Positions 1-64,000 of a DNA stretch of 64,000 bases are shown here, in pieces. The stretch lies in assembly GCA_028875225.1 (NCBI GenBank), contig JAPPFB010000003.1, positions 62,001 through 126,000 on the forward strand, read 5' to 3'. The stretch is from Chloroflexota bacterium (GTDB lineage Bacteria > Chloroflexota > Dehalococcoidia > Bin125). Each line of letters begins with the position of its first letter. Position 1 is the stretch's first letter. A program made the position numbers and the translations under genes. The notes under the pieces were generated by a model. That model made no database searches. It saw only the letters and a program-made list of their open reading frames with translations, and was not told the origin of the DNA.

Positions 1-2
1 TT

Positions 3-572
3 GACCTGGCCCACCTGCAGTACGTCCATGGATACGACGACGTCAACGGCGATTACCCCATCGTGGTCGACGGTCCGTACATGGAAAGCCGCTTCGACTT
101 CAAGAGCCGGCGCAAGATCGCCAGGATCCTGAACGTCGAGGTCGACGTCAGCGCCCGCGCCCAGATCTACGGACTGGGCTATTCCTGCGTTGAGGTGCGA
201 GAGCACGGCGTCGGGATGGATGTCCGCCTCTGGATTCTCGCGACTCCGATCGACGGCGAGTTGATCGACCTCTCCATCGTCAACCAGGTCAAGGAAATCC
301 GCAGCCCAAACAACAGCGGCCGCGCGCTCCGATTGCTCCCAACCAGGTGGCGGGCGCCGCTGGCCAATCGATTCGTGATCAACATGCAACGCACCGACGT
401 CCTCCAGGATGTCGTGATCTGGAGCCGAAAGCGGCACCGCCGTCGCCCCCGGCTGTGCCGCTCCGACGGCGAAATCATGTCGTTCCGCGCCTACTGCAGC
501 CAGTTCTATTCCCAGCAGGAAGAGGTCCTCCAACTGCCCCGGGAGCCGGTCAGATCCGCCGAGCTGGCATGA
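3..572 (+). CDS. Rieske non-heme iron oxygenase, C-terminal catalytic part (5' truncated)
   Basis: The reading frame is open from the window edge, so the N-terminal Rieske [2Fe-2S] domain lies outside. The first visible residues, DLAHLQYVHG, match the D-x2-H-x4-H iron-binding motif of ring-hydroxylating and sterol-type Rieske oxygenases. The tail, with QRTDVLQDVVIWSRKRH followed by an FRAYCSQFY-like end, resembles the DAF-36/KshA-like branch, where the end of the catalytic domain reads 'QD..iW..K.y...P.l...dG.i..fR.w..qFY'. Substrate is unknown; a steroid, carotenoid or other hydrophobic ring compound is plausible from family knowledge only. Its stop overlaps the start of the following FAD oxidoreductase by ATGA, so the two are probably translated together. 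Confidence 0.75.
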   Translation, partial: DLAHLQYVHGYDDVNGDYPIVVDGPYMESRFDFKSRRKIARILNVEVDVSARAQIYGLGYSCVEVREHGVGMDVRLWILATPIDGELIDLSIVNQVKEIRSPNNSGRALRLLPTRWRAPLANRFVINMQRTDVLQDVVIWSRKRHRRRPRLCRSDGEIMSFRAYCSQFYSQQEEVLQLPREPVRSAELA

Positions 573-1939
573 CTACGAGCTCGCCTCGGCGCGTGGCCGT
601 GATCGGTGGCGGGATCTCGGGCCTCGGCGCCGCCTGGGCGCTCAACCGCGAACCGGACCGCTTCGACGTGCGGCTCTTCGAAGCCAACGATCAGCTGGGC
701 GGCAACGCCGTCACCGCCGACATGCCGCAGGCGGACGGCAGCTCGATCCCCTTCGATATCTCCGTGACGGCCTGCATTCCTTCGGTCTACCACCACATCG
801 TCCTGTTGATGCAACAGTTCGGGATCGAGTTGCTCGAGACGCGGTTCAGCTACAGCGTCAAGTACCGCGGACAGGTGTACGCCCACGACTTCGACTCCGA
901 TATCCGCGCGGAACTGGGCGAAGAGATCGCGCGCTTCCAGCGCCTGCTCAAGCTGTTGCACCGCTTCGGCTGGTTGACCCGGTCCCGATCCAAGCTGCTC
1001 AACGCGCTCAACCCGTTCAACTACATCAGCATGGGTTCCGTGCTCAACGCCGGCGGATTCTCAGGCGATTTCCGCTACAAGGTGCTCAAGCCCATGTTCG
1101 TCAACTTCCTGATGGCGACCAACGTCTTCGACATGCCCGCCGCGCTGTTCTCTAGATACCTCGAGTTCTTCGACATCGAGTCGGCCACTCCCATGCAGAC
1201 CTGGGATCAGGGCACCCGCCGAATCTACGAGTGCCTCTCCGCCGACTTTCGGGAGCAAATCTATCTCGGACGACCAGTACGAAAGGTGTACCGGCGAGCC
1301 TCTGAGGTCGTCGTCGAGGACGAAGCCGGTGTCCAGGAGTCATTTGACGAGGTGATCTTCGCCTGCAACGCCAATCAGACCCTGATGATGCTCGACCGGC
1401 CCAATCTGCTTGAACGCTACGTCCTCTCCTCAATCCGATACGAGAGTGAACTGCACAACCACGCGATCGTCCACTCCGACGAGTCCGTTCTGCCCGATAG
1501 CGACGTGCAGGCGCTGACCACGCGAAGCAATCACATCGAGCAATACGGCGCGAGACCCGACAACTACGAGATCACCTACATCATGCACAACCAGCAACCC
1601 TGGGCCAACATCTCCGACAGGCCCTGCCTCGTGACCTACAACCCGATCACGCCGATCGACCAGGACAAGATCATCGCACGGCGATGGTTCCAGCACGTGG
1701 TGCACGACGTCAAACACGTGGTACTGCTGGTCAACCTGTTCCGCTTCATCCAGGGCAACCGGCGAACCTGGCATTGCGGCGCCCACACGCTGATCAACAG
1801 CCAGGAGACCTGTTTCGTCACCGGCCTCGCAGCCGCCCGCCAGCTCGGAGCCGAATACCCCTTCGACGACCCTGAGGCGCGACGCTGGTTCAATCACTAC
1901 GGCAGCCTGATGTACGGATCGGGCTTCAAATCGGCGTAG
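569..1939 (+). CDS. FAD/NAD(P)-binding oxidoreductase, COG2907-like
   Basis: A 456-residue protein when started at the ATG that overlaps the upstream stop; an open frame reaches further upstream but lies inside the Rieske gene. The N-terminus carries a Rossmann dinucleotide-binding motif (VAVIGGGISGLGAAWAL) followed by an acidic residue in LFEANDQLGGNA, typical of flavin-dependent amine-oxidase/desaturase-like enzymes. The C-terminal stretch with CGAHTLINSQETCFVTGLAAARQLG resembles the second FAD-contacting segment of the 'predicted NAD/FAD-binding protein' group COG2907. No membrane segment is obvious. Tight coupling to the Rieske oxygenase suggests consecutive redox steps on one substrate, but that is inference. 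Confidence 0.8.
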   Translation: MTTSSPRRVAVIGGGISGLGAAWALNREPDRFDVRLFEANDQLGGNAVTADMPQADGSSIPFDISVTACIPSVYHHIVLLMQQFGIELLETRFSYSVKYRGQVYAHDFDSDIRAELGEEIARFQRLLKLLHRFGWLTRSRSKLLNALNPFNYISMGSVLNAGGFSGDFRYKVLKPMFVNFLMATNVFDMPAALFSRYLEFFDIESATPMQTWDQGTRRIYECLSADFREQIYLGRPVRKVYRRASEVVVEDEAGVQESFDEVIFACNANQTLMMLDRPNLLERYVLSSIRYESELHNHAIVHSDESVLPDSDVQALTTRSNHIEQYGARPDNYEITYIMHNQQPWANISDRPCLVTYNPITPIDQDKIIARRWFQHVVHDVKHVVLLVNLFRFIQGNRRTWHCGAHTLINSQETCFVTGLAAARQLGAEYPFDDPEARRWFNHYGSLMYGSGFKSA

Positions 1940-1984
1940 CGTCATTAGCGTCAACAGCCGAACGCAGTCACGATTCCCGTTCGT

Positions 1985-3907
1985 TCAGCGAATCAGCGTG
2001 GCGAAGAGTGGCAGGTGATCCGATGCGTCGGTGTCGACGGTTCGCAGCTCGACGACCGTGAAGGCGGTGGTGGCCAGGATGTAGTCGATTTGACGTCGGG
2101 GTCGATCGGCCGGAAACGTGGGCACTGCTGGACGACCAGGAGAGAGTCCGGCCTTGGCCAGCATCAGAATCTCGGCGTGGTGGGGTTGCGCGTTCAGGTC
2201 GCCTAGCAGCACGCTCGGCCGACTCCAGTCGACGCCATCCAACAGTTCCTGCACCTGTGGAATCCGATGCTGCGGCTCCCACTCGACGTGATGCAGATGC
2301 GTGGCGACGATCTGAACGAGTTCCCCGTTCACGTCGATGGTCACCAGCAAATACCCGCGGTCCAGGTTGAGGACGTCGTTGTTTGGCATCGGCCGGTTCT
2401 TGAGGTCCACGATCGGATACCGACTGAGCACCGCGTTGCCCCAGAACGGGTCGGCGGCGGGTCCCCAGGCCCAGTGCATTTGCAGACGCTGGGCCAGCCA
2501 GCTCAACGCGTCGACCGAGCCGTTCACCGCCCAACCCCGCGGAACCTCCTGCAACGCCACAACGTGCGGGCGCTCCTCCTCGATCACATCCAGAATCCGT
2601 TCCAGGCTGGGCATGCCTTGCAGATCAAATCCCTGGTGAATGTTGTAGGTCGCCATCGTGAGTGGATCGTCATCCGACGGCGGCGCTCCCGGCGACCGCT
2701 CTGCGACGAAAAGCACGAGTGGCAACAGCAACAATACGGACGCAACACCAGGAACCACCGCTGCGCGTCGCCATGAACGACGAATCGAAGGCGTCTCCCT
2801 GCCCGACTCCGTCGATCGCGCCGCCGAGCCTGTTCGTCCCCTCCAACCGCTGACCACCAGCAGCGCAACCGCGATCATCGGGAAGGTGATCTGCGGCGCC
2901 GGAACATCGATCTGATACGGCGCGTACCACCCGAACAACACCAGCGGTATCGCGAGCAGCCCGGCTGCCGCGCTGAACCAGCCCCAGCCTCTGGACAGTC
3001 TGGATGCGAGGGCCCCCGCCAGGAGCACACCGATCGCAACCGGTCCGGCCGCGGCGGCGAATCCCGCCCAGACCCGATGCTCCGGCTGAACGACACACAC
3101 GACCAGGATTGCGGACGCTGCGAGCATCGCCCAGCGCGGCGGCGTTGAATCGCGAACCGAGCAGAACGCCGCAATCCACACCGCGAACAGGTTGGCGGTC
3201 AGCAGCCAGGTGAATGTCGCCGGCAACTCCCAGCCGACGAGCACCACATGTCGCGCGAGATTCTGGAAGAGCAGTATCTCGAGCGCCAATGCCGGACCGA
3301 TGCAACAGGACCAGGCTGGAAGTTCGCCGCTCGAATCCGGCGCATTTCTGTTTCGCGCCAGCCACGCGATCAGCGCCAGTTGGCCGCCGACCAGGGCAAT
3401 GGTGAACAGCAGAGGTGCGAGCGCCCTCGAGAAGCCGGGATCGAGCGTGGCGAACGCGCCGATAATCGCGGTGTCGATCGTCAATCCAACCAGGATGACG
3501 ACCACCGCTCGTCCCCGGTCCGATCCCGATGCGGAAGGCAGCGACATGGATGCGACGAACTGAAGCAACCAGAGCCAGACGACGACACCCGCGATCTCCG
3601 TTGCGAGCCTGGCGTCGGGAGTCGGCGCCAGCTGCTCGGCCAACCGGATCAGCGCGAGCGCAACCGCCAGGAACGCCAGGCAATACCGCCCGCCCACCAC
3701 CCGTCGGACAACCGGCGCGGCAAACCCGGAGAGGAAGATCAGGACGATGACGCCTGCGAGCGTGGCGGAGTCGACGTCGCGAATCTGTCCCAGGTAGACC
3801 GACAGACTGGCGAGCAACCCGCGCAACAGTTGCAGCCCTTGCACGACTGCGATCGCCAGGACCAATATCGTCACGGAGCTCGCAAGAGAGGTCGCGGAGC
3901 GGATCAT
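1985..3907 (-). CDS. Membrane protein with C-terminal endonuclease/exonuclease/phosphatase domain
   Basis: A 640-residue protein in two halves. Residues 1 to about 370 hold some ten hydrophobic segments separated by short charged loops. Residues from about 415 form an endonuclease/exonuclease/phosphatase (EEP) domain with the expected signatures in order: MATYNIHQGF (metal-binding Asn), VALQEV (Glu), ATHLHH, LLGDLNAQPHH (Asp/Asn) and SDHLPLFATL (catalytic His). A similar layout, multi-spanning region plus EEP domain, is known in PGAP2-interacting-type and other membrane phosphodiesterases. Substrate could be a phospholipid or nucleic acid; the sequence does not decide. It is divergent from the M16 peptidase gene across about 160 bases. 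Confidence 0.8.
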   Translation of the reverse strand: MIRSATSLASSVTILVLAIAVVQGLQLLRGLLASLSVYLGQIRDVDSATLAGVIVLIFLSGFAAPVVRRVVGGRYCLAFLAVALALIRLAEQLAPTPDARLATEIAGVVVWLWLLQFVASMSLPSASGSDRGRAVVVILVGLTIDTAIIGAFATLDPGFSRALAPLLFTIALVGGQLALIAWLARNRNAPDSSGELPAWSCCIGPALALEILLFQNLARHVVLVGWELPATFTWLLTANLFAVWIAAFCSVRDSTPPRWAMLAASAILVVCVVQPEHRVWAGFAAAAGPVAIGVLLAGALASRLSRGWGWFSAAAGLLAIPLVLFGWYAPYQIDVPAPQITFPMIAVALLVVSGWRGRTGSAARSTESGRETPSIRRSWRRAAVVPGVASVLLLLPLVLFVAERSPGAPPSDDDPLTMATYNIHQGFDLQGMPSLERILDVIEEERPHVVALQEVPRGWAVNGSVDALSWLAQRLQMHWAWGPAADPFWGNAVLSRYPIVDLKNRPMPNNDVLNLDRGYLLVTIDVNGELVQIVATHLHHVEWEPQHRIPQVQELLDGVDWSRPSVLLGDLNAQPHHAEILMLAKAGLSPGRPAVPTFPADRPRRQIDYILATTAFTVVELRTVDTDASDHLPLFATLIR

Positions 3908-3983
3908 CTGGCTTAGGACGCTACCGCGACTGGCGCGGCGCCGGCTTCCCGACGCGGGAACGCGCCAATGTCACATTTGGACT

Positions 3984-4007
3984 GTCTCTAGACGCCGTCT
4001 ACGAGAC
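3984..4007. promoter_or_regulatory. Imperfect palindrome upstream of the M16 peptidase gene
   Basis: The half-sites GTCTCTAGACG and CGTCTACGAGAC are reverse complements with one extra base in the right arm. It lies in the divergent spacer between the EEP protein and the M16 lipoprotein. It could be an operator or a short RNA hairpin in the 5' leader. A TTGGAC at about 3978 and TACGAG about 17 bases later could form a weak sigma-70 promoter, which would put the palindrome between -35 and -10. Confidence 0.3.
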
Positions 4008-4068
4008 AATAACGACCGATGTCTGTTAACTCATCGGTCTCCAGGAGCCGCTTGCGGAGGGACGCATC

Positions 4069-7000
4069 GTGATGTTGAAGTCTGTTGCCGCCGTCTGCGC
4101 CGCCGTCCTGCTGGCATCCGTGTTGGCAGCCTGCTCCGATGATGGACCTCCGCAGGTGGGACAACAGGAGCCGTCGGTCCCCGGGTCGGCGGCGCAGCAG
4201 GCGCAAGCGCAGCAGACCGAGTCCGATCCATCCGATCCCGATTCGGAGGCAGATCGGCAGTCGGCCCAGACTGCCACGGCTCAGGCTGAAGCCGACCATC
4301 AGCAGCAACAGGCCACGGAATCGGCACAGGCAGCGGAGCAAGAGGACGCCCCTGAACAAGCAGCCGCGGATCCGGAGCCGGAAGTCGTCGACTGGGATCC
4401 CGATGAACTGTTGCCCTTCGATCCGGACGCGATCCGTGGCGAGCTCAGCAACGGACTGACCTATTTCGTCCGACGCAACGTGGAGCCCCCCGCGCGAGCG
4501 CAACTGTCGCTCGTCGTCCGGGCAGGCTCGTTGTTTGAAGAGGAAGAACAGCGCGGACTGGCCCACTTCGTCGAGCACATGGCCTTCAATGGCACCGAGC
4601 GCTTCGCCAAGCAGGAGATCGTCAACTACCTGGAATCGCTCGGCAGCAGTTTCGGTCCCGACCTGAACGCCGGCACGAGTTTCGACTACACGGTGTACTG
4701 GCTCGAGATTCCGACCGATGACCCGGAGATTCTTGAGACGGCGTTCCAGATCCTCAGCGACTGGGCCTTCGCGATCTCGATCGAACCGGAAGAAGTCGAG
4801 TTGGAGCGCGGCGTCATCCTCGAAGAGTGGCGGCTGTCTCAGGGGTTCGACTCTCGCTTCTTCAGAAACCTGAACCCTCTGTTGTTCGGTTCGTCGCGCT
4901 ATGCCGAGCGTGCACCGATCGGGCTGGTTGAGGTCATTGAGCATGCGCCGGTCGAGCAGCTGGTGGCCTACTACGAGCGCTGGTACCGACCCGACCTGAT
5001 GGCCGTCGTCGCCGTGGGCGACTTCGACACTGGAGTCATTGAAGACAAGATCACACAGCACTTCGCGCCGCCCCCGGAAGGTGAATCGCCATACGAACGC
5101 GCGGCCGTCGGCGAGCCAACCGACCGTCCCAGCTTTGAGGTGCCGGACAATGAAACGCCGTTGGTCGACGTCTTCACCGATCCCGAGGCTCCTGGCACAC
5201 AGAGCATTTTGGTCCGCAAGGTCGACCGAGAGATCGGTCAGGATCTGGCGGCCTTCCGACGCAGCGTGGCCGAGCAACTGGCATTCATGATGCTCAATGC
5301 CCGGCTGTTTGAGCGGGGCCAGGAGGCCAACGCGCCGTGGCTGTGGTCGGGCAGCGGACGGAGCGAGTTTGTCGATCCATTCGACATTTTGACGTTCGCG
5401 ATCGTGACCGAGCCCGACGGCGTCGAAACGGGATTCGCCGCCTTGCTCGAGGAAATGCAGCGCGCCGGCCAGCATGGGTTCACCGAGAGTGAACTCGATC
5501 GAGAGCAGGCCAACCTGTTGAGTTCGGCCGAGCGCCGGTACGCGGAGCGCGACCAGATCGAGTCGACCCAGGTCGCTGAGGGGTTCAGACAGCACTATCG
5601 CCGCGACGCGCCGGTCCCGGGTCCGGAGGCCGAATGGGATCTGTACCAGCGCGTGCTGCCGTTGATCACTCTGGACGAGGTCGACGCCCTGGCGGCATCC
5701 TGGATCCGCTCCGAGAACACCGTGCTGCTGGTCCTCGGTCCCGAGGAGATCGATCCGAGCGGCGGCGAAGCGCTCGCTGCCGCGTTGCAGTTTCAGCTCG
5801 ACAACGCCGGCGCCATGGTCGTCGAACCGTACGCGGACACCTTTGACGACGTCCCCCTGCTTGCGCAGATCCCGACCGCCGGCAGCATCGTCTCCGAGAC
5901 GACGATCGAATCAATCGATGCGGTCGAATGGAAGCTCTCGAACGGCGTCACGGTGATTGCCAGGCAAACCGACTTCAAGGACGACGAGGTACGCGTGACG
6001 TCGTTCAGCCCCGGCGGCCATTCCCTGGTCGCCGACGAGGACTTCGTCTCGGCCACATACGCCGCCGAGATCGCGGCCGGCAGCGGCGTGGGGCCTCACG
6101 AGCTCGTCGCGCTGGACAAGCTGCTCGCCGGCAAGCGCGTCTCGCTAACTCCCTACATCGACGAGCTGTTCGAAGGTCTGCGTGGCAGCGCCTCGCCGCA
6201 GGATCTGGAAACGCTTTTCCAGCTCAGCGTCCTCTACACAACGCAACCGCGCTTCGATCCCGACTTCTACGCCACGTTCGAAGCCAGCCTCAGGAGTCAG
6301 GCCGAGTTGCGCCCGACCCAACCCGATTGGGTCCTCTTCGACCGGGTCAACACGCTGCTCGGAGGCAGTCATCTGCGCCGACGCCCGCTCTCCGTGGCCG
6401 TGGTGGACGAGCTCAACTTCGAGCGGGCCGAGGCCGTGTACGCGGACCGGTTTGCCGATATCAGCGACTCGACCTTCGTCTTCGTCGGCGCGTTCGACTG
6501 GGACGAACTGCGCGCGCTGACCGAAACCTATCTCGCCAGCCTGCCGTCCGCCGGCCGAGTCGAGACCTGGCGGAGCGTCGGCGTCAACCGCCCGCAGGGA
6601 GTGATTGACGAAGAAGTGCGCATCGGGATCGAGCCCAGGAGCAACACCGTCTGGGCGTTCTCAGGAGAAATGGACTGGAGCCGTCACGAATCGCTGGCCC
6701 TGACCGCGGCCGGCGAGGTCTTGCAGATTCGCCTGCGCGAGCGCGTCCGCGAGCAGCTCGGCGGCACCTACGCCATCCAGGTCGGCACTCGGGCGACGGC
6801 GTTGCCTGACTCGGATTTCCTCTTCTTCATCATCTTCGGTAGCGACCCTGATCGGGTCGAGGAACTGCTCGGTGAGGTCGCGGGCGAAATGGACTGGCTG
6901 CGCGCAGGCGGCGAACAGGAGTACCTCGACACCGTCAAGGAGCTGCTGCGGACCGATCGTGAAGAGGATCTGCGCGACAACGGCTTCTGGCTCAACCGGA

Positions 7001-7158
7001 TTGTCAACACCCGCCAACGAGGCGATCCGCTCGAGGATGTCTCAAGCTTCGAGACGCGGCTGGACGAACTGACCCTGGAACAGGTGGCGGCTGCAGCGCG
7101 CCGCTATCTGCCCATGGACCGCTTCGTTCGCGTCGTGCTCTATCCGCAGGACGAGTAG
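4069..7158 (+). CDS. Secreted M16 family zinc metallopeptidase lipoprotein (PqqL-like)
   Basis: A 1029-residue protein, full length for the two-module M16 peptidases. It begins with a lipoprotein signal whose lipobox VLAAC puts the lipidated Cys at residue 22. A Gln/Ala/Asp/Glu-rich linker follows to about residue 115. The inverzincin motif HFVEH lies at residues 166-170 and the distal Glu lies in ELERGVILEEW near residue 246. A second, non-catalytic M16 half begins near residue 620 with VEWKLSNGVTVIARQTDFKDD. Family role is degradation of peptides outside the cytoplasm. Start could be GTG 4069 or ATG 4072; a GGAGG at 4056-4060 serves either. Confidence 0.92.
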   Translation: MMLKSVAAVCAAVLLASVLAACSDDGPPQVGQQEPSVPGSAAQQAQAQQTESDPSDPDSEADRQSAQTATAQAEADHQQQQATESAQAAEQEDAPEQAAADPEPEVVDWDPDELLPFDPDAIRGELSNGLTYFVRRNVEPPARAQLSLVVRAGSLFEEEEQRGLAHFVEHMAFNGTERFAKQEIVNYLESLGSSFGPDLNAGTSFDYTVYWLEIPTDDPEILETAFQILSDWAFAISIEPEEVELERGVILEEWRLSQGFDSRFFRNLNPLLFGSSRYAERAPIGLVEVIEHAPVEQLVAYYERWYRPDLMAVVAVGDFDTGVIEDKITQHFAPPPEGESPYERAAVGEPTDRPSFEVPDNETPLVDVFTDPEAPGTQSILVRKVDREIGQDLAAFRRSVAEQLAFMMLNARLFERGQEANAPWLWSGSGRSEFVDPFDILTFAIVTEPDGVETGFAALLEEMQRAGQHGFTESELDREQANLLSSAERRYAERDQIESTQVAEGFRQHYRRDAPVPGPEAEWDLYQRVLPLITLDEVDALAASWIRSENTVLLVLGPEEIDPSGGEALAAALQFQLDNAGAMVVEPYADTFDDVPLLAQIPTAGSIVSETTIESIDAVEWKLSNGVTVIARQTDFKDDEVRVTSFSPGGHSLVADEDFVSATYAAEIAAGSGVGPHELVALDKLLAGKRVSLTPYIDELFEGLRGSASPQDLETLFQLSVLYTTQPRFDPDFYATFEASLRSQAELRPTQPDWVLFDRVNTLLGGSHLRRRPLSVAVVDELNFERAEAVYADRFADISDSTFVFVGAFDWDELRALTETYLASLPSAGRVETWRSVGVNRPQGVIDEEVRIGIEPRSNTVWAFSGEMDWSRHESLALTAAGEVLQIRLRERVREQLGGTYAIQVGTRATALPDSDFLFFIIFGSDPDRVEELLGEVAGEMDWLRAGGEQEYLDTVKELLRTDREEDLRDNGFWLNRIVNTRQRGDPLEDVSSFETRLDELTLEQVAAAARRYLPMDRFVRVVLYPQDE

Positions 7159-7232
7159 CCGCGCTTCCGCGTCCGATCGCAAGGCGGCGGGCTAGACTCG
7201 CTGATGAACCAGAAGCAGTGCAGAGGATTCTC

Positions 7233-7757
7233 ATGAGCACCATCGCCTTCATCGAACGCAGCCTGGCCTTCACCCACGCCGCCCTCAAGGACGCCCGCAA
7301 CGGGACCGATGAACAACTCCATTTCGTTCCCGATCACGGCAGCCATTCAATCGCCTGGTGCCTCTGGCACACGACGCGCGTAGAGGACCTGATCATCAGC
7401 CGCGTCACGGGCGGTGCGCCGGTCTGGAGCGAAGAGTGGGCAAATCGTACCGGGCTGCCCTTCGACGGCTTCGGCACCAACATGTCGGACGACGAGGCCC
7501 AGCAGATCCAGATCAGCGACATCCAGGCGCTGGCCGACTACCAGGACGCCGTCTTCGACCGCACCGCCGACTTCCTGGCCAACGCGACCGACGAGGATCT
7601 CGAACGTGAGATTCCGGCTCGCAACGGCACCGAGAGTGTCGGCGAGGCGATCTCGCTGCACATGATGGGACACTTCAACGGGCATCGCGGCGAGATCAAC
7701 ACGCTGCGCGGAATGCAGGGCATGCCGACCGTGATGGCGGCACAGGGCACGCACTAG
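7233..7757 (+). CDS. DinB family protein
   Basis: A 174-residue protein with the four-helix DinB/YfiT pattern. A first His lies in HSIAWCLWHTTRVEDLII and the C-terminal HMMGHFNGHRGEINTLRG supplies the remaining metal-site histidines. DinB proteins are putative metal-dependent transferases of low-molecular-weight thiols; the substrate here is unknown. The ATG at 7233 is preferred over an upstream in-frame start at 7218 because AGAGG sits at 7222-7226. A Nudix gene follows 14 bases after the stop, so the two may share a transcript. Confidence 0.8.
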   Translation: MSTIAFIERSLAFTHAALKDARNGTDEQLHFVPDHGSHSIAWCLWHTTRVEDLIISRVTGGAPVWSEEWANRTGLPFDGFGTNMSDDEAQQIQISDIQALADYQDAVFDRTADFLANATDEDLEREIPARNGTESVGEAISLHMMGHFNGHRGEINTLRGMQGMPTVMAAQGTH

Positions 7758-7771
7758 CGGACCGCAGGACG

Positions 7772-8395
7772 ATGACCGACTACGTCGACCGAGAACACGA
7801 ATCGGCCGCGATCCGCGAGGTTCGCGAGGCGGCGTCGATGCACGACATCCAGACGCTGCCGCCGGACATCGGGCGCTGGCGGGCGGCGGTGTTGATCGGC
7901 CTGCTGCCTTATGACGACCCCGAGGTGATCCTGACAGTGCGCTCGCACGAAGTCGAGCACCACAAGGGCGAAATCTCATTTCCCGGCGGCGCGCTCGATT
8001 CCATCGATGAGCATCCCATGGCGGCGGCCCTGCGCGAGGCCGACGAGGAGGTCGGCCTCCGAGCCGAGCACGTCGAGGTGCTGGCGGAGCAATCTCACTA
8101 CCGCACCATGTCCAACTTTCACGTCACGCCCTACGTCGGCCTGATCGATCGCGCGCCCTATCCGTTCCGCCCGCTCGCGATCGAAGTCGGAGAGATCATC
8201 ACGCCCTCGCTCTCGCACCTGCTCGATCCCGCAAACATCACCTTCGAGCGGCGCGAGCGCGACGGTGAAGTCTTCCACATGCGCGAGTACTGGTACGAGG
8301 GACACCGGATCTTCGGCGCCACGGCGACGATGCTGGGCCGCTTCCTCGACGATCTCTCGCGGTTGCGAGGTCTGCCCATCCCCGAACCGGGCTAA
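7772..8395 (+). CDS. Nudix hydrolase, CoA-diphosphatase (NudL)-like
   Basis: A 207-residue protein with a Nudix box, SFPGGALDS then AALREADEEVGL, in which the REx2EExGx core is intact. The 'ISFPGGA.D..D....AALREa.EE' layout and length match the CoA pyrophosphatase (NudL/YeaB) branch, which cleaves CoA or acyl-CoA to phosphopantetheine and 3',5'-ADP. It lies 14 bases downstream of the DinB gene and its stop overlaps by a few bases the stop of a convergent CoA-transferase gene. A CoA-directed Nudix enzyme beside CoA-transferases is suggestive but may be chance. Confidence 0.85.
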   Translation: MTDYVDREHESAAIREVREAASMHDIQTLPPDIGRWRAAVLIGLLPYDDPEVILTVRSHEVEHHKGEISFPGGALDSIDEHPMAAALREADEEVGLRAEHVEVLAEQSHYRTMSNFHVTPYVGLIDRAPYPFRPLAIEVGEIITPSLSHLLDPANITFERRERDGEVFHMREYWYEGHRIFGATATMLGRFLDDLSRLRGLPIPEPG

Positions 8396-9675
8396 ACGAC
8401 CCCAGACTCAAGCAAGCCCCGCAACTCCTCCGCGGTCAACCCCAGCTCTCCCACATACACCTCATGGTTGTGCTCGCCGAGCAGCGGCGGCCGACGCCGC
8501 ATCCGAACCGGAGACCTGGTGAAGCGATACGGCGCCCCCGGATACCGGACTGTGCCCTCAACGCCGGGCAACTCCCCCTCCCAGAAGAAGCCGCGGTCCT
8601 CCCAGTGCGGGTCATCCAGGTTCTCCTCCGGCCTCCTCACGATCCCCCAGGCGAAGTGCAGCGACTGACTCCGTCGATACACCTCTTCAGCAGGCAAGCT
8701 CTGAACGAACTTCCCGATCGTGTCGGCGACATGCCGCCGACCCTCGGGGTTGGCCCGAGGATCGCGGAACAAGAGCTCCTGGTACTGCTCGTCGCGCAGG
8801 TCGTCCGCGGCGTCGTGCTCGTCCATCCAGTCGAGCAGCCCGTCCCAGGCGGCGTTCCCCCGAGGCAGACCGCCGTTGATCAGGCATACATACTGCCCGT
8901 CCGCCGCCAGGAACTGCCAGGCAGCCGTCGGATCGGGCGACGCGTGACGACCGGTCTGACGCTGCACCAGCCGGCCGAAGTACTCCCAGTTCGGGAACGC
9001 GCCCTCCGTCGTCGCCGAGACCGACTCATGGATCGATACATCAATCAGCTGGCCTGGCTGCCCCGCATTCCGCATCCACAGCGCGGCCAACATCCCCGAC
9101 ACCGCGTACTCGTTGCTCACCGCGACGCTGTGCTCACCCTCCGGACGAATCGGCGGCAAGCTGTGGTCGTCGTAGCCGTTGCTCATCATTGGCCCGCCCA
9201 GCGCCAGCTGGACCAGGTCGTTCGCCGCCCAGTCACGCCGCGGACCCGTCCGACCGAACGGTGTGATGCTGCACCAGACGCAGTCGCCCAACTCCGGCTG
9301 AGCCTGCGCCCACTCCCAGCCGCCGCCAAGCTCATCCAGCAACGTCGGGGACGTCGCATCGATCACCACATCGACCAGTCCGACCAGCCGCTTCCAGATG
9401 GCAAGTCCCTCCGGCTGCGTCAGATCCAGCGTCACCGCCCGCTTGCTCGTGTTCCGCGACGCATGCAGCAACGACGGTTGCCTCGGATCGTCATCGACGA
9501 ACGGACCCACATGCCGGCTCCTGCCGCCGCCCGGCGGCTCGACCCGGATCACATCGGCCCCGGCGTCGGCCAGCAGCTTTCCCGCCACCTCGCCCAGATC
9601 GCCGACCTCAAGCACACGCAGACCCTCAAGCGGACCAGGAAGCGCGTTGTTGGGAATGTTGTCCGACGTGGTCAT
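8392..9675 (-). CDS. CaiB/BaiF family III CoA-transferase
   Basis: A 427-residue protein of the formyl-CoA transferase/CaiB type. It shows the N-terminal LRVLEVGDLGEVAGKLLADAGADVIRVEPPGGG segment, an SPTLLDELGGGWE stretch, and PGQLIDVSIHES, whose Asp corresponds to the aspartate that forms the acyl-anhydride intermediate in this family. It ends in LGEHNHEVYVGELGLTAEE, a common family tail. Its ATG overlaps the stop of the upstream paralogue (ATGA), so the pair is translationally coupled and may form a heteromer or act on related acids. Substrate cannot be read from the sequence. Confidence 0.9.
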   Translation of the reverse strand: MTTSDNIPNNALPGPLEGLRVLEVGDLGEVAGKLLADAGADVIRVEPPGGGRSRHVGPFVDDDPRQPSLLHASRNTSKRAVTLDLTQPEGLAIWKRLVGLVDVVIDATSPTLLDELGGGWEWAQAQPELGDCVWCSITPFGRTGPRRDWAANDLVQLALGGPMMSNGYDDHSLPPIRPEGEHSVAVSNEYAVSGMLAALWMRNAGQPGQLIDVSIHESVSATTEGAFPNWEYFGRLVQRQTGRHASPDPTAAWQFLAADGQYVCLINGGLPRGNAAWDGLLDWMDEHDAADDLRDEQYQELLFRDPRANPEGRRHVADTIGKFVQSLPAEEVYRRSQSLHFAWGIVRRPEENLDDPHWEDRGFFWEGELPGVEGTVRYPGAPYRFTRSPVRMRRRPPLLGEHNHEVYVGELGLTAEELRGLLESGVV

Positions 9676-10913
9676 CAGATCGCCAGCTCCGCCAGCATCG
9701 ACGCAAATTCCTCGTCGCTGTAGCCCAGCAGCTCGGTCAGCACCGCATGATTATGTTCACCCAGTAGCGGCGCACCCCGATCCATCCGCGAGCGGGCCCC
9801 CGAGAACTGCATCGGCAGACCCTCATAGCGATGCTCGCCCAGCTCCTCGTGCGGAGCGGTCGGATAAAACCCGCGCTCGGCCAACTGAGGATCCCGCTCC
9901 TGCTTGTCATCTGTCCGCTGGCACACCCCCGCCGGGACCCCGCGAGCCTGCAGCTCGATCATCAGCTCAAACGGCTCACGTTCGCAGGTCACTGCTCCTA
10001 TCGCCGTGTCCAGCGCATCTTCGTTTGCCTTCCGAGAAGCCATGTCCGCGAATCGGGAATCTTCAAGCAATCCGTCGAGCCCGAGCACCTCGCACAGCGA
10101 GATCCATTGGTCCTCATCGTCAACCGCAATCGCAATCCATCGATCATCACCCGCGCACGGATACGTGTTGTGCGGCGCCGTCGACGGATACCGCGACCGA
10201 TTCCCCACTCGCACATAGCGCCGCCCGTTGACCTGGTAATCCAGCATCGGCACGGCGCTCACGACCATCCCGCATTCAATCTGCGACATGTCCACGTGCT
10301 GCGCCTCGCCGGTCCGCGCCCGATGATGCAGCGCCATCAGCGCCGCGATCGCCGCGTAGTACCCGGCGCTGTGGTCGAGATAGGAAAATCCCCAGCCCGC
10401 CGGAGGCTGATCCGCCAACCCCGACATCGCCGTCGCTCCCGAGATTGCCTGCGCGCTCGGGCCCCACGTCGTGTACGACGCGTCGCGTCCCACATGGCCA
10501 AAGCCCGACACCGACACATAGATCAACGACGGATTGATCTCCTGTAACCGCTCCCAGGAAAACCCCATCCGCCCGAACGCCCCGGCGCTGTAGTTCTCGA
10601 TCACCACGTCCGACTCCGCCAGCAGCCGCTCCACGGCCTCGCGTCCTTTGGGATGAAACAGGTTCGCCGTAATCCCGCGCTTGTTCCTGCTGAGATTCGA
10701 GTGGAAGCCCGACCGGTTCAGTGAAGGGTTCTTCGGATCCTGCCGAAGCCCAATCCGCATCGAGTCCAGGTACGACTCGTTCTCCACCTTGACCACATCC
10801 GCCCCAAGATCGGCCAGGATCCGGGTCGCCTGAGGCCCCGCCACAATCCACGAAAAATCCGTCACCCGAACCCCATCAAGCGGCAGCGGCAACTCAGAAG
10901 TCATAGTCGTCAC
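9675..10913 (-). CDS. CaiB/BaiF family III CoA-transferase (first of a coupled pair)
   Basis: A 412-residue family III CoA-transferase with the canonical start LDGVRVTDFSWIVAGPQATRILADLGADVVKVE, a VIENYSAGAFGRMGF segment, and the expected active-site Asp in QHVDMSQIECG. The C-terminal PLLGEHNHAVLTELLGYSDEE is typical. It is clearly related to the downstream gene at 8392-9675 but diverged, so the pair is an old duplication rather than a recent one. The nearby peptide-type ABC transporter subunits and luciferase-like monooxygenase fit uptake and CoA-dependent breakdown of an organic substrate; that link is inference. Confidence 0.9.
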   Translation of the reverse strand: MTTMTSELPLPLDGVRVTDFSWIVAGPQATRILADLGADVVKVENESYLDSMRIGLRQDPKNPSLNRSGFHSNLSRNKRGITANLFHPKGREAVERLLAESDVVIENYSAGAFGRMGFSWERLQEINPSLIYVSVSGFGHVGRDASYTTWGPSAQAISGATAMSGLADQPPAGWGFSYLDHSAGYYAAIAALMALHHRARTGEAQHVDMSQIECGMVVSAVPMLDYQVNGRRYVRVGNRSRYPSTAPHNTYPCAGDDRWIAIAVDDEDQWISLCEVLGLDGLLEDSRFADMASRKANEDALDTAIGAVTCEREPFELMIELQARGVPAGVCQRTDDKQERDPQLAERGFYPTAPHEELGEHRYEGLPMQFSGARSRMDRGAPLLGEHNHAVLTELLGYSDEEFASMLAELAI

Positions 10914-10939
10914 AGGATAAGCACTCCCTTGAATTCTGC

Positions 10940-10962
10940 GCTTCCCCCCTCTGGGGGGAAGC
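10940..10962. repeat. Perfect G/C-rich palindrome, REP-like
   Basis: Perfect 10-base arms (gcttcccccc / ggggggaagc) flank a 3-base loop in the spacer between the CoA-transferase pair and the permease genes. The following bases up to about 10995 (tgtcgcggagcgactgaagg and more) add a second weaker stem, so the whole resembles a dispersed REP/BIME-type unit. A rho-independent terminator is less likely because no T-run follows on either strand. Confidence 0.5.
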
Positions 10963-11012
10963 TGTCGCGGAGCGACTGAAGGGGGTCCCCGGCCGCCGCA
11001 ATCAACGCAACC

Positions 11013-11915
11013 TCAATGCAGATGCCGCAACCGAGGATCCAGCCGATCCCGCAGCCAGTCCCCCATCAGGTTCCCCGTCAGCGAGATGATCAACAGCGCC
11101 AGACCCGGCAGCCAGATTGGCCACCAGGCGACGATCATCACCTCTCGACCCTCTGTAATCATCCGACCCCACGAGGCCGTCCCGGCCGGCACGCCTACAC
11201 CGAGGAAGCTCAGCGCCGCCTCCACCTGGATCACGATCGCCACCTCAAGGGTCATGATGATCACCACCGTGTTCACGACGTTGGGAAACAGGTGCTTGCG
11301 CATGATCCACCAGCCGCCCGCGCCCAACGCGCGCGACGCCGTGGTGAAGTCCCGCTCCCGCAACGACAGCACCTCCGCCCGCACCAGCCGGGCATAGCCC
11401 GACCAGGTCCAGACCAGCAGGATGATGATCACGTTGCGCAAGCTCGGCCCGAAGATGCTGCCCAGCAGCAACGCGAACAGGATCCCCGGCAGCGCCAGCT
11501 GAATGTCCACGATCCGCATCAAAATTTGTCCGGTGGCGCCGCCCTTCCAGCCCGACGTCATCCCTACCAGCGTGCCGAACAGGGCCGAGCCCGGCACCAC
11601 GATCCCCACCACGATCAGCGACAGCCGCGCCCCGTGCATCAGCCGGCTCAGGATGTCCCGCCCCACATCGTCCGTGCCCAGCGGATGCTCCCAGGTGCCG
11701 CCGTCGAAGACCGGCGGCTCCAGGCGCGCGCCCAGATTGACGAAACTCGGATCGTGCGGCGCCAGCACGTCGGCCAGCGCCCCGGCCAGGACGAAGACCA
11801 ACGCAATCGCCAGCGGCAGCGACAGCCCCAACCAGCGCCGCCAGCGAAACGGCCCGCGCGGCTCCTCGAACTCCACATCAATCGGTGAATCAATGCCCGC
11901 AGTGCGCTCGCTCAT
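11013..11915 (-). CDS. Peptide/nickel-type ABC transporter permease, DppC-like
   Basis: A 300-residue inner-membrane permease with about six hydrophobic segments. The N-terminus has the OppC-type periplasmic region ending in HPLGTDDVGRDILSRLMHGARLSL, a hallmark of DppC/OppC subunits. The EAA loop that contacts the ATPase reads ASRALGAGGWWIMRKHLFPN. It starts at an ATG overlapping the stop of the DppB-like gene. No ATPase (dppD/dppF) genes lie in the window, so the system borrows ATPases from elsewhere or its genes are split. Confidence 0.9.
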   Translation of the reverse strand: MSERTAGIDSPIDVEFEEPRGPFRWRRWLGLSLPLAIALVFVLAGALADVLAPHDPSFVNLGARLEPPVFDGGTWEHPLGTDDVGRDILSRLMHGARLSLIVVGIVVPGSALFGTLVGMTSGWKGGATGQILMRIVDIQLALPGILFALLLGSIFGPSLRNVIIILLVWTWSGYARLVRAEVLSLRERDFTTASRALGAGGWWIMRKHLFPNVVNTVVIIMTLEVAIVIQVEAALSFLGVGVPAGTASWGRMITEGREVMIVAWWPIWLPGLALLIISLTGNLMGDWLRDRLDPRLRHLH

Positions 11916-12847
11916 CAGATCGCTCCGGCGCGGATTCGCGGATCGATCAGGCGGTACGACACGTCGACCAGCGCGTTGGCCAGCGCGATCGAGGCGGCCA
12001 GCACGATGATCGCCGTCTGCACCATCGGATAGTCGGACTGCACGATCGAGTCGATGATCAGCCGGCCGATCCCCGGCCAGGCGAAGACGACCTCGATGAT
12101 CACCGCCCCCGCAATCAGGCGGCCCAATCCCAACCCGAGAATCGTCACCACCGGCAGCAGCGCGTGGCGCAGCGCGTGGCGCATGATGACGGTGCGCTCG
12201 CGCAGTCCCTTCGCCCGCGCTGTGGTGATGAAGTCGGAACCCATCACGTCGATCATCCCCGAGCGGGTCAGCCGCATGATCGCCGCCATCTCCAGCAGAC
12301 CCAGCGACAGCGCCGGCAGGATCAGCGACCTGAAACCCTCAGCCCCGCCGGTCGGGAACCATCTCAGTTCCACGGCGAAGAAAAAGATCACCATCAGACC
12401 CAGCCAGAAGCTGGGCGTCGCCTGACCGAACACCGCGAGGAATCTGGCGATCCAGTCGGTCACCTTGCCCCGCCGCAGCGCCGCCGCAATGCCCAGCGGA
12501 ATCGACAGGCCGACCGCGAACACCATCCCAGCCACCGTCAGCTTCAGCGTGTTCACGGCCCGTTCGCCGATCGCCGCAATCGTCGACGTGCCCGCCCCCC
12601 GGTACGACGTCCCGAAGTCCAGGTTCACCAGGTCCCACAGAAAGTTGCCGTACTGCACGATCAGCGAGTCGTTCAGCCCCAGCCGATCGCGGATCGTCTC
12701 AATCTCATCGTCGGTCGCCTCGTACGGCAGCAGGAACGCCTCCGGATTGCCCACCAGCCGCGCCACAAAGAACACAATGCTCACCACCACGAACACCACC
12801 ACCACCGCCTGCAGCAGCCGGACCACCAGGTAGTTCCAGAACTGCAC
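11915..12847 (-). CDS. Peptide/nickel-type ABC transporter permease, DppB-like
   Basis: A 310-residue permease with the DppB/OppB architecture. The N-terminal LLQAVVVVFVVVSIVFFVARLVGNP anchor is followed by a periplasmic domain ending in IVQYGNFLWDLVNLDFGTS, and the EAA loop is TTARAKGLRERTVIMRHALRHALLPVV. It uses GTG as start; the weak upstream purine run does not settle alternatives. It is the first gene of a dppB-dppC operon and is divergent from the substrate-binding lipoprotein gene at 13121, so the 270-base spacer probably carries both promoters. Confidence 0.9.
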   Translation of the reverse strand: MQFWNYLVVRLLQAVVVVFVVVSIVFFVARLVGNPEAFLLPYEATDDEIETIRDRLGLNDSLIVQYGNFLWDLVNLDFGTSYRGAGTSTIAAIGERAVNTLKLTVAGMVFAVGLSIPLGIAAALRRGKVTDWIARFLAVFGQATPSFWLGLMVIFFFAVELRWFPTGGAEGFRSLILPALSLGLLEMAAIMRLTRSGMIDVMGSDFITTARAKGLRERTVIMRHALRHALLPVVTILGLGLGRLIAGAVIIEVVFAWPGIGRLIIDSIVQSDYPMVQTAIIVLAASIALANALVDVSYRLIDPRIRAGAI

Positions 12848-12956
12848 AACAACCCCGACTCAAGTCCGGCCAATCCGGACCCAACCCTGCAATCCGAATG
12901 CTAAACAAACCACCCCGCCCCTGCCCTCTCCCTCCGGCCCCTTCTCCCCCTCCGAT

Positions 12957-12979
12957 CCCCTCTCCCCGAGGGAGAGGGG
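12957..12979. repeat. C/G-rich palindrome in the divergent ABC transporter spacer
   Basis: Ten-base arms cccctctccc and gggagagggg flank a 3-base loop, followed by tagggtgaggg. Palindromes of this composition recur as dispersed intergenic repeats in many genomes. It lies between dppB and the substrate-binding protein gene, so it could also be transcribed as a leader hairpin. Confidence 0.5.
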
Positions 12980-13120
12980 TAGGGTGAGGGCCCTCCGCCA
13001 CTCAGAAGGAGAGTGCCACCAGGATTGAAAGCCCGTTCCGAAATGGCGATACTTTCCGAGAATCGAACTGTTTCGATGCGGCGAACAATCTTGCCGCTCA
13101 GAATCAGCGGAGAGACTGAC

Positions 13121-15085
13121 ATGACCGAGAGAAACTACTGGACTCGAATGTCCCGCAAGCACCTGACCCGGCGAGCCCTGCTGCGCAGCAGCGCCCGCGC
13201 CGGCGTCGGCGCCGCCGGCCTCGCCCTGGTCGGCTGCGGCGACGACGATGACGACGCCCAGCCGGCCGCAGCCCAGGCCCAACAGCAACAGCAGGACCAG
13301 CCACAACCCGCCGCGCAGCAGCAGCAACAGGACCAGCCCCAGCAGCAGGCCGCTCAGCAGCAGGCCATGCAGGAACAACAGCAACAACAGGCCGAGCAGC
13401 AGGCCCAGCAGGCCGAGGCCCAGCAACAGACCGCGCAGGAAGAGGCGCAACAACAGGCCGAACAGCAGGCCGTCGCTCCCGCCCCCTTTGCCGACATCGA
13501 CCTCGACGCCACGATCACCACCGCGGTCGCCCGCGACGGTGGCGGACTCGACCCGATCCGCTCGGGCAGCCACGTCAACTACATCTCCCACGGCAACGTC
13601 TACGACGCCGGGATCGTCTTCGACCCGGACGACAACTCCATCCGCCCCCACATGATCGCGCCCGAGTTCGTCGACGATGTGACGATGGTCGCCCAGGTTA
13701 TGCCCGCCCTGTTCCACGACGGATCGATCCTGACCGCCGAGGATCTGGTCTTCACCTACGAACGGATGGGCAACATCGCCGAGTACCACCAGGGCGGCGA
13801 GACGACCGATCACCCGGCCGGCTGGACCAGCGCGCGCGTCTCGTTCGGCTCGCAGAACTGGGTCAGCAGCCAGGCGGTCGATGAGCGCACTTGGAAGGTC
13901 GAACTCAGCGCGCCCGATGCTGCCTGGGTCTCCAACCAGATGCCCAATGCCTCCACCGTCGGAGCGATCTTCTCAAAGGCCTACGTCGAGAGCGTGGGCG
14001 ACGCGGCCATGGACCGCGAGCCGATGGGCACAGGCCCCTATCGGTTCGTCAGTCACACCGACGACACCGACTTCGTCATGACCCGCTTCGACGACCACCT
14101 CAAGCCGCTCGACCACCCGGTCAACGTCAAGCATGTGCCCTTCCACAAGGACCTCAAAGTCCTGATCCGGCCCGAGGTGCTGACCCAGATCGCAGGACTC
14201 GAGGTCGGGGAGCTGGACGTGGTCTACGGCCTGGCGACCAAGGACGTGGAGGGGTTCATTGACGACCCCGACTACACCATCCACTACCAGGGCGCCACGA
14301 CCATGCTGCCCAGGTTCAACCTCAACAACCCCGTGTTCGAGGACGGCTCGCCCAATCCCTTCCTGGACATTCGCGTCCGGGAAGCGGCCAACATCGCCGT
14401 CAACCGCCAGGCGATCATCGACGGCCTCCTGACCGGCACCGAAAAGCAGCCCATGTTCACCGGCCGCAGCGCCTTCGGCTATCCCACCGAGGAGGAGATC
14501 GAGGCGGCGGGCCTGATGTTCGACTACGATCCCGACCGGGCCAGGGAGTTGATGGCCGAGGCGGGCTACGCCGACGGTTTCGACACCACGTTCCACATCG
14601 TCATTGGCTTCTCCCCGGGCATCCCCGAGATGGCGCTCGCAGTCCAGCAGGACCTCGCGGCGATCGGCATCCGGCTGACGATCAAGGAGTACCCCGCCTC
14701 GGAGTACTTCACGGATGCCGGTATCCGACAGGCCGGCGCCGGCCGAACCGACGGCGCGCCGGGAATCTGGTGGTTCATCGACGGCCAGCGGACTGACATC
14801 CAGACCACCGTCAACATCTCCATCCTGCCGGAGGGCGTCTACACACTCGGTAGCAGCGAAGAGGTCACGGCGCTCGCGCGGGCCCAGCGGCTGGAGCTCG
14901 ACCCGAACAGGCGCAGTGAGCTGATCAGCCAGCTGTTCATCGAGCACACCCTCGGCTACTACATGCTCCCCCTGGTGGAGATCCAGACGGCGGGCGTCGT
15001 TCGTTCCGGAGTCCGCTGGCCAGCCGGCAAGGTCCAGCCCCGAGGCAACGAGCAACTCTTCGCCGTCCAAAAGCTGAAGGCGTAG
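13121..15085 (+). CDS. Peptide-type ABC transporter substrate-binding lipoprotein (SBP_bac_5)
   Basis: A 654-residue protein when started at ATG 13121, with GGAGAG at 13109-13114; the open frame runs further upstream through the palindrome. The N-terminus reads SRKHLTRRALLRSS followed by a hydrophobic stretch and ALVGC, a twin-arginine-type signal with a lipobox. A Gln-rich linker of about 75 residues follows the Cys and probably spans the cell wall or crowded surface. The rest is a family 5 extracellular solute-binding fold (IRPHMIAPEF, ILTAEDLVFTYERM, MGTGPYRF, DVVYGLATKDVEGF). It is divergent from dppB-dppC, and a serine hydrolase follows after 3 bases. Confidence 0.9.
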   Translation: MTERNYWTRMSRKHLTRRALLRSSARAGVGAAGLALVGCGDDDDDAQPAAAQAQQQQQDQPQPAAQQQQQDQPQQQAAQQQAMQEQQQQQAEQQAQQAEAQQQTAQEEAQQQAEQQAVAPAPFADIDLDATITTAVARDGGGLDPIRSGSHVNYISHGNVYDAGIVFDPDDNSIRPHMIAPEFVDDVTMVAQVMPALFHDGSILTAEDLVFTYERMGNIAEYHQGGETTDHPAGWTSARVSFGSQNWVSSQAVDERTWKVELSAPDAAWVSNQMPNASTVGAIFSKAYVESVGDAAMDREPMGTGPYRFVSHTDDTDFVMTRFDDHLKPLDHPVNVKHVPFHKDLKVLIRPEVLTQIAGLEVGELDVVYGLATKDVEGFIDDPDYTIHYQGATTMLPRFNLNNPVFEDGSPNPFLDIRVREAANIAVNRQAIIDGLLTGTEKQPMFTGRSAFGYPTEEEIEAAGLMFDYDPDRARELMAEAGYADGFDTTFHIVIGFSPGIPEMALAVQQDLAAIGIRLTIKEYPASEYFTDAGIRQAGAGRTDGAPGIWWFIDGQRTDIQTTVNISILPEGVYTLGSSEEVTALARAQRLELDPNRRSELISQLFIEHTLGYYMLPLVEIQTAGVVRSGVRWPAGKVQPRGNEQLFAVQKLKA

Positions 15086-15088
15086 TCC

Positions 15089-16378
15089 GTGAGTTCACTC
15101 GACACGCTGCCTACCGGCGATCCCGCCGCCGTCGGCTTCGACCTCGATCGCCTCTCCCTGATCGAAGGCATGATCGACTCCGCAGTCGCGGCGCGAGACC
15201 TGCCCGGGGCGGCCACGATCATACTCCGCCACGGCAAGCTCGTTCATAGCCACGCTGCCGGAACGCTCGATGTCGAGCGCGACGCCCCGGTCGGCATGGA
15301 CAGCCTGTTCCGCATGTACTCGCAGTCCAAGCCCGTCGCGGCGGTCGTCCTGATGAGCCTGTTCGAGGACAACGCCTTCGAACTCAATGATCCGATCACT
15401 CGCTGGATCCCCGAGTTCGCCAACCGCCTCGTCACGATCGAGACGCCGCCGCACGATCGCCTGCGCGGCGCCTTCCCGCCCATGAATGTCGAGCCCGCGC
15501 GGCGCGACATCATGATCATGGACCTGATGACGATGACCTCGGGTCTGCCCGCGATCGGCAAACTCCCGGCTGCCTACTATCCCTTGCTCATGCGCTCTTC
15601 CCAGGGCAGCGGCTTCATGCCCGGCGACACCCTGATCAACGATCCGCCGCGCAGCTACGAGGAGATGGTCCTCGCCATCGCCGACATGCCGCTCTACGCC
15701 CATCCCGGCGACCGCTGGAACTATGGGTCCGACTTCGACGTCCTCTCGCTCTTCCTCACACGGCTGACCGGCAAGGACCTCGACGAACTCTTCCGCGAGC
15801 GCCTCTTCGACCCGCTGGGCATGGACGACTCCGGCTTCTACTGCGACGACGCCGACGCGGGCCGCCTCGTTACCGACCACACGTGGGACGGCGAGGGCAA
15901 CCTCATCACCCGGGACCGGCCCGAGACCGCCGAGAAAGTCCGTTCCCGTTCGCGGGACCTGCGCTCGGGCAACGGCCTGTTCGGTGGCATTCTCTGCAGC
16001 CCGCCCGACTATGCCCGCTTTGCCCAGATGCTGCTCAACGGCGGCGAGCTCGACGGCGCCCGCGTCCTCGGCCGCAAAACCGTCGAGTTGATGGTCTCCA
16101 ACCACCTCGGAGATCGCGAAATCGATCTGTTGCCAATCCCGAACTACGGCTTCGGCCTCGGCTACGCGGTGCGCAAGTCGGTCGAGCGTTCCTTCTATCC
16201 CGGTTCGCCGGGCACTTTCGGCTGGGGCGGCGCGGCTGGGACCTGGTTCTTCGTCGACCCGATCGAGGACCTTGTCGGCTGCTTCTTCAACCACGTCTTC
16301 CTCTACGGCAACCGCCCCGGCGGCATGGCCGACCTGACCCGGAGGTTCATGAAGATGACCTACCAGGCGCTCGTCTAG
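15089..16378 (+). CDS. Beta-lactamase-fold serine hydrolase (class C/EstB-like)
   Basis: A 429-residue protein of the class C beta-lactamase/penicillin-binding-protein/EstB family. The S-x-x-K nucleophile motif is YSQSKP, with Ser78 and Lys81. A Tyr motif lies in RWNYGSDFDVLSLFL at about residue 212, and a late GWGGAAGTWFF stretch replaces the usual K-T-G box. It has no signal peptide, so it is probably a cytoplasmic esterase or amide hydrolase rather than an antibiotic-resistance enzyme. It begins at GTG three bases after the substrate-binding lipoprotein, suggesting that it processes the imported compound. Its stop overlaps that of the convergent LLM gene. Confidence 0.85.
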   Translation: MSSLDTLPTGDPAAVGFDLDRLSLIEGMIDSAVAARDLPGAATIILRHGKLVHSHAAGTLDVERDAPVGMDSLFRMYSQSKPVAAVVLMSLFEDNAFELNDPITRWIPEFANRLVTIETPPHDRLRGAFPPMNVEPARRDIMIMDLMTMTSGLPAIGKLPAAYYPLLMRSSQGSGFMPGDTLINDPPRSYEEMVLAIADMPLYAHPGDRWNYGSDFDVLSLFLTRLTGKDLDELFRERLFDPLGMDDSGFYCDDADAGRLVTDHTWDGEGNLITRDRPETAEKVRSRSRDLRSGNGLFGGILCSPPDYARFAQMLLNGGELDGARVLGRKTVELMVSNHLGDREIDLLPIPNYGFGLGYAVRKSVERSFYPGSPGTFGWGGAAGTWFFVDPIEDLVGCFFNHVFLYGNRPGGMADLTRRFMKMTYQALV

Positions 16379-17472
16379 GACGACGGGCTGGTGGACCGCC
16401 TGGCGATCACCTCGCTGCCGAAATCGGCGATCAGGTCGCGCGCCCCCGCCGCGTTGGTGCAGGCGATCGCCACGTTGTCAATCCCGGCCGCCTCCATCGC
16501 TTCGAGCCGCTCGATGATCTGATCTGGCCTGCCGGTCAGCGTCGCGCCGATCGAGTCCTCGCTGATGAACTGCTCCTCGCCCGGCTTGAGAAAGACCATG
16601 TGTCCCGTGTGGACATCCAGGTAGCGCCGATCGGGCTGGCTGCCGCGAGCGTCGCCGTACTCCACGATGTATTGATGGAAGGCGGCCGCTGCGTCGGGAT
16701 CAGTAATCCCCAGGTTCGCGCCCGGCCCATAGTGCGACTCCCACATCGCATGCAGACCGGGGAGCGCGTTGGGACCGACCCGTTCGATCACTCGCGGCGA
16801 GGTGAGCGACTCTCCGTCTCGCAGCACGCAGCCGCTGGTGAGACCGACCGTGTAGGGCTTATCGGTCGATCGACCGGCGGCGGCGGCCGCCGTTCGAATC
16901 GCCTCGAATCCCATCTCGATATTCGGCGTGAGCGCGCCGGTCACCCAACCATCGGCCAGCTCGCCCGTCGCCGCCAACGCCTTCGGTCCATTCGCGGCGA
17001 GATAGACCGGGATCGGATCGTCGATATTGATGAAGTCGCCGCGATCGGGGTGCAGCAGCCGAATCCAGCGCTCGCGCGCGCCCTCGCGGATCAACACCTC
17101 TTCACCTCGCAGTAGACCCTGGACCTGCTGCGTGTACTCACGGAACTCCGCCGCCGGCACCGCCGGCAGGCCCATGGTGTTGCGTCCGGTGTAACCGGTG
17201 CCCAATCCCAGGATCACCCGGCCCGGCGCCAGATAGTTGATCGTCGCGATCGCCGAGGCGGTCACCGCCGACAACCGGTTGCTGGGAATCGAGACCAGGG
17301 TGCCCAGCGTGATCCGGCTCGTGTGTTCGGCCGCCAGCGCCATCGTGGCGTAGACGTCGCTGTAGATCAGCTGCGAATCGAAGAACCACGCATGAGTGAA
17401 GCCCGCCGCTTCCGCTGCGGCCGCGTCGCGCCAGGCGTCGATGTATGAGGGGAAAGCAATGCCGTAATCCAT
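16375..17472 (-). CDS. Luciferase-like (LLM class) flavin-dependent oxidoreductase
   Basis: A 365-residue TIM-barrel flavoprotein of the luciferase-like monooxygenase superfamily. It shows the family pattern MDYGIAFPSYIDAWRDAA at the start, ITLGTLVSIPSNRLSAV for the third strand, and APGRVILGLGTGYTGRN, the loop that binds FMN or F420 phosphate. The order and the TGRPDQIIERLEAMEAAGID tail resemble F420-type tetrahydromethanopterin-reductase-like enzymes, but the cofactor cannot be decided from the sequence. It is convergent with the serine hydrolase with a four-base overlap of stops. Role is probably oxidative attack on an organic substrate. Confidence 0.88.
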   Translation of the reverse strand: MDYGIAFPSYIDAWRDAAAAEAAGFTHAWFFDSQLIYSDVYATMALAAEHTSRITLGTLVSIPSNRLSAVTASAIATINYLAPGRVILGLGTGYTGRNTMGLPAVPAAEFREYTQQVQGLLRGEEVLIREGARERWIRLLHPDRGDFINIDDPIPVYLAANGPKALAATGELADGWVTGALTPNIEMGFEAIRTAAAAAGRSTDKPYTVGLTSGCVLRDGESLTSPRVIERVGPNALPGLHAMWESHYGPGANLGITDPDAAAAFHQYIVEYGDARGSQPDRRYLDVHTGHMVFLKPGEEQFISEDSIGATLTGRPDQIIERLEAMEAAGIDNVAIACTNAAGARDLIADFGSEVIARRSTSPSS

Positions 17473-17625
17473 GGAACCTCCCGGAATGCGTTCAGGATCG
17501 CCAGGAAGATAGTCGACTGGGACGCGCCGCGGAGCCTCCCCTGTTCCCCAGCTGCCCGGGCTTCCCCGCGGACCGGCAAGAGATTGGGCTCAGGCGCGTT
17601 CGCGCCGGTTGTGACACCGAATTAA

Positions 17626-17795
17626 GGCGTGTTCATATGGGCCATTGCCGGGCCCAATATTCCGTCATTGCCGCGCTTGCCGCGGCAATCTCGCCGTGTG
17701 CTACACAGACGTTCGTGCCGAAGGCGGCGAGATACCCGCGACAAGCGCGGGTATGACGGAATCTCGTTGGATGTTCCAGCTCATGTGAACAGGCC
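17626..17795. repeat. 170-base nested inverted-repeat element (MITE/REP-like)
   Basis: Outer ends (ggcgtgttcatatg at 17626 and catgtgaacaggcc at 17782) are inverted repeats. Inside them, 37-base arms at 17659-17695 and 17726-17762 are reverse complements apart from five positions. Each arm is itself a hairpin (tgccgcg/cgcggca and the mirrored acccgcg/cgcgggt), and the differences between the arms are paired changes that keep both small stems. The element fills the gap between the LLM and MBL genes and encodes no protein. Confidence 0.75.
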
Positions 17796-17836
17796 CCAGG
17801 CCGAGAGCCCATTCGTGATCGGCGTTTGTCCCATTC

Positions 17837-18532
17837 TCAGGCGCGGGCGGCGGCCCAGACGCGGAGACGCTCCAGGCGGTGGTCGACGATCGCTTGCCAC
17901 TCTTCCTGTGACGGCGTGGCGGTGCTGGTCTCACCGACGTAGGCGCTGCTCGCGAGCAGGTCGAAGGACTGCTCGCGCAGCGCGAGCAGGGAGCGTTCCA
18001 GGTCGGCGGCGGTGCCGCCCTGCTGCTCGGCCACGTTGACGACCCAGCTGCCGTCGTCCTTCGGCACGATGGTGTCACCAGTGAAGAGGTAGGTCTGGCC
18101 GTGTGGCGATTGGTAGCGAATGCTAATGCTGCCCCTGGTGTGTCCGGGCGTGGCCATGATCTCCAGGCCGTCCAACGTCTCATCGGCACAGTCGGGATCC
18201 CAGGCGAGGTCGATGTGGAGGCCGTCGGCGTAGTTGTCGATCTGGTCGACCTCTACCGCGCTGCAGGCCAGACGGGAGCCGAAGCGCTCGCGCACGGCTT
18301 CGAGCGAATGGCTCGCCTCATCGCCGTGCGAGAGAATCTGCAGCTCGACCCCGCCCTGCGCGTCGATCTCATCCAGCACGTCCTCGTCGGCCTCGTCGCG
18401 CTGGAAGCCCAGGCCGTAGATGAGGACGTTGCCCTGCGGCCGCGTCAAGAGGTAGGCGCGGGTGTTGGCGTAGTCTTCGACCGGGTGGTGGGGCGTGGCC
18501 CAGAGGTCGGGGGCGATCCGGGTGAGGCTCAT
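17837..18532 (-). CDS. Metallo-beta-lactamase-fold protein with altered metal site
   Basis: A 231-residue protein from ATG 18532; an in-frame TTG at 18556 is also possible. MBL-fold landmarks are GNVLIYG, a metal motif position reading SHGDEASHS, ATPGHTRGSISI and TYLFTGDTIV. The canonical HxHxDH is replaced by SHGDEASHS, which keeps one Asp and a later His, so the zinc site is altered or mononuclear. The PGHT and GDT motifs argue that the protein is still folded and probably enzymatic. It is monocistronic, with the inverted-repeat element just downstream. Confidence 0.75.
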   Translation of the reverse strand: MSLTRIAPDLWATPHHPVEDYANTRAYLLTRPQGNVLIYGLGFQRDEADEDVLDEIDAQGGVELQILSHGDEASHSLEAVRERFGSRLACSAVEVDQIDNYADGLHIDLAWDPDCADETLDGLEIMATPGHTRGSISIRYQSPHGQTYLFTGDTIVPKDDGSWVVNVAEQQGGTAADLERSLLALREQSFDLLASSAYVGETSTATPSQEEWQAIVDHRLERLRVWAAARA

Positions 18533-18716
18533 GACGTGCTCCAGCGTTGTCAGCAAGGTCTTGAGTGAAGGCTACTGAACGGGCGAGGTAGGGCGTTCAT
18601 CAATCTCAGAGTCTCTCTGTGGTCCTGTCCCGTCGCTGTGACCAACTCAATGTGGTCGAGCTGCGCATCTCCTCTCGCCGGCTTGCCGGGCCGATTCGAA
18701 CGGAACCCGAGCGGCC

Positions 18717-21700
18717 TCAGCCGCCGCAGGCATCAAGATTCGGCAGGACCGGCGTGCTCCAGAAGCCGTGTTTGGCCAGCTCGTAGGTCTTGCTGATTGG
18801 TGGATCCGATTCGACCCGAATCGTCAGCGTACGCGCGTCTTTGAGGGCCTCATAGAACTCCGCGTCGTCATCTGGTGAGACGACGTAGGCAAGCGACTGC
18901 GTCCAGGCCGCCCAGCGCTCGGTCCGCGAGCGCCCGTCGATGTTCCAGGTGACCTCCACGGTGTCGCCCTGGATGTACGTCCGCTGCGCTCGATTGAGAC
19001 TGTCAATGGCGATGTCCAAGCCGTCCATGCCACACGAAAACGCCAGGATCGAGCGCAAGTCACGCGCGCCCGCCTGCGCCGGCGCTTCGCCCGTGTCCGC
19101 CAGGCCGGCGTAACTGGTGAGCCACCCCGAACCGTCGAAGCCCGTCGCCGCGAAGTTGAGCGGTCCGTTCATCGTCAGCGGGATGCTTGTGACAGTAGGC
19201 TGCCGGGACGCAATCGGCATCTCCAGGCACTCGTCGAGCGTGTCGATGACCGGGTTGTCGAACATCGCCTCGAGATGGAATCGGTGAACGGCCGGTTCGG
19301 CGCCGAGCAGGCTGAGTTCGAGCTCGGACGCCTCGCGCCAGGACGCCATTACCGGTCGCGCCCGTTGCGGACTGAGGGAGCGCCCAGGCACACTGATCAG
19401 GTTCCAGGTCTCCCGCTGCGCGATCGCGCCGTCCAGGCGCCACTCCACTTCCGCCTGTTCGCCTGTCAGCGACTCGAGGACGGGGCCGGAGATCGACAGT
19501 CTCGCGCCGTACGGCCCGCACAACATCGAGAGTCCAATCAACAGAGAGCCGTCGCGGTGGTGTTGTTCCAACGTGAGCGCCTGGTGTTGGGACGCTCTGC
19601 CCGGCGTGCGTTCCCACAACCTGATCAGCGTCAGGCCGCGCTCTGGGTCGTAGCTGATTCCTACGTCGTAGGCATTCAGCGGGATGGGCTGCGTTCGAAC
19701 CTCGCCGGGTCTGTAGTAGCCGCACTCGTCGATATTGCTCTGCACCGGCGTGTCGAACAAGCCGCCGACGTCGAACCGGATCGGTTCCGGGAGCAAGCCG
19801 GGCGCCTCCATGATCGCAACCGACGCCCCGCGAAGCTGGGCCAACATCTGAGCGTTCGATGGCGGGTACAGGAACGATCGCGTTGAGGTTGGCGACAACG
19901 TCCAGCTGGTCGTGTCGGCGGGTCGGTCGTCAATGGTCAGTGTGACTTCGATGCCGCCCGCTTCCGAGACGAGGGGTACGATGACTTGCGTCTCTAGGGA
20001 AGAGCTCTCGAAGCAATGGAGTTGCAGGCTGATCGTTTCGCCAGGTTCCGGCACATCCGCCGCAGTCAGCGCGACACTAGTAGTCACGGTATCGTCGAAG
20101 TTCTTGCGCGCGACATACGACAAATGTCTCGAACTCTGCTCCTGAGCAGCGACCACAGGCACGTAGGTACGTGCCGGCGGCCAGTAGTCCCGACCGCAGT
20201 TGTCGAAGTTGGCATGGATCGGCGTGCCGAGCAGATTGGTGAGGTCAAAGGCGCCCTGCGCCTGCTTTTCGATCCCGTATGCAAACCTCAGCGTGCGACC
20301 CTGTTGGAGGCGGTCCAAATCGGTGCTGAACTCGACAGATGCGGTGCCGTCCGGGCCAACAAAGACGCGGGCCTGTTCGGCAAACCACTCGCCGCCGTCG
20401 ATCCGCAGCCTGATCGCATCCGGTTGGTCCAAGGCCGGCAGTCCCCAGATGTCGAACGTCACACGACCCGAACGGCATGTCATGACCAGGTCCAGGCGGT
20501 CGGTTCCCGCCGCCGGCGTTCCCTCAACCGCCGCGACGCGGACTTGACTGCCTCGCTGAGGGTCGTTGCCCTCCGGATAAGAGACCGTGTAGTACTCGCC
20601 GAGTTCGTTGTGCACCAACAGCGACTTCGTCACGGGCTGCCAATGCGGTACCGCATAGTTCCCGCACTGATCGATGTTCACCTGGACTGGTGTGTTGAAT
20701 AGCTCAATCAGATTCAACGTGATCGGTGCAGCGTCGCCTGGTCCGAGTTGCACGGAGAGAGACCGCGCCTGGCGCAGGCGCTGGATGGTGCGATCGATGT
20801 CGCTTGGCCTCAGCGCCGTGGCGCCGTTGTGTTCGATTGTGTTCCACGATGCCAACAACGGTTTGTCGTCGAAGTACAGGATCATGTTGCCGCTTGCGTC
20901 GGATGGCAAGTCCGCCAGCAGGACGCGACGCTCGTTCCCGATGCATTCGATTCGCAGTTGCAATCCCTGCTCGCTGAAGGCGACCGCCGCGGAGTTCAGC
21001 CTGGTCGGGTGGTAGCCCTCGATGTCTTGCGTGAGCACGCCATAGGCGAGCGAGTTGGTGCGATATCCGTTGCGCAACACGGGCGTGATCGGTTCCGGGG
21101 CCCGGCGTACAACGGTGTCGGGCATGACAATCGCCAGCGGAGGATCCAACGCGACCCGCACCGAGACCGGGGTCGAGGACAGCCAGTCGGTCGCTTCCCC
21201 GAAGGCCGCGATGACACGCGCTCGGGGCAGGATGTTGTCGCTCCAGCCGCCGGCGATTCGTTGTTGGACGGCGAACTCGATGCGTTGGTCGACGCGGACC
21301 TGCGCGCGGATGCGCAACTCGGTGCTTCCTGTCTGGACCGCCTCTCCGGCGCAGTGACGGAGGTTGTCGTAGACCGGCAGCGCGCGCAGCGCGTCAAGGT
21401 CGACGTTGGCCGTGAGCTCCGGAGTCGTACCGATCGCCAGGGCGAGGTGCGAACCGACGCCGAGCAACGCTCTGGCCAGCCGACTCTCAGTGCTGTCGAC
21501 GAGCTCGGGACCCCTCGCGCCCGATGTCAGCGCGCGATGTTCCCTGTGCCGCGTCCCATTGTCCACGCTCCACGCCACCGAGATCTGGTGCGTGAGCGCG
21601 CCGATGCTGAGGTTGCCTGGCAGACCGCCGATGCTGACCGAGGTCTCGCCGTCCCGGCAGGCGATGGTCGTGCGAAGTTCGCCGTCGGGCGTGCCGACCG

Positions 21701-22193
21701 AGGTGCTGTACATCGAGACGCTGGTCACGAGGTCGCCATCCTCGCTGTGGTAGGCGGAGTAGTGCGCGTCGCCGGCCCAGCCTTCCACTCCGCTGACGAG
21801 CTTCACGTCGCCGCGCGGCGAGGGTTCGAACTGGTCACTGCGCGCGAGCCGGCCGTGTCCGGCTCTGTCGACCTCCAGCGTCAGCGGAGAGCTGACCAGC
21901 CAACGACCGGCGGAGACGGAGGCAGGATCGAATCGATGCGCTCGAGGCGTCATGGGCTCCACCCATTCGCCGCTGCTGTCGCGCACTCGCAGGCCGAATC
22001 GAACCTCGCCGTCTTCCAGGCGTTGCGCCGCAATGCGCACCTCGGCAGCGACGTCAGCGCGTGGCTCCTGGCCGCGCGCGTCTCGGCCGGTCAGGACCAG
22101 CGCCACCACGGCGATCACCGCCGCAATCAGAACAACAGCGGCGATGGCAGTTCGACGCTCAAGCAGCTGAGCCCGCTCGACGTGAAAATGCAT
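18717..22193 (-). CDS. Secreted or membrane-anchored repeat protein with six Cys-bearing repeats
   Basis: A 1158-residue protein of unrecognised family. A single hydrophobic anchor at about residues 15-36 is followed by an extracytoplasmic region. A motif like (L/F)(F/L)xTPVxxNIDxCGxY recurs about every 160 residues: NTPVQVNIDQCGNY, GTPIHANFDNCGRDY, DTPVQSNIDECGYY, DNPVIDTLDECLEMP and STPVLPNLDACGG at the C-terminus, plus a weaker LPVYDNLRHCAG nearer the N-terminus. Each repeat also has a mid-repeat Cys (IACRDGETSV, MTCRSGRVTF, MLCGPYGARL, FSCGMDGLDI), which suggests one disulfide per repeat. AGGAGG lies about 8 bases before the ATG. It is 203 bases downstream of a response regulator and probably in its operon or regulon. 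Confidence 0.8.
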   Translation of the reverse strand: MHFHVERAQLLERRTAIAAVVLIAAVIAVVALVLTGRDARGQEPRADVAAEVRIAAQRLEDGEVRFGLRVRDSSGEWVEPMTPRAHRFDPASVSAGRWLVSSPLTLEVDRAGHGRLARSDQFEPSPRGDVKLVSGVEGWAGDAHYSAYHSEDGDLVTSVSMYSTSVGTPDGELRTTIACRDGETSVSIGGLPGNLSIGALTHQISVAWSVDNGTRHREHRALTSGARGPELVDSTESRLARALLGVGSHLALAIGTTPELTANVDLDALRALPVYDNLRHCAGEAVQTGSTELRIRAQVRVDQRIEFAVQQRIAGGWSDNILPRARVIAAFGEATDWLSSTPVSVRVALDPPLAIVMPDTVVRRAPEPITPVLRNGYRTNSLAYGVLTQDIEGYHPTRLNSAAVAFSEQGLQLRIECIGNERRVLLADLPSDASGNMILYFDDKPLLASWNTIEHNGATALRPSDIDRTIQRLRQARSLSVQLGPGDAAPITLNLIELFNTPVQVNIDQCGNYAVPHWQPVTKSLLVHNELGEYYTVSYPEGNDPQRGSQVRVAAVEGTPAAGTDRLDLVMTCRSGRVTFDIWGLPALDQPDAIRLRIDGGEWFAEQARVFVGPDGTASVEFSTDLDRLQQGRTLRFAYGIEKQAQGAFDLTNLLGTPIHANFDNCGRDYWPPARTYVPVVAAQEQSSRHLSYVARKNFDDTVTTSVALTAADVPEPGETISLQLHCFESSSLETQVIVPLVSEAGGIEVTLTIDDRPADTTSWTLSPTSTRSFLYPPSNAQMLAQLRGASVAIMEAPGLLPEPIRFDVGGLFDTPVQSNIDECGYYRPGEVRTQPIPLNAYDVGISYDPERGLTLIRLWERTPGRASQHQALTLEQHHRDGSLLIGLSMLCGPYGARLSISGPVLESLTGEQAEVEWRLDGAIAQRETWNLISVPGRSLSPQRARPVMASWREASELELSLLGAEPAVHRFHLEAMFDNPVIDTLDECLEMPIASRQPTVTSIPLTMNGPLNFAATGFDGSGWLTSYAGLADTGEAPAQAGARDLRSILAFSCGMDGLDIAIDSLNRAQRTYIQGDTVEVTWNIDGRSRTERWAAWTQSLAYVVSPDDDAEFYEALKDARTLTIRVESDPPISKTYELAKHGFWSTPVLPNLDACGG

Positions 22194-22396
22194 TCTGATC
22201 CTCCTGGGGACGCCTGCGTCGAAGTCTCACTTCGAGCATTGGCGCGGCAACAGATCAGAATTGCCAGCTCGGACTTTCGCTTCGTACCAGAGCGATGTAG
22301 CGATTGAATGCTTCGTCGAGCGTTCGCTCGTGGCTGCCAGGGCAACCGAGCTGCGACGGGCTCGTCAACGGAGGTTCTACACGGAGGAGACTTGCA

Positions 22397-23080
22397 TCAC
22401 TGCTCGTCGATGCCGACCACGATGTCATCGACCAGACCATTGCGTACGGCCCAGATGACGAGTTCCGGCTTGGTCTCGATACCCAACTTGTCCTGGATGC
22501 GATACAGGGTGTTGCGCACGGTGACGACGCTGATGCCCCGGTGTCTGGCGATCTCGCCATATGGCGTTCCGCTGGCGAAGTGGGTCAGCGTTTCCCGCTC
22601 GATCGCCGTCAGTCGTTCGAGGGGCTTCGTGGACTCCAGCGGTCGTTCCCCCCTGAGCATGGCGAACACGCGCTTAACGGCCTCGTCGGGCACGCGCAGG
22701 CGTCCGGCAGCCACGTCCAGCGTTGCGTCGACGAACTCCTGCGGCGGCGCATACTTCTCGAGGTAGCCGGTGGCGCCAGCGGCGATGGCGTCGATGACCG
22801 CATCCTCCTGCGCCGCGGCGGTCAACATCATGACGCGCGTATCGGGCAGCAACGCCATGAGTTCTCGGCAGGCGTCGATCCCGTCCTTACGCGGCATAAT
22901 CACGTCCATCACGACGACTTGCGGTTTGAGTTCGGCGGCAGCGCGCAGCGCCTCCTCGCCGTCCCGGGCCTCGCCAACGACGGCGAACCGTCCAGAGCCT
23001 TCCAGCACGTCGCGCAGCCCCTGCCTCATGATCGGATGGTCATCGACGATCAGAACTGTGAACGACTCAGTCTCTGACAT
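22397..23080 (-). CDS. NarL/FixJ-family response regulator
   Basis: A 227-residue response regulator. The receiver domain occupies residues 1 to about 120, with the acidic pair in VLIVDDHP and the phosphoacceptor Asp in VVVMDVIMPRKDG. A LuxR-type helix-turn-helix lies at about residues 155-220 (LTAIERETLTHFASGTPYGEIARHRGISVVTVRNTLYRIQDKLG). ATG 23080 is chosen because GGAGA lies just upstream and the receiver fold begins there; a longer open frame adds a low-complexity extension. Its start lies inside the end of the kinase gene (14-base overlap), so kinase and regulator are coupled. The repeat protein gene immediately downstream is the obvious candidate target. Confidence 0.92.
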   Translation of the reverse strand: MSETESFTVLIVDDHPIMRQGLRDVLEGSGRFAVVGEARDGEEALRAAAELKPQVVVMDVIMPRKDGIDACRELMALLPDTRVMMLTAAAQEDAVIDAIAAGATGYLEKYAPPQEFVDATLDVAAGRLRVPDEAVKRVFAMLRGERPLESTKPLERLTAIERETLTHFASGTPYGEIARHRGISVVTVRNTLYRIQDKLGIETKPELVIWAVRNGLVDDIVVGIDEQ

Positions 23081-24395
23081 GGAAATCTCCGCCCTTGTTC
23101 GGCTCGCAGGGGACGATGCAGGTGATTTGCGTTCCGCCCGCGGGGCCCGCGCCGTCCACGTTGAACGTCCCGCCCATTGTCCTTGCATCCTCCTTCATGC
23201 CGAGGATCCCGCGTCCGCGAGCGGCGTAGTCGTTTGGCAGCCCGACGCCGTCGTCCGCGACCCGCAAACAGATCTGCTCGTTGGTGAAGCTGAGGTTGAC
23301 CTCGACCCTGCTCGGATCAGCGTGAAGGAAGGCGTTGGTGAGCGCGTTGTGGGCGATGGCGAACAGTTGGGAGCGAACCGTCGTCGGCACGGCTCGCTCG
23401 GTCCCCGACTGCGAGAGTGAAGTGGGGATACCGGTGATCCGCTCAAACGTCGCGCAGTGCGACCACAGAACCCGTCCCAGTTCCCGACCTTCGACAATGT
23501 GCCCGGCATCAATCGGACCGCGCATTTCCCACATCGCCGACCTGGTCAGTTCGGCGGTCGCATCGAGCGTGGACTGCAGTTCATGATCGGATTCGTCGGC
23601 CAGGGCCCTGGCGCGGTGAATGCCGAGGTTGATCATCGACGCCGTCTGGGCGGTCGTGTCGTGGATCCTCTGGGAGAGTTGGATCCGCTCGTTGAGGGAC
23701 TGCTGCTCTCGTGAGAGCGCCGACTGCCAGCGGAGCCGCTCGAAGCGGACAATCATGCCGATCCCAACCGCAACGACGTACATCATGGCGACACGACCGA
23801 GCAGGACCATCTCCTGACCCCGATCGATGCTCAGTCCGGCGCCGGTCCAGAGGCAGGCAGCGATGTAGAGCAACGCAGCCAACGTTGTCCAACCGAGCGT
23901 GGCCGAGAGCGATGGGAACAGCACGGCAAACACCCCAAGCGCCGGGTAGAAGGCGACGAAGGCAAAGCTCGAGTATCCGCCGAGGATGAGGACAGCAAAC
24001 GTGATCTGGGCCACGTCGCTGGCACTCAGCAACAGCAAGAGGCGCTGTGTGATCGGTCGACGCTGGCGCAGCCGATAGTGGACCAGGCCGTTGACCAACA
24101 GTTGCAGGATCGGCAGGACGAGCGCTTCGGCCATGTCCGGATACCAGAAGCTCGGCCGATACGCGGTCAGAAAGACAACCACCAGCCAGATGAACCAGCG
24201 GCCCCAGAGCGAGATTCGGATCGCGTAGAGAACAACGTCCGGATCGCCCAGGCTGCCCGGCGTCAGGCCGTTCCGTACGGCGTACTCGACGGCCCGTCGC
24301 AGGTGCGACGGGCGTTCGCGCGCATCGTGGGTTGCACGATCCTGACCCGACCAGAGTGGGTTGTGTCGCGTTGCCTGAAGCTGTTCGTCCTTCAT
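23067..24395 (-). CDS. Membrane sensor histidine kinase (HisKA_3 type)
   Basis: A 442-residue kinase from ATG 24395; a TTG eleven codons upstream is also in frame. About six hydrophobic segments at residues 60-210 form the sensor. The dimerisation helix reads LSQRIHDTTAQTASMI, with phosphoacceptor His in the RIHD form typical of NarX/DesK-type kinases paired with LuxR-type regulators. The ATPase domain shows NALTNAFLHA (N box), VADDGVGLP (G1) and GRGILGMKEDARTMGG (G2). With no large extracytoplasmic domain, the signal is probably sensed within or near the membrane. Confidence 0.9.
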   Translation of the reverse strand: MKDEQLQATRHNPLWSGQDRATHDARERPSHLRRAVEYAVRNGLTPGSLGDPDVVLYAIRISLWGRWFIWLVVVFLTAYRPSFWYPDMAEALVLPILQLLVNGLVHYRLRQRRPITQRLLLLLSASDVAQITFAVLILGGYSSFAFVAFYPALGVFAVLFPSLSATLGWTTLAALLYIAACLWTGAGLSIDRGQEMVLLGRVAMMYVVAVGIGMIVRFERLRWQSALSREQQSLNERIQLSQRIHDTTAQTASMINLGIHRARALADESDHELQSTLDATAELTRSAMWEMRGPIDAGHIVEGRELGRVLWSHCATFERITGIPTSLSQSGTERAVPTTVRSQLFAIAHNALTNAFLHADPSRVEVNLSFTNEQICLRVADDGVGLPNDYAARGRGILGMKEDARTMGGTFNVDGAGPAGGTQITCIVPCEPNKGGDFHVRD

Positions 24396-24658
24396 TACTG
24401 CGAATGTACGTCGGTTCGCCAGCGCCAACGAGAGCGACTGGTACCAATGTCATGCGGGCACATCGCTACAAGCGCAGCTAGCAAAAGTGAACGCCCACTT
24501 CGGTCGGCCTCTTCTATCGCAACTCACGCGCGCAGTGAAATGCTGTATCTCAACTGAGGAGCAGGAGGACGTTATGCGTCTGTTGCAAGACCAGCGAAGC
24601 TTCGTCCCCCTCTGTTGCTATTGGACTCGTTCCTTGTCGTGCAACTGGTGCTGACAAT

Positions 24659-24688
24659 CACAATGCCCGGAAGCACAATGCCCGGAAG
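24659..24688. repeat. Tandem duplication of a 15-base unit
   Basis: The unit cacaatgcccggaag occurs twice head to tail just upstream of the MFS gene start. It looks like a recent slippage event. It sits where the MFS promoter or leader should be, so it could shift promoter spacing. Confidence 0.6.
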
Positions 24689-24696
24689 CCTGTAGG

Positions 24697-26007
24697 TTGG
24701 CGAGCGTCGAGGAGCGCCCATTGTTCAATCCGGAGACTTTCGCCGCGTTCCGCTATCGCGACTTCCGTGTCCTCTGGACAGCGACCTTTGTCCGCTCGGC
24801 CGCTCTGGCGCTGGAACTGGTCGCCCGCGCCGTATTGATCGTCGAACTGAGCGGCTCAGCCGTCCTGCTGGGGGCGGTGCTCGCGGCCTGGATGGCGCCC
24901 AATCTGTTGCTCTCGCCGTTCGCCGGTGTGATCGTCGATCGCTATCCCTATCGGCGGGTATTGATCGGCTCATTTCTGGCCAACGCAGTAGCATCCGGCG
25001 TGCTCTTCGTTCTGCTGATCGGCGACCAGGCCCAGAGCTGGCAGGTGATCTCGTTGTCGGCGCTGTCCGGCATCGGCTTCGTATTTTTCAATCTCGCGCG
25101 ACGGGCGCTGCTGCCGGTGATCGTCGAGTCATCCCATCTTCGTTCGGCCACGGCACTCTCGCAGACGGGACAGACATCAGTCAAAATCGGTGGCGCGCTT
25201 CTCGCCGGACTGTTGTTGAGTATCGCCGACTTCACCTGGATGTTCGGTCTCATGACTGCCTTCAGCTTGTTGGCCGCGCTGCTTGGAGCGAGGATTCAGA
25301 CTCGGCAGCAGCGGAGGTCGGATGGCGATGTGGAGGTGCACTCCATCCTTGGCCAGATCACGGCGGGCGCGCGATGGGCGATTGAGACACGTTGGCCCAT
25401 CGCGGTGCTGGTCATCACGGCCATGTCCTACATGTTCCTCCAGCCCTACGAGGCGGTGCTGATGCCGCTGGTGGTGATCGACGAACTGGGGCAGCATCGC
25501 TCGTGGGTCGGCTACCTGGCGGCCGTCGGCGGTCTCGGCGCAACCGTGGGCGCGGTATGGCTGGCCTCGCTGAAACAGATCCGCTCGCCCAACCTGTTGA
25601 TGGTCGGGCTGATCGCCACAGGCGGCGCATCCCTGATCGGAATCGCGTTGGCGCCTCACCTCGCAGTGGCCGCTGTCTGCGTGTTCTTCGCCACTGCCTG
25701 CGTCTACAACATGGCCACCGTGGCCAACCTCGCACTTCTTGCTCATGCTCCCGAAGAAATGCGTGGACAGGCGCTCACCCTGATGAACCTGGTCCAGGGC
25801 ACGATCCTGATCGGCGCGCTGATCGCGGGCGCACTGGTCGACTCGCTCGGGCCGCAGGGAGGGTTGTTGACGATGGCAGCCTGCCTGCTCGGCGCTTCCC
25901 TGCTGGCACTCTCAATGCCCCGTGTGCGCTGGTGGCTCTGGAGGCGGCGCATGTACACGGACCTCACCGCCGCGGACTGGATGCGCGCGAGCGAAGGCGA
26001 TCGCTAG
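24697..26007 (+). CDS. MFS transporter, enterobactin-exporter-like (MFS_3)
   Basis: A 436-residue major facilitator with twelve predicted membrane helices. The N-terminal FRYRDFRVLWTATFVRSAALALELVARAVLIVELSG and the FAGVIVDRYPYRRVLIGS loop (MFS motif A-like) match the MFS_3/EntS-like group of exporters. Start is uncertain: the frame opens at TTG 24697, but TTG 24721 has GGAG six bases upstream and begins closer to the conserved NPETFAAFRYRDFR. Substrate is unknown; drug or siderophore-like export is the family expectation. It is preceded by a 15-base tandem duplication. Confidence 0.85.
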   Translation: MASVEERPLFNPETFAAFRYRDFRVLWTATFVRSAALALELVARAVLIVELSGSAVLLGAVLAAWMAPNLLLSPFAGVIVDRYPYRRVLIGSFLANAVASGVLFVLLIGDQAQSWQVISLSALSGIGFVFFNLARRALLPVIVESSHLRSATALSQTGQTSVKIGGALLAGLLLSIADFTWMFGLMTAFSLLAALLGARIQTRQQRRSDGDVEVHSILGQITAGARWAIETRWPIAVLVITAMSYMFLQPYEAVLMPLVVIDELGQHRSWVGYLAAVGGLGATVGAVWLASLKQIRSPNLLMVGLIATGGASLIGIALAPHLAVAAVCVFFATACVYNMATVANLALLAHAPEEMRGQALTLMNLVQGTILIGALIAGALVDSLGPQGGLLTMAACLLGASLLALSMPRVRWWLWRRRMYTDLTAADWMRASEGDR

Positions 26008-26136
26008 TACTACCCATCCAATGGACCACTGACCGGGGGTCGATCCGCTATCGGTCTCTCTATCAGAACGCTCTTTTCGACGGCTGGGAGCGTGCTTATG
26101 ATTTCGCCAGCCGACTGATAGCTGAAAGGACCATCC

Positions 26137-26331
26137 ATGGCCTCCCCGACTCCAGCCAACCTGCGTCTTCGCATGACTCTGCAACTCTCCGACGAGATTC
26201 GCGGCCAACGCGGCGTCAGCGAAGGCGACGCGCTCCAGGCTGCGGCGACCATCAGCTCAGGTATGTCGCTGAACGAGATCAGAATCTCGCTCGGCGTTTG
26301 GCCCAACACCGTCGACGCAGCCGCGACCTAA
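26137..26331 (+). CDS. Small hypothetical protein with helix-turn-helix-like segment
   Basis: A 64-residue reading frame with AAAGGA seven bases before its ATG. The C-terminal half (SSGMSLNEIRISLGVWPNTV) has the spacing of a helix-turn-helix of the 'glsl.eIa..LgvspnTV' type seen in Homeodomain-like transposase and regulator N-termini. It could be a genuine small DNA-binding protein or the remains of the front end of a transposase. No partner gene is obvious; two MFS genes flank it. Confidence 0.4.
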   Translation: MASPTPANLRLRMTLQLSDEIRGQRGVSEGDALQAAATISSGMSLNEIRISLGVWPNTVDAAAT

Positions 26332-26929
26332 TCGGCTCACACAATCACTAGTGCGCGCGGTGGACCACAAGTGGAATGCATCCGACAGCTGGACCCGAAA
26401 CTTCCAGCCAACATGAAGCCTGTGTCAGCTTCGATCGACTGAATATGGGTCAGCGCTCCAGTTGGCGACATCGTTTCTGCGATCGCGAACCGTTGCGCGG
26501 CCTGTTGATCTCAACAGTTGCCGTGCCCGACTCACTCGCCTGCATGTGAACCAGGGCTTTGCATGATCTTTGCGGCACACTTCAAGGATTGTGAACTCGT
26601 GGAGCGGTTCCAGACCTCCAATGCTCCCCGCTCGCGGCGGCTCATCATTGCCCGCCTGTCGATAGATGCAAGCAGCAGAACCCCGTCCACCGTCTTGATT
26701 GACGATGACTACGAGGCTGACTTCGCCACATGCTTGGGTGAAGCCGAGCGGAGATTGCCCCAGACGCGGCTCTGCCCGAGCCAACACGCAGTCCACTTGA
26801 GCGCCCATGGGGTATGCACCTTAGGTCCAGCGACGCTCTCCACTCGAAGGTTCTCGATGTTGTCCAGTTTGGTGGCCAGAGGACTCAACTGCGCCCGGCA
26901 GAATCCTCGTTGCCTGTTACGTTGCGGCG
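26332..26929. other. Intergenic region with one divergent tail-repeat copy
   Basis: No supported gene. Long open frames here are antisense or extensions of the MFS frame shadows. It contains a reverse-strand relative of the 18-codon tail repeat at 26822-26872. Confidence 0.5.
26822..26872 (-). repeat. Divergent copy of the 18-codon tail repeat
   Basis: Read on the minus strand it encodes PNWTTSRTFEWRASLDL, which aligns without gaps to PNFLKARTFELTFPLDL. The 13 bases AGAACCTTCGAGT and the CTGGACCT end are identical to other copies. The stop codon is lost here. Confidence 0.55.
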
Positions 26930-28180
26930 ATGAGCGATCTCGCCGCCGAGAGGCGAGCCTTGCGCGGCCTGCCGCTCCCGGTGATCGCCGTCGCGCTGGC
27001 CGTTGCGTCGACCCTGCTCGGCGATTCGATGCTCTACGCCGTGATGCCCTCGCAGCCCGAATCATGGATGCTGTCGCTGCCGGCGGTCGGCATCTTGCTC
27101 TCCGCCAATCGACTGATTCGGCTCGTCACCAACTCCGTGGCAGCCGTGATCTTCCAATGGTTCGGCCGACGCGGCCCCTTTATCGCGGCCCTGTTGCTGT
27201 CCGTCGTGGTCACGCTCTGCTACGGCTGGTCCACCGCCTTCGGACTGCTGCTGGCGGCGAGGATGGGCTGGGGGTTCTGCTGGTCGATCCTCCGGTTGGG
27301 CGGTTTCTGGACCGTGCTGACCGAGGCCGGCGACCACAACCGCGGGCTCTTGATGGGCGCCTACTCGGCGATCGTGCGGATGGGATCGGTAGGCGGCGTG
27401 CTGCTGGGCGCGGCCCTCGCCGACCTCTTCGGGCACAAGCTGACCTTGACCCTCTTCGCCGCCGTGATGGCAGGGACCGCCGTTGCCTGGACGCTCACGA
27501 GCCGGCGACCAGCGCTCGCCGGGCAATCGACACCGCAGAAGTCCGAACGCGCCGACCTCCGCGCGGTGCTCGCAGACCGGCGCTTGCTGGTCACCTGCGG
27601 CGCGATCCTGGTTACCGGGCTCGTCTTCTCCGGCCTGGTCACCGCCTCGCTCGGCTTCTATCTGAGCGCACACTTCGGCCAACAGATTGCGGTCCTCGGG
27701 GTCGCTCTCGGGGTCACGACCGCAACCGGCATTCTGCTCGGCTCGCAGTGGCTGCCGCTCTCGCCCCTGTTCGGCTACCTGTCCGACCGCTTCGGCCGCG
27801 TCACGGTGATCAGCGGAGGCTTTGCGACCGGCGCCGCCGGACTGATCGTGCTGGCCGCCTCCAACTCAATCTGGTTGATCCTGGCAGCCGTACTCTTTGC
27901 CTTCGTCGCCTCCACCGCGCTGACGGTGACGCTGCATGCGACGGCCGGGGACCTCGCCCCGCCCGACCGTCGCAACGCCGTGCTCAGCGCCTACGCGACC
28001 TTTCTCGACCTGGGCAGCGCTCTCGGTCCGTTGATTGGGCTGTCATTCGCCAGCCTCGCCGCGCTGCAAGGACTTTACAGCGGAGCAGCTGTGTTGCTGC
28101 TCGTGGCAGCCCTCAGCTTCTGGCTCGTCTTTCGAAGCAGGACATCCCGAGCTGTCCACTCCCACCCGAGCGAGACATGA
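26930..28180 (+). CDS. MFS transporter
   Basis: A 416-residue major facilitator with twelve hydrophobic segments. The QWFGRRGPFIAALLLS loop and the SPLFGYLSDRFGRVTVISGG loop are the two motif-A equivalents after helices 2 and 8. A central charged loop (SRRPALAGQSTPQKSERADLR) separates the halves. It is not closely similar to the MFS gene at 24697, so the two are not a recent duplication. Substrate unknown. ATG 26930 begins a natural cytoplasmic N-terminus before helix 1. Confidence 0.85.
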   Translation: MSDLAAERRALRGLPLPVIAVALAVASTLLGDSMLYAVMPSQPESWMLSLPAVGILLSANRLIRLVTNSVAAVIFQWFGRRGPFIAALLLSVVVTLCYGWSTAFGLLLAARMGWGFCWSILRLGGFWTVLTEAGDHNRGLLMGAYSAIVRMGSVGGVLLGAALADLFGHKLTLTLFAAVMAGTAVAWTLTSRRPALAGQSTPQKSERADLRAVLADRRLLVTCGAILVTGLVFSGLVTASLGFYLSAHFGQQIAVLGVALGVTTATGILLGSQWLPLSPLFGYLSDRFGRVTVISGGFATGAAGLIVLAASNSIWLILAAVLFAFVASTALTVTLHATAGDLAPPDRRNAVLSAYATFLDLGSALGPLIGLSFASLAALQGLYSGAAVLLLVAALSFWLVFRSRTSRAVHSHPSET

Positions 28181-28507
28181 CCCAGCGACACATCCTAGCC
28201 TTCCTGGTTCAGCCTTCACCTTCGCCGTCTGCCGTCGCGCGAGATCGTCCAGCGCAGTACCAGCGGGGTGCCGTCGGCGTTGAGAGCGCCGGTCAGGTTG
28301 ATCAGGGGTACGGCTCAGACGACGTCGAGGCAGACACACAGGGGCAAGAGCGCTCAATCTGCAGGTGAGGTATGTCAAGACTGGACAACATCAATCTTCA
28401 GAGACAGGAGAGATATGAGCCTACTGTAAGATTATCTCTACATGGAGTGATCGGTGCGTTAGTGTTTGGCGACAGCGCCGACCAACTGGCCGAGCACGGG
28501 GGTCGCC
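28181..28507. other. Intergenic region upstream of the hybrid kinase
   Basis: No gene seen. The stretch at 28377-28414 (ctggacaacatc and following) resembles the start of the divergent tail-repeat copy at 26872 and may be another remnant. The promoter of the hybrid kinase should lie here but no clear -35/-10 pair stands out. Confidence 0.4.
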
Positions 28508-30916
28508 ATGGGCGAGCAAGACAGGTCGCCAACGCTCGAGACCCAGGCTCTCAGGGAGCGCCTCTCGAAGCTGAGCGAAGCCAGTTTGCGCATCAACGAA
28601 AGCCTCGAGCTCAGCGTCGTCCTGCAAGAGACCATCGACGAAGCACGGCGCCTGACCGATGCCCGTTACGGCGTGATTGCCACGATGAGTGAGAGCGGCA
28701 GTCTCGATGGGCTTCTCACGTCCGGGACGACCGAGGCAGAGCACAACGAGCTCGTTGAACTGCCGGACGGAATGAGGATCTTCGAGCACTTCAGCCGCCT
28801 CGAAGGACCATTGCGGGTGGAGAGCTACTGCGATTACGCAGAGACGGTCGGATTGGACGGCCAACTTCCCATGACCGTGTACTCCGGTCTGGCCGCGCCA
28901 ATCCGACATTGCGCAGAACTGGTAGGAATCGTCTGGCTGGGCCATGACCAGGCTGACCAGACGTTCAGCGACGAGGACGCCGAAACGTTGGTCATGTTTG
29001 TCTCGCAGGCGGCTCTGGTCATCGTCAACGCCCGGCGGCACCGCGACGTCCAGCGGGCGCGGGGTGATCTGGAGACCCTGGTCAATACGGCCCCGGTCGG
29101 CGTCGTCGTCCTCGAAGCCAACACAGGGGCCCTGGTGTCTGTCAACCAGGAAGCGAGGAGGCTCGTTGACATCCTCAGCCCCGGTCACTCGCCGGCCGAA
29201 CTGCTGACCATGTTGACGCTGCATCGCGCGGACGGTCGCGAGTCGTCTCTGGATGAGTGTCCCCTGGTAGACGTCCTCCAGACAGGCAAGACGATACGCG
29301 GAGAAGAGATCACGCTGACGACGCCGGGCAATCGCGAGCTCACAACCCTGATCAACGCCACTCCGATCCGGATCGAGAACGGAGATGTCGAGAAGTACGT
29401 CATCACCGTGCAGGACATGACGCCGATGCTGGAGTTGGAGCGCCTGCGGGCCGAGTTTCTCGCCATGGTCAGCCACGAACTCCGCGCTCCGTTGACCTCG
29501 GTCAAGGGCTCGATCACCACGCTCCTGAACCCCTCCAGTCCTCTCAATCCGGCCGAGATTCTCCAGTTCCACCGGATCATCGACTCCCAGACCGACCAGA
29601 TGCGGGAGTTGATCGCCGACTTGCTTGATGTGGCGCGGATCGACACCGGGACCCTCAGCGTCGCTCCTGAATCCACGGATCTCGCGACCCTGATCGGCGA
29701 AGCCAGGGAGGCCTTCCAGAGTGGAGGCGGTCGGCACACTCTGCTGATCGATCTCGAACCAGAGCTTCCTCTGGTCATGGCCGACCGGCTGCGCATGGTG
29801 CAGGTCTTGAACAACCTGTTGTTCAATGCGGCCAGACACTCTCAGGAGACATCTCCGATCAGGGTGTTGGTTGAGCGAGGGGAGATCCAGGTCACGGTTG
29901 CGGTGGCCGATGAGGGGAGCGGCGTGCCCGGCGACCAGCTACCGAGCCTGTTCCGAAAATTCTCAGGCATTACCACCGAGGAACGGGAGCGCGACGTGGC
30001 CCGGTCGGGCCTGGGGCTGGCCATCTGCAAGGGCATTGTCGAGGCGCACGGCGGCCGGATCTGGGCGGAGAGCGACGGACCTGGCACCGGCGCCCGGTTC
30101 TCCTTCACGATCCCCACTGTGGGAACGCCGGAGGCGACCTCCCGCGCCCGTCCCATCCAGCCAACCATTGCCTCCGAGCGACCCAAGGATCAGGAACGGT
30201 TTCGCGTGCTCGCGGTGGACGACGACCCCGCGGCGCTCCGTTACATCCGCTCGACTCTCATCCAATCCGGCTACGAGCCGATTGTGACGACCGACCCTCA
30301 GCATGCGCTCCCTCTCATGAGAGACGAACGCCCGCACCTGGCATTGCTCGACTTGCGCCTCCCGGGCACCGACGGCATCGAGTTGATGGCTGAAATCAGC
30401 GCAATGGCGGACATTCCTGTCATCTTCATCTCGGCCTACGGACAGGACGACCTGATCGCCCGCGCCTTCGAAGAGGGAGCTGAGGACTACGTCGTGAAGC
30501 CTTTCTCGGCGACGGAACTCGGCGCGCGGATCGGGGCGGCCCTGCGCAGACGAGCGGGATCTGAGCCTGAGGAACCGTACGTGAAGGGCGATCTTGTCAT
30601 CGACTTCAACGAACGCCGGGTTGTCCTTGCCGGTCAGTCGGTCTCTCTGACTCCCATGGAGCACGGGACTCTGGTCGAGCTCGCGTCGAACGCCGGGCGC
30701 GCGGTGACCCATGAACAACTCCTGCGTCGAGTGTGGGGTCTGCAGGCGGGCGACGATGTTCGGCCCATGCGCACGGCGATCAACAGTATCCGACGCAAAC
30801 TTGGCGACGAAGCCTCCAATCCGACCTACATCTTCACGGAAGCCCGCGTCGGCTACCGGATGGCCAAACCTCAGCCATCGGATGGGCGCGAGAACAGGAC
30901 GGACGACATGTCGTAG
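28508..30916 (+). CDS. Hybrid sensor histidine kinase with receiver and OmpR-type DNA-binding domain
   Basis: An 802-residue protein that joins kinase and regulator in one chain. Order: coiled N-terminus, GAF domain (about 25-170), PAS domain (about 190-300), HisKA with MVSHELRAPLTS (His323), HATPase (NNLLFNAARHS, VADEGSGVP, SGLGLAICKGIVEAHGG), receiver with phospho-Asp in LALLDLRLPGTDG near residue 614, then a winged helix of OmpR type (VSLTPMEHGTLVELASNAGRAVTHEQLLRRVWG to IFTEARVGYRM). No membrane segment, so it is a cytoplasmic one-protein phosphorelay. ATG 28508 starts just before the coiled N-terminus; the frame continues upstream. Confidence 0.92.
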   Translation: MGEQDRSPTLETQALRERLSKLSEASLRINESLELSVVLQETIDEARRLTDARYGVIATMSESGSLDGLLTSGTTEAEHNELVELPDGMRIFEHFSRLEGPLRVESYCDYAETVGLDGQLPMTVYSGLAAPIRHCAELVGIVWLGHDQADQTFSDEDAETLVMFVSQAALVIVNARRHRDVQRARGDLETLVNTAPVGVVVLEANTGALVSVNQEARRLVDILSPGHSPAELLTMLTLHRADGRESSLDECPLVDVLQTGKTIRGEEITLTTPGNRELTTLINATPIRIENGDVEKYVITVQDMTPMLELERLRAEFLAMVSHELRAPLTSVKGSITTLLNPSSPLNPAEILQFHRIIDSQTDQMRELIADLLDVARIDTGTLSVAPESTDLATLIGEAREAFQSGGGRHTLLIDLEPELPLVMADRLRMVQVLNNLLFNAARHSQETSPIRVLVERGEIQVTVAVADEGSGVPGDQLPSLFRKFSGITTEERERDVARSGLGLAICKGIVEAHGGRIWAESDGPGTGARFSFTIPTVGTPEATSRARPIQPTIASERPKDQERFRVLAVDDDPAALRYIRSTLIQSGYEPIVTTDPQHALPLMRDERPHLALLDLRLPGTDGIELMAEISAMADIPVIFISAYGQDDLIARAFEEGAEDYVVKPFSATELGARIGAALRRRAGSEPEEPYVKGDLVIDFNERRVVLAGQSVSLTPMEHGTLVELASNAGRAVTHEQLLRRVWGLQAGDDVRPMRTAINSIRRKLGDEASNPTYIFTEARVGYRMAKPQPSDGRENRTDDMS

Positions 30917-31046
30917 CTCGACCCCTGTGGTTTCGCGACCTGGGCAGTATTCGCGGCGCCAGCTGTCGAGACTGAATGCGCGTACGTCACCTTAGGAGCC
31001 TCTCTGAGGCGCGAACCAGGACGGAGTACCAGGAAGGAGTACTGAA

Positions 31047-31679
31047 ATGGGACAACTGGCAGAAGCAATCAGCGCCCGGCTGCAGCAGGGCCGGCAGGAG
31101 CGGGATGCCCAGGCCGGCGGAGTGGAACGGGAACCCGACGTGCTCGTCGGCACCATAGGCTTTGTCGCCGGCGCCGATCATTGCATCGCGTTCAACGAGG
31201 ACGATGCGGCGGAGATCGAGCAAGCGGACGTGCCGATCTGGGGGATCCGGTTCACGGTGTTGACTACCGACCGGGTCGCGATGGCGAAGGCGCGGGGCGC
31301 GTCGTACGCGTCCTGCACGATCGACGAAGCGCAGGCCGACGCTGCGCTCGACCCGGAGTTCGACATTGTCGTGCGATTGTTGGACACCGACATGGATGAA
31401 GCCACCCTGCGCGCGTTGGCCCGATTCGGGCCCACCGCCCTCGCCCCGGCGCCACAGTTTCCGCTGAGCTTGCGGGATGGCGCGAATATGCAGCGACTGC
31501 AAATGTTGACGGGCATTCCGCTGGCGATTCTCTGTCCCATCGATGTGTCTGCCAGCGACCTCGAGATCCTGAGAAATGCCGGCCTGGGTTGCATGCTCCT
31601 TGCTCGTGGGGCGACCTCGGAGGACGTTGCGGCGGTCAAGCAGAAGATCGCCCGGCTGCCTGCGCGCGCGGTGGAGTGA
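31047..31679 (+). CDS. Hypothetical alpha/beta protein
   Basis: A 210-residue soluble protein with no family I recognise. AAGGAG lies about 8 bases before the ATG, a good ribosome site. It alternates predicted strands and helices (GIRFTVLTTDRVAMAKARGASYASCTID, EFDIVVRLLDTDMDEATLRALARFGPTALA, AGLGCMLLARGATSEDVAAVKQKI), suggesting a barrel or Rossmann-like fold. It follows the hybrid kinase by 130 bases and precedes the SulP gene, and could belong to the kinase's regulon. Confidence 0.65.
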   Translation: MGQLAEAISARLQQGRQERDAQAGGVEREPDVLVGTIGFVAGADHCIAFNEDDAAEIEQADVPIWGIRFTVLTTDRVAMAKARGASYASCTIDEAQADAALDPEFDIVVRLLDTDMDEATLRALARFGPTALAPAPQFPLSLRDGANMQRLQMLTGIPLAILCPIDVSASDLEILRNAGLGCMLLARGATSEDVAAVKQKIARLPARAVE

Positions 31680-31861
31680 CTTCAGGACGTCCGAGCTCCT
31701 TGCCGAGCCAATGACCTGTCCAAACGCAGGTCCGGGAGCAACTTGCGATCACGTTTCTCAACACGTTCCTCAGTTTTCAACGACCGACCTATGGCATCGA
31801 CGACCTGCGGGGAGACCTGCTCGGCGGAATCACCGCCGGCGTCGTCTCCCTGCCGATCGCC

Positions 31862-33403
31862 ATGGGCTACGGCATTCTCTCCGGTCTCGGGCCCGCTGCG
31901 GGACTCTACGGCGCCTTTGCGACGGCGCTGATCTCCGCCGTTGTTGGCGGCGCCAGAGGTGTGATCGCCGGGCCCAACGTGATCGTCGCGATGATCGTCG
32001 CCGTGGTCGTGACCGACTACGCGTCCAGCCTGGCGGAGGCCGCCACCGTCGGCATCATGGCCGGCGCGATCCAGCTCGTCTTCGCTGCACTCCGGCTCGG
32101 TCGCTATGTCACCTACGTCCCGCAATCCCTGATCTCGGGGTTCTTCACCGCGTTCGGCATCCTCGTCATCGCCAGCCAGGTGTTTCCCGCGCTGGGCGTG
32201 GCCACCGGCGGGGTGGGGCTGATCGACAACCTCCGAGCGTTGCCGGACGCGATCCGCAACCTGAATGTCGACGCACTGAGCCTGGCGCTGCTCTGCCTGG
32301 TCCTCGGCGCGCTCTGGCGCGGACGCCTGTCGAGGTTGCTGCCCGGTTCGTTCGTCGTGCTGCTGGTCGGCACCGCCGTTGGCGCGCTGTGGCTCGATTC
32401 GGCGCCCGTCGTCAGTGAGGTTCTGCTCGGTTTGCCGGACATCAGTCTGTCCGCCCTCTCCGCCGGCTTTGTGGTGCGAGCGATCGAACCCGCGTTCATG
32501 CTCGCCCTGCTCAGCTCGATCTCGATCCTCGTCGTCTCACTGAACATGGACGTGATCACCGGGACCCAGCATCATTCGAACCGGACCCTGTTCGGTCTCG
32601 GACTGGGCAACGTGATCGCGGCGACGTTCGGGGGACTGTCGGGCGCAGCCAGTTCCGCCACCTTCGTCAATATCTTCAGCGGCGGGCGCACCGTCGTCGC
32701 GGGATTGACCGTGGCTGGATTCCTGCTCGCCGTCATCGTCTTCCTGGGACCGCTGGTGGAACACATTCCGCTCGCCGTCCTGGCCGCCATCCTGATTGCG
32801 GCCGGCTGGAGCCTGATCGACTGGCGGTTCATGCTCCGGCTGCACCGGATTCCTGCGTCCTTCTCAATCGTGCTCGTGGTGACGGTCATCCTCTCTGTGT
32901 TGACGACCCTGGCCGCGGCACTCGTGATCGGCCTGGTCGTGGCCTGGTTGCTCAATGCGCGCCGACTCGAAGCGCTCGAGATGCGCTCCCTGGCATCGGT
33001 CCCCTTGCTCGATGCGAGCGTACTCAACCAGGACGAGATGGTGGACGACGATCGCTTCAGCGCGAGGAGCGGGCTGGTCGTCCTGCCCGACCGGGTGACC
33101 ATGGCCTCGGCTCGTCAGATTGGCCGCGTGCTGCGCGCCGACCTGAGCCAGCACCGGGCGATCATCTTCGAGATGTCCAGAATCCGGTTCCTGGACGACT
33201 CGGCCGCCGTGACGATCAGCGATCTGATCCACGTCGCCCGGTCGCAGGGAGCCAGACGGGTGCTCATCTCCGGCATGCCCGAAGACGTGGGCAGGCGGAT
33301 CCACTCCATGGCCCTGCTCGACGACGTGCCCGAAGAAGACTTCGCGACCGACCTGGACGAGGCCAAACAGAAACTCCGCCAGACGCTGCTCAACCTGATC
33401 TGA
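31862..33403 (+). CDS. SulP-family anion transporter with C-terminal STAS domain
   Basis: A 513-residue membrane transporter from the first standard start codon. LSGLGPAAGLYGAF is the SulP signature and about ten hydrophobic segments follow. A cytoplasmic STAS domain begins near residue 395 (RSGLVVLPDRVTMASARQIGRVLRADLSQHRAIIFEMSRIRFLDDSAAVTISDLI). The frame upstream of the ATG is open to 31715 and encodes what looks like the missing family N-terminus (TYGIDDLRGDLLGGITAG, then VVSLPIA), but it has no ATG, GTG or TTG. The true start is therefore non-standard or hidden by a frameshift near 31712. Substrate could be sulfate, bicarbonate or another anion. Confidence 0.88.
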   Translation: MGYGILSGLGPAAGLYGAFATALISAVVGGARGVIAGPNVIVAMIVAVVVTDYASSLAEAATVGIMAGAIQLVFAALRLGRYVTYVPQSLISGFFTAFGILVIASQVFPALGVATGGVGLIDNLRALPDAIRNLNVDALSLALLCLVLGALWRGRLSRLLPGSFVVLLVGTAVGALWLDSAPVVSEVLLGLPDISLSALSAGFVVRAIEPAFMLALLSSISILVVSLNMDVITGTQHHSNRTLFGLGLGNVIAATFGGLSGAASSATFVNIFSGGRTVVAGLTVAGFLLAVIVFLGPLVEHIPLAVLAAILIAAGWSLIDWRFMLRLHRIPASFSIVLVVTVILSVLTTLAAALVIGLVVAWLLNARRLEALEMRSLASVPLLDASVLNQDEMVDDDRFSARSGLVVLPDRVTMASARQIGRVLRADLSQHRAIIFEMSRIRFLDDSAAVTISDLIHVARSQGARRVLISGMPEDVGRRIHSMALLDDVPEEDFATDLDEAKQKLRQTLLNLI

Positions 33404-33902
33404 CGCCCAACCCCGGCGAGCGTCTACCGCAGCCGGTGGGTCCTCTTCACAGCGTCCCAGTTCGCGCCAATCTCAATCTTGTCCAGTTTGGTGGGCCGTC
33501 GTGTACCGAACTGCGAACTTTCTTCTGGGAGATCGCGCTGTAGGCGTCCGCTCAGAACTTCATGAGCGCACCAGTCCCCCCTGAGTTCGAGTCCCCTTAC
33601 CTGGACCAAGTCGATAGCAACTGGCACAGGTGCAGAGGAAATCTCACCAGCTCATCTATCGAATCGGCAAGGCGGGTTTGATGAAATCCTCTCAAGCATC
33701 AGCGGCGTGCCCAAGTCGTCCTACCCCCGGAGACCCTCCTCGACGCTCCTCCGGCTCAGCAGGCCGCCTCGCGTTCGGGACTGATGCCGACCCGGTCTGC
33801 TGCTCCGGGTGCATAAGATTGGATCTAGTCCGAGCGCGCGAGCGCAACGACTGCATAGTAATCAAGTGAAGATGTGGGACCGCCCAGTCAATCGAGGTGC
33901 GC
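33404..33902. other. Boundary spacer between the metabolic half and the defence half
   Basis: About 500 bases without a supported gene. A minus-strand relative of the tail repeat lies at 33447-33491. The right end must carry the promoter of the HEPN-like gene. Confidence 0.5.
33447..33491 (-). repeat. Divergent, shortened copy of the tail repeat
   Basis: On the minus strand it encodes PNWTRLRLARTGTL then TGA. Its first 23 bases nearly match the copy at 26872 (CCACCAAACTGGACAA then AT, GAGA). The rest has diverged, so membership is less certain. Confidence 0.4.
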
Positions 33903-34682
33903 GTGGAATCAATGGAATCCGTCCAGGCAATCTTGCGTCAACGCGGCGACGTGAATCTTTCCGGGCTGCTCGAGAGCGCGCACGTGGAGTTCGAGGGCAC
34001 CGGTCAGTTCGGCAGTCTCCGGTACTCGGACCTGACCACTGCGGAAATCTACGCGCCGTTCGCCGACTACGAAGCACTCCGATCGCTCCCTCCCGCCGAA
34101 TGCGACCGGATTCTGGAGGCGATGCTCGAGCTCTGGCCGCCCCGAGATCACGGGATGGAGCTCAACGAAGTCGTCTTTCGAGTCGACCGAGGTTCTCTCG
34201 ACTCATGGGCGGGGACCGTTGCTTTCGAAGGTCCGACTGGATGGGCGCTGGTTGACAGGCAGATGCAGGGCGTACGACGCAAGCTCGCGTCGGCTGCAAC
34301 CGAGGAGGACTTCCAGGCAGTGGGCCTGGTTTGCCGGGAGACGCTCATTTCCGTCGCGCAGGCGGCTTTTGATCCAGAACTCCACACCGCGTCTGACGTC
34401 CGCCGGATCAGCGACACGGATACCAAGGGCATGCTCGACGCCTATCTCTCAGTCGCCCTTCGGGGAAGATCGAGCGAAGCGGCGAGAAAGTACGCGAAAG
34501 CAGCCGTTGACCTGGCGAACGGGCTGCAGCACCGTCGCAGCGCGATGTTCCGAGAAGCAGCGATGTGCGCCGAGGCAACAGCATCGGTTGTGGGGTTCAT
34601 CGCGGCGGCTGCCGGCCGTCGGAGCCCTGCGAGCAAGGAAGGCGGTTCGAAGACTCGGGCCGGAAGCTCCGCCAACGGCTGA
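33903..34682 (+). CDS. Hypothetical protein with HEPN-like C-terminal half
   Basis: About 259 residues. The N-terminal half is not recognised. The C-terminal half is all helical, with VGLVCRETLISVAQAAFDP and YAKAAVDLANGLQHRRSAMFREAAMCAEATASVVGFIAAAA. This resembles helical domains of the HEPN/abortive-infection type common in defence islands, in which a conserved 'aN.LqH.R.a' helix recurs. It lacks a clear RxxxxH motif, so RNase activity cannot be claimed. GTG 33903 has GAGG at 33894-33897; GTG 33897 and ATG 33912 are alternatives. A short tail-repeat frame follows after 17 bases. Confidence 0.65.
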   Translation: MESMESVQAILRQRGDVNLSGLLESAHVEFEGTGQFGSLRYSDLTTAEIYAPFADYEALRSLPPAECDRILEAMLELWPPRDHGMELNEVVFRVDRGSLDSWAGTVAFEGPTGWALVDRQMQGVRRKLASAATEEDFQAVGLVCRETLISVAQAAFDPELHTASDVRRISDTDTKGMLDAYLSVALRGRSSEAARKYAKAAVDLANGLQHRRSAMFREAAMCAEATASVVGFIAAAAGRRSPASKEGGSKTRAGSSANG

Positions 34683-35550
34683 ACCGGCATCACTGACTCA
34701 TGCTGATAACCCACGCTCTCGGATCTGTGCCGCATGGCCTACCAAACTTCCCAAAAGCAAGAACCTTCGAGTTGACATTTCCCTTGCAGCTGTGAACCGC
34801 GCTCCACATTTCAGCGGTCGTGGAATGCATCAAGAGTTCTGTCGATGCGGTTCCAAGGGCTAAGCAGAAGGAACCGCTCGCTGATCTGGGCGGCGGGCTA
34901 TTGAGAGAGGTGCCCGACACGAGTGGTGGCACCGCACGTCGTTCGGATGCTAGACGAAGTTGGGCCTGCATCGGGCGCAGTCAAGGGCTCCGGCCTTAGG
35001 TCATCAGAAACTTCACGTGAGCAACTCCAGTGGCACGCGGCATTCCGTGTGGCAACCGGCCCCACGCCCGATCTAAGGCCAGCGGCGCTCAGCACTACAT
35101 CGACTCCAAGGTCTCCCAGGTCGTGCGTCCGCATACGTCCATGGTCGTGCGCCAAGGTCAGGGTGGTGCAAGCTCGTGCCTAGCATGCTCGTCTCAAGGT
35201 GACTGTCGCCTCGCACGGCGGCAACTCTCCCGACGGAGTTCGTGAACGGCCTGCTGCTCTGTGGCAGCGGGCACTTCGAGCATTCGAGTTGGCCATCGTG
35301 CCGCAGACTGGAACAGCTCGAGAGGAGACCGCCATTCCTTGGTCAGCTCGACTCTCGCAGGGAAAGCGGAATGAGGATCCGTTGCCGCCCTATTGCTTGC
35401 ATCTTGCGTCGTCTGCATCGAGTGTGGAGTCTGGAAGGCACAGCCTCCACGGACCGACGCGCTAGCGTCTTTGCGGGAAGAAGCAAGGAGCGGACAGCGC
35501 GGAGACGATGCTGCTAAGGCCGAGCGATATCCGCGAGAACAGGAGTCAGA
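34683..35550. other. Spacer between HEPN-like gene and Gabija-like pair
   Basis: About 870 bases. One tail-repeat copy lies at its left end (34742-34795). The remaining short frames on both strands look random. The right end provides the AGGAG site for the nuclease gene. Confidence 0.5.
34742..34795 (+). repeat. 18-codon tail repeat, copy 1
   Basis: It encodes PNFPKARTFELTFPLQL then TGA. It ends a 31-codon frame that begins at ATG 34700 (MLITHALGSVPHGL before the repeat), so it could be the end of a tiny protein. No ribosome site is evident. Confidence 0.75.
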
Positions 35551-37299
35551 GTGCAGATCCGTCAGCTCGACATTAGGCACTTCCGCGGGTTTCGTTCACT
35601 CAGCGTCAAGCCTTCTGGTCATGTGCTCCTCATTGGTCAGCCGCGTGCCGGTCGTTCAGATGTCGTGGAGGCCTTGACCCGGGTCCTCGACCCTGACTCC
35701 ACAAGAGTGACCCTTGTGGGGGACCTGGACTTTTTCAGCCGGGACACTTCAATGCGCGCGGAGGTAGAAGTCGTCCTGGGTGATCTGGGCGCGGAGCTTG
35801 AACAGAGATTCTTCGACCAGATCGAGTTTTGGGACTCAGACAGTCACTGCCTACTTGCCCCAACTGGTCCTGGCGAGCAGATCCCCGGAACTAGCGAGCC
35901 GGTGGTTCGTCTCTGCTACCGAGCTGAGTGGCAAGAGGAAGAGCATGCCGCCGATCATTGGGTGGACTTCCCGAAGTTCTCAGTTCCGGAAACTGGCGAC
36001 TTCGCCAGGGTCTCGCGTACGAACCGTGCTGCGTTGCCCTTTGAGCGAATAGGCTCGTCCGGCAACCCACTCCGGTTGAATCCAAGGTCTGCATTTCGGA
36101 ACGTTCTATCACTGGTAGAAGGGGACGACTTCCCTGAGACCTTGGAGGCAGTAATCGAGGACATTCGCACCGCGTCAGATCATCTCACCGATAGCTCTCA
36201 AGTGCAGGCAGCTCTGCTCGAAGTTTTCCGCGATGTCGCGCTCCCGCTGCGTTTAGGTGACCGACCGCCGAGCGACCACGTCAGTTTCGTTCCCGACGAC
36301 GGTTCAATGGCCTCACTTCTCCGTTCCTTCAGCTCCAACGTTGATTTGGGCGACGAGGTTGGACAGTTGCCTTTGAGTCGGCATGGATCGACGACTCAAG
36401 CGCTCATTGCAACTGGTGAGGCACTGGCAGCGACCAAGAATGGTGTCGACCTCATCGTCGTCGATGACTTCGGAGAGGGAATGGATGCTGCATCTGCAGG
36501 CTTCGCGGCACAGATGTTGCGAAAATCGACGAGTCAAGCCTGGGTTTCGACGAGAAGAGCCTCCGTTGCGGAAGGATTTCGAGCCTCGGAGATCGTGCGG
36601 CTGACTAGGGCCGATGACTCACTGCGGACAGCCTTTCGGGGAACTGAACCGACCAGCAAAGCCGAGCGCTTGGCAGCGCGCCACACGACGCTTCAGCTCT
36701 TGCCAGCGCTCGCAGCGCGGGCACTCATCATTGTTGAGGGACCTCACGATCACGCCGCATATCAGGCACTGGCTGCGAAACTATACGAGGAGGAGGGAAT
36801 CCACCCACCTGGAGCACATGGAGTGCACCTAATCCATGCCGGAGCAGCAGATTCATCCGGTGGTTCGGGGGCGATTCCCCGCCTAGCTGACGCTGCCAGA
36901 GCACTCGGATTCCGTGTGGCTTGTGTGATCGATTACGACGGAGAGGATGCACAAACACAGGAAGAGCTGCGCGCGAATCTCAATGCGGCTGATGCTGTCG
37001 TGCGGCTGCCGCATAGGGTGGCCATCGAACGTGCGCTGGTCAGCGGTGTACCAAGTACAACGCTACGAAACGTCCTTGTCGACTTGAATTCGGCATTTGG
37101 CTTGTCGATAGACGTTGCCGCGGCAACTGATCCAGACCTCGAGAAGTTAGCTGTGCGGATGCTGAAGTTGTCAGGAGGCCTTCACGCTCAGTTTGTCCAG
37201 GCCCTGCCATTCAGATGTTCCCCGGCGATTGCCCATCAAGTGCTGGAGAAAAGCCTCCTGGCCGCAATAGGTAGGTTGCAGGGACATCAGCAGTTATGA
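35551..37299 (+). CDS. Gabija-like nuclease GajA: OLD-family ATPase plus TOPRIM
   Basis: A 582-residue OLD-family protein. The N-terminus is ABC/SMC-type (MQIRQLDIRHFRGFRSLSV) with a P-loop position reading GQPRAGRS at residues 29-36, in which Arg replaces the invariant Lys. The Walker B segment is VDLIVVDDFGEGMDA near residue 300. A C-terminal TOPRIM domain has LIIVEGPHD (Glu near 396) and ACVIDYDGED (DxD near 461). It overlaps by ATGA a UvrD-type helicase, the GajA-GajB order of Gabija phage-defence systems. GajA is known as a DNA-nicking endonuclease regulated by nucleotides. Start GTG has AGGAG five bases upstream. Confidence 0.8.
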   Translation: MQIRQLDIRHFRGFRSLSVKPSGHVLLIGQPRAGRSDVVEALTRVLDPDSTRVTLVGDLDFFSRDTSMRAEVEVVLGDLGAELEQRFFDQIEFWDSDSHCLLAPTGPGEQIPGTSEPVVRLCYRAEWQEEEHAADHWVDFPKFSVPETGDFARVSRTNRAALPFERIGSSGNPLRLNPRSAFRNVLSLVEGDDFPETLEAVIEDIRTASDHLTDSSQVQAALLEVFRDVALPLRLGDRPPSDHVSFVPDDGSMASLLRSFSSNVDLGDEVGQLPLSRHGSTTQALIATGEALAATKNGVDLIVVDDFGEGMDAASAGFAAQMLRKSTSQAWVSTRRASVAEGFRASEIVRLTRADDSLRTAFRGTEPTSKAERLAARHTTLQLLPALAARALIIVEGPHDHAAYQALAAKLYEEEGIHPPGAHGVHLIHAGAADSSGGSGAIPRLADAARALGFRVACVIDYDGEDAQTQEELRANLNAADAVVRLPHRVAIERALVSGVPSTTLRNVLVDLNSAFGLSIDVAAATDPDLEKLAVRMLKLSGGLHAQFVQALPFRCSPAIAHQVLEKSLLAAIGRLQGHQQL

Positions 37300-38918
37300 A
37301 CCTCGAAGATCTGTCACCCCAGCAAGCGGCAGTCGCTTCGGCCACTGGTTCCCCGATTCTTGTCCTAGGGGGCGCAGGGACTGGCAAGACCACAGCCGCA
37401 TTGTGGGCAGCGCACGCAGCGATAGAACGAGGAGAGATCGGAGCGCACCAGAAAGTGCTGTTCCTGACTTTCTCGCGAACCGCCGTGACTCAGATTGCAG
37501 CGAGAGCCCGAGGGAGGCTCGGCGGGGTCAGGCAGGACATCGAGATTTCCACATTCCATGCATTCAGCTTTCGGATTCTTCAGGATTTCGGGAGATACAG
37601 TGGTTTCGGCCCCTCACTTCCCAAGGTTCAGTCAGCTGCTCGCAACAAACTGATGGGGGCAGACCCTACCGTCTACTCATACGACGAACTTATCCCAAGG
37701 GCGATTCGGGTGCTGGAGGGTGAGGCAATCAGTGCGATAGTCGCCAGGCGGTGGCCCCTAGTGATCTGCGATGAATTTCAGGACACAAGCACGGATCAGT
37801 TACAGCTGCTAGACCTACTCGCTAACCACGCACGGCAAATTCTCCTCGCCGATCCGAATCAGATGATTTACACCTTTGTGCCCGGCGTCAGCCCCGAACG
37901 GCTTGAGAATGCTCGTCAACGGGCCCAGACAGTCATCGATCTACAGCCGGACTCGTACCGGGACCCAAGCGGATGTATCCCTGCGATGGCCGAAGCGATT
38001 CGACAGCGCAATTTCTCGTCGCCTGAGATAAGTCGAGCCATTGAGCTCAATGCGCTTGCCGTGAGGAGCGACGTGCCTGACGATTCTGTCATGGATGAAT
38101 TGGACTACGAGTTGGGTGTTGCGAGGGAGCTAGGAATGAGTTCAGTCGGAATATTCGCCCATTCAAATGAGAGCGTGGCAGGTCTTGGCACCCAACTCAC
38201 CAATCATGGTGTAGAGCATTCTCTCGTAGGTCTCCCAGAGGCTCAGGGTGAAGCACTAGCCGCCCTATCCGCTCTCGTCGAGTTCGGCGCCGGGAACCGA
38301 GACGCCTCTGGCTTGCACCAGGCTCTAGCCACTTTTCTGACGGCCTGCACTCGGGGTCGGAGGCCTCCAGATGTTGCAAGCGGCTTGGCATTCGGAGAAC
38401 CAGCATTGCCCGCCGCGTTCTTCGTGCGACTTCAAGACATCGAAGAGAGCCTCGTGAGGTCATCCGATGAAGGACTCGAGGCGCTGATCAAGACAGCTTG
38501 CGGCGCGTGGCAGAGGCTCGCGCTTGGGAGCGGCAACAGGCCATGGCAGGTGTCGGCTCAACGATTCGCTGCGATTGCTCAGAGAGTGGCAGGATCTGGA
38601 GAGCCGAAAGCCGTTCTAATCGAGAGACTAGTAGCGCAAGTCGACAGAGAGCGAACTGCTGTCCTAGTTGGCAATGACTACCTCGAGCAACACCCTGTCC
38701 AGATTATGAACTTCCACCAAACCAAGGGACGCGAGGTGGATCAGGTCATCCTCATCTATCGCTCAGGGGACTACCTGGCAGACCATCGTGCTGGCGAGCC
38801 ATTTGTTGAGGCGTCACGTGTGCTATACGTCGCTCTGACACGTGCCAGAAAGCGAGTGGTCGTGGTGCTTCCCCCCGAGCCACATGATCTTGTTGCCCCT
38901 TTAGCCAGTCTCAGCTGA
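37296..38918 (+). CDS. Gabija-like helicase GajB: UvrD/PcrA-type
   Basis: A 540-residue superfamily 1A helicase. Q motif and Walker A are LSPQQAAVASATGSPILVLG and GGAGTGKT (residues 25-32). Walker B is VICDEFQDTS near 155-164, motif III DPNQMIYTF, motif V MNFHQTKGREVDQVIL near 470, and motif VI RVLYVALTRARKRVVVVL. It is shorter than housekeeping UvrD (about 720 residues), as expected of GajB. In Gabija it senses DNA ends and works with GajA. Its start overlaps the nuclease stop, so the subunits are made together. Confidence 0.82.
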   Translation: MNLEDLSPQQAAVASATGSPILVLGGAGTGKTTAALWAAHAAIERGEIGAHQKVLFLTFSRTAVTQIAARARGRLGGVRQDIEISTFHAFSFRILQDFGRYSGFGPSLPKVQSAARNKLMGADPTVYSYDELIPRAIRVLEGEAISAIVARRWPLVICDEFQDTSTDQLQLLDLLANHARQILLADPNQMIYTFVPGVSPERLENARQRAQTVIDLQPDSYRDPSGCIPAMAEAIRQRNFSSPEISRAIELNALAVRSDVPDDSVMDELDYELGVARELGMSSVGIFAHSNESVAGLGTQLTNHGVEHSLVGLPEAQGEALAALSALVEFGAGNRDASGLHQALATFLTACTRGRRPPDVASGLAFGEPALPAAFFVRLQDIEESLVRSSDEGLEALIKTACGAWQRLALGSGNRPWQVSAQRFAAIAQRVAGSGEPKAVLIERLVAQVDRERTAVLVGNDYLEQHPVQIMNFHQTKGREVDQVILIYRSGDYLADHRAGEPFVEASRVLYVALTRARKRVVVVLPPEPHDLVAPLASLS

Positions 38919-39075
38919 ACCGAAGGGTGTGAGCCAGTTAGGTCGGCTCAGCAAGTGCGACCACGTCATCACGAATCAGCGTGAACACGCCCAAGAGTGC
39001 TGGCATCCTCCTTCGCGCCCTGATTGAACTCCTCATTGCGCGAGAGCCGGCTGAACGTCCCGCACAGCCGGGCCA

Positions 39076-39507
39076 TCAGGTTCCGGGCCCACCAAACTTC
39101 CTAAAAGCAAGAACCTTTGAGTTGACGTTCCCGCTGGACCTGTGAGGCAGGATCTCAAGGCCCAGGCTTGCCCGCATCTTCTTGATTGAGGGGTGACCGC
39201 CAAGAGGGATGCCTTGGCATCGCTCCGGCAGTGCATACCGGGTGAATCGGCTGGGGCACAGTTGCCCCACGCATGCGTGCTCCTTCGCGTAATGGCACAC
39301 CGGCGGGCACCCATAGCTCTGGCACTTGCCTCGTGCCGAGTCTGGCAACCGAACTCCCGATTGGTGGTATGACGCGGATATCGCGTTCTCGATGGCAGAA
39401 GAGTCCCACGTTGTCTCTGCCAGGTCCCAAGGGAAGGGGCTCTCTCTCCACCGTTGCCGGATGCCACCTCCACCGATGCTGAGGATGCGAATCGCTCGCA
39501 GACGCAT
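39076..39507 (-). CDS. Hypothetical Cys-rich frame
   Basis: A 143-codon frame when started at the internal ATG 39507; the frame runs further upstream. The centre looks protein-like and metal-binding: GKCQSYGCPPVCHYAKEHAC, then VGQLCPSRFTRYALPERCQG and IPLGGHPSIKKMRASLGLE, with six Cys and a His in a short span. Its last 20 codons are read antisense through the tail repeat, where selection clearly acts on the other strand, so the true end may be earlier or the frame may be a remnant. I do not recognise a family. Confidence 0.33.
   Translation of the reverse strand: MRLRAIRILSIGGGGIRQRWRESPFPWDLAETTWDSSAIENAISASYHQSGVRLPDSARGKCQSYGCPPVCHYAKEHACVGQLCPSRFTRYALPERCQGIPLGGHPSIKKMRASLGLEILPHRSSGNVNSKVLAFRKFGGPGT
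39092..39145 (+). repeat. 18-codon tail repeat, copy 2
   Basis: It encodes PNFLKARTFELTFPLDL then TGA, at the end of an open frame that starts at GTG 38981. Compared with copy 3 at 48046 it has six base differences, all at third codon positions and all silent. Confidence 0.85.
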
Positions 39508-39744
39508 TTGTCCCCTGAAACGGACAGCGGCCTTAGTCTGCACGAGTCGCCTTTCATGCGTCGACGAACGGCAGTGCGCCGAGGGAAGAGTCCAACTGCA
39601 GACCGAGAAGAGCCGAGGCAGCCCGGATCGCCACGTTCTATTCGCAGGGATCCAGCGGATCATGGTTGATTTGGGCAGGGAGGGTCTCGTCGATAGACCG
39701 CACATGTCGCCTCCATCGGTGTCGACTTGGAGAGAGTGATTGCC

Positions 39745-42072
39745 ATGAGCCTCCTACGACTGGTCATGCGGGTACTGGGTTTAGATTCGGTCCCGCCAAG
39801 CCCGATTGACGCTCCAAAGGAGCGGGAATCCTCCAGCACGAATGGGCACAGGGCAGCCTCAGAATCGAAGAGGTCAACTCGTTTTGAGAGCGTTTCTCCG
39901 AGGGGACGCACGCAGCGCTCCACTACACAGGCCCCAAGGCGGAAGCGAAGTCCGGCCGTCAAGCGAGATGCAACTTGGGTTCAGCCGGAGGAGGCAGTCG
40001 AGGTACAAGGACGCCGAATCACCGACGGGATGGTCTACGTCGGCTCCGGCCTACGCGGCATCTCGCGATACGTGGAGATTGAACCGGCCCTGATTGATCC
40101 CACACTCCCGGTCGCAGACCGTCATCCAGACATCGAAGGCCAATACATGGGATATTGGCCGTCCTACAGCGATATTCCCTACAACTCCCGCGCCGCATAT
40201 CTGGACTGGCTGGCGGCGGGCCGACCTGCTGGTGCGTACATCGGCTATGTCTTTCTGTTCTTCTATGGGATTGAACGGCGCGTCCTCTTCGACCTTGATC
40301 GCACGGACCTAGGCGGCGACGAGAGTCGAGAACTAATCGCGGAGGTCGAGCGGCTTCTCGCCCTGTACGGAGAGAACAACTCATTCAAGGGTTACGCCGG
40401 CGAGTTTCTCTCAGTCGTCAACTGCCTGCGCTCTGATCTCGATTTCGCACACTTGGAGCCCCCACAGGAGCGCAGAAGCTGGGAGTTACCACTTGAGCTG
40501 AAGCTCGGACTGGGATCGCTCGTGGCGTCGGGGGACCCAGTATCGGCGCCTTGGGCGCTCTCCTGGCTGCGCCTGCACCCGGAGACGTCCTTGAGAACAC
40601 CCGCCGTACGGTGCGAAGCGGAGTTTGATGAACTCTTCCAACTCCGATATCAACAGCGCCACGGCTCCGGGATTGCCATTCGCCGAAACAAGACCACGCT
40701 GTCCCACGCATATCGACCCGCCAGCGCGAGCTTTGGCTCTCAGGTGACGATTCGGGCTGAAGATGTCCCTGATGTCAGTCGACTGAAACGGCCTGTGCGG
40801 CAATTGCAGGAGCTTGCCGAAGTGGCGACTGAGGAGCTCGATTCGTTCAGTCGATGGGTTGGCAAGCACAAGGAGCGAGACAGTCTTGGAGCGATCGCCC
40901 TGTTGCCGAAAGAGCTCGCAAGCAAGCGTCAAACTGAGGATCTTGACGAGCTTAGGGGGCGAGTTCAGGCAGCGTTGAGCCAAGGCGAAGTCGCAACTGT
41001 GCCGGTCGAAAGCCTCATAACAGGCTTTCCAAGCCAGCGAGCAGGGACATTCACCGCCAAGGAAGCAACCTCCTTCGCCCAACTGCTCGAAAGCCAAGGC
41101 ATCGGGATCACCCCTGACATTCGCTACTCGAATGTCAATCCTACGAAGCACCAACATGCGGCGGTGTTTCGGCTCGATGCGGAGGACGTTGAACCGAGCG
41201 AGCGCTATCAGGCAGCCACAGTGCTGCTCCAGCTAGGTGCTGCAGTGAGCGCTGCCGACGGGACCGTTAGCGCCGAAGAAGAGAGATTGCTGGAAGCTCA
41301 CCTGGAGGAGTCGCTGCACTTGTCTTCGGCCGATCGGACTCGGCTGCGTGCCTACCTGCAATGGCTTCTCGTGGAGCCTCCCACGCTGGCTCGCATGAAG
41401 TCCCGCATGGCCGCCCTCTCTGCTTCGGAACGGAGCCAAGTTGCCCGTTTCGCTATCACAATCGCGGGCGCCGATGGCGTCGTCAGCTCTGATGAGGTCA
41501 AGGTGCTGAATCGCGTCTACAAACTCCTCGGGCTCGAAGACGACCAACTTCATCGAGACATTCACGATCTGGCTTCGACGCCGCCAACCCAACCCGTGAC
41601 AGTGCTGCGGCCGGATGAGCCCACGGGCCACAGGATTCCGCCGCCGCCAGCGCAAGGTCGTGACCCTGAAATCGTAGAACTTGATCAAGAGAAGATCATG
41701 GCGATCATGAATGACACTCGCGAAGTGGCCAGGATCCTGACAAACATCTTCGAAGGCCCAGCGGAACCGGAACTAGCGGAGGAAGACGAAGACGATGCTG
41801 ACGTGGAGGACCTAGTGCCGACCACAGCGGAGATCGCCGGCGGGCTGCTTGATCCTGCCCATGCAGAACTCGTTCGCTTCCTGGCCTCGCGACAGAACTG
41901 GCCGCGGAGCGAGGTTGAGGAAGCATCGACCAAACTCGGACTCATGCCTGCGGGCGCGATAGAAGCCATCAATGAGGCTGCATTCGCGCTTTGCGACGAT
42001 CCACTGATCGAAGGACACGACCCGCTGGAAATGAATGAGTACGCCCTGAAGGAGTTGCTCAATGACAACTAG
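39745..42072 (+). CDS. TerB-domain protein, SngA-like (Shango-type defence)
   Basis: About 775 residues from ATG 39745; the frame opens at TTG 39727. After a basic, Ser-rich linker a TerB-N-type domain (YVGSGLRGISRYVEIEPALIDP, GYWPSYSDIPYNSRAAYLDWLAAGR) spans residues of about 90-330. A TerB-like helical domain with metal-binding acidic repeats follows (SAADGTVSAEEERLL and GADGVVSSDEVKVL). A TerB-C-type region lies at the C-terminus after an acidic linker. TerB, DUF2791-type ATPase and Lhr-like helicase in this order is the composition reported for Shango phage-defence systems. The stop lies inside the start of the ATPase gene. Confidence 0.8.
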   Translation: MSLLRLVMRVLGLDSVPPSPIDAPKERESSSTNGHRAASESKRSTRFESVSPRGRTQRSTTQAPRRKRSPAVKRDATWVQPEEAVEVQGRRITDGMVYVGSGLRGISRYVEIEPALIDPTLPVADRHPDIEGQYMGYWPSYSDIPYNSRAAYLDWLAAGRPAGAYIGYVFLFFYGIERRVLFDLDRTDLGGDESRELIAEVERLLALYGENNSFKGYAGEFLSVVNCLRSDLDFAHLEPPQERRSWELPLELKLGLGSLVASGDPVSAPWALSWLRLHPETSLRTPAVRCEAEFDELFQLRYQQRHGSGIAIRRNKTTLSHAYRPASASFGSQVTIRAEDVPDVSRLKRPVRQLQELAEVATEELDSFSRWVGKHKERDSLGAIALLPKELASKRQTEDLDELRGRVQAALSQGEVATVPVESLITGFPSQRAGTFTAKEATSFAQLLESQGIGITPDIRYSNVNPTKHQHAAVFRLDAEDVEPSERYQAATVLLQLGAAVSAADGTVSAEEERLLEAHLEESLHLSSADRTRLRAYLQWLLVEPPTLARMKSRMAALSASERSQVARFAITIAGADGVVSSDEVKVLNRVYKLLGLEDDQLHRDIHDLASTPPTQPVTVLRPDEPTGHRIPPPPAQGRDPEIVELDQEKIMAIMNDTREVARILTNIFEGPAEPELAEEDEDDADVEDLVPTTAEIAGGLLDPAHAELVRFLASRQNWPRSEVEEASTKLGLMPAGAIEAINEAAFALCDDPLIEGHDPLEMNEYALKELLNDN

Positions 42073-43384
42073 CTCGAGGATTCGCCCGAGGGACCGAGAT
42101 GCGATCCTGCAGTCGCTTGCCGCCGGAGTGGTGCCGCGTCGAGGCCTCCAGCATGTGCAGGTTGGGCGCGCGCAGGAGGTCTCGGCCCTGCTGCGGGACC
42201 TGGAGCGCGTCGTGGACGGCGGGTCCGCTATTCGCTTCGTGATTGGTGAGTACGGCAGCGGCAAGAGCTTCTTTCTGCACCTGATCCGCTCCACCGCGCT
42301 GGAGAAGCAGATGGTCACTATGCACGGCGACCTCACGCCTGATCGCCGAATCTTCGCGACGGGCGGACAGGGCAGGAGTCTGTACACCGAGTTGGCGAGG
42401 AACCTTAGTACGCGATCGCATCCCGACGGCGGGGGATTGCAGTCGGTCGTCGAGCGGTTCATCGGTGAGGCGCACAAGACGGCACGCGAGTCGGGTGAGG
42501 AGACCGAGTCCGTCATCCGTGAGCACCTGCTGGAGCTATCTGAGCTGGTTGGCGGCTACGATTTCGCCGACGTTGTCGCGGCCTATTGGCGCGGGCACGA
42601 CGAGGGCAACGCCGATCTGCAGAACTCGGCCGTTCGCTGGCTGCGCGGCGAGTATTCGACCAAAACAGACGCTCGCCGAGATCTTGGCGTCAGAACGATC
42701 ATCGACGACGGCAACATCTACGACATGCTCAAGTTGCTGGCCCGGTTCGTGCGCCTGGCCGGCTACGGCGGCTTGATCGTCGCCTTCGATGAGATGGTGA
42801 ATCTCTACAAGCTGGCGAACACTCGGGCGCGGAATAGCAACTATGAGCAGATCCTCAGGATTCTGAACGATTGCCTCCAGGGCTCCGTGGCGAATCTTGG
42901 CTTCCTCATGGCCGGCACTCCCGAGTTTCTGACGGATACACGCCGGGGCTTGTACAGCTATGAAGCCCTCCAGAGTCGACTAAGCGAAAACATGTTTGCG
43001 TCGGCCGGAGTTCGTGACTTTTCGGGTCCAGTCTTGCGTCTGGCAAACCTCAGTCCTGAAGAGCTGTTCGTTGTTCTGACCAAGCTCCGACACGTCCACG
43101 CCGGAGGGGACGAGCATGAGTACGCGCTGCCCGATGAGGCGCTGCATGCCTTCATGGAGCACTGCTCACAGAACGTTGGCGAGGCCTACTTCCAGACGCC
43201 CCGAAACTCGATTCGCGCTTTCGTCCAGTTGCTCAGAGTCTTAGAGCAGAATCCTTCGACATCATGGAGCGAGTTGGTAGCGGCGGTCAGCATCGGGCCA
43301 GATTCCGACTCAGCAGTGACGGGCGAGCCGATACCACCTCCGGTCGACCCAGCCGATGACGAGCTCGTCACCCTGCGCCTATAG
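42062..43384 (+). CDS. P-loop ATPase, BrxD/DUF2791-like, SngB-like
   Basis: A 440-residue ATPase. Walker A is GEYGSGKS at residues 62-69 and Walker B is GGLIVAFDEMVNLY near 240. FLMAGTPEFLTDTRRGLYSYEALQSRL is the characteristic region following sensor 1 in the DUF2791/BrxD group. The 'RRGLQHVQVGRAQEVSALLRDL' start is also typical. This family appears as BrxD in BREX type 2 and in Shango; the TerB neighbour and the lack of PglX/PglZ favour Shango. It overlaps the upstream gene by 11 bases. Confidence 0.85.
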   Translation: MTTSSRIRPRDRDAILQSLAAGVVPRRGLQHVQVGRAQEVSALLRDLERVVDGGSAIRFVIGEYGSGKSFFLHLIRSTALEKQMVTMHGDLTPDRRIFATGGQGRSLYTELARNLSTRSHPDGGGLQSVVERFIGEAHKTARESGEETESVIREHLLELSELVGGYDFADVVAAYWRGHDEGNADLQNSAVRWLRGEYSTKTDARRDLGVRTIIDDGNIYDMLKLLARFVRLAGYGGLIVAFDEMVNLYKLANTRARNSNYEQILRILNDCLQGSVANLGFLMAGTPEFLTDTRRGLYSYEALQSRLSENMFASAGVRDFSGPVLRLANLSPEELFVVLTKLRHVHAGGDEHEYALPDEALHAFMEHCSQNVGEAYFQTPRNSIRAFVQLLRVLEQNPSTSWSELVAAVSIGPDSDSAVTGEPIPPPVDPADDELVTLRL

Positions 43385-43407
43385 GGAGCTGTCAGGCAAG
43401 AGCGTTC

Positions 43408-45621
43408 ATGAGCGAATCGAGATCCGCGGCATTCGACCTGCTGGCGGAGCCTGTTCAACGCTGGGTCTGGCGGCAACGTTGGCCATCGCTGCATGACATT
43501 CAGGAGCGGGCCGTCAGGCCGATCCTGGAGGGCAACGATGTTCTGATTTCTTCGGCAACGGCCTCCGGGAAGACGGAGGCGGCGTTCCTGCCAATCTGCA
43601 GCGCTCTCGAGGACACCGCTACAACCGCACTTGGGGTCCTGTACATCGCCCCGCTCAAGGCGCTGATCAACGATCAGCGGATTCGGCTGGAATCCCTGTT
43701 CGATGTGATCGACGGGCCCGTGACACCTTGGCACGGTGATATCGCCGCTCACGTCAAGCGGCGACTGGTTGAGCGACCACGGGGCGCACTGCTGATCACT
43801 CCGGAGTCGCTTGAGGCCCTCTTCGTGACCCGCGGCACCGCAATGCCGGGGCTCGCTCAACATCTGCGATTCATCGTGGTCGACGAGTTGCACGCCTTTA
43901 TCGGAACTGAGCGTGGACGTCAGCTTCAGTCTCTGATGCACCGCCTCGAGCTTGCGGCAGGTAGGCCAATTGCTCGCATCGGGCTATCCGCGACCTTGGG
44001 CGACACCGACTTAGCTGCGGAGTTTCTGCGACCAAGACGCGGTGTTGAGGTCAAGCAGATCACATCTACGGCGCAGGGCCGCGAAGTCAAGCTGCAGGTC
44101 CGGGGCTACATTCAACAACGCTCCCAAGCGCCAGTCCAGGCGGGGCAAGCCAGCGACAACTCCGACGAGGAGATGGAAGAGCTAGCCGCGAGCGACGATA
44201 TCGACATCGCTCAGCATCTCTTCAGGACGCTCCGAGGTACGACCAACCTTGCCTTTGCAAATCGTCGCTCCGACGTCGAACTTTATGCCGACCTACTGAG
44301 GCGCCTCGCAGACCAAGGAAACCTGCCGAACGAGTTCTTTCCCCATCACGGCTCACTCTCCCGGGACATCCGCGAGGACGCGGAGGACCGCCTCAGGGGA
44401 CCGCGACCAACGACGGTGGTCGCAACGACAACGCTTGAGATGGGCATCGACATCGGCAGCGTCGATTCGATCGCACAGATCGGACCGCCGAGCTCAGTCG
44501 CGTCGCTCAAGCAGCGCCTCGGGCGATCGGGGCGGACAGCCGACGCGCCGTCCATCATCCGCATCTACATCCAAGAAGAGGAAATCAACGAGAACTCTTC
44601 CGTGCCTAGTCAGTTGCGCATCTCGCTCGTCCAGACGGTCGCGATGATCCGGCTCTTAGTGCAGGGCTGGGTCGAGCCTCCTCCCGAGATGGCCCTCCAT
44701 CTGTCTACGCTCGTGCAGCAACTACTCTCATTGATCGCCCAGCATGGCGGAGTCCGTGCTGCCGACGCCTTCCACGCGCTGTGCGCTACCGGTCCCTTTG
44801 CCTCAGTCGAGCGGCCAACGTTTGCGCAGCTGCTTCGTGATCTCGCCAGTCATGAACTCATCACGCAGACCCATGATGGGACGATCGTTCTCGATCTGGG
44901 CGGTGAACGCCTCGTCAATCACTACGACTTCTACGCTGCGTTTAGTTCGCCAGACGAGTGGCGTCTCGTCTCGGGAACGCGCACGCTCGGAACCTTGCCG
45001 GTGACATATCCGCTGGTCATCGATTCATTTGTCACATTCGCGGGACGCCGGTGGAAGGTGATGTCGGTTGACGAGGAACGCCGAGTGGCCGAGTTGACGC
45101 CCGCCGCGGGTGGCCGGGTTCCGTGGTTCGTCAATGGTGGCGCCTTGATTCACGATCGGGTTCGACAGGAGATGCGCCGGGTCTACTTGGACAGCGATAT
45201 GCCCTCCTTCCTCGATGCGAATGGACGAGAACTCCTCGCCGAGGCTCGTTCGACCTTCCGCCGAATGGAACTCGATAGGCACTTCCTGTTGCCCCAAGGA
45301 CGCAACACCTGGGTCTTCCCATGGGTGGGCGACCGGGCACTCAACACCCTGGGATTGCTGTTTCTGTCGAAGCGACTCGAGTTCGTCCCCTATGGACCTA
45401 CCATCTACCTCGCTGATATGTCTGCCGAGTTCGCGCAAAAGGTAGCGAAGGAACTTGCATCGCTCGGCAGGCCGGATCTTGAGGGGCTCGCCACTGACAT
45501 CCGCAACAAACGGACAGAAAAGCACCACTGGTACTTGAGCGACGAGTTGCTGGGCAAGGACTATGCATCGAGTCGGTTGGACGTTGATAGGGCTTGGGAA
45601 GTCGTTCAGGCACTGACGTAG
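43408..45621 (+). CDS. Lhr-like DEAD/DEAH helicase, SngC-like
   Basis: A 737-residue superfamily 2 helicase. Motifs in order: Q-like WPSLHDIQERAVRPIL, Walker A SSATASGKTEAAF (residues 48-60), IAPLKALINDQ (Ia), DELHAF (motif II as DELH), IGLSATLGD (III), THLEMGIDIG-like TTLEMGIDIG (V) and LKQRLGRSGR (VI). The C-terminal third is the Lhr-type extension. The same helicase type is BrxHI in BREX type 2 and the helicase of Shango. It follows the ATPase after 23 bases and closes the operon. Confidence 0.85.
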   Translation: MSESRSAAFDLLAEPVQRWVWRQRWPSLHDIQERAVRPILEGNDVLISSATASGKTEAAFLPICSALEDTATTALGVLYIAPLKALINDQRIRLESLFDVIDGPVTPWHGDIAAHVKRRLVERPRGALLITPESLEALFVTRGTAMPGLAQHLRFIVVDELHAFIGTERGRQLQSLMHRLELAAGRPIARIGLSATLGDTDLAAEFLRPRRGVEVKQITSTAQGREVKLQVRGYIQQRSQAPVQAGQASDNSDEEMEELAASDDIDIAQHLFRTLRGTTNLAFANRRSDVELYADLLRRLADQGNLPNEFFPHHGSLSRDIREDAEDRLRGPRPTTVVATTTLEMGIDIGSVDSIAQIGPPSSVASLKQRLGRSGRTADAPSIIRIYIQEEEINENSSVPSQLRISLVQTVAMIRLLVQGWVEPPPEMALHLSTLVQQLLSLIAQHGGVRAADAFHALCATGPFASVERPTFAQLLRDLASHELITQTHDGTIVLDLGGERLVNHYDFYAAFSSPDEWRLVSGTRTLGTLPVTYPLVIDSFVTFAGRRWKVMSVDEERRVAELTPAAGGRVPWFVNGGALIHDRVRQEMRRVYLDSDMPSFLDANGRELLAEARSTFRRMELDRHFLLPQGRNTWVFPWVGDRALNTLGLLFLSKRLEFVPYGPTIYLADMSAEFAQKVAKELASLGRPDLEGLATDIRNKRTEKHHWYLSDELLGKDYASSRLDVDRAWEVVQALT

Positions 45622-45937
45622 CCGCGAGTCGGCTGACTCCCCTTCCACGCATCGGCGTCGTCGGTCCCTCTCAGTCGTGGTATCTCTGGACCTCATAGGA
45701 CCTGAAGCCTGCACCTCATGACCCCACCGTCGCAGTCACCTCTTGCACTCGGCGCCAATTGTCGCAGACTATTCCCTCCGCCTTACGCACCCTGATGCTT
45801 CTTGGAAATGTGCATCGACACTCTTGCTGTAGTCCGCGTGTCTCACAGGTCGGTGACCGCTTTCGAAAGCTAACCTGCATGTCACACTAACAGTTCGCGC
45901 CTGAGCGAACCAACGACACAGACCTCACCCACCTGCA
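45622..45937. other. Convergent spacer after the helicase
   Basis: About 315 bases between convergent genes, no supported gene. A short stem (agccg/cggct) at 45619-45633 follows the helicase stop but lacks a T-run, so I do not call it a terminator. Confidence 0.4.
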
Positions 45938-47434
45938 CTAAACCACGACCACCGTTCCACCATCCTCGGACACCACCGCTGCCACCGCCGTTCTCACTCC
46001 CCGGTTTGCATTGATATACCGCACCGCCGAGTTATAGCGCGCCCCCCGGGAACGATCGCCTTCCGTAGTTGCCTGACCATCCAAGATCATGCCAATCCCG
46101 TGCAACACCCCATCCGGATCAAAGAGCAGGGCACCGTCTATGGGGGTCAAATGTTTCAACATCTCTTTGTCCACCTTGCGTGGGACGATACAGTTGCCCT
46201 GCGACGATAGTCTCTCCGCTTCCTCCGCCGCTGCTAAAGATACAACTACCATTGTACCACTTGTTTCCTCACTTGCCGCTTGCACCAACGCTGTGATCAT
46301 CTCCACCTTTTCGTCATCCAGGTTGCCGAACGCCTGTGATAGCGCCTTTCGCAGCTCCTCCTCAACAGAATTGGCAGCCGGCAACGACGGGATGCCGTCC
46401 CGGACATTCATTAGCAGTTTGTTGTCGTGACTCAGGCTCCACCGTCGATCGCCCTCGATATGTACAACATACAAATCTTCACCCTCAGCATCGTACTCGT
46501 CAAGTCCAACAAGCCCAAAGACATTTGTACCATCGCAGTGAAGGACCATGGTCTCCGACGAGAGTTCGAGCAGCTTTCGGACACCTCGCAAATCTCGAAG
46601 TTCAATCGGCTCGACAAGAGACACTTCCGAACGCAGAGCGTTGTGGGACGTGCTCGCCAAGACTAGACGACCTTCGCCCACGGCGCCTTCGTAACGCAAC
46701 GTGGACAGCGAGCAACAAGTATCAAACAGGTCACTTGCAGGACCAGCTGTAGTACCATGTACCCGCCACAACGCGCCTTCTGCCAGCCGTTGGCCAGCTC
46801 TGCGCAGCATTGGTGGGATGGAGGCAAACAAGATGATATCCGGATTCTGTTTGCCAAGCTCCTGATTCGCACATTCAAACAGTTCTTGTGCGACCGCGTC
46901 CACCAGTGACGTCCGGACATTATAGATTAAGTCCTCACCCACGGTGACTTCCTTGGTCTGCAGGCAATGGTGCTCGTGCGAGGAAGCAACCGTTAGGAAC
47001 AAGACTACGCATGCAAAGTGTCCGAAGGAGTTTGTTGGGGGAGCAACAAAGAACTGCAAATCGCTGGGCTTGTCGGGGTGTTCGTCCAAACGTGCCGTAA
47101 CCTCTGCCTTCAGGGCCTGGTGAAAGAGTTTCTTTTGGTTGGCGGCTGCATATGCTTCGTCGGGATACTGGTACGAGTACCGCGGGTCCGCTTGCGCATC
47201 TAGTGACGCCTTCTTGTGGAGGTCGGCAAAAGTGCTGTCATCCAACCATGCGAGCCTATGCGAGGGTGAATGAACATGCAGTTGTGGAATTGTCTCTAGA
47301 TTCTCAGGAAGTTGGATGAGTAAGCAATCTGCGTCGTCAATGTCAGCTATTGTCCGAAAGAGTCTGATGGCAGTGTCCGCAACGGAGTGGAGAAACAAAG
47401 GGACATTGTCCCAGACAACGTGATAGGCCGTCAT
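45938..47434 (-). CDS. DAC-domain (diadenylate cyclase-like) protein with N-terminal sensor region
   Basis: A 498-residue protein. The C-terminal 140 residues fit a DisA_N/DAC nucleotidyl cyclase: PIDGALLFDPDGVLHGIGMI supplies the DGA motif near residue 430, and SRGARYNSAVRYI near 462 sits where c-di-AMP cyclases carry GTRHRAA, followed by AVAAVVSEDGGTVVV (the 'iVVSEEtG' strand). DAC proteins condense two ATP to c-di-AMP; this branch changes RHR to RYN, so product and activity are open. Residues 1-300 form an unrecognised sensor-like region. Codon use is visibly less GC-rich than its neighbours, implying recent transfer. It stands alone. Confidence 0.7.
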   Translation of the reverse strand: MTAYHVVWDNVPLFLHSVADTAIRLFRTIADIDDADCLLIQLPENLETIPQLHVHSPSHRLAWLDDSTFADLHKKASLDAQADPRYSYQYPDEAYAAANQKKLFHQALKAEVTARLDEHPDKPSDLQFFVAPPTNSFGHFACVVLFLTVASSHEHHCLQTKEVTVGEDLIYNVRTSLVDAVAQELFECANQELGKQNPDIILFASIPPMLRRAGQRLAEGALWRVHGTTAGPASDLFDTCCSLSTLRYEGAVGEGRLVLASTSHNALRSEVSLVEPIELRDLRGVRKLLELSSETMVLHCDGTNVFGLVGLDEYDAEGEDLYVVHIEGDRRWSLSHDNKLLMNVRDGIPSLPAANSVEEELRKALSQAFGNLDDEKVEMITALVQAASEETSGTMVVVSLAAAEEAERLSSQGNCIVPRKVDKEMLKHLTPIDGALLFDPDGVLHGIGMILDGQATTEGDRSRGARYNSAVRYINANRGVRTAVAAVVSEDGGTVVVV

Positions 47435-47588
47435 GTGCGCTAGTCCTAAGCTAACTGCGTTCTAAGGATGTACAGCAACTGACGTCTGTGGGTCCATCCT
47501 CGTTTGAATGAGGGCAGATCCGTGTTCACGAACGGATCTGGCGGAGTGAGATGGCGCCGTAGCAAGACTAGGATAGAGGATGAGCCCG

Positions 47589-47843
47589 ATGGCAATGACG
47601 GACGCGTTGTTGGACATCGTCCGGGTTCGTCGATCGTGGTGCTGGCAGGTAGCCGAGCTTGTCATGTGGCACATCATCTGGAACCGGCATTGTCGATTGC
47701 CCGAGGTCGGAATGCTGGTCTTGGCTTGGACTGGAAGTCAGCGCGTTGAGCTGTCCGGTGTGGCACTGAGCGCGCTGTTCTGGGACGCACCGGTCATCAC
47801 GCTGCAGGCTTATCGCACCGAGGCGCTGCAGGAGATGGGGTAG
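47589..47843 (+). CDS. Hypothetical small protein
   Basis: About 84 codons from the ATG at 47589, with AGAGG nine bases upstream; an in-frame ATG lies at 47580. The sequence (MAMTDALLDIVRVRRSWCWQ, AELVMWHIIWNRHCRLPEVG, ALFWDAPVITLQAYRTEAL) is rich in Trp and aliphatic residues and not obviously random, but no family is recognised. It is divergent from the DAC-like gene across about 150 bases. Confidence 0.3.
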   Translation: MAMTDALLDIVRVRRSWCWQVAELVMWHIIWNRHCRLPEVGMLVLAWTGSQRVELSGVALSALFWDAPVITLQAYRTEALQEMG

Positions 47844-48398
47844 GAGGCGAGTGGCGACTCGCTTGACAGAGTGGCAGGGTCTCCCCGCTCGCCTGGTTTG
47901 ATCTGCGCACCGAGCTGATCATCCGATTTGCGTCTGGACAGTTCAGCGATGCGCTGGTCGGTTGCGAGCTGCTGCGCCGGCTCGGACAGGTCTCCAGCGT
48001 CCAGTCGCTGAAGAGTGATCGCGCCCATTGAAGTGACCAGGCCCACCAAACTTCCTAAAAGCAAGAACCTTCGAGTTGACCTTCCCCCTAGATCTCTGAG
48101 CAGCTTGCGCGAGTAGCGGGAAATCGCAGCGCACAGACTGGCGGCCGACAGACAGCCGAACTCCTCAACGTTGCTTTCGATCGCCGATAAGGCCGCCGCG
48201 ATTCCGCCTTCCGCAGCTGGGGAATCAGCCCCTAAAGCGCTTGCTAGGCGGATCGGCAGCTTGGACGCCGGCCTGATGAGCTGCGAGACGATAAGATTCT
48301 GAGAGCGCTTCTAGATCTCATGTTCCCCAGTCCTGAGAAGCTCGATGCTCCGGCACTGCGATGACCGCAGCGGATTAGCCTAAGGCACCGGTGCCGCT
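47844..48398. other. Spacer with tail-repeat copy 3
   Basis: About 555 bases between the small hypothetical frame and the RES toxin stop. It contains the tail repeat at 48046-48099 directly after an in-frame stop. Otherwise no gene or RNA is seen. Confidence 0.45.
48046..48099 (+). repeat. 18-codon tail repeat, copy 3
   Basis: It encodes PNFLKARTFELTFPLDL then TGA, the same peptide as copy 2. An in-frame TGA lies a few codons upstream and no start codon precedes it, so this copy is a remnant of a coding sequence. Confidence 0.85.
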
Positions 48399-49073
48399 CT
48401 AGGCCGACGGGGACACTGTCGCGTTGTAGCGCCCGAGCAACGCATTGAGGTACAGCGCGCCCATGACGGAGTCGAGCGAGCGCTCCACTGAGTCCAACGG
48501 CAAGCCCTCCGTGAGCTCGATCAAGCTCCCCTCAGGGCAGCGGTCGGCAAAGAACAGGTAGGAGAATCCGTCGGGCTCCTGCCGTGAGGGCCAGGTCAAG
48601 CCGCAAGCCGTAGGCGCCCACGTTCGGATCGCCGAGGCCCATTTGCGGGTGAGATGGTAGTCCTCTGCAGGGGATTGGATGAGCCACGTATCCTGCCCGA
48701 TCTGGGCCAAATCTTCCCGAGAGCGCAAGTTCACGAGCTCGAGTTCCTCGCTGTTGAACAACCAGCCGATTCGCTTTCCCTTGAGCTGGGCGCGGGGCAA
48801 CATGCTGGCGCTGTCGCCGTCAAGAGAAACGTCCCGCAGCAACGCCTCACAGAAAGCGGTTGGATCGTCGCTCGCCGCATAGAGGAATGCATAGGGGTCG
48901 GAGGGAATCGAGTCGAATCGGCCGCCTTGGAAATCGGATGTCGCGAATCGGGGATTGAACTCGGTGACCCGATACTGCGCACTATGGATGCGCGTCAGGT
49001 GACTGCCCTGGCGCAGCGTCCAGAGCCGCGGTTCGCCGCTCAACTCGGTCGGGGGTTCGCACTTGGGCGACAA
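48399..49073 (-). CDS. RES-domain toxin (NAD+ phosphorylase type)
   Basis: A 224-residue RES-domain protein. The signature stretch is YRVTEFNPRFATSDFQGGRF then AFLYAASDDPTAFCEALLRDV, with the Arg and Glu that shape the NAD+-binding pocket in RES toxins. The later LVNLRSREDLAQIGQ and TRKWASAIRTWAPTACGLTWPSR segments also fit. RES toxins such as MbcT degrade NAD+ by phosphorolysis and stop growth. It starts at TTG six bases after the stop of an Xre/MbcA-like antitoxin, giving the standard antitoxin-first order. Confidence 0.8.
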   Translation of the reverse strand: MSPKCEPPTELSGEPRLWTLRQGSHLTRIHSAQYRVTEFNPRFATSDFQGGRFDSIPSDPYAFLYAASDDPTAFCEALLRDVSLDGDSASMLPRAQLKGKRIGWLFNSEELELVNLRSREDLAQIGQDTWLIQSPAEDYHLTRKWASAIRTWAPTACGLTWPSRQEPDGFSYLFFADRCPEGSLIELTEGLPLDSVERSLDSVMGALYLNALLGRYNATVSPSA

Positions 49074-49079
49074 GGGCCG

Positions 49080-49808
49080 CTACCCGATCGGCTCGAACAG
49101 CGCGTCCGCGACCTCAGGCAACTGATAGCTTCGAGCGGTGCCCACCAGATCCATCGGTCGAGCGCCCAATCGATCGTGATGTCCAACCCACCAGGAGGCC
49201 ACGCCCCAAGGATCCCCGAGCGCATCGAGACGGCGGTTCAGCTCCTCTACCTCTGGGAAGATCCGGCGCCGCTCACGGTCAAACTGAAACTGCGGATAGA
49301 GGAACCGGGCACCCTGCGGCAGGCCCAGCAACGCCGACCGCAATCGCTCTTGCCGCACCCGCTCTCGATTGTCCGGTTTCGACCCCAGCGCTTCGGCTGC
49401 GGCGCCGGAGTTCAACATCGATTCACGCCAGACTGCTTGTATGACCTGGCCTTGGATCCTGGCTTGGTCGACGACGGCACTCATCAGCTGGTGATGCACA
49501 ACGCGGGGCTCACTCCCGAGCTGCCTGGCGATCTCGCCGCTCGACGTAAGCATCGTCATCCAACCGCGCGCATCCTGCTCGGATCCTTGCCAATCGGGAT
49601 GCCGCGCCACCATCGTCGCCGCAAGGTCAAGCAGGGCCGTCGCGCCCTGCGGCGACCACTTCGGCAACGCAGCAGCGCCGAGCGGCCGTCCGTCCCAGGC
49701 GGAGGCCGCCAACTCCAACCACGTCTGCCAATGCTCCAACTCACTGTTGTCGGCGGCCGACTCGGCCGTTTCGCGTAGCAACTCTTGAATCTGCTTTTCG
49801 ATCACCAT
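49080..49808 (-). CDS. MbcA/ParS/Xre-type antitoxin
   Basis: A 242-residue protein. The N-terminal 100 residues are helical and unrecognised. The middle contains GAAAEALGSKPDNRERVRQERLRSALLGLP, then a strand-rich linker (ARFLYPQFQF) and PEVEELNRRLDALGDPWGVASWWVGHHDRLGARPMDLVG. That last part is the C-terminal toxin-binding domain of MbcA/Xre-type antitoxins, which ends in 'W...p...L.gr.P.dll'. It should bind and mask the RES toxin encoded just downstream and repress the operon. GGAGA lies upstream of the ATG. Confidence 0.75.
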   Translation of the reverse strand: MVIEKQIQELLRETAESAADNSELEHWQTWLELAASAWDGRPLGAAALPKWSPQGATALLDLAATMVARHPDWQGSEQDARGWMTMLTSSGEIARQLGSEPRVVHHQLMSAVVDQARIQGQVIQAVWRESMLNSGAAAEALGSKPDNRERVRQERLRSALLGLPQGARFLYPQFQFDRERRRIFPEVEELNRRLDALGDPWGVASWWVGHHDRLGARPMDLVGTARSYQLPEVADALFEPIG

Positions 49809-50441
49809 CTCTGTCTCCGTGACGTACTTGACAGACGCGCTATGTCGTCACCTCTGTCAGCATAGCAAGCACAGCGTGCACGGTGACCGCTGCATCCGTG
49901 CGCAGGTCTTGCTGCTGTGAATCGTTTCTCCTCTGTTTGAAGGAGCCGCTCCCTTTGACTCTGCGTCGCATGTTCTCAGGACCCCTACCGAGATTGGTGG
50001 GCGGACGCTGTCAGAGAATGCACCACGAGGGACCCGTTCTTTGGCAATCACGCTCGAAGGTCGGAAAGGGTCTCGATCGACCTGCCAGTCACTGGTCGCG
50101 AGATTTCGCTGCAGCCGGGCCATCGAGAAGTCCAGGGCGGATTGCATTGCATAGACCATGAGCACTACTCCCTGGAACAGTTGTCCGACGCCCAACAGCC
50201 ATGAGCCCCATCGGATAGTCAGTCACAGCTGGTCAGAATATAGTTCCATTGACGTTGTCAGACATCGGCAACATCCGTCTGGAGCCGATTTCGTGCATCC
50301 GGAGGGTCGCTCCCGGGCAGCAGTTGACACCGCCTAGCCCTGCCTCAACAACTCCAACCCCGGCATCGCCTGAGGAGTTGGCCATCCCTGGTCGCCGGGC
50401 CATCCCACGAGTCCGGTCGCCGTGGTCCTGATCCATCCGCA
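49809..50441. other. Spacer upstream of the toxin-antitoxin operon
   Basis: About 630 bases. The only protein-like stretch is a minus-strand frame at 49857-50218 whose start (LTIRWGSWLLGVGQLF then QGVVLMVYAMQSAL) looks like one membrane helix. It has no clear start or ribosome site, so I do not annotate it as a gene. Confidence 0.35.
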
Positions 50442-50999
50442 TCAGCTCGAGGCATCCGGCTCAGAGAGGATGTCCTGCGAGCGGTCTCTCAGTCTGAGTC
50501 CCGCCTTCGCCAGTTCCCCAATCGCTTCGTTGCTGAGGAACGCTGCGGTCTCACTCGAAAGAAAGCCGTGGCGTTGAGATTTCTCACTCCTGACGTACTT
50601 TGCGCCCTCGCCGTGCGGTCCCATGGCGAGACGCGCTTCTCCTGATTCCGTTTCATCGGTGGCCAGATTGACCGTGACGTATCCATCTTTGCTGATCGCG
50701 ATCGTCTTCACCGGCCGCTCGAAGACCCTGCACAACTCCTCCAACAGCGGCTGGATGTGAAAGGCGGAGCTACTTGCCTGGATGAGGGATGAGTCAGGGA
50801 TCTTGTTCACGGCGGCCCGAAGTGCGCGCGTAACGCGCTCGGTTTCGTCGTCGACTCCGCGCACTGGATCATCGTCGCGGTCGTGGTGCGGTGCGACTGG
50901 CGTGGCGGGATGATCCATGAGGCTCAAGGCATCATGCACCAGTCGGTTCCAGGGATCCTCGGTGGCGGTCGGTCGCTTTTCCTCATCATCGGGCCGCAC
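50442..50999 (-). CDS. Hypothetical protein
   Basis: A 185-residue soluble, acidic protein with no recognised family. Residues 60-125 (VTRALRAAVNKIPDSSLIQA, LLEELCRVFERPVKTIAISKDGYVTVNLATD) look like a small alpha/beta domain. GGAGAG lies nine bases before the GTG start. It follows the gene at 51033-52103 by 33 bases on the same strand, so the two form an operon. Location in the island suggests an accessory or defence role but nothing proves it. Confidence 0.55.
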   Translation of the reverse strand: MRPDDEEKRPTATEDPWNRLVHDALSLMDHPATPVAPHHDRDDDPVRGVDDETERVTRALRAAVNKIPDSSLIQASSSAFHIQPLLEELCRVFERPVKTIAISKDGYVTVNLATDETESGEARLAMGPHGEGAKYVRSEKSQRHGFLSSETAAFLSNEAIGELAKAGLRLRDRSQDILSEPDASS

Positions 51000-51032
51000 T
51001 GAGCATCTCTCCTTCGGTGTCCTCGCTGAGTT

Positions 51033-52103
51033 CTAGTAGAGCGGAATGGCGCAGCCCCGAGATTGGCCAACCTCATCCTGCATTGCGGCGAGCATTCCCG
51101 GAGAAGTGGGCAGAATGAGTCGAAGCTGTTCCGGCTCGGCCTCCGACCAGACGACGAACCGGTACTCCCGCTGACCCGTGTACCTCTCCCGCTTGACAAA
51201 CAGCGGCACCAGCAAGTCGTCGATTCCCCGTTCGGAGTGACCTGCTTGATACTCGAACACGAACTCGTACGGCTCGGGGAGATAGATGACCGGTCCGTGG
51301 AAGACTATCTGCGAGGGTCGTTCGGCCGTCAGCTGGCGATCGCCGTGTTTGTCCGAGACCGTGACGGAGCGCCCTCGCGGCCCATTGTGAGCGGCAATGA
51401 CGAGCGCCAACTCAAAAGCGAATCCGCTTCGATTGCGTATGAAGGAATAGTGGTCGTTCTCAGCGGGAAGGGCATCCAGTAGCGAGCGCTCCTCCGGGGC
51501 GTCGCTGGGCTCCATCGCCGTGCTGTAGATCCAGCCCGAACGGCCCGACTCCAACGAACTGGTACGCGTGCGCCGCGTCGTCACACTGGTGGTTTGGCGC
51601 CTGATGCTCGCACCCACGAGCTTGGCGGCCCGGTTCGCTTCCGCATCCCGCAGGCTCGCTTCAGCTAGTTCCTGCGGATCGTCTATGGACTCTTCCAGCG
51701 CTTCGACCCGTGACGGGCGGGCCTCTTCCGGGTCGGACTGCAGAGTCTCGCCTTCATCCCTGTAGGCCTCGGGCTTGGAGATCTGAATGCTTCCGCACGA
51801 CTCCAGCGCGAACTCGCTCTCGCAGACCTTAACCAGGTTGTGCACCGGCGCACGCGCCGCCGGCTTGCGGAAGTCCAAGAACGCTGTGCGAATGACGGCA
51901 CCTGTAGGACCGTATCGAAAGCCCTCCTGAAGGACGAGTGCGTCGGTCACTCGAACGTCCAATCTGATCTCGAATGCTGCCGAGGGGTTCTTGACGACGG
52001 CGACTTGCGCAGTAGAGTCCTGTTGCGCTTGGGACGGGCACCGCGACCAGCTTATGGCGCTCAGTTGATGCCGAACAGAATGTGCGTGCCCGTTCTGGAA
52101 CAC
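51033..52103 (-). CDS. Hypothetical protein, first gene of a two-gene operon
   Basis: A frame of 356 codons starting at GTG 52103; the first 30 residues look unlike protein and the true start may be downstream. A charged linker rich in Glu, Arg and Ser (about 120-200) splits it into two domains. The C-terminal domain reads PSQIVFHGPVIYLPEPYEFV and VPLFVKRERYTGQREYRFVVW, where the K-x-x-x-W/Y-x-x-E-x-E-Y-R-F pattern resembles the end of DUF2971-type proteins. Function unknown. Confidence 0.5.
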   Translation of the reverse strand: MFQNGHAHSVRHQLSAISWSRCPSQAQQDSTAQVAVVKNPSAAFEIRLDVRVTDALVLQEGFRYGPTGAVIRTAFLDFRKPAARAPVHNLVKVCESEFALESCGSIQISKPEAYRDEGETLQSDPEEARPSRVEALEESIDDPQELAEASLRDAEANRAAKLVGASIRRQTTSVTTRRTRTSSLESGRSGWIYSTAMEPSDAPEERSLLDALPAENDHYSFIRNRSGFAFELALVIAAHNGPRGRSVTVSDKHGDRQLTAERPSQIVFHGPVIYLPEPYEFVFEYQAGHSERGIDDLLVPLFVKRERYTGQREYRFVVWSEAEPEQLRLILPTSPGMLAAMQDEVGQSRGCAIPLY

Positions 52104-52569
52104 CAGTCAGCTGGACTAGAGCGTCTGAAGTCATGGACCTGCGGCAGATCCGTCGCTACGAAGGCCCGTGCAGGCCGAGGCTCGGCTGCGGGAGAGTGCG
52201 GTACGACGGCGGCGAAGTCGCCGTGACTAATCGGAATGGGTACTCGACCCTCGACCAATGCACACGATGCGAGGCTCGAGTGGCTCAGCCACCTTCGAGC
52301 AGCTACCTCACGATCCGGTACGCCGAGAGTTCGAGGCCTGTCAGTTCGCCTCTTCAGGCCCACAACATCGCAACAGCTCGGGGAAGGGAGACGCGAGAGG
52401 CTCGGGCGCGGTGATGAGGCTCGCCGCCCGAGGCGCAGAGCCTCGATCTGGACCGCTATCCGGAAAACCGGCGCCGTCAACGGTTCGCCACTCGAGGATC
52501 CGACATATCTTCCATCAAAGTTCCGACGATCATTCGCGAAACGCGGCTGCTGTCGGGCCAGCGGGGAGT

Positions 52570-52935
52570 TCAGCACCGGTTCTTCGTGCGGATGGAATCG
52601 ACCACGAGCGCCACACCCTGGAGCGTCGACCCGACGACCAGCAGCCAGAACTCCCCTGTCGCCCCCGCTCCGATGCCCTAGCCGATTGCGGCGGAAACCA
52701 GCACGTACTCCAGGACCGTTCCCCAGCGGCACACGCGCCGCCTGGCCAACTCCTGGCGCCTACTCCAGATCGAATAGGCGACGTTGTGCTCGGCAATCAG
52801 TTGATTTACGTAGGCCCTGCTGAGCAGCGAGTCCTTGCCTCCAAAGTCATCGGCGATCCAACGATGACGATAGCGGTCCCACAGACCCTCGATGTGCCTG
52901 ACCATCCGACTCAGTGCGGACCGCTGCCCGGCCAT
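52570..52935 (-). pseudogene. Small membrane protein gene interrupted by a stop codon
   Basis: A minus-strand frame from 52935 encodes a charged N-terminal region (RMVRHIEGLWDRYRHRWIAD, NQLIAEHNVAYSIWSRRQEL) and a hydrophobic segment GTVLEYVLVSAAIG, then a TAG at 52678. The same frame continues after the TAG with GIGAGATGEFWLLVVGSTLQ and GVALVVDSIRTKNRC to a stop at 52570. The two halves together make a credible two-helix membrane protein of about 120 residues, so the TAG is probably a nonsense mutation. Family unknown. Confidence 0.5.
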
Positions 52936-53418
52936 TGCCGCGCCTCGCTTCCTCTATCGGAACGTGCGCGTTGGATTGCGCGGCCCAAGCCTACCCTCCA
53001 AAAGGCCGGCGGCAGAGCAAGACGATGCTTCGTCCCGCTTTCAATCCGGCGACCTCGGCCCAAGCGGCTCTGGTGTGCGGTTCCGGGCGGATGGCGGCTC
53101 ACGCACTCCCTGCTCATGGAGATCGCACGGGTGCGTCTTCTGCCGGCTTTACCACTGCCGAGGGATCGCCGCCCGCTCGAACAACCTCGACATCTTCTAG
53201 TTCTGCGAGCTCCACCAAGCTTCCCAAGAGCAAGAACCTTCGAGTTGACGTTTCCCTTGGAACTGTGAGGCGGGCCGGGATGGACGGCTGGGATTGACCA
53301 ACGTGATAGCCATCGGCCAGCGATGACATCTCCGGCGCCTGAGCCATAGCCGCTGACTCGTGAGCGCCGAGCTCGAGCCGCTAGGAGCGCTGGCTGCTCG
53401 GCCGCGGTCGCAAACTCG
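52936..53418. other. Spacer with tail-repeat copy 4
   Basis: About 480 bases with no supported gene. The tail repeat lies at 53215-53268, ending a long plus-strand open frame that is otherwise antisense to the broken membrane gene and low in credibility. Confidence 0.4.
53215..53268 (+). repeat. 18-codon tail repeat, copy 4
   Basis: It encodes PSFPRARTFELTFPLEL then TGA, preceded in frame by HLLVLRAP. Differences from the other copies are mostly silent or conservative (Arg for Lys, Glu for Asp). Confidence 0.8.
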
Positions 53419-53814
53419 TTGGGTGGACTCGGCGACGCACCCGCCCCGTGCGAGGAAGGATCTGAGATTTCATCATGGTCTGTACGCCACCACGAGGTGC
53501 CGCGCTGGCTGCCTTCGCACTTCGCTCCGGAAAAAAATGACAAGCTGTGGGTCGGCTCCAAAAGTGACCAGAGGGTGCGGTTCATTTCAACCCGCGCCGC
53601 GTTTGACGGAAGGGGCGCGAATCTGCGGATCGGCTACACATCGCAAGCTGACGGCACCGTCGCGCGCGTGAAGTCGGACGAGACCGAGCAAGCACTTGCT
53701 GCGTTTGACAAATTGGCTTGCGTCGCGGTTCGTGAAGGGATTGACTTAGCTAGCCGCTGGCGGGAATCTGCTCTAGCACCTCCAAGGCTCCCGAGACAGG
53801 TTGTCGCAACCTGA
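53419..53814 (+). CDS. Hypothetical protein or C-terminal gene fragment
   Basis: A 131-codon frame starting at TTG. The part from about residue 20 reads like protein (SWSVRHHEVPRWLPSHFAPE, KLWVGSKSDQRVRFISTRAA, ARVKSDETEQALAAFDKLAC). No family is recognised and no ribosome site is visible. The frame is open somewhat upstream, so it may be the remaining end of a larger gene. Its 3' end overlaps tail to tail with the decayed minus-strand gene. Confidence 0.35.
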   Translation: MGGLGDAPAPCEEGSEISSWSVRHHEVPRWLPSHFAPEKNDKLWVGSKSDQRVRFISTRAAFDGRGANLRIGYTSQADGTVARVKSDETEQALAAFDKLACVAVREGIDLASRWRESALAPPRLPRQVVAT

Positions 53815-54773
53815 AAGCGCTTGAGCGTGATCCAGGCTCGCTGGATAAGGGAAGCGCAAGACACGCTCGGTGAGAGCAACCACCAACCGCAACTGATTGC
53901 CGAGCGGTTCCGTGACCGAGCCGATGAACTCAGCATATCGCTGCTGGAGGGCCAACAGCTTGCTTCTAGGCAGGAATTTGTTCGCGTGGTCCAAGACATT
54001 TCGCAGAGCAACCGAGCGACCTTCGCCGGAGGACAGCATCCAATCGACCCACGAAAGGAAATGGAACTGCTGGCTCGGCGAGGTATACGCTTTGGCGTCG
54101 TCGCACTTTCGATTGGCGACTTCGTCATCGGCAGTTGAGGCGTCACCAGTGGACGAACTGTCCGCGGGCGAAACTCGTGGCTGCCGATCGCGCCGGATGT
54201 TCCGATTGCACAGTCGGACAAACTGGGCGAGGAGACGATTCAGGTGACGCCACGCAGCTTCCTCGTGTTGCACAAGCGTACGGCGTTGCGGGTCAGCGAG
54301 AGTTTGGGTGGTAGCCGCATAGAGACGCTGCGAGATCTCTTGACCTCTGTGGGTTAGGCCCTGCGAGCGTGAGACGACCAGCTGTCCCTGGTCAGGGCCC
54401 TAACGCTGGCCCATTCCAGCAACGCACCTCGAGGCCAGCATCTGCTCGAACAGTTCGGTCCGCGGAGCGGCCGCCTCTCGCTACTAGCCGATTGTGTCTG
54501 CGAGTTCCGGCCGAGCCGTAAACACGCCCCGACAAGCCGCTGGAATCTTCTCGCGTCGCCACATCCACCAGAGCATACGGACCTTCGGTGTCTGCTCGAC
54601 GGCGCGGGTTCAGGGCTAGGATCCTGTTCGAACGCTTCTTTGATCGGCCCAAGAGCGTCGGTGGCTTCCGCGTCCGTTGCCATAAACTCGATGTCGTTTA
54701 CTTGCACTTGCTCCATCTCGCCCGTACTTACGTCGCGAGGGGACAGATAGCCGGGCTGTCGTTTGAGTAGCAT
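53773..54773 (-). pseudogene. Decayed gene with at least two frameshifts
   Basis: Three minus-strand frames carry consecutive protein-like stretches. From ATG 54773: MLLKRQPGYLSPRDVSTGEM and VNDIEFMATDAEATDALGPI. In a second frame: ADTEGPYALVDVATREDSSG and the following residues down to 54392. In a third: DQGQLVVSRSQGLTHRGQEI, SQRLYAATTQTLADPQRRTL and QHEEAAWRHLNRLLAQFVRL, ending at 53773. The last part alone has only a poor GTG start at 54273, although the frame stays open and natural upstream of it. Joining them gives a protein of roughly 330 residues of unknown family, mostly helical at the C-terminus. Confidence 0.45.
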
Positions 54774-54831
54774 GGGACGTGATCTCCTCTACAGGAGGAG
54801 GTTCGGCTCAGGGGCAAGGTGTAGCAAGAAC

Positions 54832-55422
54832 ATGTCCGGCGCGCTCAGAGGACCGCTGATCGCACCCTTGCTGAACGGGCTGGTCTCGTGGTTGATCGCA
54901 GTCTTTCTTCCCATGTCAGACATCGAACGAGTGTGGATGTTCTGGATCTGCTTGGGCGCTATGGTCTTCGTCAACTATCTGTTGTCGAGGGTCATTGTCA
55001 TCGATTGGCTGGAAGAGAAATGGCCCCGTAAGGTCGTGGTGGGCGGCGTAGCCGGCTTGAGTGCCGCAGTGTTTATCGGGGTGTTTGTGTTTCAGGACGG
55101 CACTTCGGTTGCTGAGGAGGCGACTAGTACGCCAGTTCGCCCGACAACGCCGGTAGACGAGCAACAAGAAGAGCCGCCTGTCGAGCCGGAGCCTCTTCCC
55201 ATCACTGAACGCGACCGTGCTATGTGTCAAAGCACTCCTGTTTGGGATGGGTCACAGATACCGCTGCCCGCATCTTCCTATGTAGTACAGGAGGGCGACA
55301 AGATGCGGTGCATCGCGCTGGCACATGGCGTCGATCCGAAGAGCGTTTTCGAGCACAACAATGAAGAGATTCCGAATCCTGATGTCATCCAACCAGGCGA
55401 TACAGTGCGCATTCCGCGTTGA
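54832..55422 (+). CDS. Membrane protein with C-terminal LysM domain
   Basis: A 196-residue protein from ATG 54832; an open frame with other ATGs extends to 54763. Three hydrophobic segments (LLNGLVSWLIAVFLP, VWMFWICLGAMVFVNYLLS, VVVGGVAGLSAAVFIGVFVF) are followed by a Pro/Glu-rich linker and a LysM-type domain (SYVVQEGDKMRCIALAHGVD, NNEEIPNPDVIQPGDTVRIP). The LysM domain should bind peptidoglycan outside the membrane. Small membrane-plus-sensor proteins are common in defence islands, but this may be an ordinary envelope protein. Confidence 0.7.
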   Translation: MSGALRGPLIAPLLNGLVSWLIAVFLPMSDIERVWMFWICLGAMVFVNYLLSRVIVIDWLEEKWPRKVVVGGVAGLSAAVFIGVFVFQDGTSVAEEATSTPVRPTTPVDEQQEEPPVEPEPLPITERDRAMCQSTPVWDGSQIPLPASSYVVQEGDKMRCIALAHGVDPKSVFEHNNEEIPNPDVIQPGDTVRIPR

Positions 55423-55821
55423 CGAACCGTCCCCCACAACGCGACCTTTCGGGGTAACGGCGTCGAGGCCGGGGCTACTCTGACCGTCGCCTGCGATAGT
55501 CGCAATCGGTTCTAGAGCCGGTGTCGTGTCAATGCAGAGTGAGCCGGCAACGCAGGCAGCGAGAATGATTCTGTCTCTCAGCCCGCCGGCGTCGCTTCAA
55601 CGCGTCGCTGCAGCTCACGGCGAAAAATCGCCATAGGAACGCCAACCAGGCACCCAACGAGCGGGGCAAGCGTTTAGCGAAGCTGCGTTCGTGAGCTCAG
55701 AGCGGCGCGATCGGAGCTCCTGGCTCCCAGAGCGCTCAGCCTGAAAGCACTGCGTAGGGGTCGTCTGACTCCCTACGGCCCACGAATAGCGCGGCCAGCG
55801 CGATCATCCTCTCTCAGGCGG

Positions 55822-55882
55822 CCGAACTTCGACAATCGTTCTAAGGGCAAGAACCCCTGAGTTGACATTCCCGCTCCGGTAG
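55822..55882 (+). repeat. Tail repeat, copy 5 (with small insertion)
   Basis: CCGAACTTC at 55822 gives PNF. After an insertion of about ten bases it resumes as LRARTPELTFPLR then TAG. The insertion breaks the frame, so this copy is degenerate. Confidence 0.65.
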
Positions 55883-56003
55883 CGATGTCGGAAAACATCG
55901 GGACTCGATGCATCGGCACGACTCTCACATGCCTCCGAGACCGAGTTGTTGAGGGGCGCGACCAATCGAACGTCGAGTTCACACGAAAGCGTCCGAGAGC
56001 TCA

Positions 56004-56057
56004 CCAAACTTCCTGAAATCAAGAACCTTCGATTTGACGTTTCCGTTGGAGCTGTGA
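56004..56057 (+). repeat. 18-codon tail repeat, copy 6
   Basis: It encodes PNFLKSRTFDLTFPLEL then TGA. All differences from copy 2 are silent or conservative (Ala to Ser, Glu to Asp, Asp to Glu). Confidence 0.8.
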
Positions 56058-56166
56058 GGCAGGCCCTAGGGGCGCAACTGCCGACCGTTGAGCCAGTTGA
56101 CGTAGTTGCTGGCGTCGAAGTGTTTGCCATGGGGTCGGTCGAAGAAGAAGACGTGGGGGCACCGTC

Positions 56167-56741
56167 TCATATGACGATGCCACGACTGACCCCGCAGGTT
56201 GGGAGGATTGAGTCCCATTCAGCGATGGTTTCCGGCGGGATCAGCGGGTCGGCTCCATCAAACAGGTCATGAAGGGGGCACGTGATCTCCGCCACACTGC
56301 TCGCCGACGCAGGACCGTGTAGAGCATCGGCCATCGGGCGGTCACGGAAGCCGATCTCGCCGGCGAGTCTGTGTCCGGAGGCGGCATACAACCAGCTATT
56401 GCTGCCGCCGAAACAGAACCCGACGACAATCACGGCACAGTCGGGGTGGTTCGCGCGGAGCAATGCGACCTCCACTGAGTTGTCAGCGGCAATGCCCGCC
56501 GGCGTCGTGGCCTGCACACTGGGCCCGAAGTCGAAATCGGCGTCTGGCTTGAAAGTGCGGTGGTGCGGCCGAAGTAGTCGATCGCTACGGGGTCGACACC
56601 GATCTTGGCGAAGCGGACTGCGAGTTCCTCGTAGAAGCGAGAGAAGCCGCGCACATCGGGCAAGATCGCCACTCCGGGTCCGGTCGGCGACACAGCAATG
56701 GCGCAAAAGGCAGCGAACTCGATTCGGCGGGAGGCAGTCAA
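56167..56741 (-). pseudogene. Dienelactone hydrolase family gene, frameshifted and 3' truncated
   Basis: The N-terminal part (SPTGPGVAILPDVRGFSRFY, EELAVRFAKIGVDPVAIDYF then GRT) lies in one minus-strand frame. The continuation (NHPDCAVIVVGFCFGGSNSW, HRLAGEIGFRDRPMADALHG, DLFDGADPLIPPETIAEWDS) lies in another, so a frameshift near 56550 splits the gene. GFCFGG carries the nucleophile Cys of dienelactone hydrolases and GAD the acid Asp. The usual C-terminal catalytic His region (like GAPHSFFD) is missing because the frame ends after GVSRGIVI. The enzyme must be inactive. Confidence 0.75.
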
Positions 56742-57558
56742 GGTCAGGTCCTGGCGTCAAGCGCAGCTCCGGCGATCGGGATGATTGCAGGCAGCGTTTC
56801 GAATCGATAACACATTGTTGACGTCATCTCAGGCTGTCTCGCTCAGCGTTGCGAGCATATCCCGGTGGCCGACTTAGCTCGTCAGCGTTGAGAGTCCGAC
56901 CTTCCTGCTTCGCAAAAGGTCTCGGCGCGACAGAGCTCTCTTGTGCAAGAAAATGACCTACTCGCTTGAGCCTTGGGGACTGTGCTGTACCTGCTCGCCG
57001 CAGGGGCTCGGGACGGACCCTGAGTAAAGCCATCAGCATGGTGGCCCTAGGCGGGTGCTTGCGGGGTCAAGGGCGGCTCGCTCCCGCGTGGTCTTATCGA
57101 ACAGCGGAAGCGTGTACAGTAGAGCCGCGTCGGCCAGTAGATTGGTCCGGCAGGGTAGGTAGCCCTTCGGCATGCAACTGGGCGGCGGCTTGCCCGATAT
57201 CGCTGTCGCGCCTGTGCTGCCTCGCCCAGTAGACCGTTATCCGCAATCCATCGTCTTGACCACTCGCTCACGCTCACACAGTTCAGGAATCAGCGGTCAC
57301 ATGACTCCCCGAGCGGCCTGAGTCTTGACCAGTCTCGAAGTACTAGTGTCCTGCTTCCTCTCGGGGAAGACCGAAATCGGTCAGCAGAGTCTCAGCGCTC
57401 ACCCACTCCGTCCTTCCGTCCCACAGAATGCGCACCGACTTCCGCTTGCACGCGCCCCAGACTGCGACTTGCTTAGGCTGCCCAATATTTCTCCTCCACA
57501 TTGCCCCTGTGAAATCCCCCCATACAATGCACTCCACATACGTCGAAGGGGGCCGCCA
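56742..57558. other. Leader of the TIR-like ATPase gene
   Basis: About 815 bases without a supported gene. A plus-strand frame is continuous with the ATPase gene from 57325, but its first 78 codons are unlike protein and the ATG at 57559 has AAGGGGG upstream. Promoter unknown. Confidence 0.4.
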
Positions 57559-60009
57559 ATGAGTCGCGCTGGACGAACCGGCAAAGGCCGCCACTCCAAA
57601 CGCCAGAGGCGCCGCAAGACCCCCACCAGGAGAGTCTTCTATGCCTATCCTGCCGATCCTCCCGATCTCGCGGAAACGATAGCGGAGGCGATCGCTGAGA
57701 TACGGACCACAACACGAGCCCGCGGCATGAACCTCGAGTTCACTCCCTGGCCTGACCTTCACGTCTCTGGCAAGAACCTACTCCAGCAGATCACTGCTGC
57801 GATCGACCGCAGTGATGTCGTAGCGTTCGACGTGACGCTTCCAAACTGCAACGTTGCCTTCGAGCTGGGATATGCGGTATCCCAGCATAAGCCAGTATGG
57901 CTCTCGTTGAATCCCAGCTTCTCTACTGCCCAGGCGAACTTTAGGTTACAGTATACTCACATCCTCAACGCTGGCTACCACGAGTACAACAATCATATTG
58001 ACCTTTCAGATGCGCTGTATGGCGACGCTCCCTGGGACAATCTCGACGACTTGCTGCTTCCAACAGAGCATACAAGGCGACCATTGCGTTCCGAGCACTC
58101 ATCCCTCTTGCATTTGAAGCCACCCACTACCACGTCGGCAGTGATCAAGGTTTCCGAGTATTTGATGTCAAGTCGTTACGCCACTTCAATAGCGGTTGAT
58201 GATCCCATCGACAACAGTGATGCACCCTTAAGCTGGTATGTGGAGAACATTCAAGAAGCCGACGCGGTTCTCGTTCACCTGCTTAGCGACAATCACACCC
58301 ACGCTGATCGCCACAATGCGAAAGCATCGTTCGTTGCTGGACTCGCTCACGGCATGAGCAAACAGCTCTTGATGGTCGCACACGAACCGTTTAAGTGCCC
58401 GACGGACTACCAAGGGCTGCTTCGCTCCCATAGCACAGCGAGCTCAAGTGTTGAGTTTGTTCGCGAGTGGATCGATTCTTTGGAAGTACCCTATCGCCGA
58501 CGGAGAAGAACAACGCAAGAGAGGCCGAAGTCGACGATCAACATCGAACTACGCGATCTGTCGCTCGGCGAGCCTGTTGCCGAAAATGAACGATGGACGC
58601 TCGATAGGTACTTTGTCGAGACCGAGCCATTTTACCGAGCTCAGGAAGCGCCCTTGTCGATCTTTGTTGGCCGCCGCGGCAGTGGTAAGACTGCAACCCT
58701 ATACGCCTTGGATGATGTGTTTCGGACTAACCGCCGAGTGCACGTCTGCACGGTCCAGCCGGTCGGTTACGAGCTAGGGGGCTTGATCGCGCTATTGAAT
58801 GAGGCGTGGCAGGTGGCCCAGAGGGGTTTCTTGATTGAGAGCCTGTGGAAGTTTCTCTTGTACACGGAGATTGCGAACAGTGTAGCTAGCGACATCAAGA
58901 ACAGGCCAGCGCACATTTCGCCGACGGAATCCGAGGCACGGCTCCTGGACTACTTGCAACCCTATGAGCGCGTGATGCTTGTTCCGTTTTCTGAACGTGT
59001 CAATGAGGCCGTTGGAGCGCTGTCGGCTTCGGGAGTGGATAGCAGCGCGAGACAACAGCGTCTGCGCATAAGCGAGCACCTCCATAAGAGCTATATTGGA
59101 CAGTTGGAGCGCCGGCTCCACGATGTGTTCGACGAAAAGGACAAAGTGCTAGTATTGATCGACAAGCTAGATGATCGATGGGGAGTAGGATCCGATGTTG
59201 ACATTCAAGCGATGCTTCTGCGGGGTCTGATCGATGTTGCACAGAGTATTGTGGATGCATTTCAAGGACGGCAAAGGGAGGCGCCGGATTCCAAACTATC
59301 CTTGGTGATGTTCATCAGGAGCGACATCTTCTCGCATCTTGGACTCGTATCAGCTGAGCTTGACAAACTGCCTGTGCGGCGGATCGCATGGAGCGATACA
59401 GAAGAGCTAATGGGAGTGCTCGACCAGAGGTTGGTCCATAGGGGTACGGCCGAGTTGAATGCTCTTGCGGTATGGGAGAAGCTGTTCGAACAGGTGGAGG
59501 GGACTCGGGCTAGGGACTTCATCCAAACCAGATCATTGCCTCGACCTCGGGACATCTTGGTTTTCGCGAGAGAGGCTGTGTCCACCGCCATTAGGCGTGG
59601 AAGTGACAGAGTGAGGTCCACCGATCTTGTGTCGGCTTATCAAGCATATTCTCGAAGCGCATTTCAGTCCGTCCTTTTGGAGGAGAATCCTGAAGAGAGT
59701 CATTTGGAAGCAGTCTTGATCGAGCTCGCTGGCTCAAATGCGGAGCTGTCCGAGAAGGAGGCGTTAAGCAATATCGTATCTGCTGGAGTTCCGAAGGCTC
59801 GTGCAGAGGTCTATCTGGAGTTACTGTGCGACATCAATGTGCTAGGAGTTGTCAGCGATGCACGTGTTCAGTACCCACCCCACGAAGAGGCACGACGAAT
59901 ATTGTTGCAAAGGGAGAGAAGAGTTGCGAGACGAACCGGCGGGGATGGTGTGGGATTCGTAGTGCATCCGGCGTTCCATGACGTGTTGGGTATTCGAACG
60001 GAGACCTAA
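57559..60009 (+). CDS. Tandem TIR/deoxyribosyltransferase-like protein with P-loop ATPase
   Basis: An 816-residue protein. After a basic N-terminus, residues 25-120 form a TIR-like or nucleoside 2-deoxyribosyltransferase-like domain (VFYAYPADPPDLAETIAEAI and SDVVAFDVTLPNCNVAFELG with Glu102). Residues 195-310 look like a second, more divergent copy (VIKVSEYLMSSRYATSIAVD, NIQEADAVLVHLLSDN, ASFVAGLAHGMSKQLLMVAH). An ATPase follows with Walker A GRRGSGKT (371-378), Walker B VLVLIDKLDDRW, and sensor region MFIRSDIFSHLG, close to the 'Sll1717 family' P-loop ATPases. A winged-helix-like end follows. Likely NAD- or nucleotide-acting effector gated by the ATPase, by analogy with STAND defence proteins. 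Confidence 0.7.
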   Translation: MSRAGRTGKGRHSKRQRRRKTPTRRVFYAYPADPPDLAETIAEAIAEIRTTTRARGMNLEFTPWPDLHVSGKNLLQQITAAIDRSDVVAFDVTLPNCNVAFELGYAVSQHKPVWLSLNPSFSTAQANFRLQYTHILNAGYHEYNNHIDLSDALYGDAPWDNLDDLLLPTEHTRRPLRSEHSSLLHLKPPTTTSAVIKVSEYLMSSRYATSIAVDDPIDNSDAPLSWYVENIQEADAVLVHLLSDNHTHADRHNAKASFVAGLAHGMSKQLLMVAHEPFKCPTDYQGLLRSHSTASSSVEFVREWIDSLEVPYRRRRRTTQERPKSTINIELRDLSLGEPVAENERWTLDRYFVETEPFYRAQEAPLSIFVGRRGSGKTATLYALDDVFRTNRRVHVCTVQPVGYELGGLIALLNEAWQVAQRGFLIESLWKFLLYTEIANSVASDIKNRPAHISPTESEARLLDYLQPYERVMLVPFSERVNEAVGALSASGVDSSARQQRLRISEHLHKSYIGQLERRLHDVFDEKDKVLVLIDKLDDRWGVGSDVDIQAMLLRGLIDVAQSIVDAFQGRQREAPDSKLSLVMFIRSDIFSHLGLVSAELDKLPVRRIAWSDTEELMGVLDQRLVHRGTAELNALAVWEKLFEQVEGTRARDFIQTRSLPRPRDILVFAREAVSTAIRRGSDRVRSTDLVSAYQAYSRSAFQSVLLEENPEESHLEAVLIELAGSNAELSEKEALSNIVSAGVPKARAEVYLELLCDINVLGVVSDARVQYPPHEEARRILLQRERRVARRTGGDGVGFVVHPAFHDVLGIRTET

Positions 60010-60383
60010 GAGGCGGCAAACCAAAGGGAGCAGCTATCGGGTCAAAGTGAGATCGATCGCGGTAGACGGAGGGAGCAGGTACATCAACTGTGTCGTATGG
60101 GAAAGCCGTAGCGTCCGGAGCCAGATTGCCGCATCTGAGGCTGGCCGTATGCGGCTCGGCAAGTCTTTGGCGCACCTAACTTCTTGGCAGCAAGAACCAA
60201 GGAGTTGACACTTCGGCTGCACCACTGAACGTTGGCCTTTAGGTGCGGCCATGGGTGGTTCCCTAAAGTCGAGGATCCCGGGCGCTCAGGCGACGCCCCA
60301 GATGAAACTGAGGATCGCTTGCCGGTCACGGTGCGCACTGCGCTAACGGCGGCTGAGCCTTATCAGGCTGCCGGAAATGGAAC
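60010..60383. other. Spacer between the TIR-like ATPase gene and the IS21 element
   Basis: About 370 bases. It contains tail-repeat copy 7 at 60175-60228 and nothing else that I can support. Confidence 0.45.
60175..60228 (+). repeat. 18-codon tail repeat, copy 7 (diverged)
   Basis: It encodes PNFLAARTKELTLRLHH then TGA, same length and same stop position as other copies. The preceding open frame reads GWPYAARQVFGA after a stop. Its arms acctaacttcttgg and ccaaggagttgac can also pair as a hairpin, which is not so for the other copies. Confidence 0.65.
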
Positions 60384-60481
60384 TGTCAACATCGCTCGGA
60401 AAGTGATCCACCTCATCGGTGAAGAAGTGACCCACTTGGGGGCGAAGGAAGTGGTCGCGTTTGGAGTGGCTTCACCTCCGT

Positions 60482-61243
60482 TCAGGCTGTGGACCGACGA
60501 CGAGTCCGGTAGGACTGGCTTTTAGTTGTGAGGATGTGTGCGTGGTGGCCGAGGCGGTCGAGCAGCGCGGTGGTCAGCTTCTCGTCGCCGAAGACCTGGA
60601 CCCACTCGGAAAACGCGAGGTTGGTGGTGACGATCGTGGAGCGGCGTTCATAGCGGTCTGCGAGGAGGTTGAAGAGCAGTTCGCCGCCGGCGAGGTCGAA
60701 GGGCACGAAGCCGAATTCGTCGACGATCGGCAGGGCCACCCGCAGGTAACTCTGATGCAGGCGGGTGAGCGTGCGCTCGTCGCGGGCCTCGAGCAGTTCG
60801 CGGACGAGGTTGGCGGCGCGGTTGATGGCGACCCGCTGGCGGCGCTGGACGGCTTCGACCTCGAGCGCGATCGCCAGGTGGGCTTTGCCGGTGCCGATCG
60901 GGCCTGCGATCACGACGTCCTCGCCGCGCTCGAGGTAGTTGCGAGTGGCGAGCTGGGCGAGCTGCGGCCGCTCGATCCCACGCAACGCGTGCCAGTCGAG
61001 CTGGTCCAGGGTCTTGAGGTCAGGGAAGCGCGCGCCGCGCAGCAGGCGCGAGACGGCCCCGTCACGGCGGACCATGACCTCGGCCTCGAGCAGCTGGAGC
61101 AGGAACTCCTCATAGTCCCAGCCGTCGTGCGCGGCCTGGCGGACCAGTTCGGGGTACTGGCGGCGGACAGTTGGGAGCCTGAGTTCGCGGCAGTGGGCGT
61201 CGAGCACGGCCGCGCGGGCCGCATCATTGAGTGTGCCGCTCAT
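60482..61243 (-). CDS. istB: IS21-family helper ATPase IstB
   Basis: A 253-residue protein of normal IstB length. The N-terminal helical part (AHCRELRLPTVRRQYPELVR, YEEFLLQLLEAEVMVRRDGA) precedes a DnaA-like AAA+ domain. Walker A reads GPIGTGKA where GxxGxGK(T/S) is expected, so the Mg-binding Thr is replaced by Ala. Walker B is LPIVDEFGF and sensor 1 region STIVTTNLAFSEW. IstB stimulates the IstA transposase and selects targets. The Ala change and the broken istA argue that the element is no longer mobile on its own. Confidence 0.9.
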   Translation of the reverse strand: MSGTLNDAARAAVLDAHCRELRLPTVRRQYPELVRQAAHDGWDYEEFLLQLLEAEVMVRRDGAVSRLLRGARFPDLKTLDQLDWHALRGIERPQLAQLATRNYLERGEDVVIAGPIGTGKAHLAIALEVEAVQRRQRVAINRAANLVRELLEARDERTLTRLHQSYLRVALPIVDEFGFVPFDLAGGELLFNLLADRYERRSTIVTTNLAFSEWVQVFGDEKLTTALLDRLGHHAHILTTKSQSYRTRRRSTA

Positions 61244-61970
61244 CCGACGACCGCCTCAAGCAGAAGATCGTAGTCGGCCGCCGAGGCGGTCTCGACCTCG
61301 TAGCCGCGCAGCGCTTCCGGGACCGCCACCGGCCCGGGCGGATCCTCCTCCGCGAGTAGCCGCTGCTCGCCGTGCGCGTCCAGCGTGCGTAGCAGCCGGG
61401 CCAGGCTGCGGGCCGCCTCCTGGGCGCCCTGTTCAGACTTCCACTGGCGCTAGAGCCGGGCGAACGGCTCGCCCAACTCGGACATGAGCTCAGGGTCGAC
61501 CTGACGCACCGCCTGGGGCTTGCGGGACAGTTCGGCCAGGTAGTGGCGGTAGCGCACCCGACGGCCGCCGAAGCGCACACGTGGATGGCTGACCTGTTCG
61601 CCGCGGCAGGAGAGGGTAAGTTCGTCCACTTCAATCCGAGCAGTCGCCCGCAACCCGGCCCAGTGACTGGGCACCGAGTACCCAGTGCGAAAGCGCGTCC
61701 AACGCGCAGGCGCCTTCGACCCGCGCCATCGCGCTACGGCCAACCGAGACCGAGGACCGACCGCCGCCGAGGTCCCTGTTCACGCCGGACCGGCTCCGGC
61801 AACCCCAGGTAGCGTCTGACCGTGTTGCGGCTGATCCCCAGCTCGCGCGCCACCTGAATCCGGCTCCGTCCCTCGACAAGGACCTGGTGCCTCAGCACGT
61901 GCACATCCTGCATCCGTAGCATCCTCTCCCCCAGCGTCCGGCCCCCTCCGGACCTGCTGGCAGTGTCCAC
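61240..61970 (-). pseudogene. istA: IS21-family transposase IstA, internally deleted and interrupted
   Basis: The N-terminal helix-turn-helix remains (MQDVHVLRHQVLVEGRSRIQ, VARELGISRNTVRRYLGLPE), then the frame jumps. A later frame carries IstA C-terminal sequence (HPRVRFGGRRVRYRHYLAEL, SRKPQAVRQVDPELMSELGE, PFARL), interrupted by a TAG at 61452 and continuing as RQWKSEQGAQEAARSLARLL to a stop overlapping istB. The remaining length is about 240 codons against roughly 500, and the DDE catalytic core is absent. The gene cannot make an active transposase. Confidence 0.8.
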
Positions 61971-62003
61971 AAGTGGATCACTTTCCGAGCGATCGCTGGA
62001 TCA

Positions 62004-62315
62004 GTTTCTAGGCGATGAATGCAATCAGGCAGTATCTCGGCTAACCCCAAGGTCCGAGACAATGCGAGTCGAGTGTGTCCTTGGTCGAATGAAGTCACCT
62101 TCGGCTCGTAGCCCGAAAAGACTGCGAAGCACCTTTACCCTGGTTCGCCTCATGCTGTATGTTGACTCCGCACGCCAAGGAATCACCTCGCACCTGCTGT
62201 GTCACACGAAAGAACGGCCGTTGAGATGCGATTCAGGACACCCCCTCAATCCCAGTGTGCCGTCTTACACGTTCCTTCGTGTCCAACTTCTCGTTGATGG
62301 GGCAATTGGGGTGAA
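62004..62315. other. Spacer between the IS21 element and the SIR2 gene
   Basis: About 310 bases with no supported gene. It should hold the promoter of the SIR2-DUF262 pair. Confidence 0.4.
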
Positions 62316-63428
62316 ATGAACGACAGTGCTAACACTCCCATTCACGTCGCGTACTTGTTTGGTGCTGGTGCCTCACATGCTTGCGCAAAGAGCGGCGGAA
62401 GCCATCACGGTCTCCTCATGCGCGACCTCAACCCTCCTCTAAAGGCCCGCGTTCAGCAGCTCCTAGACCTAGAGTACGCTGACCACGACACTCTGAAGCA
62501 ACTAGTCAACACGATCATAGACGATGACACTGACTACGAACATGTAATCACGTTTCTCGACAACGCGCCGTCACTCATCCATCGGCAATTTGCCGACAAC
62601 TTACGGCAAATCTTTGAGGAGGTGCTCCGACAGAGGTTACTGGAAGTTAGGCAGGACTTGGATCGTAATCCTATCGATCTCTACACCGCCCTCTTCGACT
62701 TTCACAAAGTTGAAAATAACCGAGAGCATCTCAAGGGCATTTTGACGACTAACTACGATTCCTATGTGGAAGAGGCACTGCAGGCCGCGCACTTTGAATC
62801 AGTCTACATGGGCTTCGACCTGGGACTACCCAATCCTACTCCATCACAAGAGTCAATCACCGTGCTTAAGCTTCATGGCTCATTTGATTGGCAGGACACC
62901 TGGCCAATCGAAGTCGGTTCAGGGGAGCCTCCCTTATGGATTCCTCCAGGAATCCAAAAGGACAAGCAGCGCTATCCGTTCAATGCCATATGGGCGATCG
63001 CCAGGGAGGTGCTGGCGTGCGACATCCTGCGAATCATCGGCTGCAGGCTGGACGGCAACGACTGGGATCTCATCTCTCTCTTGTTCTCGACCATCCATGT
63101 CCAATCGTCCTATCGGCCCTATCAGGTCGAGATAATCGACTCTCCGCAGAACGCCAAGGTGATGGCAGAGACGTTGCCCTATCTACAGCCTCACTCAATG
63201 TTGGAGATAGACGAGATTGGCCGTCAGCTGGTGTCCGAATGGGGCGGCGGAGCGCCGCAAGACTTCAGCACGCTTAACTCCGAGAAGCAAGCTCAGTTGA
63301 TTACTCACGCCGGCAGCTCTCATAACTGGTTTGAAGTGTGGCTTCGCCAAAAGGCAGAGCTATTGTACAGTGACCTTGGAAGCCTAGATACAACAGCCGG
63401 AGCCATCAGGGCGTTCTTGGAGCAGTGA
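62316..63428 (+). CDS. SIR2-domain protein, probable NAD+ hydrolase
   Basis: A 370-residue SIR2-family protein. The NAD-binding GAGAS loop is at residues 16-20, TTNYD at 144-148 (Asn146) and KLHGS at 185-189 (His187, the catalytic position). A late RIIGCRLDGNDWDLISLLF closes the Rossmann fold, as in bacterial defence SIR2 (SIR2_2 type) proteins. There is no Cys zinc module, so deacetylase function is unlikely. Such proteins deplete NAD+ in Thoeris, DSR and SIR2-Argonaute systems. A DUF262 gene begins two bases after its stop, and an IS21 element lies just upstream. Codon use is less GC-rich than the core half. Confidence 0.85.
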   Translation: MNDSANTPIHVAYLFGAGASHACAKSGGSHHGLLMRDLNPPLKARVQQLLDLEYADHDTLKQLVNTIIDDDTDYEHVITFLDNAPSLIHRQFADNLRQIFEEVLRQRLLEVRQDLDRNPIDLYTALFDFHKVENNREHLKGILTTNYDSYVEEALQAAHFESVYMGFDLGLPNPTPSQESITVLKLHGSFDWQDTWPIEVGSGEPPLWIPPGIQKDKQRYPFNAIWAIAREVLACDILRIIGCRLDGNDWDLISLLFSTIHVQSSYRPYQVEIIDSPQNAKVMAETLPYLQPHSMLEIDEIGRQLVSEWGGGAPQDFSTLNSEKQAQLITHAGSSHNWFEVWLRQKAELLYSDLGSLDTTAGAIRAFLEQ

Positions 63429-63429
63429 C

Positions 63430-64000
63430 ATGCAAAGAGAGACCACCCACTGGTCAGTGCAGCAACTTCGCTCAATGGTCGACAGGATTAACTTCCCAGA
63501 GTACCAGCGCGAGCCGAATCTATGGAGTCGCAACGAGAAGCAAAGGTTGATTGACTCCATGATGAGGGCTTTTGACATTGCGTCCATCTACCTGTATACC
63601 CACGACGATGATCAGATCGACTGTGTAGATGGCCGGCAGAGGATTGGGGCAATAATGTCCTTCCTGGGTGTTAACGCGCAAGACGAAGATAATGGCTTTC
63701 CCTTCCGCGCGTTAAACGAGATTGAGGCAGAGTCTCAAGCGGACGCACAACTCGCCGTGTATGACGGTCAGACCTTCGCCCAACTGCATGCATCTTCGGA
63801 CCCAGGCGCACAGCAACTAGTCAAACAGTTCCTGGAGTACATGATCACCATTGTGAACCTCTCCGAGAGTAAGGAAGCGCATGAGTTCAATCTGCAGTTT
63901 ACACGCCTCAACTTGGGTACAATCATCAACTCAGGAGAAAAGCTTAATGCGATGGTTGGTGACCTACGGGACGTGTGCTTCGCCGAAGACGGCCTAGGCT
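63430..64000 (+). CDS. DUF262 (GmrSD-type ParB-like) protein, 5' part
   Basis: The frame starts two bases after the SIR2 stop and runs off the window, showing 190 residues. The DUF262 signature is complete: FPEYQREPNLWSRNEKQRLI then DSMMRAFDIASIYLYTHDDD, and DCVDGRQRIGAIMSFLGV, which is the 'DG.QR..ai' ParB-like nucleotide-binding motif. FNLQFTRLNLGTIINSGEKLN is the usual third block. DUF262 is the N-terminal domain of GmrSD type IV restriction enzymes and of several other defence proteins. Whether an HNH/DUF1524 nuclease domain follows is outside the window. Confidence 0.85.
   Translation, partial: MQRETTHWSVQQLRSMVDRINFPEYQREPNLWSRNEKQRLIDSMMRAFDIASIYLYTHDDDQIDCVDGRQRIGAIMSFLGVNAQDEDNGFPFRALNEIEAESQADAQLAVYDGQTFAQLHASSDPGAQQLVKQFLEYMITIVNLSESKEAHEFNLQFTRLNLGTIINSGEKLNAMVGDLRDVCFAEDGLG

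Follow-up and report, generated by a model that had tools for sequence, protein, structure and literature searches.

The closest described system to the gene analysed here is DS-2, which consists of a phospholipase, a CD-NTase and a diadenylate cyclase (DAC) and was validated as an anti-phage system in E. coli by the 2026 DefensePredictor paper (PMC13092281). The DAC is needed for phage defence by DS-2: two DAC mutants in predicted catalytic residues lose defence, and in the count given there 15/30 DAC homologues adjoin CBASS (PMC13092281). As cited in the same paper, both the association of the DAC with CBASS and the DACNG-DACNH-DAC architecture go back to Galperin 2023. The CBASS link of this DAC family is thus already published and is not new here. 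For canonical enzymes, replacement of the RHR motif by AAA in M. tuberculosis DisA/DacA abolishes ATP binding and activity (PMC3328451). In the literature we found no report of the product of the DS-2 DAC or of why CBASS needs two cyclases.

We analysed a solo member of this family in a 64,000-nucleotide stretch of Chloroflexota DNA, referred to below as the window. The gene is an intact open reading frame of 498 codons with an ATG start (Table 1). Its N-terminal region, described as large and unknown in a sequence-only reading of the same DNA, was assigned by Pfam to the probable sensor domains DACNG (60.4 bits) and DACNH (81.3 bits), both well over the gathering score of 27. That reading had also urged a comparison with the DACNG and DACNH families, rightly, the protein having the architecture DACNG-DACNH-DAC.

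Table 1. Positions in the window of the DACNG-DACNH-DAC gene, its domains and motifs, and members of the surrounding defence island.
Feature	Position	Strand	Basis
Gabija	35551-38918		island member
Shango SngABC	39727-45621	opposite to the DAC gene	island member
DACNG-DACNH-DAC protein, 498 aa, solo gene	45938..47434	-	ORF call; Pfam; NCBIfam NF053872, E=2.9e-95 (below cut-off); AlphaFold pLDDT 90.5
Divergent DAC domain, residues 352-498 (147 residues)	45941..46381	-	domain model pLDDT 86.2; PDB fold matches
SEDGG, residues 489-493, counterpart of SEETG	45956..45970	-	family conservation
RGARYNSA, residues 463-470, counterpart of GTRHRAA	46025..46048	-	hhalign and family conservation
DGA, residues 433-435, preceded by I (H in CdaA-type DACs)	46130..46138	-	family conservation
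DACNH, probable sensor domain, residues 235-337	46424..46732	-	PF21750, E=5.8e-23, above gathering score
DACNG, probable sensor domain, residues 8-217	46784..47413	-	PF21752, E=3.2e-16, above gathering score
RES-domain gene	48399-49073		Pfam
SIR2-like gene	62316-63428		island member

The nature of the C-terminal domain was assessed by structure prediction. An AlphaFold model of the full-length protein, built on a 49-sequence alignment (mean pLDDT 90.5, pTM 0.84), had DisA structures as its only confident matches in the PDB. With the domain modelled by itself, the top 41 PDB matches were all DACs (DisA, CdaA, DacA, CdaM, DacM and relatives), at probabilities of 0.94-1.00 and TMq values of 0.40-0.62, and the first match to a non-DAC structure came at E=1.3. 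TM-scores in this range are those of a model that keeps the DAC fold with considerable divergence. Searching the viral structure library with the model gave no confident match, and a PDB sequence search with the protein and its profile returned nothing useful. The Pfam DAC model (PF02457) was not matched by the window protein at E 0.1, and the same domain in relatives passes the PF02457 cut-off. Alignment by hhalign of the family profile to canonical DACs from this phylum gave E values of 0.002-0.006 with a probability of only 14 (at E 0.002), so that the fold match carries the weight of the DAC assignment. As far as the fold is concerned, the assignment made in the sequence-only reading held, both models having only solved DACs as confident matches.

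DGA and VVSEDGG (residues 487-493) are present, as had been read from the sequence. Profile alignments placed IDGA on HDGA, RGARYNSA on GTRHRAA and SEDGG on SEETG, and in this way confirmed the replacement of GTRHRAA read from the same sequence. In these alignments DGA corresponds to one half of the ATP site of DACs and RGARYN to the other; in the folded protein, both would face one site, the arrangement on which that reading had made its assignment depend. Across 49 non-redundant sequences, among which the counts for genome and viral relatives are biased because these were found partly through the RGARYN motif or a neighbouring motif, the invariant columns were D433 and G434 of DGA, R463, G464, R466 and N468 of RGARYN, and S489 and D491 of SEDG (49/49 each). 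The I preceding DGA was present in 48/49, canonical DACs of the phylum having HDGA; the E of SEDG was present in 46/49, and position 467 was Y or F only. Ten relatives had been found independently of the motif: tblastn gave seven plasmid proteins, the DACNH model two genomes and blastn one E. coli locus. In these, RG[AS]R was present in 10/10 and N in 9/10. Because the motif is fixed across bacteria and archaea, R-G-[AS]-R-[YF]-N is, on this alignment evidence, the active site of the family rather than decay in one gene. The altered motif, previously taken as an oddity of the window gene, is accordingly common to a broad family.

That the replacement residues never vary speaks for a site that works and has perhaps been re-tooled; together with the DS-2 mutants in a homologue, it suggests that the window protein is catalytic. 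Alternatively, the protein might be a nucleotide sensor or pseudoenzyme, one that binds ATP or c-di-AMP at its DAC site and signals by a change of shape without catalysis. Such a role would fit this family, which has lost two residues (the H and the second R) of the RHR motif that DisA requires. The c-di-AMP might come from an ordinary CdaA with HDGA and GTRHRAA that the host genome also carries, as do most of the family-bearing genomes checked. On the other hand, far as these sequences have diverged, they retain the D, the E/D and an N that is new and invariant, and the catalytic mutants of the E. coli DS-2 DAC kill defence, although binding alone would also fit that result. We consider a non-catalytic protein rather unlikely. 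Since the set IDGA, RG[AS]R[YF]N and SEDG is fixed in genomes that mostly have a canonical DAC as well, the site seems to be kept for something specific.

We then compared the protein with the components of DS-2. Each of the three DS-2 genes has its own DS2 model in NCBIfam, and the model of the third gene (DS2_3_antiphage) matched residues 65-493 of the window protein with 319.8 bits against an equivalog cut-off of 630 bits; by this score, the protein is a homologue of the third DS-2 component rather than a member. The scan of genomes for further relatives used a seven-sequence alignment, an alignment of ten being too divergent, and the same scan with the window protein alone found no relatives. 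Relatives on plasmids, in viral sequences and in genomes were often neighbours of a CBASS cyclase. Six adjacencies to a CD-NTase occurred in 59 records, compared with about 0.02 expected by chance from SMODS counts, and most of these six relatives also have patatin, Cap15 or 4TM effectors. Patatin, CD-NTase and DAC genes stand together in Citrobacter and Gluconobacter; a CD-NTase, a Cap15-type effector and the DAC do so in an IMG/VR contig and in Allomuricauda (with an 8-base overlap in the latter); a Priestia relative is accompanied by a CD-NTase and a 4TM effector, and the G358 gene adjoins a CD-NTase. A match in Rhizobium (hit H55) was discarded, being an unannotated fragment that has no CBASS genes next to it. 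The E. coli DS-2 trio, annotated as anti-phage, is 84% identical to the Citrobacter trio. In Agrobacterium and Sinorhizobium, related loci with patatin and CD-NTase lack the DAC, which is therefore optional. Nothing closely related to the window gene was found in the phage and E. coli collections, E. coli having the DS-2 trio only.

Two of these loci have a noteworthy setting of their own. On the chromosome of E. coli strain 361 (locus L096, 5999-15676), the DS-2 trio adjoins a complete CBASS of the phospholipase-DncV-Cap2-Cap3 type, and the same stretch has a Panoptes-like pair, an mCpol gene with a neighbour of the Cap15 family, so that three cyclic-nucleotide systems lie in a row. On the IMG/VR contig (L013, 23-4076), a DUF3732/LmuB-like (Lamassu) gene ends ahead of the unit of CD-NTase, Cap15 effector and DAC, and recombinase-like genes come after it.

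In a 54-row tree, the window gene branched with solo genes from Desulfobacterota, Acidobacteria and Planctomycetes (96/93), and most CBASS-linked members fell in a separate group. Forcing it into the CBASS-linked group came close to rejection without reaching it (p-AU 0.052), and its placement outside that clade is thus supported and not decisive. A stricter constraint (p-AU 0.0002) was set aside because it also excluded further rows from the group. The branch of the window protein measured 1.93, compared with 0.55 in its nearest neighbours. The nearest relatives (L016, L017, L018, L019, L021 and L027) are solo genes with housekeeping neighbours where these could be read, including NAD synthase, FAD synthetase and IF-2; SMODS was not matched in any of their genomes.

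These data bear on the possibility that the gene belongs to a DS-2/CBASS system that has lost its CD-NTase and effector or has them elsewhere in the genome. The excess of CD-NTase adjacencies among sampled relatives and the published count of homologues beside CBASS both speak for it. However, a CD-NTase was not found in the host genome by Pfam SMODS or by a linked-CD-NTase model, the latter used without a positive control; the gene has no remnant of such partners near it, its score is half the DS2_3 cut-off, and its sister group is solo. A broken DS-2 or CBASS unit is, in our judgement, very unlikely.

The immediate surroundings of the gene are those of a solo gene, as the sequence-only reading had stated. 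The closest gene on the same strand lies 964 bp upstream, and all same-strand genes are too distant to share an operon with it. On one side it is flanked by the SngABC operon of Shango, whose helicase converges on it and ends 316 bp downstream, and on the other by the RES-domain gene. The flanking gaps were searched and hold no CBASS remnant, no partner-gene remnant and no frameshifted C-terminal tail. The window protein itself stops just past SEDGG (window 45938); many relatives add a C-terminal tail of about 85 aa. A promoter scan, which carries little weight in this organism, found no sigma-70-like site for the gene. We also considered whether the protein could be a component of Shango. This was rejected: among about 93 loci of relatives there were three weak SngC-like (helicase) matches and none to SngA or SngB, and the Shango genes are on the other strand, converging on the window gene.

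The defence island comprises positions 33405-64000 of the window. Two stretches from sister genomes are syntenic with the window up to 33,405, just past a conserved gene, and have no counterpart rightward of it. This break and the presence of Gabija, Shango, RES and SIR2-like genes bear out the earlier placement of the gene in a defence island; no tRNA was found in the window. The GC3 of the gene is 0.59, compared with 0.77-0.88 in the core half and 0.59-0.80 in island genes, and its RMS distance in codon use to the pooled island genes is 0.126, other island genes having 0.079-0.177. The claim that its codon use differs from both halves of the window hence stood for the core half only, the gene being within the spread of the island. 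Two further island genes deserve mention. A 242-aa unassigned gene directly upstream of the RES gene, on the same strand, looks like its partner in a pair of RES toxin-antitoxin type (48399-49808), and an uncharacterised protein of 894 aa (57325-60009, GC3 0.60) has a weak, sub-cut-off match to nucleoside deoxyribosyltransferase.

DACNH was present in 1/393 genomes of the class, that of the window only, and 14 further genomes of the genus lacked it, which makes the gene accessory in its genome; given the CdaA encoded there, it does not replace the housekeeping enzyme. That it is an ordinary housekeeping c-di-AMP synthase situated in the island by chance, as solo relatives in Hymenobacter, Pedobacter, cyanobacteria and Methanosarcinales amid ordinary chromosomal genes might suggest, is highly improbable in view of that CdaA and of its absence from those 14 genomes. 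In about 30 contigs of the Hymenobacter group (L024-L092), the gene is solo on the chromosome with recurring neighbours, a pattern suggestive of vertical transmission and of a function other than defence in this group. Nor is a defence function indicated by the solo relatives that lie outside defence islands.

All in all, we regard the window gene as probably encoding a solo, sensor-coupled synthase of a nucleotide second messenger that arrived with the Gabija/Shango/SIR2 defence island, a distant homologue of the DS-2 DAC with no CD-NTase partner. DACNG and/or DACNH would sense a cue and probably gate the DAC domain, which, through IDGA, RG[AS]R[YF]N and SEDG, would bind ATP or another NTP and most likely convert it to a dinucleotide signal acting on a receptor. 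The protein would work without a CD-NTase, and the gene would have entered the genome as an accessory gene with the island, where it may take some part in defence. Counting against this synthase are the loss of activity on RHR to AAA in DisA/DacA, set beside a family without the H and second R, and the position of the protein below PF02457, with a long branch and no C-terminal tail. More speculatively, and with appreciable doubt, the RYN site of the whole DACNG-DACNH-DAC family might yield something different from c-di-AMP (a different cyclic, a mixed or a linear dinucleotide); DS-2-type CBASS would then run on two signals, and solo members would form a separate pathway beside CdaA. With the second cyclase out of the picture, a solo member is a simpler protein in which to find the product and the cue of DACNG and DACNH.

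Compared with known systems, the window protein is a solo, divergent new member of a known family, little studied so far, with a published defence link. It shares both sensor domains, above curated cut-offs, and the C-terminal DAC fold with the DACNG-DACNH-DAC architecture, from which no excluding difference was found. With the third component of DS-2 it has in common the three-domain make-up and the RG[AS]R[YF]N motif; in contrast to DS-2, the gene has no adjoining phospholipase or CD-NTase, the protein has no C-terminal tail, and it clusters with solo genes. With canonical DACs (DisA, CdaA and CdaS; PF02457) it shares the fold, DGA, the first R of RHR and SE[ED]. It differs from them in the I that stands for H before DGA (CdaA type), in an A at the place of T, in the Y and N that take the places of H and the second R and turn RHR into RYN, and in a score that does not reach PF02457 gathering.
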